Below, one piece after another: positions 1-32,725 of a stretch of DNA of 32,725 nucleotides. Position numbers and translations under genes: made by a program. The stretch's first letter is position 1, and each line of letters starts with the position of its first letter. The notes under the pieces are model-generated. The model saw only the letters and a list, made by a program, of their open reading frames with translations, ran no database searches and was not told the DNA's origin. The stretch comes from Acidothermaceae bacterium. Lineage in GTDB: Bacteria; Actinomycetota; Actinomycetes; Acidothermales; Acidothermaceae. The stretch covers positions 1-32,725 of the forward strand of contig JAICYF010000009.1 of assembly GCA_025934355.1 (NCBI GenBank). Direction: 5' to 3'.

Positions 1-40
1 GCTCTGACGGCGATCGGCTGACCCGGGTTAACGTGACCGC

Positions 41-1036
41 GTGACCTATCGGTTGACCCAATTCGCCCACGGCGGCGGTTGCGCGTGCAAGATCCCGCCC
101 GGCGAGCTCGAGGAGCTGATGGCTGACCTGGACGTCGGAACGGCGGGTGCCCCAACGCAGCTGCTGGTCGGCCTCGACAGCGGCGATGACGCGGCCGCCG
201 TCCGCATCGACAAAGACCGCGCGATTCTCGTCACCACGGACTTTTTCACGCCGGTGGTCGACGACCCGTTCGACTGGGGACGCATCGCCGCCGCCAACGC
301 GCTGTCGGACATTTACGCGATGGGCGGTGAGCCGCTGGTAGCGGTCAACTTGCTTTGCTGGCCGCGCGATGTGCTGCCGTTCGACCTTGCTAGAGAGGTT
401 TTGCGCGGCGGCTTCGACGTCGCCCGGCAAGCTCAGTGCCATCTCGCGGGCGGTCACAGCGTCGACGATCCGGAACCGAAATATGGCATGGCGGTCACCG
501 GAATTGCCGACCCCGCACGGCTTTTACGCAACGACGCCGCGAAACCGGGTGTGCCGCTCACGCTCACCAAACCGCTCGGCATCGGGGTGCTCAACTCGCG
601 GCACAAGGCCACCGGCGAGGTCTTCCAAAACGCGATCGACACGATGACCACGCTTAACCGCGACGCCGCGCGCGCTGCGGTCAGGGCCGGCATCGCAGCC
701 GCCACGGACGTGACCGGATTCGGCCTGCTCGGACATTTGCACAAGATGGCGCGCGCGAGCGGCGTGAGCGCAGTCATCGACGTCGGCGCGGTGCCGATGC
801 TGGAGGCCGCCCGCGACGCCGTTCGCGACGGCTATGTCAGTGGGGGGACGAGGCGCAACCTCGCCTGGGTCACGTCGTCCACCGACTTCGGCAAGACCAG
901 CGAGGACGACGTGTTGTTGCTCGCCGACGCGCAGACGTCGGGCGGACTGCTCGTCGCCGGCGAGTTGCCGGGATATCCGGTAGTCGGCGAGTTGATCGTG
1001 GCACGAGATGACGGCATTACGATCTCGTTGCGCTGA
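41..1036 (+). CDS. selD: Selenide, water dikinase (selenophosphate synthetase)
   Basis: This enzyme makes selenophosphate from selenide and ATP, the selenium donor for selenocysteine and 2-selenouridine-tRNA. The 331-aa product has the family's usual length. The N-terminal catalytic loop reads HGGGCACK, with Cys14 and Lys17 matching E. coli Cys17 and Lys20; it is the cysteine form, not the selenocysteine form. Further family motifs are VGLDSGDDAAAV (ATP/Mg site), the GGHS turn, ATDVTGFGLLGHLHKM and a C-terminal TSGGLLV. The GTG start is the only one that places the catalytic loop correctly; no clear Shine-Dalgarno precedes it. The 40 bases upstream hold no recognisable gene. They could carry the last codons of an upstream gene ending in TGA at 19-21, but this cannot be shown. 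No selA, selB or tRNA-Sec lies in the window. Confidence 0.96.
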   Translation: MTYRLTQFAHGGGCACKIPPGELEELMADLDVGTAGAPTQLLVGLDSGDDAAAVRIDKDRAILVTTDFFTPVVDDPFDWGRIAAANALSDIYAMGGEPLVAVNLLCWPRDVLPFDLAREVLRGGFDVARQAQCHLAGGHSVDDPEPKYGMAVTGIADPARLLRNDAAKPGVPLTLTKPLGIGVLNSRHKATGEVFQNAIDTMTTLNRDAARAAVRAGIAAATDVTGFGLLGHLHKMARASGVSAVIDVGAVPMLEAARDAVRDGYVSGGTRRNLAWVTSSTDFGKTSEDDVLLLADAQTSGGLLVAGELPGYPVVGELIVARDDGITISLR

Positions 1037-1069
1037 CGTTTAAAAAACGGGCTCACCGCTTCAACACCG

Positions 1070-1105
1070 CCTCACATGGGGATCAACGCCCCGCGTGAGG
1101 AGGTG
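1070..1105 (+). promoter_or_regulatory. Hairpin overlapping the permease ribosome-binding site
   Basis: The short gap after selD contains an inverted repeat: CCTCAC (1070-1075) and GGGG (1078-1081) pair with CCCC (1089-1092) and GTGAGG (1095-1100), around a 7-nt loop with a 2-nt internal loop. The right arm runs into the Shine-Dalgarno AGGAGGTG (1098-1105) that serves the ATG at 1113. Pairing would partly hide the ribosome-binding site. The repeat is visible; translational control is inferred. Confidence 0.45.
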
Positions 1106-1112
1106 CGTGACG

Positions 1113-2762
1113 ATGGCGGTTTCCACCGGCAATGTTTCAGGCCTGCGCGTCGAATACGCGGCCGAGGACGCGACCAGCGGACTACGTCGACACGTCGGAC
1201 CGGTAGGCCTGCTGTTCGCCGGCATCGGCTCGATTATTGGCTCAGGCTGGTTGTTTGGCGCTTTCAACGCCACCCACATCGCGGGGCCGGTCGCGATCTT
1301 CGCCTGGGTGCTTGGCTCGATCATGATCATGCTGATCGGCTTGGTGTACGCCGAGCTCGGCGCGATGTTCCCGGTCGCCGGAGGTGTGGTCCGCTTCCCG
1401 CACTACTCCTTCGGATCGTTCGCCAGTTTCACGATGGGCTGGGTCACCTGGCTCGCGGCTGCGGTGGTCGCGCCGATCGAAGTCGAAGGCGCCATCCAGT
1501 ACGCGAGCAGCTACGCGCCGTCCCTGTTCACGAAGTCCGGTGTGCTGAGCTGGCCAGAGGGATACCTCGCGGCAGCCGGCGGGATGCTTCTGTTCTCGCT
1601 CATCAACCTGGTCGGCATCCGCTGGTTCGCCCGCATCAACAACGTGGTGGTCTGGTGGAAACTGGCCATCATCCTGATCACGATTTTCGCGTTCCTCTTC
1701 ACGACGTTCCACACCCAGAACTTCAGCAAGTACGGCTTTGCGCCAAGCGGGATGCAGGGCATGTTCCACGCCATCGTGGTGGCTGGAATCGTCTTCTCGT
1801 TCCTTGGTTTTCGGCAGGGCGTCGAACTTGGCGGCGAGAGCGACAACCCTCGTCGCAACATCCCGCTCGCCGTCGTCGGCTCGATTCTCATCACCGCGGT
1901 CATCTACGTGCTGCTGCAAATCGCGTACATAGCCGCCGTCCGACCGGCCGATCTCGCGAAGTCGCACGGCTGGGCGACGCTGTCGTTCACCAACGACGCC
2001 GGGCCACTTGCCGCCATCGCCTCGCTGATCGGCTTGGCTTGGCTTTCGACGACGTTGCTCGTCGACGCGGTCATCTCCCCCGCCGACACCGGCCTGATCT
2101 ACACCACCGTCACCGCACGGCTGTCGTACGCGATGGGCCGCAATGACAACGCACCGCGCGCACTGGCGGCGACGAGCAGTCGTGGCGTCCCGTGGCTCAG
2201 CGTTTTCCTGGCCTTCATTGTGGGGCTCATCATCTTCTTGCCGTTCCCGAGCTGGAGCAAGCTGGTCGGGTTTGTCACCTCTGCGACCGTGCTGTCGTTC
2301 GGCTCGGGCTCGTTGGTGTTGATGGCTATGCGCCGCCAGTTGCCTGGTCAGGAACGTCCCTTCCGGGTTCCCGGCGGGCACGTCATCCCGTTCCTCGCGT
2401 TTTACTCGGCGAATCTGATGATCTACTGGGCCGGCTGGGACGTCGACTGGAAGTTGTTCGCCACCGTCGGCATTGGCCTGGTGTTACTCGGCATCCAGCT
2501 CGCCACGCGTCGCGAGCTCTGGCGGGTCATGCAATTCCGTCACGGCTGGTGGATTTTGCTGTGGTACGGCGGTCTGGCGCTGATCTCGTGGCAGGGCATT
2601 TACAGCTCCGACGACAAGCCCCACGGGCAGCAGGGCAACATCGCGTTCGGCTGGGCGTTCCTCGTCGTCCTTGGGCTGACCGCGATCGTCTACGTGCTCG
2701 CATTGCGAAGTCGGCTCAGCTCGGAGGAAGCGCGTCGCCAAATTGCAGGCACGCCCGCGTGA
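1113..2762 (+). CDS. APC-superfamily amino acid/amine permease
   Basis: This is an integral membrane carrier of the amino acid-polyamine-organocation superfamily, probably a proton-coupled importer; the substrate cannot be read from sequence. The 549-aa product has about 12 hydrophobic segments. It carries the TM1 signature GIGSIIGSGWLFG (residues about 37-49), where APC carriers bind the substrate amino and carboxyl groups, and an FxGFRQGVELGGE stretch near TM6 typical of the family. The ATG at 1113 is chosen because AGGAGGTG lies 7 nt upstream; a GTG at 1095 in the same frame would put that Shine-Dalgarno inside the gene. It follows selD by 76 bp in the same direction, but no functional link is evident. 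It ends 34 bp before the convergent regulator gene. Confidence 0.9.
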   Translation: MAVSTGNVSGLRVEYAAEDATSGLRRHVGPVGLLFAGIGSIIGSGWLFGAFNATHIAGPVAIFAWVLGSIMIMLIGLVYAELGAMFPVAGGVVRFPHYSFGSFASFTMGWVTWLAAAVVAPIEVEGAIQYASSYAPSLFTKSGVLSWPEGYLAAAGGMLLFSLINLVGIRWFARINNVVVWWKLAIILITIFAFLFTTFHTQNFSKYGFAPSGMQGMFHAIVVAGIVFSFLGFRQGVELGGESDNPRRNIPLAVVGSILITAVIYVLLQIAYIAAVRPADLAKSHGWATLSFTNDAGPLAAIASLIGLAWLSTTLLVDAVISPADTGLIYTTVTARLSYAMGRNDNAPRALAATSSRGVPWLSVFLAFIVGLIIFLPFPSWSKLVGFVTSATVLSFGSGSLVLMAMRRQLPGQERPFRVPGGHVIPFLAFYSANLMIYWAGWDVDWKLFATVGIGLVLLGIQLATRRELWRVMQFRHGWWILLWYGGLALISWQGIYSSDDKPHGQQGNIAFGWAFLVVLGLTAIVYVLALRSRLSSEEARRQIAGTPA

Positions 2763-2796
2763 CGGCGGCTCGTCATGCGATCTGTCACCGGGTCGA

Positions 2797-3552
2797 TCAC
2801 GCCAAACCGGCGTCGCGTGCGGTGATCCTGACGCAGCACTCCCCCGGCGTCGGTTTGAATTCCGCCGCAAGGTCGTGCAGCGACATTCCTTCGAGCAAAC
2901 CGTGGAGCAGGTGCACGTTCAGCTGGCAGACCAGCTCCGGCTCGACCTCGACCACCGCGTGGAACGGGCAGTTGCGCAATCGCAGCGACCCGGCATCGCC
3001 GGTCTCGTCGTCCGAGACGGGCTCGTACCCGAGCTCGGCGAGCACCGCGCAGACGTGCCCGAGAGGCCCGGACGACGCGCCGCCGGTGCCCGCCACCGTG
3101 TTGACTCGTTCCTGGCCAAGCTCGCGGCCGGTCATTTCGGCCGCGTTGAACGTTGCCGAGCGCGCGTCGGTGGCCCCACCTGAGCGCGAGGCGTCGCGCA
3201 CGCCGGCGGCCAGGATGCGGCCGGCTAGGTCGTAGCGACGAGCGGGAACACTGGCCGCGACCTCCCCGGCGGTGGCCCGGTACCGCTTGGCCGGTCGGCC
3301 TGCCCCAGGACCTCGACGGCCGGGCGGCCGGGCGTAGTCGACGTCGACCAACCCGGCCTTGGCGAGCGCGTCGAGGTGGAACGCGGCGAGCGGCCGCCCA
3401 AGCTCAAGTGCGCCGGCGACCTCGTCGCGGGTCGCGGGCGCGCCGGTTGCGCGCAGGTGCTCGTACACCCGCCGCCGCGTCGGCTCAATGAGCGCGGCAA
3501 GGGCGTCAATTGCCAGATCGGCTCGGTCGCGGCGCGGGTTCTCGGAAGTCAT
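2797..3552 (-). CDS. SufR/ArsR-like winged-helix regulator with C-terminal cysteine cluster
   Basis: This is a predicted transcription factor of 251 aa. Residues about 10-75 form a winged helix-turn-helix (IEPTRRRVYEHL, then DEVAGALELGRPLAAFHLDAL as a recognition helix). The C-terminal half has the pattern NCPFH...LVC...LLHGLL...GECCVR, with Cys195, Cys209, Cys239 and Cys240. This resembles SufR-type repressors (COG2345), which bind an Fe-S cluster there. An extra Cys168 is present. The ATG at 3552 is preferred over a possible upstream start near 3627, because the longer form would run through the AT-rich palindrome at 3575-3600 and add a non-conserved tail. It is divergent from the DUF2231-folE pair and probably controls itself and that pair. 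Cluster binding is inferred from the cysteines. The sensed signal (O2, NO, peroxide or iron status) is unknown. Confidence 0.82.
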   Translation of the reverse strand: MTSENPRRDRADLAIDALAALIEPTRRRVYEHLRATGAPATRDEVAGALELGRPLAAFHLDALAKAGLVDVDYARPPGRRGPGAGRPAKRYRATAGEVAASVPARRYDLAGRILAAGVRDASRSGGATDARSATFNAAEMTGRELGQERVNTVAGTGGASSGPLGHVCAVLAELGYEPVSDDETGDAGSLRLRNCPFHAVVEVEPELVCQLNVHLLHGLLEGMSLHDLAAEFKPTPGECCVRITARDAGLA

Positions 3553-3574
3553 TGACAGCTCACGGTCTTCACGT

Positions 3575-3600
3575 CTAAAAATAGTAACTGTTATTCTTAG
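3575..3600. promoter_or_regulatory. Near-palindromic operator candidate in divergent promoter region
   Basis: The arms CTAAAAATA (3575-3583) and TATTCTTAG (3592-3600) are inverted copies with one mismatch, separated by 8 nt. An inner dyad TAAC-T-GTTA sits at 3585-3593. This is the only markedly AT-rich patch nearby. It is 22 nt upstream of the regulator's ATG and 74 nt upstream of the DUF2231 ATG. TATTCT (forward) and TATTTT (reverse) inside the arms could be -10 boxes, so a bound dimer would block both promoters. The repeat is seen; its role as operator is inferred. Confidence 0.6.
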
Positions 3601-3674
3601 ATTCGTCCCCCCGGAGCGAGACGTCAAGGCCAGCCTCTCATCGAGGCAGCAGGTGGAGCCGAAGGAGCACAGAC

Positions 3675-4286
3675 ATGAGGCACTTCACATTCCGTCCGTC
3701 CCTGACCTTGACCGGCAGACGCAACCGCGGGCTGCGCGGGCTCGCCGGCAAGCCGTTCCACCCGCCGCTCACCGACATTCCGATCACCGCGTACATGTTT
3801 CTCGCGGTGTTCGACATCTTGTCGATCGCCTTGCACTCCACCTATCCGACGGCCGCCCGTCAGCTGTATGTCGTCGGATTGTGGCTGTTGCTCGGGGCTG
3901 CGGGGGCGTCGATATTGGCCGCGCTGACTGGGTGGGCCGACTGGCGCCGCTCGAGCGAGCCGGGCACGCAGGCCCGCCGCACCGTCAACGCCCACGCGAT
4001 CACCATGATCACGGTGACGACGATCGCGCTCGTTGACCTCGCCGTGCGCGGCCTCGCCTATCCGGACGACGCGTACGCGCCGGTGGTGACCGTCGTCTTG
4101 TCGGTGATCCTCGCGCTGCTCGTGTCTTTTGGCGCCACGATCGGTGGCTCGCTGGTCTATGACTACGGCTTCAACGTGGAGACCGCGGGTGACCATCCGG
4201 TCTGGCACCACAGCGAGGTCGATGTGCTGCCCGGCAAGAAGACCGCGCCAGACGCGCCGTCCGAGCCCGTGAGCGAGAAGGCCTGA
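3675..4286 (+). CDS. DUF2231-domain four-helix membrane protein
   Basis: This inner-membrane protein of 203 aa belongs to the uncharacterised DUF2231 family. The hallmark HPPLTDIPI is at residues 29-37. Predicted membrane spans are at about 36-54, 65-87, 108-126 and 136-160, followed by a polar C-terminal tail ending near the conserved-looking HPVWHHSEVDVLPGKK. Several histidines (29, 107, 174, 178, 179) could bind metal or heme, but nothing in the sequence proves this. The ATG is preceded by AAGGAG with suitable spacing. It lies beside the palindrome at 3575-3600 and 5 nt upstream of folE, so the two genes are probably one transcript under the divergent Fe-S-type regulator. Function is unknown. 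Confidence 0.85.
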   Translation: MRHFTFRPSLTLTGRRNRGLRGLAGKPFHPPLTDIPITAYMFLAVFDILSIALHSTYPTAARQLYVVGLWLLLGAAGASILAALTGWADWRRSSEPGTQARRTVNAHAITMITVTTIALVDLAVRGLAYPDDAYAPVVTVVLSVILALLVSFGATIGGSLVYDYGFNVETAGDHPVWHHSEVDVLPGKKTAPDAPSEPVSEKA

Positions 4287-4291
4287 TTGCA

Positions 4292-4933
4292 GTGACCGTG
4301 GAGAACTCCGACAACGTGACGACGCTTTCCCACGTCGAGCAATCCCGTCGTCCTGATCTGCGCGTTGTCTCGCGGCCACGCGTCGACATCGCGCGAGCGG
4401 AACTGGCCGCGCGCGAGTTTCTCGACGCGCTTGGGCTCGACCTCGACGACGCGACCATCGCCGCCACGCCAGGGCGGATGGCGCGCGCGTTCGAGGAGCT
4501 GATGACGCCGCGCGACTTCGTCCTCACGACGTTCCCGAACGACGAGAACTACGACGAGCTGGTCATCGCGCGGCAGATCCCGTTCACCTCGGTGTGTGAG
4601 CACCACATGTTGCCGTTCACCGGTGTCGCGGCCGTTGGATACCTGCCTGGCGGCCGCATTCTCGGTTTGTCGAAGCTGGCCCGCGTCGTGGAGTTGTTCG
4701 CCCGTCGGCCACAGGTGCAGGAGCGGCTGACGACGCAGGTCGCGCGCTGGCTTGACACGCACTTGTCGCCGAAGGGCGTTGGCGTCGTCATCGAGGCCGA
4801 GCACAGTTGCATGACGTTACGTGGCGTCGAGGCGCACGGCTCGAAGACAGTGACGTCGGCGCTTCTCGGCGTCCTGCGTTCAGACCCCTTGAGCCGCAGT
4901 GAGTTCCTGAACCTGGCCGGCTACCGCAACTGA
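4292..4933 (+). CDS. folE: GTP cyclohydrolase I
   Basis: FolE converts GTP to 7,8-dihydroneopterin triphosphate, the first step of tetrahydrofolate (and sometimes tetrahydrobiopterin) synthesis, in the cytoplasm. The 213-aa product carries the zinc site in FTSVCEHHMLPF (Cys102, His104, His105) and EAEHSCMTLRGV (Cys173), the GLSKLARVVELFARRPQVQE substrate helix and the terminal TVTSALLG motif. It has a poorly conserved N-terminal extension of about 35 residues, as many FolE proteins do. The GTG start comes 5 nt after the DUF2231 stop, suggesting translational coupling. Actinobacterial folE usually sits with other folate genes or ftsH; none are here, so this may be a second or specially regulated copy. 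That can only be decided from the whole genome. Confidence 0.95.
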   Translation: MTVENSDNVTTLSHVEQSRRPDLRVVSRPRVDIARAELAAREFLDALGLDLDDATIAATPGRMARAFEELMTPRDFVLTTFPNDENYDELVIARQIPFTSVCEHHMLPFTGVAAVGYLPGGRILGLSKLARVVELFARRPQVQERLTTQVARWLDTHLSPKGVGVVIEAEHSCMTLRGVEAHGSKTVTSALLGVLRSDPLSRSEFLNLAGYRN

Positions 4934-4971
4934 TCTTGGCCGTCGTTTTACACGTTAAGCCGTTGCCAACT

Positions 4972-5012
4972 GGGTAGGTCGTCGTCAAGGCGGCGGGATG
5001 CGCCGCCCTACC
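4972..5012 (+). other. Nested inverted repeat between folE and the GMC operon
   Basis: GGCGGCG (4989-4995) pairs with CGCCGCC (5001-5007) around a 5-nt loop. Outside it GGTAG (4973-4977) pairs with CTACC (5008-5012). No T-tract follows, so it is not a classical intrinsic terminator. It may slow transcription at the end of folE or structure the leader of the next operon, whose Shine-Dalgarno AGGAG is at 5025-5029. Confidence 0.4.
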
Positions 5013-5037
5013 GACGAGCTGTCCAGGAGCAACGTCA

Positions 5038-5529
5038 ATGCCGTTCGCGCGCAAGCTATCGCCGACTAGCAAATCCGGGCCTGTCCACGGCATCGACCGG
5101 TTAATCGGCGACGTGCGCACCGGCCGCTTTGAGCGCAGCCTCGCCGCCCTCACGGCGGGCGGTGCGCTAGTCACGACCGCTGAGATCTACATGTCGCACG
5201 ATTCCGCGAGCTTTGGCAATCGCACGATGTGGTGGCCGATCTTTGTCATGCCGACGCTGATTCCCGCCGGAATCGCAGCGGTGTTCTCGAGGCGCGCGGC
5301 GAAGACCGTGTTGCCGGTGTCGTCGGTGCTGGTCATCGCCAATGGTTTGCAGGGCACGTACCTGCACGCACGCGGGGTGAGCCAGAAGCCCGGCGGCTGG
5401 AAGCTCGGGCTTTACAACATCGAGATGGGTCCGCCGTTGTTCGCGCCGCTGCTGGCCACGCTGGTCGGCGGCATGGGGCTGCTCGCCTCGATACTGCGCC
5501 GCGAGGAAGACCCGAAGGTGCCGGCCTGA
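5038..5529 (+). CDS. Small four-helix membrane protein of a GMC dehydrogenase operon
   Basis: I do not recognise a named family for this 163-aa protein. It has four predicted membrane spans (about 34-53, 63-84, 90-109, 131-153) and a short charged C-terminus. Histidines lie at the ends of spans 1 and 3 (His54 in YMSH and His110 in YLH), positions that could hold a heme or contact a quinone; this is speculation. The ATG follows AGGAG with 8-nt spacing. Its stop overlaps the ATG of the subunit-3-like gene (TGATG), and that gene overlaps the GMC gene, so the three proteins are very likely made together. The probable role is membrane anchor or electron acceptor for the dehydrogenase, a place usually taken by a cytochrome c in gluconate/fructose dehydrogenases. 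Confidence 0.72.
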   Translation: MPFARKLSPTSKSGPVHGIDRLIGDVRTGRFERSLAALTAGGALVTTAEIYMSHDSASFGNRTMWWPIFVMPTLIPAGIAAVFSRRAAKTVLPVSSVLVIANGLQGTYLHARGVSQKPGGWKLGLYNIEMGPPLFAPLLATLVGGMGLLASILRREEDPKVPA

Positions 5530-6236
5530 TGCCTTATCGCGCACCCAACCAACGAGCTGTCACGCCGCAAAACCGCGGCCGCTTTCCCGGCTACGACGTT
5601 CTCGACGAAGTCGAGCGATGGGACGACGTGACGGCGGGCGCCGTGCTGGAGCGGCTGACGCCGATCACCGACTTGTCGTTCTTCAGCAAGGAAGAGGACG
5701 CGATTGCGACGCCGTTGTGCGACCTGCTGTTAGCCCAGGACGGCGAACCCAAGATACCGGTGGTGGGGTTGATCGACGTCCGCCTCGCGTTGGGCGAAGG
5801 CGACGGCTGGCATTACGACGATATGCCGCCCGACCCGCAGGCGTGGCGAGAGTCGCTGCAGCACCTCGATGACGACGCGCTGACGGTCTTCAGGTTGAAG
5901 TTCGCCGCGCTGTCGCGCGACCAGCAGGCGTCGATTGTGCAGGCGGTGCAAGACAAGTCGTCGTCCAGCGAATCGTGGCACGATAAGCCCGCGCAACAGG
6001 TGTGGAGTCTGTGGACTCGCTACGCCTGCGCGGCGTTCTACTCCCATCCATGGGCGTGGAACGAGATCGGTTTCGGCGGACCCGCGTATCCCCGCGGCTA
6101 CAAGAACCGGCACGTGGGCGGTCGCGAGGCGTTCGAGGTTGCCGATCACGCCGATCGCGACCCCGTGCCGTTCGCGAGTCGTGTCGAGGAAGCGCGGCGC
6201 AACCACGCAAAGCTGGTGGAGTCGGGTAACCGATGA
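5529..6236 (+). CDS. Gluconate 2-dehydrogenase subunit 3-like protein
   Basis: This 235-aa protein resembles the small (gamma, subunit 3) component of FAD-dependent gluconate-type dehydrogenases, which binds and helps deliver the GMC flavoprotein. Supporting features are the FFSKEEDAIATPLCDLLLAQ start of the domain (about residues 51-70), the LIDVRLALGEGDGWHYDDMPP segment and a C-terminal CAAFYSHPWAWNEIGFGGPAYPRGY stretch that precedes the partner gene in such operons. Characterised subunit-3 proteins often carry a twin-arginine signal. None is visible here: the N-terminus MPYRAPNQRAVTPQNRG is polar and has no hydrophobic stretch. The ATG overlaps the upstream stop and its own TGA overlaps the GMC start (ATGA), so translation is tightly coupled. 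Confidence 0.85.
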   Translation: MPYRAPNQRAVTPQNRGRFPGYDVLDEVERWDDVTAGAVLERLTPITDLSFFSKEEDAIATPLCDLLLAQDGEPKIPVVGLIDVRLALGEGDGWHYDDMPPDPQAWRESLQHLDDDALTVFRLKFAALSRDQQASIVQAVQDKSSSSESWHDKPAQQVWSLWTRYACAAFYSHPWAWNEIGFGGPAYPRGYKNRHVGGREAFEVADHADRDPVPFASRVEEARRNHAKLVESGNR

Positions 6237-7891
6237 GGCACCGGCTTCTGGGGCTCGAAGACGTGCGGCGCCGCAATGAGTCGGCGTGGCTGATCCCGAA
6301 CGACGGCTCGCGCGACAACCACCGGCTGCGTGACGACATGCGGCGCTTCCCCGACTCCGAGGAAGTGGACCTCGTTGTCGTTGGCGCAGGCGCAGGCGGC
6401 AGCGTGCTCACTCAGCGGATGGCTCGCGCAGGGTGGAAGGTCGTCGCTTTGGACGCCGGGCCGTTCTGGGACCCGGACGCCGACTGGGTCAGTGACGAGC
6501 GGGCGTCACACCATCTGTATTGGACGGAACCACGGCAGATCGGCGGCGCCGATCCGGTGCCGCTTGGCAGCAACAACTCCGGTCGAGGCGTCGGCGGCTC
6601 GATGGTTCACTACGCCGGTTACACGCCACGGTTTCACCCCTCCGATTTCCGGGTCGCGACATTGGACGGCGTCGGTGCCGACTGGCCGATCGCGTATGAG
6701 GATTTGCGCCCGTACTACCAGACGATCGAAGAGGAGCTGCCGGTCGCGGGTGAAGACTGGCCGTGGGGCGACCCGCACCGCTACCCGCAGCAGGCCCACC
6801 CGGTTGGCGGCAACGGTGAAGTCTTCATGCGTGGCGCGCGGGAGCTCGGCATCGTCGCGAAGGTGGGGCCGGTCGCCATCACGAACGGCCGCTTCGGCAA
6901 TCGCCCGCATTGCATCTATCGCGGGTTCTGTTTGCAGGGCTGCAAAGTCAACGCCAAGGCGAGCCCGCTCATCACGCACATCCCCGACGCGCTCGCGCAC
7001 GGCGCGGAGATACGAGCGAACAGCCACGTCTCGCGGATCCTTGTCGACGACGAGACCGGCCGGGTCACGGGAGTCGTTTACATCAAGGACGGCGTTGAGC
7101 GCCGCCAGCGGGCGCGAGTCGTGGCGGTCGCCGGGTACTCGATCGAGACGCCGAGGCTGCTGCTCCTCTCGTCGTCCAAACGCTTTCCCAACGGCATTGG
7201 CAACGAGCACGACCAGGTCGGGCGCTACCTGATGGTGCAGGGCGCGCCGCAAACGGCGGGTCGGTTCGAGGACGAGGTGCGCATGTACAAGGCGCCTCCA
7301 CCCGAGGTCACCAGCGAGCAGTTCTACGAGACCGACCCCCGAAAGCCGTACAAGCGCGGTTGGTCGATCCAGACGGTCAGCCCGTTGCCCATCACCTGGG
7401 CGGAGCATGTCGCCGCGCAAGGGCATTGGGGTGAGACGTTGCGCGAGTACATGCGCGACTACGTGCACTGGGCGGTGCTCGGCGCCCTGTGCGAGTTCTT
7501 GCCAATGCCGGAAAACCGGGTGACGTTGGCCGACGAGCTCGACCGGCACGGGCTCCCCGTGGCGCATTTTGCCTACAGCCAAAGCGAAAACGACCATCAA
7601 CTGGTCGACGCGGCGCAGGGCGTGATGGAGGACCTACTGCGAGCCGCGGGCGCGTCGGAGGTGATGACCATCAAGCGTTACGCGCACCTGGTGGGCGGAG
7701 CGCGGATGGCGGCGCGGCCGGAGGACGGCGTGGTCGACGCGCATCAGAAGGTCTTCGGTGTCGAAAACTTGTTCCTGTCGGACGGCAGCGTGCTGCCGAC
7801 GCAAGGCTCAGCGAACCCGGCACTCACCATCATGGCGTTGGCCGCCCGGTTAGCCGACCGTCTCGCCGGTCCCGTTTCTATGGTGCGATAG
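6233..7891 (+). CDS. GMC-family FAD-dependent oxidoreductase
   Basis: This is a flavoprotein dehydrogenase of the glucose-methanol-choline family and the catalytic subunit of the three-gene complex. It probably oxidises an alcohol, aldose or sugar acid and passes electrons to the membrane. The 552-aa product has the Rossmann FAD motif VVVGAGAGGSVL at about 47-58, a Cys-containing CIYRGFCLQGCKVNAK segment seen in gluconate-dehydrogenase-type enzymes, and the GMC C-terminal domain with AHLVGGARM and SDGSVLPTQGSANPALT, which supply the active-site His and Asn. No signal peptide is seen, and the partner has none, so a cytoplasmic-face location is the simple reading. The substrate is unknown. The ATG lies in the ATGA overlap with subunit 3. 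No gene follows for 126 bp. Confidence 0.9.
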   Translation: MRHRLLGLEDVRRRNESAWLIPNDGSRDNHRLRDDMRRFPDSEEVDLVVVGAGAGGSVLTQRMARAGWKVVALDAGPFWDPDADWVSDERASHHLYWTEPRQIGGADPVPLGSNNSGRGVGGSMVHYAGYTPRFHPSDFRVATLDGVGADWPIAYEDLRPYYQTIEEELPVAGEDWPWGDPHRYPQQAHPVGGNGEVFMRGARELGIVAKVGPVAITNGRFGNRPHCIYRGFCLQGCKVNAKASPLITHIPDALAHGAEIRANSHVSRILVDDETGRVTGVVYIKDGVERRQRARVVAVAGYSIETPRLLLLSSSKRFPNGIGNEHDQVGRYLMVQGAPQTAGRFEDEVRMYKAPPPEVTSEQFYETDPRKPYKRGWSIQTVSPLPITWAEHVAAQGHWGETLREYMRDYVHWAVLGALCEFLPMPENRVTLADELDRHGLPVAHFAYSQSENDHQLVDAAQGVMEDLLRAAGASEVMTIKRYAHLVGGARMAARPEDGVVDAHQKVFGVENLFLSDGSVLPTQGSANPALTIMALAARLADRLAGPVSMVR

Positions 7892-8017
7892 GTACGTCCG
7901 ACGAGCGTTCGCATCGGCGTCAACGGAACTGGCGTCACTCGGGAGTTCGGACGGTGGTCTGGCTGAACGCGCGTGGCCGGCGCACGCCACACGAGACATG
8001 GGATTAGGGGTGAATGG

Positions 8018-9034
8018 ATGAAGGTGGCGATGCTCGGGCCGATTGCGTGGCGCACGCCGCCTCGGCACTACGGTCCATGGGAGCTCGTCACCAGTTTGCT
8101 TACCGAGGGTCTGGTCGTACGCGGCATCGACGTCACCCTGTTCGCGACCTTGGATTCACAGACCAGCGCGCAGTTGCAAGGCGTGAGCCCGCACGGGTAT
8201 GCCGAGGATCCTTCGATGGACGGCCGGGTGTGGGAGGCCATGCATGTGGCACATGCGTTCGCGCAGTCAGCAGAATTCGAGATTGTTCATAACCAGATGG
8301 ACTGGCTTCCACTGGCGTTCGTCGAGCACTGCGACGCGCCGATGCTAACGACGATCCACGGCTTTTCGGGCGCCGGCATCCTGCCCGCCTACGCCAATGC
8401 GCGTTCGAGGTACGTGGCGATATCGGACGCCGACCGCTGCCCTGACCTCGACTATGTCGCGACCGTTCATCATGGAATCGACCTCGACGCCCTGCCGTTG
8501 CGGGAGACCGCTGGCGACGACCTCGTTGTGTTCGGGCGCATCCATCCTGACAAGGGCACCGCCGACGCGATCGACATCGCCCGCAGATGCGGTCGACGTC
8601 TCGTGATCTGCGGCATCATCCAAGACGCCGTCTACTTTGCCGATCGGGTCGAGCCGCGTGTCGACGGCGACCGAGTCGTCTACCGTGGTTCGGTAGGTGC
8701 CCAGGAGCGCGCAGAGGTGTTGGGTGCGGCGGCCGTGCTGCTGCATCCGATCTCGTTCGACGAGCCATTCGGCCTTTCCGTCATCGAGGCGATGGCCTGC
8801 GGGACGCCGGTCGTTGCCTACCGGCGTGGCTCAATGCCGGAAGTGGTCGACGAGGGCGTGACGGGGTTTCTCGTCGATGACGTCGCGCAGGCGGTGCGCG
8901 CGGTCGAGCGAGCGGCGGGTCTTAGCCGGCGAACGGTGCGGGAAAAGGTGGCGGCGCGCTTCGGCGTCGATCGCATGGTCGACGACTACGTTCGCGTCTA
9001 CGAGCGCATTGCGGCGAGCAGTTCATCGACGTGA
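8018..9034 (+). CDS. GT4-family glycosyltransferase
   Basis: This is a retaining, GT-B-fold glycosyltransferase of 338 aa that transfers a sugar from a nucleotide donor. The N-terminal acceptor domain begins MKVAMLGPIAWRTPP with a glycine-rich loop followed by HYGPWE. The C-terminal donor domain has VVFGRIHPDKG and the EPFGLSVIEAMACGTPVVAY region holding the GT4 E-x7-E motif. The ATG at 8018 is chosen because AGGGG lies 7 nt upstream and the protein then begins at the first beta-strand; an in-frame ATG 45 nt earlier would add a non-conserved arginine-rich tail. Its 3' end overlaps the convergent GH130-like gene by 37 bp. It probably acts with the reverse-strand GT4/GH130 set in building or turning over one glycan. 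Confidence 0.88.
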   Translation: MKVAMLGPIAWRTPPRHYGPWELVTSLLTEGLVVRGIDVTLFATLDSQTSAQLQGVSPHGYAEDPSMDGRVWEAMHVAHAFAQSAEFEIVHNQMDWLPLAFVEHCDAPMLTTIHGFSGAGILPAYANARSRYVAISDADRCPDLDYVATVHHGIDLDALPLRETAGDDLVVFGRIHPDKGTADAIDIARRCGRRLVICGIIQDAVYFADRVEPRVDGDRVVYRGSVGAQERAEVLGAAAVLLHPISFDEPFGLSVIEAMACGTPVVAYRRGSMPEVVDEGVTGFLVDDVAQAVRAVERAAGLSRRTVREKVAARFGVDRMVDDYVRVYERIAASSSST

Positions 9035-10467
9035 GCCCAGGCGACGCCGATGCGCGAGTCGCCGATGCCGTACGGCAGCCAAAGTCGCCCGTCATGAATG
9101 ACGCTGCCGCAGGAGTAAACGACGTTCGGCACGTAGCCATAACGTTCGCGGTCGGTGCCTTGCAGCAGCGGCTCCTCCAACTGCGCGATGACACGGGTCG
9201 GATCGTCGAGGTCGAGGAGCATCGCGCCGATGGTGTACCTGCGCATCGGCCCGACCCCGTGCGTGAGGACCAGCCAGCCTCGGTCGGTCTCGATCGGCGA
9301 GCCGCTATTGCCGACCTGAACCACCTCCCACGACGCTTTGGGCGCCTGGATCACGCTTGGCTTTCCCCAGACCAGCCCGTCGTCGGAACGTGCCACGCAG
9401 TTGCTCTCGCCGTCCGACCTGCATAGCGACCAGTGGCGACCGTCGACCAGTCGCGGAAACAGCGCCATGCCTTTGTTGCGTGCCGCCGAGCCGGCGAGGC
9501 GGTGTGCGCGGAACGTTCGCAAGTCAGGACTGGTCAGGAGCCTTGGGGCTATCACACGCCCGTCGTATGCCGTGTAGGTTGCCCGATACTCAACCGTTCC
9601 GTCGTCGCCCATGAACCGTACGAGTCGCGCGTCTTCCAGCCCGTTGCTCTCGTCCGGCACCGATGGCAACAACACCTGCTGGCTGATCGCGACGTCGTCC
9701 GCGAAGGAGACCTCGTAGGCCGAGGCGACTAACCGACGTAGGTTATCGAGCGTTGCGGCGCTGCCCGGTTGGCCGAGGAGATCTTGATGTGCCTCGGCAA
9801 GCGCATGCTCAAGTTCGGCGCCCGTGAAGTTATCGGGCAGCGCGGCCAGCACGCTGTGCGAGAGCCCGTTGATGCGTCCCTGATCCGCCAGAACGGCTCG
9901 CAGATGGTCCCTGGTCCACGTCGCGGCATGACTGGTTCCAGTCACCACGGGCAGCACCCGCGGTTCGAACTGCCACGAACCCGCACCGATTACCGCGGTG
10001 CAAAAGCCCAGCGAAGAGAGGTGCCCTTCCCCAATGGCCCGCAAGGTGAGGGCGACCCGAGTCTGTCCGGCCTGCAACCCGCTCTGATCGGGGTCCAACA
10101 CGACGCTGGGATTGCAGAGCGCAGCGCCCTCGATCGCGTACTCGGCCGTGAAGCTCGCACCCATCAGGAGGGTGCGGGCCTGGCTCATCGGGATGGCGGC
10201 TTGCAGGTGCGAGCTGATCGTCGACGCGTGCTCGTTGAGCAAGCGGATGAAGTCGTGGTGCCGGCACGAGAACTCGTCGATCAGATCGGCTGTGGCCCGT
10301 TCGACGTCCGCTTCGGGTAGCGCAAGAACGCGAGCGACCACGGCGCTGGCGCGTGAACGTCCGCTCGGCAACTCCTCGCCAGGCAGGAAAAGTCGGGCGA
10401 TTACCCGAGCAGGGTCAGGCAGCAGTGCCTCGTCGGTGTGGTGTATGACGGGCGCTTGCGTGTTCAC
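8998..10467 (-). CDS. GH130-like glycoside phosphorylase/hydrolase
   Basis: This five-bladed beta-propeller protein resembles glycoside hydrolase family 130, whose known members cleave beta-mannosides, usually by phosphorolysis. The 489-aa product has an alpha-helical N-terminal region of about 110 residues. The propeller motifs follow: NPSVVLDPDQSG (119-130), ALTLRAIGEGHLSS (139-152), ESNGLEDARLVRF (273-285), ATYTAYDGR (296-304), NKGMALFPR (331-339), GNSGSPIET (386-394), LTHGVGPMR (401-409) and GYVPNVVYSCG (444-454). The GTG at 10467 is chosen because it overlaps the upstream stop as GTGA; the frame stays open for 27 more codons with no conserved sequence. Substrate and choice between phosphorolysis and hydrolysis are unknown. 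It is the last gene of the coupled set. Confidence 0.85.
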   Translation of the reverse strand: MNTQAPVIHHTDEALLPDPARVIARLFLPGEELPSGRSRASAVVARVLALPEADVERATADLIDEFSCRHHDFIRLLNEHASTISSHLQAAIPMSQARTLLMGASFTAEYAIEGAALCNPSVVLDPDQSGLQAGQTRVALTLRAIGEGHLSSLGFCTAVIGAGSWQFEPRVLPVVTGTSHAATWTRDHLRAVLADQGRINGLSHSVLAALPDNFTGAELEHALAEAHQDLLGQPGSAATLDNLRRLVASAYEVSFADDVAISQQVLLPSVPDESNGLEDARLVRFMGDDGTVEYRATYTAYDGRVIAPRLLTSPDLRTFRAHRLAGSAARNKGMALFPRLVDGRHWSLCRSDGESNCVARSDDGLVWGKPSVIQAPKASWEVVQVGNSGSPIETDRGWLVLTHGVGPMRRYTIGAMLLDLDDPTRVIAQLEEPLLQGTDRERYGYVPNVVYSCGSVIHDGRLWLPYGIGDSRIGVAWAHVDELLAAMRS

Positions 10468-11489
10468 GTCAACACACCGAGCCGCTTTGCATGCTGAGCA
10501 GTCGAGAGCAACGCAAGTGTTGATTCGGCACCCTGGTTTAGATTGCAACCGTGGCGTTGCAGACCATCGAAGCCGCCGCCGGTCGCGGGATCGAACATCA
10601 TGGTTCCGTTGTCATTGTCGCCGCCGAACCAGGCCCAGGCCATGCACACGCCGCGCAACCATCGAGGGTCATCCGTCACGTCGTACGCGCGCGCGCACGC
10701 CTCAGCGAGGGTGGCCGCCTCGACAGGTTGCTGGTCGAACTGCGGCCCCGACTCACCCGGGCTTCGCCCAGCGACGCCGGTTAGGGACAGGTGTCCGTCA
10801 GTGGTCTCGACGGAGAGCAGGAATGTGAGCAGCCGAAGCCCATGTGAGTGTGCTGCGGGGTCGGGCAACGCCTCCCCCGCGACCAACAGCGCATCGGCGA
10901 TCGAAGCATTCGCGTAGGTCATCCGCGGCTCCGGCCATGGCCAATCGCTCGTACCCTCATCGGCGCCGATCGCCGCCACGGCATCCGTGAGGAGCTCTCG
11001 CGCGGCCAGCTCGTCGGGACGACGGAGCAGAAGCTCGCCGGCGCCGAGCGCAGCGAAGGCCATTGCTCGCCGGTGCGGCGACCGGCGGCGGGCGGCGGTC
11101 CGAAAACCGAGGAGTGCGGTTGCCCGCATCGCTTGTGTGTGCGCCTGCACCGCGGCCACACCAAGACCCCACAGCGCGCGACCCCACCAGTCGCCGAGCG
11201 CGGGCTCGTCCTCCCAATCGCCGTCCGCGCTCATGCGGTTGTGACACGATCCGTCGGGTTGCACCGCCGTCAACGTGAAATCGAGATACTGCCTTGCAAG
11301 TCGTTGCAGCCGGGCATCCGGGCGTGGTTCGCGACACGTCACGACGAGCGCGCGGGAGACATCATCGAGGCAGTACCCGTGCTCGCGGCGTGGATCGCGA
11401 TGTAGTGCGTGTTCGAACAAGCCTCGACCATCTGTCAGCCGCTGGAGATGATCGAAGATGGGCGCCGACGCGACACCCGCGAAGCTCAC
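10464..11489 (-). CDS. Six-hairpin (alpha/alpha-barrel) glycosidase-like protein of the GT4/GH130 cluster
   Basis: This 341-aa cytoplasmic protein looks like an (alpha/alpha)6-barrel carbohydrate-active enzyme. It has regularly spaced helices and aromatic/acidic loops such as HGYCLDDVSRALVV (37-50), DGSCHNRMSADGDWED (80-95), LGDWWGRALWGLG (98-110), DWPWPEPRMTYANA (180-193) and a terminal NLNQGAESTLALL. Homologues in GT4-GH130 clusters are usually annotated only as hypothetical or glycosyltransferase-like proteins; no activity is assigned with confidence. The GTG start overlaps the upstream GT4 stop (GTGA), and its own stop overlaps the GH130 start in the same way. Acidic residues in the DDVSR and EDEP segments are possible catalytic groups, but this is a guess. 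Confidence 0.72.
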   Translation of the reverse strand: MSFAGVASAPIFDHLQRLTDGRGLFEHALHRDPRREHGYCLDDVSRALVVTCREPRPDARLQRLARQYLDFTLTAVQPDGSCHNRMSADGDWEDEPALGDWWGRALWGLGVAAVQAHTQAMRATALLGFRTAARRRSPHRRAMAFAALGAGELLLRRPDELAARELLTDAVAAIGADEGTSDWPWPEPRMTYANASIADALLVAGEALPDPAAHSHGLRLLTFLLSVETTDGHLSLTGVAGRSPGESGPQFDQQPVEAATLAEACARAYDVTDDPRWLRGVCMAWAWFGGDNDNGTMMFDPATGGGFDGLQRHGCNLNQGAESTLALLSTAQHAKRLGVLT

Positions 11490-12613
11490 GCCGCGAGTCG
11501 CGCGTTGATCAGGCGGGCGGCCAATCTGCGGTATCGCTCAGCGACCGCTGGCCATAGCAACTCAGGCGCAGTCGCGACGGCTGCTCTTGTCATCCCCGCC
11601 GCCAGCTCACGATGGGTTAACAAAGTGCGCAACGCTTCTGCGATGGCGACCGGATCTTTGTGCGGCACCAGCAAGCCGGCGCCGTCGCCGAGCAACTCGA
11701 TGGCATGCGGGAACCGGGTGGCGATCACTGGCTTGAGCGCCGCGACCGCTTCAATCAGTACCCCGGACGTCACTTGGTCGGTCGAGTCGTAAGGCAGCAG
11801 GACGACATCGGCCGCGAACACCAGGTCGGCGAGTGCGGCGCGGTCTCGGTAGTGGCTGTCGAAGCTCACCCGGCCAGCGAGCCGGAGCGCCTGCACTTCG
11901 TGCGTCAGCCGCCTGCGGTACGCCTCGCCCTCGCGCGCGAGCACCTTGGGATGGGTCTGCCCAGCGACCAGGTACCGCGGCGGGGGGTAGAGGTCGCCGA
12001 GCAGGCTCATCGCTTGGATGCCCCACTCGATTCCCTTGCCGGGACCGATCAGCCCCCACGTCAAGACGGTGGGCTCGACGCTTCGAAAAGTCGGTACGCG
12101 GCTCGGCCCGAACGCCGGGGCACCATGAGGAATGACACTGACTTTGGCCATGTCCACCGAATAGCCAGCCGCAAGGCGATCTCGGGCAGTCGCGGTCATC
12201 GTCACCACCGCGTCGGCCGAAGATGCGATCAGCTCGAGAACGGTTCGCTGGTGAGACGTCGGTGCGCTAAGCACGGTATGCAGGACGACGATCGACGGGA
12301 TAGTCAGTGCGGACAGCAAACCGACGACCTCGTCGCCGTCCGCCCCGCCATAGAGGCCGTATTCGTGCTGGACGATGGCGACGTCGTTCGCGGCCAACAT
12401 GCTCGCCGCGCGCTCAGCGCTGTTCGGGTCGCCCGCGAGTAGCTCTGCGATGACTTCGGGCCCGGGCCGTGGCTGGGGCGTGTCGACGACGCGGACGACG
12501 CTCCCGACCGCGTCGTGGGCGTTCGCAAGCTCGGCAAAAAGCGACGACGTGAAGGTCGCCACGCCGCAAAGTGTGGGCGGATAGGTACTGACAAAACCGA
12601 AGCGTGTCGTCAC
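11486..12613 (-). CDS. GT4-family glycosyltransferase
   Basis: This is a second GT-B retaining glycosyltransferase (375 aa) and the first gene of the coupled reverse-strand set. It opens with FGFVSTYPPTLCGVATF, the glycine-rich acceptor loop of GT4 enzymes. The IVQHEYGLYGG segment, VSVIPHGAP and TWGLIGPGKGIEWGI mark the domain junction. The donor site is near STDQVTSGVLIEAVAALKPVIAT, where a Glu aligns with the second Glu of E-x7-E but the first is replaced by polar residues. The GTG at 12613 is chosen because GGAAGG lies 9 nt upstream; the frame is open to 12829, but the added 72 residues are arginine-rich, unlike a GT4 start, and lie in the hairpin-rich leader. The donor sugar is unknown; GDP-mannose is a reasonable guess because of the GH130 neighbour. 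Confidence 0.87.
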   Translation of the reverse strand: MTTRFGFVSTYPPTLCGVATFTSSLFAELANAHDAVGSVVRVVDTPQPRPGPEVIAELLAGDPNSAERAASMLAANDVAIVQHEYGLYGGADGDEVVGLLSALTIPSIVVLHTVLSAPTSHQRTVLELIASSADAVVTMTATARDRLAAGYSVDMAKVSVIPHGAPAFGPSRVPTFRSVEPTVLTWGLIGPGKGIEWGIQAMSLLGDLYPPPRYLVAGQTHPKVLAREGEAYRRRLTHEVQALRLAGRVSFDSHYRDRAALADLVFAADVVLLPYDSTDQVTSGVLIEAVAALKPVIATRFPHAIELLGDGAGLLVPHKDPVAIAEALRTLLTHRELAAGMTRAAVATAPELLWPAVAERYRRLAARLINARLAA

Positions 12614-12708
12614 AGGACGAGACCTTCCGTTCGGGAGGCACCGCGGCAGAACACGAAGCCTCACGCGGGCGACGAAACAGGGTCGCGGCGTGCGACGGCA
12701 GCGTGGGT

Positions 12709-12738
12709 GCAAGCGCTCGTCAAAAAACGAGCGTTTGC
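12709..12738 (-). promoter_or_regulatory. 12-bp stem-loop upstream of the GT4 operon
   Basis: The arm at 12709-12720 (GCAAGCGCTCGT) pairs with 12727-12738 (ACGAGCGTTTGC), with one G.T pair, around a 6-nt loop. On the transcribed (reverse) strand the loop carries a run of six T/U. It ends 95 nt before the GTG start. It is too far upstream and lacks a trailing U-tract, so it is not a normal terminator. A leader structure or protein-binding dyad is possible. Confidence 0.5.
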
Positions 12739-12765
12739 GCCAGCGACGATAATTCGTTTGCTCGA

Positions 12766-12821
12766 ATCCCTGCCCGGTCGGGCGAAAAAAGGGATCGACC
12801 GCCGCTGAAATCACAGCAGCG
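12766..12821 (-). promoter_or_regulatory. Second and third stem-loops in the GT4 operon leader
   Basis: ATCCCT (12766-12771) with GCCCG (12772-12776) pairs with CGGGC (12779-12783) and AGGGAT (12790-12795). The intervening GAAAAA forms a one-sided bulge, giving another U-run on the reverse strand. Next to it CGCTG (12803-12807) can pair with CAGCG (12817-12821). Together with the stem at 12709-12738 this makes a compact structured region before the operon. Function is unknown. Confidence 0.4.
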
Positions 12822-12980
12822 ATTCGCACTCTACCTCGCGAAGAGTCGCGCGGCTAATCTCCTGTCCGAACCTTGTGAGGTCTCAGTCGGCCGCGGTGGC
12901 CCTGCCAGACACCGTCACCGGTCAACTAGGGCCCTTGACGCGTCACGGACCCATCCGCCAAGCCCAAGCGCTCGCAGCGG

Positions 12981-15227
12981 TCAGACCTCGCTGTATTCGT
13001 GCGGCGGCGTCTCGGGCGCCCCACCGATCGCCGAGGTCAAGTCCTCGGGCGGCTCGACTGAGACACGCGGAGTGATCTTCTCGAGCCAGGCCGGGAAGAA
13101 CCAGTTGGATTTGCCGAACAGATGCATCAGCGACGGCACCAGCATGGTTCGCAAGATGAACGCGTCGAGGAACACCGCGGACGCCAGCCCGGTGCCAAAT
13201 ATCTTGATTGGTCGGCCGGGGGTCAGCAGGAAGCCGAGGAACACGGCGATCATGATGATCGCGGCGGCGGTGATGATTCCGCCGGTCTCGCCTTGCCCGA
13301 CCGTGATTGCCCGTCGGTTGTTCTTGGTGTGCACCCATTCCTCATGCATGCGGCTGACGAGGAACACCTGGTAGTCCATCGACAGACCGAACAAAATCGC
13401 GAACAGCATCACCGGTATCCACGCGTCGATCGGTGCGCCCGGGCCGGCGTTTAAGACGTCAGAGCCCCAGCCATACTGGAACACCGCCACGACGAGGCCA
13501 AACGAACCGGCCGCCGCGAGCAGATTCATCACGGCCGCCGTCAACGGAATGACGAGGCTGCGGAACGCGATGAGCAGCAGGAGAAACGACAGGCCGACGA
13601 CCACCGCGATGAACAGTGGCATCTTGCGACCGAGCACCTTGGCGAAGTCGACGTTGATGGCCGTGTCGCCGTATGTGTAGATGTGGTTCGCAGTGCCCTC
13701 GTACAGGGGCGGGAGGACGTTCGAGCGCAGGTTGCGCACGAGTTGGTAAGTCTTCTCCGATTGCGGCGACGTGGTCGTCTTGAACGACACGAACGCGATG
13801 TCCTTGGTGAGCGGCACCACGCTGACGCTGCTCGCGTCGACACCCTGCACGCCCCCGACAGCATGGGAGACCTTGTCCAAGAACGCATGGTCGGTGGCGC
13901 CGGGACCGTTGACGACGGCTTCGAGCGTGGAGTTGTAGCCCACACCGAACTCGGAGCTGATCAGGTCGTAACCGACGCGGGTGGTGGAGCCTTTCGGGTC
14001 GCTGCCTTGGTCGCTGCTGCCCAACTCCATCGAGAAGAACGGGATCGCGAGCGCGACCATGACGACGCCCGAGCCGACCGCCACAAGCGCGCGACGGTTC
14101 GCGATCATCGCCGACCAGCGCGCCCAGAACCCGACGGGGTGGTGGTCGATGAAGTCGCCCGCGCGCACGGCCGCGCGCTGCTTGCGCGGCAGCACCTTGA
14201 GGCCGAAGAGGCTGAGCAGCGCAGGCAGCAAGGTGAGCGAGGCGGCCATCGTGAAACCGACCGCGAGGGCGGTCGCCACGGCCATGCCGTTGAAGAAGCT
14301 CACGCCAAGCGCGATCAGGCCGAGGATGGCGATGCAGACGGTGGTGCCGGCAAACAGCACAGCCCGGCCGGACGTGTTGATCGCCGTCACGATCGACTCG
14401 GCCATCGGCATGCCGCGCCGCAGATTTCGGCGATGCCGGGTGACGATGAACAGGGCGTAGTCGACGCCGACGCCGATCACCATCAGCTCCGCCAGATACG
14501 GCGTGATATTCGAGACGTTGATGGCGTGGCTCAGCATGTAGATGACGCCAAGGCCGCCGACGAGGGCGACGATCGCGCTGGCCAACGGCAACACGGTGGC
14601 GGCAACCGTGCGGAACACGAGCGCCAATATGACAAGCGCCGCGAGGAACCCGATGAAGACCGAGCTGCTCGATCCCTCGCTTTGGCCGATCCCGGCGAAC
14701 GCGTTACCGGTGAACTCCACCTGAAGCGATGAGCTGCGCAGCGTCTTCAACGAATCGAAGACGCCCTTGAAGATCGCGGCGTCGAAATGATTGTTTTCCC
14801 AGCTGACCTGGACCAGCGCCGTGTTGGAGCCATGGCCGGTGTTCAACAGCTTGGAGTCGCCCGCGGTCACTGCCGCGTTCTTGGAGCAGTCGACCGACTG
14901 CCACGGGGTGGCGACCAGGGCCACGTAGTCGCCGGCGTCGCAGAGTTTGGTGAGCGCCGGCTCCAACTGCGCTGGGGCGGCGGTGAACGCCGAGCCGTCC
15001 TTGTTCTTGAGCACGACGGTGCCCGAGACGCCGCTGCGGTTGGTCAGCCCGGCGTCTTTCAGCAAATTCGTCACGGTCGCGGTCTCGGTGTGCGGAAGGC
15101 TGAACGTGTCGTGATACGCCGAGCCGCCCATGGCGCCGGCGATGCCTTGAGCCGCGATGATCAGCACGAGCCAGCCAGCGATGACCAGCCAGCGGCGGCG
15201 GATCGCGAACTCGGCGATGGCTTTCAT
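12981..15227 (-). CDS. MMPL-family (RND-type) membrane transporter
   Basis: This is a proton-driven exporter of the MmpL branch of the RND superfamily, which typically moves lipids, glycolipids or hydrophobic compounds across the actinobacterial membrane. The 748-aa product has two repeats of six helices. Each has a large extracytoplasmic loop (about 35-185 and 400-535) and a central Asp-Tyr pair for proton relay (Asp256-Tyr257 in GVGVDYALF, Asp618-Tyr619 in GLSMDYQVF). Cys96 and Cys114 in the first loop could form a disulfide. ATG 15227 follows GGGAG with good spacing. It is 367 bp from the glycan cluster and 208 bp from the ABC genes, with its own upstream gap, so it is probably its own transcription unit. 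The cargo cannot be read from sequence. Confidence 0.9.
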   Translation of the reverse strand: MKAIAEFAIRRRWLVIAGWLVLIIAAQGIAGAMGGSAYHDTFSLPHTETATVTNLLKDAGLTNRSGVSGTVVLKNKDGSAFTAAPAQLEPALTKLCDAGDYVALVATPWQSVDCSKNAAVTAGDSKLLNTGHGSNTALVQVSWENNHFDAAIFKGVFDSLKTLRSSSLQVEFTGNAFAGIGQSEGSSSSVFIGFLAALVILALVFRTVAATVLPLASAIVALVGGLGVIYMLSHAINVSNITPYLAELMVIGVGVDYALFIVTRHRRNLRRGMPMAESIVTAINTSGRAVLFAGTTVCIAILGLIALGVSFFNGMAVATALAVGFTMAASLTLLPALLSLFGLKVLPRKQRAAVRAGDFIDHHPVGFWARWSAMIANRRALVAVGSGVVMVALAIPFFSMELGSSDQGSDPKGSTTRVGYDLISSEFGVGYNSTLEAVVNGPGATDHAFLDKVSHAVGGVQGVDASSVSVVPLTKDIAFVSFKTTTSPQSEKTYQLVRNLRSNVLPPLYEGTANHIYTYGDTAINVDFAKVLGRKMPLFIAVVVGLSFLLLLIAFRSLVIPLTAAVMNLLAAAGSFGLVVAVFQYGWGSDVLNAGPGAPIDAWIPVMLFAILFGLSMDYQVFLVSRMHEEWVHTKNNRRAITVGQGETGGIITAAAIIMIAVFLGFLLTPGRPIKIFGTGLASAVFLDAFILRTMLVPSLMHLFGKSNWFFPAWLEKITPRVSVEPPEDLTSAIGGAPETPPHEYSEV

Positions 15228-15435
15228 TCAGTACTCCCGCTTTCCCCGATCGAGTGGTGTTCGCTCAGCGTACGTTAGCGGCCGTGGCCTCTTGAAGCCG
15301 TTTTCGACCGCCGCAAGACCAAGCCGTTGAGGTGTTCGGAAACGTACCCTAACGTTATTGGCCACCGGCTGGCGAGCCCGTTGCTCGTCTTGTGCGCGGC
15401 GGCCAATGCGCTGTGCGTTCGGCGATCTCGGTACC
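15228..15435. promoter_or_regulatory. Intergenic region: ABC operon end and MMPL promoter
   Basis: Reading leftward, this region follows the ABC ATPase stop and precedes MMPL. ATTGGCC (15357-15363) and GGCCAAT (15403-15409) form a long-range dyad with an inner GAGC/GCTC pair, perhaps ending the ABC transcript, but no U-tract follows. CGTTAG (15273-15278) and CTAACG (15349-15354) are inverted copies, and TAACGTTA (15350-15357) is a perfect palindrome. These could be binding sites for a regulator not present in the window. Confidence 0.3.
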
Positions 15436-16119
15436 TCAGCCTTCGCGCAGTTCGCCGTCCGACATCGTCAGCACGCGGTCGGCGTAACCGAGGCCCGCGG
15501 GATCGTGCGTGGCGACCACCACGATCGCGCCACGCTCCGCCGCCGAGCGAAGCGCGCCGAAGACCGCGTCGCCGTGATCGGCGTCTTGATGGGTCGACGG
15601 TTCATCGGCAAGCACGATCGGTTGCCGCAACACGAGCGCGCGCGCCACCGCCACCCGCTGCTGCTCGCCAAGTGACAACTCCCCCGACATAGAGTTCTTT
15701 AGTTTCTCGATGTCGAGACGGTTCATCAGATCGCGCGCATGACCGTCACCGGCGTCGGGATTGGTCGGCAGCTTCGCCAACCGAGCCGGCAGCATCACGT
15801 TTTCCTGTGCGGTGAGATCGGTCATCAGACCTAGCGACTGCGGCACGATCCCCATGCGAGACCAGTCGAGATCGGACGGCGAGTGCGAGCCGCGCTCATC
15901 GACCACCGCGGCGACGCCGTCGTCCAGATTCTCCCATCCCGCGAGCACCAACAACAGTGTCGACTTTCCCGATCCGGACGGTCCGCGCAGCGCCACGAAC
16001 TCGCCGCCGCGGAGTTCGAGTTCGATGTCGCGCAAGGCGTGCACCCGCTCGTCACCGCGGACGAACGTGCGGCTGCCGCCGGTGATTCGCAACTGGGTCG
16101 TCAACACCGACTCGGTCAC
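15436..16119 (-). CDS. ABC transporter ATP-binding protein (degenerate signature motif)
   Basis: This 227-aa nucleotide-binding subunit resembles the MacB/LolD group that pairs with FtsX-type permeases. Walker A is GPSGSGKS (46-53), Q-loop Gln94, Walker B PIVLADE with catalytic Glu173, and switch His205 in VATHDP. The ABC signature reads LSLGEQQR (148-155), where the usual first glycine of LSGGQ is leucine. The D-loop is PSTHQD rather than the usual SALD type. Both changes suggest a weakened ATP site in a heterodimer. The GTG start overlaps the stop of the preceding ATPase gene (GTGA) and follows GGAGGG closely. It is the last gene of the permease-ATPase-ATPase operon. Confidence 0.88.
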   Translation of the reverse strand: MTESVLTTQLRITGGSRTFVRGDERVHALRDIELELRGGEFVALRGPSGSGKSTLLLVLAGWENLDDGVAAVVDERGSHSPSDLDWSRMGIVPQSLGLMTDLTAQENVMLPARLAKLPTNPDAGDGHARDLMNRLDIEKLKNSMSGELSLGEQQRVAVARALVLRQPIVLADEPSTHQDADHGDAVFGALRSAAERGAIVVVATHDPAGLGYADRVLTMSDGELREG

Positions 16120-16823
16120 ACACCCTCCACTCGGCCGTGCGTGATTCGGACGACGCGGTCGGCCGCCTCGATCACCACCGGATCGTGCGAGCTCGCCACC
16201 ACCGTGAGGCCGCGCCGGGCAAGTGCGACCAGCGCTTCCAGCACCCGCGCTCCCGCGGCGTGGTCGAGCGCCGCGGTTGGCTCGTCAGCGACGAGCAGCT
16301 GCGGTCCCCCGGCGACAGCGAACGCGAACGCAAGCCGTTGCTGCTCGCCGCCCGACAACTGCACCGGCCGGTGCGTGAGTCGGTCGGCCAAGCCGAGGAA
16401 CTGCAAGGTGTCGACTGCACCGGCGTTGACGTCGCCGCCGGTCTTGGCGCGAAGTCTGCCGCCCAGCCGGACGTGTTCTCGGGCGTCAAGGTAGTCGAGC
16501 AGGTTGTCGGCCGGCTGCTGAAACATGTAGCCGATGTGCCTGCGCCGCAAGGCGCGCCGCCGCCGCGCGCTCGTCCTTGTGACGTCGCGTCCGTTGAATC
16601 CGACCAGCCCCTCTTGTGGTTTGTCGAGGAGCGCCGCAACCCGGAGCAGCGTCGACTTTCCGCTACCTGACGGCCCGGCGACCACCGTGAACACGCCAGC
16701 TTCGAAGCGTGCGCTGACGCCGTCGAGCGCGCGCACTCCCCCTGTGGCGCCCGAATAAGTACGCACCACGTCGGTCAATTCGACCGTCGCCGGCTCCTCC
16801 AACACCGGAAGGTCAAGCGTCAC
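16116..16823 (-). CDS. ABC transporter ATP-binding protein (canonical motifs)
   Basis: This 235-aa ATPase subunit is of the FtsX-permease-associated type. All motifs are canonical: Walker A GPSGSGKS (50-57), Q-loop near 102, signature LSGGEQQR (156-163), Walker B LLVADE with Glu181, D-loop TAALD, and His213 in SSHDP. GTG 16823 is preferred because GGAGG stands 6-7 nt upstream and it overlaps the permease stop by 11 bp; the frame is open 13 codons further with no conserved residues. It probably forms an asymmetric pair with the neighbouring ATPase under the two-module permease. Confidence 0.9.
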   Translation of the reverse strand: MTLDLPVLEEPATVELTDVVRTYSGATGGVRALDGVSARFEAGVFTVVAGPSGSGKSTLLRVAALLDKPQEGLVGFNGRDVTRTSARRRRALRRRHIGYMFQQPADNLLDYLDAREHVRLGGRLRAKTGGDVNAGAVDTLQFLGLADRLTHRPVQLSGGEQQRLAFAFAVAGGPQLLVADEPTAALDHAAGARVLEALVALARRGLTVVASSHDPVVIEAADRVVRITHGRVEGV

Positions 16824-19512
16824 GCAACACCTCCGCCGGCTTTGCCCGTTCGCTGGCGACATGCGCGGCGAACGACGCGATGACGAGGACGACGAGAACC
16901 ACGACCGCGTCGATGAGCACCGCCACCAACGGCCATGCCAACACCGTCGACGGTGGTATTCCGGGGTCGACGTTGAACCGTGATCGCAATGCTTCTGTCG
17001 CGATCACGGCCAGTCCGACGCCCGCCGCGATGCCGACCATCATGGTCACCGCGAGTTCGATGACGATCGAGCCGAGATGGGCAGACTTGCGCAGACCCAT
17101 CCGCCTCGTCAGCACAAGCGCGAGTCGTCGACTGCGGGCTCTTGCGTCGAGATACAGCAGGAGTGCTCCCGCGGCGACGGTGGCGGCCAAGGTGACCAGC
17201 GCGGTCAAGAACGAGAACGTGTAAGAGACGGGCTGCACGTACGAGCCGTCGGTCACGTCGTTCGCGACGCCGACGTGGCCATACTCGATGCCGGCGGTGT
17301 TGAGCGCGGCTGTGATGTCCGTTGGATTGCCGCGCGCCCAAAATTCGTACGTGCCATGCGTGCCGAACCGCTTCAACGCCGTCAAGTTCACAAACATGAC
17401 CGGGTAACCGGCCTGCGCGCCCGGCAAGAGCTCCGGGGTGGCGACGACGTTGACGGGCACGTCCACCTTGGAGCTGTCCTCGACGAAGTGCAAAGTCGAA
17501 TTCGACGGGGCCGAGCCGGAAAAGATGGCGCGAAGTGGCTTGCCCGGTCCTTCGTCGGTCAGTTGACGGATCAGGTTGGGTACTGACGGACCGGCAACCG
17601 CGTCGTCCCAAAACACGTTCTTTGCGAAGTCGTCGGGCGTGACCCCGACGACGCTGACCAACGTGTCGTTCAACGCCGGGTGGTCGCGTCGGAGGACCAG
17701 TGACGCCTTCCCTTGCAGAGAGGGCGGAACCTTGGCGGGGCCGGCGAGGTCGACGACGACGTCGGCCCCGATCAGCAGGTGATTTTGGTCGTCGAGCGTG
17801 CGGTGCACTGAGGCGTTGACGGTCGCGCCGTAGACCCCGACCGCAGTCGGGAGCGCGACCGCGCCGATCAGCAGCGCGCACGCCGCCGGCATTCCGGTGA
17901 CGCGCCGCCAGGCCAGCCAACCGACGTTCGGCAACCGGTCGCCTCGGGTGCGCACGCGCCGCAGGAACACTACGACAAGCCGCCCAAGTAACGCGGTGGC
18001 GGCAAGGAATCCAAGCAGCGGAACGATGAGGACGACGGGATCGATGCGCGCCACCGCGCCGCCCTCGGTGTTGGTCGCCAGGGCGCCGCTCGAGGAGGCG
18101 GCGGCGACGACGCCCGCGGCCGCCCCCGGGATGACGACGTCCCACGGGAATTTCCGTAGCCACGACCGGTGTTGGGTCGACAGCCGCTCGCGGGCCGAGC
18201 AACGCATCGCGGCGACGAGCGCGATGCACAACGCGCCAACCAGGGTCGCCCCACCGGTGACGACGACTGCCTGTCGCACGGCGCGCGCCGACACAACCTC
18301 ACTGGGCCCCAACGTCGCGACGAGCAACCCTCCAAGGAAGTAGCCACCGATCGCCCCTGCGAGAACCGGTACGACCGATTCGAGAACCGCTTTCAATCCG
18401 AGCGCGGCTGGCGACACCCCGTGCGCCAGCAACACGTCAACCTCGCGCCGCCGTCGTTCGAACCAGAAACTCGCCGAGCCGCCTACAAGCAGCAACGCGA
18501 CCGCGATCGCGGCAATTGTGATCGGCAGAATCGTCGACGGCAGCACGTCAGAGACGAACTGCGCGCGTTTGGTGGCGAGGTCGAAGCGAGTTTGCGTCTG
18601 TTCACGGCCGCCGAAGGCGACCAACTCGTCCATGGTGGCGCCGGGATGGGCCCGCTGAAAAGCCGCCAGGCGGGCGTCGGACATCGCTTGCGGCAGCGTG
18701 TTGGTGACGTCGTTGAGGTGGTTGCTGAGCACAGTCGCCTCGTCGACGTCCAGTCCCTTGCGGTCGATCCCCCAGCTGGTGATGTCGGTCAGGTCGAGGT
18801 GTAGCGCGGCACCGAGCCGACCGGCCGTTTGGGTGTCAGCCAGCATCAGCGGGAAGCGCGGCGAGTTTCCAGACGCGTAGATGACACTGAGGTCGTCACA
18901 CCAGTACGGCCCGGCGACAACCTGCTGCAGATCGCGGAATGTGCCGGCGACCGGCAGCGTCACCGGCGGGAGACCAGGCGTGTCGCCAGAGATCGAGATG
19001 GTGTCACCGGCTTTCGCCCTGGCTGCGGCAGCTGTCGTGTCAGCCAGCCAGACACCGGGTGATGTCTTCGATCCGGACAGGATCGCGACGTTGTCGAGCG
19101 CTCCGTCCTTCGCCATCACTGTCACGTACGCGGGGGCGGAAGCGTCAGGCTTGCTCACCGCGAGATGCATGGAATACAGCTGACGCACCGGTGCCTGCAG
19201 ATGCGCCGGTGTGCCGACGACCTTCGACCGGACGGAGGAGTGCAGGTCGAACATCTGCTGTGCCAGCGGGTCGGGACCGCTGGCGGATCCGTGGAACAGG
19301 TCGACCGCGCTCGACGTCAAGCCAACGCCCTGCTGGCAGCCCTTCGCCAGTTGGCCAGCCAAAGTGGCGTCGGTCGCGGCCGAGACGAACAGCGGGCCGG
19401 ACGCCGCCGCGGCCGCGAGGACCGCCGCCGCGACTGCCAGCACCACGGCCACCGAGCGGCGACGCCACAGCAGAAGCGGAGCGCGCCGCCAAGGGGCAAG
19501 CGACAACATCAC
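16813..19512 (-). CDS. FtsX-like ABC transporter permease, two-module
   Basis: This large permease (899 aa) has a duplicated FtsX/MacB-type layout. One N-terminal helix (about 19-40) is followed by an extracytoplasmic domain of about 290 residues. Helices lie near 332-352, 372-400, 418-440 and 455-475, then near 490-512 and 530-555. A second extracytoplasmic domain (about 556-765) leads to three final helices (about 768-790, 812-838, 853-880). Such proteins act in lipoprotein handling, peptide or antibiotic export, or mechanotransmission, not solute uptake. The start may be GTG 19512 or ATG 19509; neither has a strong Shine-Dalgarno, and GGTGGT repeats precede them. Both ATPase genes follow with overlaps. 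The cargo is unknown. Confidence 0.86.
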   Translation of the reverse strand: MMLSLAPWRRAPLLLWRRRSVAVVLAVAAAVLAAAAASGPLFVSAATDATLAGQLAKGCQQGVGLTSSAVDLFHGSASGPDPLAQQMFDLHSSVRSKVVGTPAHLQAPVRQLYSMHLAVSKPDASAPAYVTVMAKDGALDNVAILSGSKTSPGVWLADTTAAAARAKAGDTISISGDTPGLPPVTLPVAGTFRDLQQVVAGPYWCDDLSVIYASGNSPRFPLMLADTQTAGRLGAALHLDLTDITSWGIDRKGLDVDEATVLSNHLNDVTNTLPQAMSDARLAAFQRAHPGATMDELVAFGGREQTQTRFDLATKRAQFVSDVLPSTILPITIAAIAVALLLVGGSASFWFERRRREVDVLLAHGVSPAALGLKAVLESVVPVLAGAIGGYFLGGLLVATLGPSEVVSARAVRQAVVVTGGATLVGALCIALVAAMRCSARERLSTQHRSWLRKFPWDVVIPGAAAGVVAAASSSGALATNTEGGAVARIDPVVLIVPLLGFLAATALLGRLVVVFLRRVRTRGDRLPNVGWLAWRRVTGMPAACALLIGAVALPTAVGVYGATVNASVHRTLDDQNHLLIGADVVVDLAGPAKVPPSLQGKASLVLRRDHPALNDTLVSVVGVTPDDFAKNVFWDDAVAGPSVPNLIRQLTDEGPGKPLRAIFSGSAPSNSTLHFVEDSSKVDVPVNVVATPELLPGAQAGYPVMFVNLTALKRFGTHGTYEFWARGNPTDITAALNTAGIEYGHVGVANDVTDGSYVQPVSYTFSFLTALVTLAATVAAGALLLYLDARARSRRLALVLTRRMGLRKSAHLGSIVIELAVTMMVGIAAGVGLAVIATEALRSRFNVDPGIPPSTVLAWPLVAVLIDAVVVLVVLVIASFAAHVASERAKPAEVLRDA

Positions 19513-19633
19513 CGGTGGGGACCACCCCCGGTGGTGATCGCGTGGGCCGTTTTCACCCGGTCAACTTATGCCAACGGTGGTATCCGGCATTGCCGATTCG
19601 ACCCGACCATCGAGCGCGGCTCGCGCCTCCGGC
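19513..19633. other. Intergenic region before the ABC permease
   Basis: ACCACC (19521-19526) and GGTGGT (19530-19535) form a tight inverted repeat directly upstream of the permease start. CCGGTGG occurs twice (19512-19518 and 19528-19534). The structure could mask the start region. A possible TTGACC -35-like box lies near 19560 on the reverse strand, but no matching -10 box was found. Confidence 0.3.
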
Positions 19634-20512
19634 TCAGGCCTCCGCGCTCGTGCGGGTCGGCTTGCGCGACTTCATCTTGTACATCTCCGCGTCGGCCCGA
19701 TTGAGCACCTGCCCCGGTTCGACGCCCGGTGCCAGGATCGCCTCTCCAATCGACATCCCGATCGTCGCGGCCACGCCACCGGGCAGCACCATCGGCTGCT
19801 CGATCGCGCGCAACAACCGCCGGGCCAAACCCTCGAAGCTGGCCTCCGGGGAAGGTGGCACCACGATCACGAACTCGTCGCCCCCGAGTCTGGCCACAAA
19901 GTCCTCGCCGCGCACGGTTCGTTGGAGCCGCCGGGCGGTTTGCACGAGCACGGCGTCGCCGGCCGCATGGCCAAGGCTGTCGTTTACCGACTTGAAACCG
20001 TTCAGGTCGCAAAACACCACCGACGCACCGGTGCCGACCATGGTCATCAGATGGTCCAGAAGGCCGGCTCGATTCGCCAGACCGGTGAGCTGGTCGGTGC
20101 TGGCCCGCGCCCGCAGGTCCTCGACCTCCTCGCGCGCCGCGGTGATGTCGACACCCACGCACGCGATCAGGCACGGCGATTCGCTGACGCGGGTGATCGA
20201 CCATGCGACGCCACGGGCGCCGGTGGGGCTGGCCGACGCGAGGGTGTGCTCCTGGGTCGAGGCGGCGCCCTTGGCCGCGTCGCGCAGCGCCTGGCGGAAT
20301 TCCGGGACGTGTCGGGCCGCCACCAGAAGGGCGGCGTCCTCGCCGACGAGGCTGCCGACGTGGGCGCCCGGCAGCGCCTGGGCCATCGCGTCGTTCACCG
20401 CGACGAGCCGTTGCTGGTCGTCGACCAGCAGCATCATCGCCTTGCTGTTGGCGAAGATCGCAGCCACGCTTGCGGCAGCCAGCTCGCGCGTCGCCGTCAT
20501 CGAGACCGTCAC
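19634..20512 (-). CDS. PAS-GGDEF diguanylate cyclase
   Basis: This enzyme is predicted to make cyclic di-GMP from two GTP. It is soluble, with no membrane span. In the 292-aa form, residues about 15-125 make a PAS-like sensor (MLLVDDQQRLVAVNDAMAQ, then a C-terminal VGVDITAAREE) and about 130-285 the GGDEF domain. The active site is intact: TDQLTGLANR, FCDLNGFKSVNDSLGH and RLGGDEF (GGDEF at 210-214). RGED five residues before it matches the RxxD inhibitory site, so product feedback is likely. GTG 20512 is chosen because GGGAGG lies 8 nt upstream; the GTG at 20542 would place that Shine-Dalgarno inside the gene. No EAL domain is nearby. The PAS signal is unknown. Confidence 0.9.
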   Translation of the reverse strand: MTVSMTATRELAAASVAAIFANSKAMMLLVDDQQRLVAVNDAMAQALPGAHVGSLVGEDAALLVAARHVPEFRQALRDAAKGAASTQEHTLASASPTGARGVAWSITRVSESPCLIACVGVDITAAREEVEDLRARASTDQLTGLANRAGLLDHLMTMVGTGASVVFCDLNGFKSVNDSLGHAAGDAVLVQTARRLQRTVRGEDFVARLGGDEFVIVVPPSPEASFEGLARRLLRAIEQPMVLPGGVAATIGMSIGEAILAPGVEPGQVLNRADAEMYKMKSRKPTRTSAEA

Positions 20513-20651
20513 GCCTGCGACCTCCCTGTCACTCGCCTGCACTAATCGGCGGCCGGGTCACGCTCTGAATGAATTCCGGACGGCAACCCGCGTGCCGTTG
20601 TCGTGACCGTTTACTTGCTAATGCGTGACCGACGGATGTTACCGTTAGGCC

Positions 20652-21224
20652 GTGCCCGCGAGGATCTTGGCTCCGCTCGTTGGCGAGCCGCTCCCGCTCG
20701 ACTTTGTGAACACGCGTCCGTTGCGCGCGCGGGGTGTCGCCGCGCCAGCCGACCAATTCGGTTCGGTATCGGGCCTGCAGCAGTGGCTGGCGATGGAGGC
20801 CGACCGGTTGTCCTATGTCGAGATCACCGAGCCGTTGCGGCGATCGGTGATCGAATTGCGCGAGCAAACCGGCGCCGCGCTTGACGCGGTGGTCGACAGC
20901 CTGGTGCCGCCGCAGCCGACGATCGACGCGATCAACGCCGCGCTGCGCGGCGCGTCGAGTCACGCCGTCTTGCGCTGGTCGGGCACCGGCGGGTACCTCG
21001 AGGTGATTCGCGACGCCGACGGCGACGGTGCGTTGCTCGGCGCCCTCGCAGAGGCGGCGGCTGAGTACCTTGCCAGCGAGCTTTGCGCCAAGACGCGGCG
21101 GTGCGAGGCGCCTGACTGCGACTTGCTTTTCTCGCAGACCCATCCGCGTCGACGGTGGTGTTCGTCAACGGTGTGCGGCAACCGCACCCGGGTGGCGCGC
21201 TACTACGACCGGCACAAGAACTGA
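20652..21224 (+). CDS. CGNR zinc-finger / ABATE-domain transcriptional regulator
   Basis: This 190-aa protein belongs to the actinobacteria-rich family with an N-terminal ABATE domain and a C-terminal CGNR zinc finger. The N-terminus has the typical GEPLPLDFVNT start (11-21). The finger uses Cys151 (RRCEAPDC), Cys156, Cys170 (RRRWC) and Cys175 in CGNR (175-178), followed by the basic helix RTRVARYYDRHK. The zinc finger probably binds DNA; the family is treated as transcriptional regulators, but targets are mostly unknown. The GTG start lacks a strong Shine-Dalgarno. It is divergent from the GGDEF gene across 139 bp, where ACCGTTTAC and ACCGTTAG repeat near 20607 and 20641; I could not assign a promoter there. 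Confidence 0.9.
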   Translation: MPARILAPLVGEPLPLDFVNTRPLRARGVAAPADQFGSVSGLQQWLAMEADRLSYVEITEPLRRSVIELREQTGAALDAVVDSLVPPQPTIDAINAALRGASSHAVLRWSGTGGYLEVIRDADGDGALLGALAEAAAEYLASELCAKTRRCEAPDCDLLFSQTHPRRRWCSSTVCGNRTRVARYYDRHKN

Positions 21225-21270
21225 CGTCGCGCTGCCCGGCTTCGAGACGGCTGACCGATACGGTCGGGTC

Positions 21271-21957
21271 GTGGCCTCCGCCAAGCGCACCGCGCCCGAT
21301 CGGCCCGTCAACAGCGACAGTCCTGAACATGGCATGTCGAGCCGGCCAAGGCTGCTTGCCGCCATCGGGTTCGGCGTGGTCGGCGCGGTGGTCACCGGAG
21401 TGCTCGCCGGCTGGTCATACGCCGGGCTTGTCGGGTGGGACGTCGCCGCGTTCGTGCTCGTGTTGGCGACCTGGTTCAAGCTCTGGCCGATGGACGGCGA
21501 GGTCACCGCGCGCCACGCGGTGCGCGAAGAGCCAGCGCGCGCGATCACCGATCTGCTGCTGGTCGGGGCCAGCCTGGCCAGCCTGGTCGGCGTCGGCTTC
21601 GCGGTGGTCGCCGGCAACAACGCGCACGGCGCGGAAAGCGGCCTGCTCGTGGTGCTCGCCGCGTCAACCATCGTCGTCTCATGGAGCGTGGTGCACACGA
21701 CGTTCACGCTGCACTATGCCCGCATCTACTACAGCGGTCCGGACGGCGGTGTTGACTTCAACAACGACGACTCCCCGCGCTACTCAGACTTCGCGTATCT
21801 CGCGTTCACCATCGGAATGACCTTCCAGGTGTCCGACACCAATCTGACGTCCGGCGACATCCGCCGCGCGGCGTTGCGCCACGCGCTGCTGTCATATGTG
21901 TTCGGCGTCGTCATCATCGCGGTGATGATCAATTTGCTCGCCGGGTTGTCGCACTAA
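21271..21957 (+). CDS. DUF1345-family membrane protein
   Basis: This uncharacterised inner-membrane protein has 228 aa from the GTG at 21271, or 207 aa from the ATG at 21334; neither has a clear ribosome-binding site. Spans lie at about 29-48, 53-72, 93-113, 124-144, 173-188 and 204-225. The family signature is the YSDFAYLAFTIGMTFQVSD stretch (171-189), after HTTFTLHYARIYY. The frame stays open upstream into the CGNR gene, which is coincidental. The 46-bp gap after the CGNR gene suggests possible co-transcription. Its TAA overlaps the convergent amidohydrolase TAG by 3 bp. Function is unknown. Confidence 0.85.
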   Translation: MASAKRTAPDRPVNSDSPEHGMSSRPRLLAAIGFGVVGAVVTGVLAGWSYAGLVGWDVAAFVLVLATWFKLWPMDGEVTARHAVREEPARAITDLLLVGASLASLVGVGFAVVAGNNAHGAESGLLVVLAASTIVVSWSVVHTTFTLHYARIYYSGPDGGVDFNNDDSPRYSDFAYLAFTIGMTFQVSDTNLTSGDIRRAALRHALLSYVFGVVIIAVMINLLAGLSH

Positions 21958-23513
21958 CGCCGAAGCGCTCGTCCGCAGTCCGACGTCACGACCGACCCGT
22001 CTTTGAACGCCAGAACGCCGTTGACGTACACGTCGTCGACACCGGTGGCCAGCCGTCGCGGATCGTCGTAGGTCGCGTTGTCGGTGACCGTTGTCGGGTC
22101 GAGGACGACGAGATCGGCGGCGAGTCCTGCTCGCACGAAACCGCGGTCGGCAAGGCCGAATCGGCGGGCCGCCCGACCGGCGAGGTGGGCGGCGGCCTCG
22201 CCCCACGTCCAGTCGCGTCTGTCCCGGGTGTGGGTGCCGAGGCAGCGCGCAAACGCGCCCCAGGCGCGCGGATGCGGCGATCGACCGAGAAAAATCCCGT
22301 CCGATCCGACGAGCTGCACGTCGTGTCGAAGCAGCGCGCTCACCTCGTCGTCCGAGTTCGTCGGCGGGTGCCGAAAGACCGCGCCGACGTCTAGCCGGGC
22401 GGCGATGAGCAGCTGGCAAACGAAGTCGCCGACCGGCCTCGCGGCGCGGTCGGCCGCCGCGGTCAGGAGCATCCCCTCGGCCCACGAGAACGCGGGCGCG
22501 CCGACGTGCGACAGCCTGGTGCGGGCCAGCTCGTCGGCCTTTGCCGGAAACCAATTCACCGCCAGCTCGGCCCGAACGCGGTTGTCCTCCAGACGGCTCA
22601 GGGTGGCTTCGGCGCCGCCCTCTTGGAGATCGGGCGGCAAGGCGGTCATCGCGAGAATCGACGAACCGAACACGTAGGGGTAGCTGTCGAAGGTGACGTC
22701 GATGTCATCGGCGAGCATCCGATCGACCAACCCGCTTAGCAGGTCAGCGGGTCCGTGGTAGTGGCTGATATGCGCGGCGACACCGCTGCGGTCGACGATT
22801 TCTCTGACTTCGGCCATCCCCCGAGGCGCCGCGGCCTCATAGCCCCGCATGTGCGTGACATAGACGCCGTCGGCCGACGCGACGAGTTCGCACAACGCAG
22901 CAAGCTCTGCGACGTCGGCAAAACTGCCGGGAACGTAGTCAAGACCCGTCGACAAGCCGACGGCCCCATCGTCGAGCGCCTGTTCCAGCATCGCGCGCAT
23001 CGAGGTCATCGCGGCGGCGTCGGCAGGGACGTTTGCGGCGCCGAGTGCGTCTAAGCGCAGGTTGCCGTGTGGCACGAGCGTTGCCACGTTGAGCGGGGTC
23101 GCCCGATCGTAGGCCGAGAGCAGGTCGACGACCGAGCGCGGTGGCGCGTGGGTCGGCCAGCATCCGTTGACGGCGGCGAAGTACTCCGAGACATACCGCG
23201 ACGTCTTAGCCGAGGCCGGGGCGAACGACAGGCCGTCCTGCCCGACGACGAAGGTTGTGACGCCCTGCGCCAAAGCGGCGACTTGCGCGGCGGGGTCGAA
23301 CACCAACGCGTCGCCGTGCACGTGCGCGTCGATAAATCCGGGAAAGAGCAGCCTTTCTCGGCACTCGACGACCCGTCGGGCCTCGGCGTTTTCGAGCCCG
23401 CCTGATTCGCTGACCACGGCAATGCGGTCGCCGGCGAGTGCGACGTCGGCGCGCCGGGGCGGCGAACCGTCGCCGTCGACGACCGCGCCGCCACGCAGCA
23501 CGACGTCGAACAT
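21954..23513 (-). CDS. N-acyl-D-amino-acid deacylase (D-aminoacylase)-type amidohydrolase
   Basis: This metal-dependent amidohydrolase (519 aa) removes an acyl group from an N-acyl-D-amino compound. A small beta-sandwich flanks a TIM barrel. Visible are FPGFIDAHVHGD (HxH, His64/His66), GLSTGLDYVPG, YVTHMRG, AAHISHYHG and LVGSDGIF (catalytic Asp). Where characterised D-aminoacylases have GNCG with a metal-binding cysteine (Cys96 in the Alcaligenes enzyme), this one has GQDG (Asp93), so metal site or substrate may differ. The ATG 23513 overlaps the upstream stop (TGATG); a GTG at 23516 is an alternative. It is the last gene of the six-gene operon. In this context the substrate could be N-acetyl-glucosaminate rather than an N-acyl-D-amino acid; that is inference. 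Confidence 0.87.
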   Translation of the reverse strand: MFDVVLRGGAVVDGDGSPPRRADVALAGDRIAVVSESGGLENAEARRVVECRERLLFPGFIDAHVHGDALVFDPAAQVAALAQGVTTFVVGQDGLSFAPASAKTSRYVSEYFAAVNGCWPTHAPPRSVVDLLSAYDRATPLNVATLVPHGNLRLDALGAANVPADAAAMTSMRAMLEQALDDGAVGLSTGLDYVPGSFADVAELAALCELVASADGVYVTHMRGYEAAAPRGMAEVREIVDRSGVAAHISHYHGPADLLSGLVDRMLADDIDVTFDSYPYVFGSSILAMTALPPDLQEGGAEATLSRLEDNRVRAELAVNWFPAKADELARTRLSHVGAPAFSWAEGMLLTAAADRAARPVGDFVCQLLIAARLDVGAVFRHPPTNSDDEVSALLRHDVQLVGSDGIFLGRSPHPRAWGAFARCLGTHTRDRRDWTWGEAAAHLAGRAARRFGLADRGFVRAGLAADLVVLDPTTVTDNATYDDPRRLATGVDDVYVNGVLAFKDGSVVTSDCGRALRR

Positions 23514-24715
23514 CACGCGCCAATCGCGGTGGCCGCGGCATCAAGCCCGCTCAAGGGCATCAGTCCGTAGTGATAGAAATCAACCGCCGCCGCGCCGCTT
23601 TCCCTTGCCACATCGACTTTCTCGCGCAACTCGGCCGCTGTCGTGTAGTCGGGGCCACCGTGCCGCAACACGCATCGCAACCGCGTGCCGGCACACGCCC
23701 TCGCGTAGCTGGCGACGTCGAGCGCCACCCGGCCAACGTCCTTCGCGTACGCGAGCGCGACGTATTCGTCAACGGCCGACGCCACCGCGCTCGCGTCGAT
23801 GCCGAGCCGCCACGCGTCGGCACAACTCGAAGCTCCGGCCGGCGCCCCCGTGGCGTAGCCCTTCAACGCGCCGGTTTGGTCGATGTAGCCGAACCTGACT
23901 CCGTTTTCGCGGGCCGCCTCAGCGCAGCGGGCGGCGAGCGCGGTCGTGGTGGCTTCTCGCACCACGAGGTAGTCGAGCAGGCCTGGACCGCAACGGCGGG
24001 TTAGCTCATCGCGGTCGGGGGTGCCGCCAGTCGTCGCAGGGTCGCGAAGCTCATCCCGGACGACGTCGCGCACCCGTGCGGCCAGTGCTGCGACGTCGAC
24101 GCGGTCAGTCGCGCGCGAGCCGCAAGCGGCGCAAAAGCACAATGAGAGGAGAAAGTCGGCCGTCGGCGACATGGGCACGAAAGCGCGTTCGTGGTGAGCG
24201 CCATGCGAGAACGCCGCGTGATGCAACGATTCGGCGACGATCAGTGCCGGACCAAGCCGTGCGACGTCCGTCGTCAGCGCGATCGCGTAGTCGAGGACCT
24301 CGGCGGACGACGGGCACAGGTCGCTGCGGTAGCAGTCGCCGAACGCGTTCGTGACCGCGAGTTCTGGTCGTGCGCGGGCGAGTCGTCCGTTGTGCAGGTA
24401 CACCGTCCAGGCGTGCCACGACAAGCCGCCGTCCACGAGCTCGGCGGCGACCTGCGAAAGCTGAGGCCGGCTGGCGAGCCGCGGCCGCAACTCGCCGCGA
24501 TAAAGCGCGTCGTCGGGCGCGAAGTAGCAGGCGCCTTCGTCGCGTTGTGCGATCGCTCGCCGGGGATTGTGCGGCAGCAAATCGCGCGCCGCGTGATAGA
24601 CCGCCGCTAACGCGGCCGCGGAAAACCCCTGCTTCGCAAGGCGCGCGACGACCTCTGCAACCCCTTCGTCGACGAAGTCGTCGACGAACGCGTAGACCGC
24701 TGAGTCAACGGTCAC
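23513..24715 (-). CDS. Unrecognised 400-aa protein of the aminosugar-acid operon
   Basis: I cannot assign a named family. The protein is soluble, without signal or membrane segments. Its pattern of beta-strands and loops suggests a TIM-barrel enzyme: AVYAFVDDFVDEGV at the start, AAVYHAARDLLPHNPRR (38-54), AWTVYLHNGRLA, ELAVTNAFGDCYRSDLCP, ALIVAESLHHAAFSHGAHHERAF, LSLCFCAACG and a final AAVDFYHYGLMPLSG. The paired acidic and histidine residues (AESLHH, GAHHERAF) look like an active site, and CFCAACG holds three closely spaced cysteines. Similar proteins occur in actinobacteria as hypothetical or glycosyl-hydrolase-like, from memory. It sits between RidA and the deacylase, ends in a 1-3-bp overlap with the latter, and starts 30 bp after RidA, so it belongs to the operon. 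Confidence 0.7.
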   Translation of the reverse strand: MTVDSAVYAFVDDFVDEGVAEVVARLAKQGFSAAALAAVYHAARDLLPHNPRRAIAQRDEGACYFAPDDALYRGELRPRLASRPQLSQVAAELVDGGLSWHAWTVYLHNGRLARARPELAVTNAFGDCYRSDLCPSSAEVLDYAIALTTDVARLGPALIVAESLHHAAFSHGAHHERAFVPMSPTADFLLSLCFCAACGSRATDRVDVAALAARVRDVVRDELRDPATTGGTPDRDELTRRCGPGLLDYLVVREATTTALAARCAEAARENGVRFGYIDQTGALKGYATGAPAGASSCADAWRLGIDASAVASAVDEYVALAYAKDVGRVALDVASYARACAGTRLRCVLRHGGPDYTTAAELREKVDVARESGAAAVDFYHYGLMPLSGLDAAATAIGA

Positions 24716-24724
24716 GGCGGACGA

Positions 24725-24760
24725 CTGTCACTCTCGCTGTCACTGTCACTGTTTCTGTCG
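24725..24760 (-). repeat. Imperfect 6-bp tandem repeat at the ridA 3' end
   Basis: Six consecutive hexamers read CTGTCA, CTCTCG, CTGTCA, CTGTCA, CTGTTT, CTGTCG on the forward strand. They span the ridA stop (24746-24748) and most of the gap to the next gene. The repeat is direct observation; it may come from replication slippage and sets the distance between the two coupled genes. Confidence 0.7.
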
Positions 24761-25135
24761 CAGCGCCGCGACGACGTCTATCTCGACCAAGATGCGAGGG
24801 AGCGCCGAGCCCACCGTCGTCCGGACCGGAAAACCGTCGGTGAAGAACTCCCCGTATGCGGAGTTGAAAACGGCGAAGTCGCGCGCGACGTCGGCTAGGT
24901 GCACCGTCGCCTTCACGACGTCTTCGAAGCCAAGCCCGGCCGCCTCGAGCACGACGCCGATGTTGCGCATCACCTGCCGGGTCTGCTCCCCGATCTCGTC
25001 GCCCACGACGTCGCCGGTCTGCGGGTCGATCGGACCGAATCCGGCGGTGTAGAGGAATCCGTTGGCTTCGACGGCGTGCGAGTACGCGCCGCCGGGGGCG
25101 GGCGCGCCTGCGACCTGCAGGCGTCGCAGCGGCAT
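24746..25135 (-). CDS. ridA: RidA-family enamine/imine deaminase
   Basis: RidA proteins hydrolyse the reactive enamine/imine intermediates released by PLP-dependent dehydratases, producing 2-keto acids and ammonia. The 129-aa product has the family fold markers GAYSHAVEANGFLYTAGFGP (16-35), FEDVVKATVHLAD and PVRTTVGSALP, with Arg105 as the carboxylate-binding arginine and Glu118 in ILVEIDVVA. ATG 25135 is preceded by a near-perfect AAAGGAGA. It lies 15 bp after the kinase gene in the same direction. With a D-serine-dehydratase-like PLP enzyme in the operon, it probably speeds release of the 2-keto product and prevents damage. Confidence 0.93.
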   Translation of the reverse strand: MPLRRLQVAGAPAPGGAYSHAVEANGFLYTAGFGPIDPQTGDVVGDEIGEQTRQVMRNIGVVLEAAGLGFEDVVKATVHLADVARDFAVFNSAYGEFFTDGFPVRTTVGSALPRILVEIDVVAALRQKQ

Positions 25136-25150
25136 CCCGGTCTCCTTTCG

Positions 25151-26098
25151 TTAGCGGGTGACGGGGTCGGACCGGCGGGCGAATGCCGTCAGCTCGGCGC
25201 GGGTGGGCAGCCCTTCCCAGTCGCCTGGCGCGGCGACCGCGAACGCGCCGACCAGGTTGGCGGTCTCCAGCGCTCGCGCGGGCGTGGCGCCGTCGAGCCA
25301 CGACGCCAGGTATCCAGCGACGAACGCGTCGCCCGCTCCGACCGGGTCGGCGACGGGCACCGAGATGGACGGGCCGCCGAACGGTTTCCCGTCGATGTCT
25401 GCCAGGTAGCCACGGTCGCCGCGTTTGATGATGGCGTGTCGCGGCCCCAACGCGGCCAGTCGGGTCGCGGCGTCGGCGTGTTCGACAACGCCGACAACGA
25501 GGGCGGCCTCGTGGTCCGACGCGAAGACGACGTCGCACTGCTTGACCAGCTCACCCAGGACGGCGGCCGCCTCGTCGTCCGGCCAGAGCCTGCTGCGGTG
25601 GTTGAGGTCGAGGCTGACTAGCACGCCGTTCGCCCGCGCGATCTCGACCGCTCGGAACACGGCGGCCCGCGCAGTCTGGCTCAACGCCGGCGTGACGCCG
25701 GTGACGTGCAGCACCTTTGCGGAGGAGATCACATCCACCGGGAGGTCGTCGGGCCGAAGCCGCGAGCCCGCGCTGTCGCGGCGGGCGTACATCACCTCGG
25801 TGGTGGCGGTGGTGCGTCGGACCTTCAGCATCAGCCCGTTCGCCGCCTCGTCGACGATCGCGTGCGAGACGTCGACCCCCTCGGCCCGAAGTTCGCGCAG
25901 CACCAGCTGGCCGATCTGGTCGCCGCCCACCCGGCCGATCCACGTCGCGTGGCGCCCGAGCCGAGAAACGCCGATGGCGACGTTGCTCTCCGCGCCGGCG
26001 ATGCCAAGCACCATCCGGTGACCGGTGCGCAACGGACCCACCTCATCGGCGGCCAACACGCCCATCGTCTCGCCGAGTGTGACGAGTTCGTGGGTCAT
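25151..26098 (-). CDS. PfkB-family sugar (2-keto-3-deoxygluconate-type) kinase
   Basis: This ribokinase/PfkB-fold kinase of 315 aa probably phosphorylates 2-keto-3-deoxy-D-gluconate (or the galactonate epimer) at O6. It has the N-terminal GIAGAESNVAIGVSRLG substrate motif (32-48), the DLNHRSRLWPD segment (164-174) resembling the DLNxRxxLW of KDG kinases, and the anion-hole/catalytic DPVGAGDAFVAGYL with Asp257 as base. The ATG overlaps the stop of the aldolase gene (ATGA), so the two consecutive pathway steps are translated together. Fructokinase or another PfkB activity cannot be excluded, but the adjacent aldolase strongly favours a KDG-type substrate. Confidence 0.88.
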   Translation of the reverse strand: MTHELVTLGETMGVLAADEVGPLRTGHRMVLGIAGAESNVAIGVSRLGRHATWIGRVGGDQIGQLVLRELRAEGVDVSHAIVDEAANGLMLKVRRTTATTEVMYARRDSAGSRLRPDDLPVDVISSAKVLHVTGVTPALSQTARAAVFRAVEIARANGVLVSLDLNHRSRLWPDDEAAAVLGELVKQCDVVFASDHEAALVVGVVEHADAATRLAALGPRHAIIKRGDRGYLADIDGKPFGGPSISVPVADPVGAGDAFVAGYLASWLDGATPARALETANLVGAFAVAAPGDWEGLPTRAELTAFARRSDPVTR

Positions 26099-26754
26099 GC
26101 GGACGGACCTTCACGGGCGGCCCGTACGGCGTCGATCAGCTGCTTCGCCCGAGCCGACAACGCGCCGAGGTCGCCGTTGTCACGCAATGCGTCGCCGAAC
26201 AGCGGGCCGCCGACTCCAACCGCAATCGCTCCGGCGGCGAAGTACTTTGGCACGTCGGCCACCGACACGCCGCCGGTTGGAATCAGCGGAATGTCGGGCA
26301 GCGGAGCGCGCACGTCACGAAGGTACTGCGGCCCGACCGCGGACGCCGGAAAGACTTTGACCGCAGCCGCGCCCGAAAGCCAGGCGGCCACGATTTCGGA
26401 CGGCGTAAGTGCGCCCGGAAACACCGGAATCCCTTGTGCGGAGGCAAATTCCACCACATCCGGAACCACGCTGGGTGCCACGATGAACTTGGCGCCCACA
26501 TCGATGCACTGGCGCGCCTGTTGCGTGGTCAACACCGTCCCGGCGCCGACGCAGGCTGTTTCGCCGAGTGAGGCGGCCAGGGCGGCGATGGCCTCAATCC
26601 CCCCCGGCGTCGTCATGGCCACCTCGACACAGCTGACGCCCGCCTGCACAACGGTCTCAACGGCGGCGACGATCCGTTGCGTCGACGGCGCGCGCGCGAT
26701 CGCCACCACACCCGTGGCGGTGAGCTCGGCGGGTAACGCGGGACGGTCGGGCAT
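26095..26754 (-). CDS. 2-keto-3-deoxy-6-phospho-sugar-acid (KDPG/KDPGal) aldolase
   Basis: This class I aldolase (219 aa) splits 2-keto-3-deoxy-6-phosphogluconate, or the galactonate form, into pyruvate and glyceraldehyde-3-phosphate. Schiff-base Lys133 is in VKVFPA and catalytic Glu44 in CVEVAMTTP; VGAGTVL, FPGALTPSE, GPQYLRDVRAPLP and LIPTGGVS are also conserved. The E. coli Eda Arg49 position is Thr, and the FPASAVGPQY region is closer to DgoA-type (KDPGal) aldolases as I recall them, so the substrate epimer is open. ATG 26754 follows GAGGA; a TTG one codon earlier is less likely. It overlaps the kinase by 4 bp and is separated from the PLP-enzyme gene by a 9-bp tandem repeat. Confidence 0.93.
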   Translation of the reverse strand: MPDRPALPAELTATGVVAIARAPSTQRIVAAVETVVQAGVSCVEVAMTTPGGIEAIAALAASLGETACVGAGTVLTTQQARQCIDVGAKFIVAPSVVPDVVEFASAQGIPVFPGALTPSEIVAAWLSGAAAVKVFPASAVGPQYLRDVRAPLPDIPLIPTGGVSVADVPKYFAAGAIAVGVGGPLFGDALRDNGDLGALSARAKQLIDAVRAAREGPSA

Positions 26755-26766
26755 CAAGCGTCCTCG

Positions 26767-26802
26767 ATCTCGGGAATCTCGGGAATCTCGGGAATCTCGG
26801 GA
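26767..26802 (-). repeat. Four perfect copies of a 9-bp tandem repeat
   Basis: ATCTCGGGA is repeated four times without error (26767-26775, 26776-26784, 26785-26793, 26794-26802), then a decayed copy ATCTTAGAA holds the PLP-enzyme stop codon (TTA at 26806-26808). The array fills nearly all of the 51-bp gap between that stop and the aldolase ATG. The GAGGA Shine-Dalgarno lies just after it. It looks like a small VNTR that can change length by slippage. Confidence 0.9.
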
Positions 26803-26805
26803 ATC

Positions 26806-28038
26806 TTAGAAATAGAGCCGAACACAGTCGACAACCCTTCGATCGTCGTCGAGCAACGGGACCAACCGCCAGTGGTCGAGCGCAGTGCACGGGTGGGAGA
26901 TGCCGAGGCACACGAGGTCGCCGACGTCGAGGGCTTCGCTCGCGGCGAGGTTCAAGAAGGCGTGCTGGTCGTTCAGTCGCACGACCTCGCCGGCGAGCGC
27001 GGTCAACTCCCCCGCCGCGTCGCGACGCAGCAGCGGCGTCGGCATGCCGGCGTCGAACGACACATCGCGGCGACCGGCGCCCAGCAACGCCAGCCCCGGT
27101 TCGGGCCTCGACCACACCTGGCACCAGACCTCGATGGCTGGTCGTAGCAGGGCTGCCAACGACGAGGTTCGCGAGTAAAGACCGTCGTCGTGGGTGATGT
27201 AGGAGCCGCTGCGCAACACCCGACGCACCGGTCGAGAGGTGTTGATCGGACGACGCAGCGCCTCGGTCACGACGTCGACATGCCCGCTGCCACCGCAGGT
27301 GAGGATGAGCTCGTCGGCGGCGGAGTCGAGCAGGCCGCCGGAGTCGAGATCCTCGAGCAGCTCGCCCAAACCCTCGGCGTACGCGCGCACGGCGTCGAGT
27401 GTTGTGGCGTCGCGGTTGTGACCCAGGGGCCCCTCGTATCCGGCGACGCCGACCAGAGACAGGCCGGGCAGTTCGCGCACGCGCGCGGCGAGCGCGCGGG
27501 CCGCGCCGTCCGACCTGACACCGGTGCGGCCCGCCGGCAGGCCGCGCTCGACAAGGACCTTGACCGGCCTGGGCGCGTCGAGGGCCGATTCGCTGATCAT
27601 CTCGGCGCCGGCCGCCGAGTCGACGTAGCAGTAGAAGTCGAACTCCGGGTCGGCGAGCTCGCGGGTGACCCATTCGACGAACGAGCGGTCGACGAGTTCG
27701 TTGGCGAGCAGTATCCGGCCCAGGCCGAACGCGCGGTAGCCGCGGGCTTGCCATGCAGTCGCGGCGGTCATGGCCCACGCGCCCGCCGCGAGTTGGCGGG
27801 CGAACAGTGCGGGGGCCATCGTGGTTTTCCCGTGTGGCGCAAGGGAAATCTCCCGCTCGGCGCACCATGATGCGAGCACGTTGACGTTGTTGTCGATGGC
27901 CGACTCGCGCAAGGCGAGGATCGGCCAGCTGAAGCCCGCGTCGAACAGCTGCGGCTTCGCGGCGACGAACTCGGCAACGCTCACGCTGATCGCGGGAAAG
28001 CCTTTGCATCGCCAGTCGATGATGTCGTCGCCCGCCAT
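26806..28038 (-). CDS. D-serine dehydratase-like (fold-type III) PLP-dependent deaminase
   Basis: This 410-aa PLP enzyme has an alanine-racemase-type N-terminal barrel and a D-serine-dehydratase-like C-terminal domain. The PLP lysine is Lys71 in LAPHGKTTM. The C-terminal metal site is HPC (His382, Cys384), as in DSD1-type D-serine dehydratases, preceded by RLNDQHAFLNL and followed by TALDHWR. Such enzymes eliminate ammonia from D-configured 3-hydroxy amino acids. Beside KDG-type kinase and aldolase genes, D-glucosaminate to 2-keto-3-deoxygluconate is a plausible reaction; D-serine, D-threonine or 3-hydroxyaspartate are alternatives. ATG 28038 is preferred; a TTG at 28056 would add six residues. 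It is the first gene of the operon. Confidence 0.86.
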   Translation of the reverse strand: MAGDDIIDWRCKGFPAISVSVAEFVAAKPQLFDAGFSWPILALRESAIDNNVNVLASWCAEREISLAPHGKTTMAPALFARQLAAGAWAMTAATAWQARGYRAFGLGRILLANELVDRSFVEWVTRELADPEFDFYCYVDSAAGAEMISESALDAPRPVKVLVERGLPAGRTGVRSDGAARALAARVRELPGLSLVGVAGYEGPLGHNRDATTLDAVRAYAEGLGELLEDLDSGGLLDSAADELILTCGGSGHVDVVTEALRRPINTSRPVRRVLRSGSYITHDDGLYSRTSSLAALLRPAIEVWCQVWSRPEPGLALLGAGRRDVSFDAGMPTPLLRRDAAGELTALAGEVVRLNDQHAFLNLAASEALDVGDLVCLGISHPCTALDHWRLVPLLDDDRRVVDCVRLYF

Positions 28039-28118
28039 GGACGGCCATTCTGCCAACGCGCGTGGTGACGTTGCTCACGAGCGCTTAGTCCGGGCAGGTA
28101 TACGCCGATCACATAAGT
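28039..28118. promoter_or_regulatory. Divergent promoter region, catabolic operon versus SWEET-like gene
   Basis: These 80 bp separate the operon head from the transporter gene. They hold a GCTC-AC-GAGC dyad (28073-28082) and a GTATAC palindrome (28098-28103), either of which could be an operator or part of a -10 box. No regulator gene for the operon is present in the window. Assignment as the shared control region is inferred from gene orientation. Confidence 0.4.
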
Positions 28119-28823
28119 GTGTTCGCCGCCGCCGCCCTTGCCGTCGCGACGACGACAGTTCCGCACCACGCCATCGGCGCGCTCGCGACCGCGTGTGGCG
28201 TCATCGCCGGCGGCGTCGGTGTCTGCACCAGCTGGCCGCAAGCGTGGCGGTTGTGGATCGGCCGACAACACGCTGGCCTCGCCCTCTCGACCAATGTGAT
28301 GGGCGTGTTGTACGGCGTCGCCTGGTTGCTTTACGGCGTGCTTTGTCACAGCGAGGTGCAGATCCTGACCAGCGTCGCCGGGCTGATCGGCGCGACCGCG
28401 GTGCTTGGCGGCCATATCGTGCGCGCCCGGATCGGACCCCGTTCCTGGCTGCCCGGTTTCGCGGTAGGTCTTTGTGTCATCGCCGGCGCCAGCGCCAGCG
28501 GCCGGGCGACGCTCGGCGTCGCGGCGTCCATCGCGACGATCACCGGGGTGGTGCCGCAGTTGCTCGCCCTGCTCGATGATTCCCGCGTCCAAAGCTCCGC
28601 CGGGGTGTCGCGCTCGCGCTGGGCACTCGCGGTCGCGTGCAACCTGCTGTGGGTCGGCTACGGCGCGATCGTCGGCGACCGGCTCATCCTTGCGAACTCA
28701 ACGATCATCGCGCTGCTCGCGGGCACGATCGTGTTGGTCGCCACGCGGTCACGGGCCCTGGATCCGCAAACTCGCGCTTCGGCACCGCTGTGGCGAGGCC
28801 CAAGCACGAGTTTCGAGGTCTAA
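28119..28823 (+). CDS. SWEET-like (PQ-loop) sugar transporter with two repeats
   Basis: This is a membrane carrier of 234 aa with two PQ-loop (MtN3/SWEET-type) repeats. Repeat 1 spans helices at about 18-39, 57-77 and 80-100, with Pro40-Gln41 in TSWPQAWRL. A linking helix lies at about 110-126. Repeat 2 has helices at about 131-148, 168-186 and 189-208, with Pro146-Gln147 in GVVPQLLALL and the NLLWVGYG helix matching GVAWLLYG in repeat 1. This 3-1-3 layout is that of eukaryotic SWEET uniporters; most bacterial semiSWEETs have one three-helix repeat. The GTG start has no strong Shine-Dalgarno. It diverges from the aminosugar-acid operon, which makes a sugar or sugar-acid substrate plausible. 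Some PQ-loop proteins are not sugar carriers. Confidence 0.8.
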   Translation: MFAAAALAVATTTVPHHAIGALATACGVIAGGVGVCTSWPQAWRLWIGRQHAGLALSTNVMGVLYGVAWLLYGVLCHSEVQILTSVAGLIGATAVLGGHIVRARIGPRSWLPGFAVGLCVIAGASASGRATLGVAASIATITGVVPQLLALLDDSRVQSSAGVSRSRWALAVACNLLWVGYGAIVGDRLILANSTIIALLAGTIVLVATRSRALDPQTRASAPLWRGPSTSFEV

Positions 28824-28880
28824 GGGCGAGCCAAGCCCCTGCGATGCTCGCACCTCGGCCCGCGGTGCAGGATTCCAGTC

Positions 28881-29861
28881 ATGCCGTTACGCGTGCTTGT
28901 GCTGGACGATTACCAAGACGTCGCGAAGACCATGGCTCCGTGGGGTCAGCTTTCCGACCTCGAGCCGCAGCTTGACGTGCGAACGACGCACCTGGACGAC
29001 GCGGCGCTGCGCGGCGCGCTCGCCGACGCCGACGTGCTGGTCGCGATGCGGGAGCGCACCCCGGTGCCGCGCGACGTGTTGGCCGCCGCGCCCCGGCTGA
29101 AACTGCTTGTGACGACCGGCATGCGCAACGCGTCGATCGACCTCGAGGCCTGCCGCGACCGCGGGATCGAGGTGCGCGGCACGGCCGGTCTTCGGACGTC
29201 GACCGCAGAGCTGACCTGGGGACTGATCATCGCGCTGGCCCGCGACATGTGCGGCGAAGAGCAGGCACTGCGCGCCGGCCGCTGGCAGAGCCGTTCGGGG
29301 CGGCTCGGGTTGGAATTAGGCGGCGCCCGGCTTGGGGTGATCGGACTCGGCCGGCTCGGCGAGAAGGTCGCTCGGGTCGGGTTGGCTTTCGACATGGACG
29401 TCGTAGCCTGGAGCACGAACCTCACCGCTGAGCGGGCGGCGGAGGTCGGCGTGCGCGCGGTGAGCAAGGAGGAGCTGCTCACGTCGTCCGACTTTGTGAG
29501 CTTGCACCTGGTCTTGAGCGCCCGCAGCAAAGGCGTCATCGGCGCCGCCGAGCTGGCGATGATGAAGCCAACCAGCTACCTGGTGAACACCTCGCGCGGT
29601 CCGCTGATCGACCAAGACGCCCTGGTCAGCGCATTGCGCCGCGGCCAGATCGCCGGCGCCGGGCTCGATGTGTACGACGAGGAACCGCTGCGGCCCGGAC
29701 ATCCCTTGCTCGGCGCGCCCAACACCGTGCTCACCCCGCACATCGGTTACGTGACCCGCGCCACCTACGAGGTGTGGTGGCGGCATGTGGTCGAAGACAT
29801 CCGGGCGTGGGCCGACACCACCCGAACCGGGGCCGCGCCGAGCCCGCTGCGCGTGCTGTAG
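28881..29861 (+). CDS. D-2-hydroxyacid dehydrogenase (NAD-dependent)
   Basis: This cytoplasmic oxidoreductase (326 aa) interconverts a D-2-hydroxy acid and its 2-keto acid with NAD(P)H. The split catalytic domain begins MPLRVLVLDDYQDV. The Rossmann motif is GVIGLGRLG (152-160). The active site has Arg239 (NTSRGPLID), Glu268 (DVYDEEP) and His287 (LTPHIGYV). The overall type is the phosphoglycerate-dehydrogenase-like group often seen beside catabolic genes; the C-terminal ACT domain of SerA is missing, so it is not a serine-pathway SerA. The ATG follows AGGA with 8-nt spacing, 57 bp after the SWEET-like gene, so they may share a transcript. The substrate is unknown; a keto acid from the neighbouring operon is one option. 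Confidence 0.9.
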   Translation: MPLRVLVLDDYQDVAKTMAPWGQLSDLEPQLDVRTTHLDDAALRGALADADVLVAMRERTPVPRDVLAAAPRLKLLVTTGMRNASIDLEACRDRGIEVRGTAGLRTSTAELTWGLIIALARDMCGEEQALRAGRWQSRSGRLGLELGGARLGVIGLGRLGEKVARVGLAFDMDVVAWSTNLTAERAAEVGVRAVSKEELLTSSDFVSLHLVLSARSKGVIGAAELAMMKPTSYLVNTSRGPLIDQDALVSALRRGQIAGAGLDVYDEEPLRPGHPLLGAPNTVLTPHIGYVTRATYEVWWRHVVEDIRAWADTTRTGAAPSPLRVL

Positions 29862-29862
29862 G

Positions 29863-29877
29863 CCCGGCGCGGCCGGG
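29863..29877 (+). terminator. Short GC hairpin after the dehydrogenase
   Basis: CCCGGC (29863-29868) and GCCGGG (29872-29877) form a perfect 6-bp stem with a 3-nt loop, starting 2 nt after the dehydrogenase stop. No U-tract follows, so it may only pause or protect the transcript. Confidence 0.4.
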
Positions 29878-29987
29878 GGTTCGATCGCCGCCCAGGGGGA
29901 AGGCCGTAACCGCGCGCGCGATCTTTCGATTCGAGGGGCGCACGGCGAACCAAGGGGGTGGGCGCGGCGTCATCTGTGTTGTGGGCC

Positions 29988-30014
29988 GGGAATCCTCCCG
30001 GCGGCTCGCACGTT
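29988..30014 (+). promoter_or_regulatory. SigR-type (thiol-stress ECF sigma) promoter of rbpA
   Basis: The -35 box GGGAAT (29988-29993) and -10 box CGTT (30011-30014) match the Streptomyces SigR consensus, with exactly 18 bases between GGAAT and GTT. The -10 box ends 32 nt before the rbpA ATG, giving a leader of roughly 20-25 nt. In S. coelicolor rbpA is a known SigR target, so motif and gene agree. The motif is seen in the sequence; use by a SigR/SigH homologue is inferred. Confidence 0.75.
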
Positions 30015-30046
30015 GGAGCAGGTGAGCCTGGCGAGTGGAGGCAAAG

Positions 30047-30394
30047 ATGGCCGAACGAGCGCTTCGAGGCAGCCGGCTAGGCGCCGTGAGCTACGAAAAC
30101 GATGAGTCGACGGAGCCTGTCGAGCGGCAGGTCGCCGGTTACAGCTGCCCGAACGGGCACCGATTCGCCGTGCCCTTCTCGGCGGAAGCCGATGTTCCAA
30201 CGACCTGGGAATGCCGGTTCTGCGGCGCGTCCGCGACTCGTGACGACGCCGCCGCGCCGCCGGCGAGCCGCACCAAACCGGCCCGCAGCCACTGGGACAT
30301 GCTGCTCGAACGCCGCAGCATCCCCGAGTTGGAAGCGATTCTCGCCGAGCGGCTTGAGCTGCTCCGCGAGCACGGACGACGCAAGACCGCCTGA
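30047..30394 (+). CDS. rbpA: RNA polymerase-binding protein RbpA
   Basis: RbpA binds RNA polymerase holoenzyme with the principal sigma factor, stabilises open complexes and affects rifampicin tolerance; it is restricted to Actinobacteria. The 115-aa product begins AERALRGSRLGAVSYE, which is the RbpA N-terminal tail. The core has zinc-type ligands Cys34, His38, Cys56 and Cys59 (SCPNGHRF and ECRFCG), as in Streptomyces rather than M. tuberculosis. The sigma-interaction segment is HWDMLLERRSIPELEAILAE, followed by LELLREH. ATG 30047 has GGAGG 5 nt upstream; a GTG 12 nt earlier would overlap that site. It is monocistronic, between a SigR-type promoter and a strong terminator. Confidence 0.97.
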   Translation: MAERALRGSRLGAVSYENDESTEPVERQVAGYSCPNGHRFAVPFSAEADVPTTWECRFCGASATRDDAAAPPASRTKPARSHWDMLLERRSIPELEAILAERLELLREHGRRKTA

Positions 30395-30438
30395 TCCACG
30401 CCGCCGTCGAAGGACGGCCGCACAATCGAGCTGAGAGC

Positions 30439-30488
30439 GCCGAGCCACGCCTGTTTTCCCCCGGCGGCGTGGCTCGGCTTTTCGTTTT
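30439..30488 (+). terminator. Intrinsic terminator of rbpA
   Basis: A perfect 13-bp stem, GCCGAGCCACGCC (30439-30451) with GGCGTGGCTCGGC (30466-30478), encloses a 14-nt loop and is followed by TTTTCGTTTT (30479-30488). It begins 45 bp after the rbpA stop. In the reverse direction the stem lacks a trailing U-run, so it mainly stops rbpA transcription before it enters the convergent ppm gene. Confidence 0.92.
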
Positions 30489-30516
30489 CCCTTGCCGGCT
30501 TTCGTTTTCCCCTACC
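30476..30516. repeat. Tandem duplication of the terminator tail
   Basis: The block starting GGCTTTTCGTTTTCCC (30476-30496) is repeated with small changes at 30497-30516, and a third partial GGCTTTCG follows. The ppm stop codon (TAG, 30512-30514 on the reverse strand) lies in the second copy. It is probably a slippage duplication of the T-rich terminator tail. Confidence 0.75.
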
Positions 30517-31312
30517 GGCTTTCGGTGTGCAGCTTGCGGTCGAGTCGGCCGGTGCGTGACTGCACGCCCCAGACGGTCACCCGCCACAGCGCCTCGACGA
30601 CGATCGCGCGGCTCATCTTGCTCGCGCCGTGCTGCCGTTCGACAAACTCGATCGGAACCTCGACGACTCGAAATCCGCTACGCAGCGCGCGCAAGGTCAG
30701 CTCGATTTGAAAGCAGTAGCCCTGCGAGCGAACGGCGTCCAACTCGAACGAACGCAACACGCGCGCGCGATACGCGCGGTAACCGCCGGTGGCGTCGCGG
30801 ATCGGGATTCCGAGCAGCACCCGGGCGTAGGTGTTGGCGCTGCGGCTGAGCGCCTCGCGTGACTTCGGCCAATTGCGGACGGTGCCGCCGCGCACCCACC
30901 GCGAACCGAGCGCGACGTCGGCGGTTTGCAGCGCGGCGAGGAGCGTCGGCAGCTGCTCGGGCTGATGCGATCCGTCGGCGTCCATCTCCACCAGCGCGCC
31001 GTAGCCGCGCTCGAGCCCCCACCGAAAGCCGGCGATGTACGCGGCGCCAAGACCCTGCTTGCTGGCCCGATGCAGCACGTGGACGTGCTCGTCGTCCAGG
31101 GCGATTTGGTCGGCTACTTCGCCGGTGCCGTCGGGGCTGCCGTCGTCCGCAACCAAGATGTCCGCCTCGGGCACGGACGCGCGCACCCGCGCGACGATCA
31201 ACGGCAGGTTTTCCCGCTCCTGATAAGTCGGGATGATGACGAGGACCCGCCCGATTCCCTCGTCGTCCCCGGTGGTGGCCGTGTCGGGCAGCGCGCGGAC
31301 ATCAGCGGTCAT
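30512..31312 (-). CDS. ppm1: Polyprenol monophosphomannose synthase (GT2)
   Basis: This enzyme transfers mannose from GDP-mannose to a polyprenyl phosphate. The lipid-linked mannose feeds lipomannan/lipoarabinomannan synthesis or protein O-mannosylation in actinobacteria. The 266-aa product is a GT-A family 2 enzyme: IIPTYQERENL (26-36), VADDGSPDGTG with the Asp pair 56/57, EMDADGSHQPEQ with DAD at 111-113, GSRWVRGG, and the terminal EVPIEFVERQHGASKMS seen in dolichol/polyprenol-phosphate mannosyltransferases. There is no C-terminal membrane domain. It overlaps the lnt stop by 11 bp and is translated after it. In mycobacteria the two activities are in one fused Ppm1 protein; here they are separate coupled genes. 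It is convergent with rbpA. Confidence 0.94.
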   Translation of the reverse strand: MTADVRALPDTATTGDDEGIGRVLVIIPTYQERENLPLIVARVRASVPEADILVADDGSPDGTGEVADQIALDDEHVHVLHRASKQGLGAAYIAGFRWGLERGYGALVEMDADGSHQPEQLPTLLAALQTADVALGSRWVRGGTVRNWPKSREALSRSANTYARVLLGIPIRDATGGYRAYRARVLRSFELDAVRSQGYCFQIELTLRALRSGFRVVEVPIEFVERQHGASKMSRAIVVEALWRVTVWGVQSRTGRLDRKLHTESR

Positions 31313-32725
31313 CAGCGGGCGAGCTCTCCTTCGGGCGCCGCGCGGACCGACCGGCCACGAGCGGGATGGCGAGTGCGGCGATCACCGCCAGCCCTCCGAG
31401 TATGCCGAGAGTCCATTCCGGGGCGGCGCCGAGGTGGTCGGCGATCGTGAGTTGCGACCGCTCGACGACCGGCAAGTCGATGATCGCGGGCGTCAGCTCG
31501 CCGGTGCGGGTGACGACGTGGCCGTCAGGTGCGATCACCGCGCTGATGCCGCTGGTCGAGGCGACCACCACCGATCGGCTGTGCTCCACCGCGCGAAGCT
31601 GCGACATCGCCAGCTGTTGCTTCGTCTCCGCCGTGCCCATGTAGGTGGCGTTATTGGTTTGGACGACGATGATCCGGCCGCCGTTCGTGACACCTGAGCG
31701 CACCGCGTCGTCGAAGGCCACCTCGAAGCACATGACGTCGGCGATGCGGGTCGGCCCGATGTCGAGCGCTCCTGGCGTGTGGCCCGGCAGGAAGTTCTGC
31801 GGCACCAACGAGGTGAGCTTGGTCAGGTGCGAGACAAAGCCACGCCACGGGATGTACTCGCCGAACGGCACCAAGTGTCGCTTGGTGTAGCTCTGCCCTG
31901 GACCGCTCGACGGGCTCCAGACGATGCCGGTGTTGGTCACGTGATCAGGTCCGGCGTCGAGCACCGCGCCGACCAGGATCGGCGCGTTCACCGCCTCGGT
32001 GGCGGCCTGGATTTTGGCGAACACGCTGGCGTCGTGCAGCGGGTCGACGTCGGATGCGTTCTCCGGCCACAACACGATCTGCGGCTGTGGCAGCACACCG
32101 CTCTTGATGTCGGCGACCAGCTTCGCGGTCTCGGCGAGATGGTTGTCGAGCACCTGCTCGGCGCGCCCGAGGAAGTGCTTGCCGGGATGGGCGACGTTGC
32201 CCTGCACCGCGGCCACCTGGATCGACCGGCCGTCGGTCGGACGCGGGATCAGGCTCGCCACCAGCGGGACCACCAGCGCCGCGAGCGCGAACGTCGCCGC
32301 CGTCGCCCAACCGTGGGTTCGGCGGCCGGTCGCCGGTGTCGGTCCGGCTGCCGGTGTGCGGACGGCGTCGGTGGCAGCGATGACGGCGGTCGCCAGGAAC
32401 GCGGCGCACAACGCGACGGCGAACGTCACGAGCGGCGCGCCGGCGATCGCCGCGTAGCTGGTGAACGGGGTGTCGGCCTGGCTGAACGCGAGGCGCCCCC
32501 AGCCAAACCCGCCGAGCGGCCAGCGGCTGCGGATCAACTCCTCGCCGACCCACGCGCAGGCCGACCAGACCTGCCAGCCGGGCAGTCGTCCGACGAGGAG
32601 GGCAAGACCGGCCCCGAGGGCGGCCAGGTAGAGCGATTGGGCGATCGCGAGGACGATCCACGCCAGCGGCGTGACGACGTGCAGCCAGAAAATCAACGGG
32701 ACGAACTCGGCGAGCCCGGCGGCGA
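31302..32725 (-). CDS. lnt: Apolipoprotein N-acyltransferase (5' end outside window)
   Basis: Lnt adds the third acyl chain to the N-terminal cysteine of lipoproteins at the membrane. Only the C-terminal 474 codons are present; the frame is open to the window edge and the first membrane helices are missing. A nitrilase-like domain carries the Glu-Lys-Cys triad: Glu in VLWPENASD, Lys in YTKRHLVPFGEYIP and Cys in DVMCFEVAFD. A membrane helix near the C-terminus (TLGILGGLAVIAALAIPLVAG) follows. Its stop overlaps the ppm start by 11 bp, so the two are co-translated, echoing the fused Lnt-Ppm1 of mycobacteria. A TTG at 32694-32696 should not be taken as the start, because the conserved membrane region continues upstream of it. 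Confidence 0.93.
   Translation of the reverse strand, partial: AAGLAEFVPLIFWLHVVTPLAWIVLAIAQSLYLAALGAGLALLVGRLPGWQVWSACAWVGEELIRSRWPLGGFGWGRLAFSQADTPFTSYAAIAGAPLVTFAVALCAAFLATAVIAATDAVRTPAAGPTPATGRRTHGWATAATFALAALVVPLVASLIPRPTDGRSIQVAAVQGNVAHPGKHFLGRAEQVLDNHLAETAKLVADIKSGVLPQPQIVLWPENASDVDPLHDASVFAKIQAATEAVNAPILVGAVLDAGPDHVTNTGIVWSPSSGPGQSYTKRHLVPFGEYIPWRGFVSHLTKLTSLVPQNFLPGHTPGALDIGPTRIADVMCFEVAFDDAVRSGVTNGGRIIVVQTNNATYMGTAETKQQLAMSQLRAVEHSRSVVVASTSGISAVIAPDGHVVTRTGELTPAIIDLPVVERSQLTIADHLGAAPEWTLGILGGLAVIAALAIPLVAGRSARRPKESSPADDR

Follow-up and report, generated by a model that had tools for sequence, protein, structure and literature searches.

A conserved 28-bp inverted repeat as candidate operator of an ArnR-like, cysteine-bearing regulator encoded divergently from DUF2231 and folE in an Acidothermaceae genome

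Operators of SufR regulators have the form CAAC-N6-GTTG in cyanobacteria and ACACT-N5-TGTGA in mycobacteria. SufR of M. tuberculosis has an NO-responsive 4Fe-4S cluster, to judge by the title of a work cited in PMC12343034. ArnR of C. glutamicum is a dimeric [4Fe-4S] protein that senses NO and represses narKGHJI and hmp; in it, Cys179, Cys193 and Cys223 bind the cluster and nitrosylation by NO releases the protein from DNA (PMC12343034). Its sensor domain has a TRAPPC3-like fold, Zn has been found with the protein, and Rv2621c of M. tuberculosis, with a winged helix-turn-helix (wHTH) and a putative TRAPPC3-like sensor, has been called ArnR-like (PMC12343034).

The regulator studied here is encoded at 2797..3552 on the minus strand of the window, meaning the whole 32,725-nucleotide stretch of Acidothermaceae contig JAICYF010000009.1 that was analyzed. 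The protein (251 aa) joins a winged HTH (Pfam HTH_20) to a C-terminal sensor-like domain bearing Cys195, Cys209, Cys239 and Cys240, all four of which are invariant across 47 homologues. Foldseek searches with its AlphaFold2 model (pLDDT 89.7) returned ArsR-type HTH structures and, for the C-terminal part, TRAPPC3 structures (E 0.002-0.03); the TRAPPC3-like matches 6aq3, 7yh3 and 1wc9 had E values of 0.006-0.03 at probabilities of 0.95-1.00, and all best structure matches had E above 0.001. The TRAPPC3-like sensor fold is a predicted one. Membership in the ArsR/SmtB metalloregulators was rejected, as NCBIfam model NF033788 scored 29.8 bits against a cut-off of 55 and matched the HTH region only; neither Pfam nor NCBIfam has a family model dedicated to these regulators. 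Homologues were gathered from relatives, from 395 genomes of the class, from a paralogue in the same genome and from named genomes, the latter by an alignment scan of contigs, a single-protein scan having given none; at E<=1e-30 the family occurs in about a quarter of the 395 sampled genomes. MSMEG_5136, guessed to be a relative from gene order, turned out to be a different, flavin-binding-type protein. Distant superfamily members were seen at three further loci (L018, L019 and L020), divergent from genes that by eye are hemerythrin- or DUF2249-like and with other AT-rich patches in the gaps.

The Cys spacing of the window regulator (195/209/239) is 14/30, the same as that of ArnR (179/193/223). 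The two proteins also have in common a CPF motif at the first Cys, a full-length HMM alignment and, as predicted for the window regulator, the combination of a wHTH with a TRAPPC3-like C-terminal domain; moreover, an ArnR-type gene lying directly downstream of narI in a Corynebacterium-like genus, which we infer to be Corynebacterium, encodes Cys at 179, 193 and 223 and aligns over its full length with the window family. In the phylogenetic tree, however, the window family forms a clade of its own (97/90), separate from the SufR (100/99) and ArnR-type (100/98) clades, and it has an invariant extra Cys adjoining the third one. Furthermore, while the arnR gene comes directly downstream of narKGHJI and ArnR controls nar and hmp, the window locus is without nar genes and the family has other predicted targets, namely DUF2231, folE, DoxX-like and FAD/NAD oxidoreductase genes. 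Corynebacterium sequences which we took to be of the Rv2621c type have a spacing of 14/28 and group with ArnR rather than with the window family.

An earlier sequence-only reading had described the protein as a SufR-like, cysteine-bearing regulator. Placement in the SufR/ArnR superfamily stands, as the wHTH with C-terminal Cys is common to both and the window-family HMM scores SufR at 45-54 bits; SufR identity itself was rejected. Corynebacterium sequences of SufR type have a Cys spacing of 4-13-28 (C-x3-C-x12-C-x27-C) against 14-30-1 in the window regulator, the tree clade differs, and where SufR is encoded with suf genes the window regulator adjoins DUF2231-folE and a permease gene. On another contig (G000:C36) a bona fide SufR is encoded together with sufB/sufD/sufC, and the genome has in addition an ArnR-type regulator, its Cys spaced 14 and 32, between narG and a gene for an 899-aa nirK-like copper protein (L260, G000:C51:16500-25000), the latter scoring 168.8 bits with TIGR02376, under the cut-off of 296. 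As both positions are thus taken, the window regulator is neither the SufR of this genome nor its ArnR counterpart. That it might be a divergent SufR with an altered operator, sensing Fe-S cluster status and iron, is suggested by the shared superfamily and the HMM scores. The evidence just given and the lack of any published SufR operator from the gap beside the gene (see below) largely refute this explanation, however, and we regard it as very improbable. On sequence and modeled structure, the architecture of the regulator is most like that of ArnR, which rather than SufR is its closest model.

The start of the regulator gene (3552, minus strand) and that of the DUF2231 gene (3675) are separated by a gap of 122 bp. 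Inside it, at 3575-3600, lies a 26-base near-palindrome, CTAAAAATAGTAACTGTTATTCTTAG. Its outer 9-bp arms, CTAAAAATA and TATTCTTAG, are complementary at 8 of 9 positions, and among all 28-mers in the window the one that it overlaps is the richest in AT (82%, the mean being 33%); the nine-base arms with one mismatch and the AT-rich setting had both been pointed out by the sequence-only reading, correctly in each case. Because the pairing extends by one base per side (TCTA...TAGA), the operator unit is better taken as the 28-bp inverted repeat TCTAAAAATAGTAACTGTTATTCTTAGA at 3574..3601. Significance from symmetry alone was rejected, given that 17 of the ~32,700 26-mers in the window pair equally well (8/9) with the same spacer. 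Arm pairing being not above chance, the operator claim had to rest on conservation, and it is from conservation that the significance of the palindrome comes. Neither CAAC-N6-GTTG nor ACACT-N5-TGTGA was found in the gap (3553-3674).

Over 37 training sites the consensus of the symmetric 28-bp site is TCTAWMRNYAR-N6-YTRNYKWTAGA, and the window site tops all 37 of these motif-building sites at 37.3 bits. The symmetric site is present in all 15 divergent regulator-DUF2231 gaps, weakly in one of them (L022), with CTA kept in 14 of the left arms and TAG in 13 of the right arms; the earlier reading had proposed that its operator would fall if the arms were not conserved along with the gene pair, and they are conserved. 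Training loci in which folE, DoxX-like or other genes lie opposite the regulator carry the symmetric site as well. In the DUF2231 loci, information content amounts to 1.58 bits per column in the arms, 0.67 in the center and 0.30 in the flanks. Compared as reverse complements, the half-sites correlate at 0.81, as opposed to -0.37 to 0.49 for shifted centers, a figure somewhat helped by the symmetric matrix with which sites were chosen. When the matrix was applied to 76 named hold-out loci kept outside its building, 63 had a site scoring 15 bits or more in the 350-bp gap; two of the hold-out loci (L116 and L140) repeat training genomes, and others are close relatives. The remainder of the same loci, as background, gave 10 such matches in 713,186 positions. 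The motif so defined is unlike the SufR operators, in line with the new recognition site that had been surmised from the single locus. The inner TAAC-T-GTTA to which the same reading drew attention does exist in the window, but none of the remaining 14 DUF2231 sites has it and conservation is poor at the motif center; it was therefore rejected as a recognized core and is incidental.

The regulator also stands together with DUF2231 in metagenome-assembled genomes (MAGs) of Chloroflexi and Dormiibacterota (L164 and L189), where the site is strong (35.4 and 24.9 bits, respectively); this suggests either transfer beyond Actinomycetota or misbinned contigs.

With respect to promoters, a putative -35 box of DUF2231-folE, TTGACA, is located at 3552..3557 on the plus strand, where it shares one base with the start codon of the regulator gene, an overlap also seen in locus L031. 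In 11 of the 15 DUF2231 loci, the window included, the operator is preceded at a distance of 21-25 bp by a perfect TTGACA, and TTGACA or TTGACG lies upstream of it in 14 of the 15. By this spacing the left arm falls at the expected -10 position, the candidate -10 region being TAAAAA at 3576..3581 on the plus strand, 18 bp past TTGACA. The earlier proposal of possible -10 boxes in both directions is upheld to that extent, although a consensus sigma-70 scan called no promoter, that with the -10 region at 3576..3581 included; we thus infer the placement of the operator over the -10 region.

One could argue from this geometry that the conserved block is a bidirectional promoter made of two facing -10 boxes, with no protein dimer involved: it is AT-rich, lies over the presumed -10 region and has TTGACA at a fixed distance. 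Nevertheless, a symmetry of 28 bp with a conserved inner YAR/YTR and poorly conserved flanks speaks against such a promoter, and at the DoxX-like loci the site shifts relative to the promoters and is present in two copies 38-41 bp apart, one of them over the -35. Its occurrences in the window genome, moreover, are only beside this regulator family. We find the promoter explanation hard to credit for these reasons.

The genome-wide occurrences come from a motif scan of the 3.19-Mb assembly of the window genome (84% complete). Only three sites had 0-2 mismatches, and the sole perfect match was the window site itself. The two others, each with two mismatches, stand in tandem in the gap that separates the gene of a paralogous regulator from a DoxX-like gene on contig 9 (L261, G000:C9), at 8944-8971 and 8982-9009, 38 bp apart. 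At three mismatches the count was at chance level (28 sites, versus 54 with a reversed-pattern control). Consequently, two loci, each beside a regulator of the family, are predicted to make up the regulon of this genome. Tandem sites at 38, 39 or 41 bp recur at DoxX-like promoters of Streptomyces, Rhodococcus and others, with one copy enclosing TTGAC; each DUF2231 promoter has a single site. The motif was absent from the Corynebacterium narK promoters examined. Upstream of a Corynebacterium-like narK (L258, ~10090-10150) we observed AAATAG and CTGTTATCTTA, which resemble half-sites set wider apart than those of the window operator and may be due to chance.

Downstream of the operator, the plus strand encodes a predicted DUF2231 membrane protein of 203 aa (3675..4286; Pfam PF09990, E=4.9e-19) followed by folE, a GTP cyclohydrolase I of 213 aa (4292..4933; over the cut-off of TIGR00063). 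This folE is the second copy in the genome; the other, 53% identical, lies between ftsH-like and folP/folB-like genes (L270, G000:C48:1-4500). A second copy could plausibly be an auxiliary enzyme controlled by stress. The neighbors that recurred in ~120 loci with a family regulator were DoxX-like genes (51), folE (40), FAD/NAD ferredoxin-reductase-like genes (29) and DUF2231 (20), besides a gene (9) that was assigned, by reading its sequence, to a probable nitronate monooxygenase. Genes narGHJI adjoin family regulators in mycobacterium-like genomes and in two MAGs. Co-occurrence of the regulator with narG was modest, with an odds ratio of 2.8 over 395 genomes uncorrected for phylogeny, and 45 of 101 carrier genomes were without narG, many of these having the DUF2231 arrangement; NO from nitrate respiration is for that reason not the general signal.

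We consider it fairly probable that the palindrome serves the neighboring regulator as its operator, and that this regulator is an autoregulated Fe-S repressor that would be released by NO or a related redox signal. The protein would act as a winged-helix dimer, and Cys195, Cys209 and Cys239 of its predicted TRAPPC3-like domain probably bind an Fe-S cluster, with Cys240 or His198 as a possible fourth ligand. Bound to TCTAWMRNYAR-N6-YTRNYKWTAGA, the holo form would mask the -10 region from which DUF2231-folE is presumably transcribed and would also block its own promoter on the other strand, thereby repressing its own gene along with the divergent pair. Were the cluster nitrosylated by NO, or lost under a related redox stress, the repressor would leave the DNA, and more DUF2231 and more of the second FolE would be made. 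Counting against this model are the place of the regulator outside the ArnR clade, the lack of the motif in the Corynebacterium narK promoters examined, the E values of the structure matches, the carriers without narG and the modest co-occurrence with narG. Owing to the likeness to ArnR, NO is the likeliest single signal, though not an established one, and for the DUF2231 branch the link to nitrate is weak; the signal possibly differs from that of SufR.

The same site could also be the operator of a regulator whose four invariant Cys bind Zn or switch by thiol redox or electrophile chemistry, and which senses peroxide, electrophiles or a metal. The CC pair with the two further Cys could bind Zn(II), the TRAPPC3 fold that was matched has Zn-bound structures, Zn was found with ArnR itself (PMC12343034), the FAD/NAD oxidoreductase and DoxX-like neighbors would suit general redox stress, and narG is missing in 45% of the carriers. 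On the other hand, the 14/30 spacing is that of ArnR, for which both cluster and NO response are experimental, and a nar-adjacent subset of the family exists; a Zn or thiol switch is, in our judgment, a serious but rather unlikely explanation.

Turning back to an Fe-S repressor, we tentatively suggest, as something plausible rather than probable, that the window family represents a third, undescribed clade of Fe-S NO- or redox-sensing repressors with an operator code of its own, widespread in actinobacteria and reaching some Chloroflexota/Dormibacterota MAGs. Such a clade would control an NO-defense module composed of DoxX-like and DUF2231 membrane proteins, an auxiliary GTP cyclohydrolase I and a NorW/ferredoxin-reductase-like flavoprotein, with narGHJI adjoining some members. 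A search of the open-access literature brought up the work on ArnR and nothing on the present regulators, on the operator or on DoxX/folE/DUF2231 as targets, so that operator and clade appear undescribed in the literature searched. The analysis yields a testable operator and regulon for a regulator family that lacks a dedicated model, and one switch would tie together folE, DUF2231 and DoxX-like genes. It also suggests a role for ArnR-type sensing far wider than nitrate respiration, and the invariant extra Cys is of interest for the identity of the fourth ligand in the ArnR cluster.

Finally, near the beginning of the window, positions 41-1036 encode selD (selenide, water dikinase), which scored over its family cut-off and lies in an amino-acid permease neighborhood.
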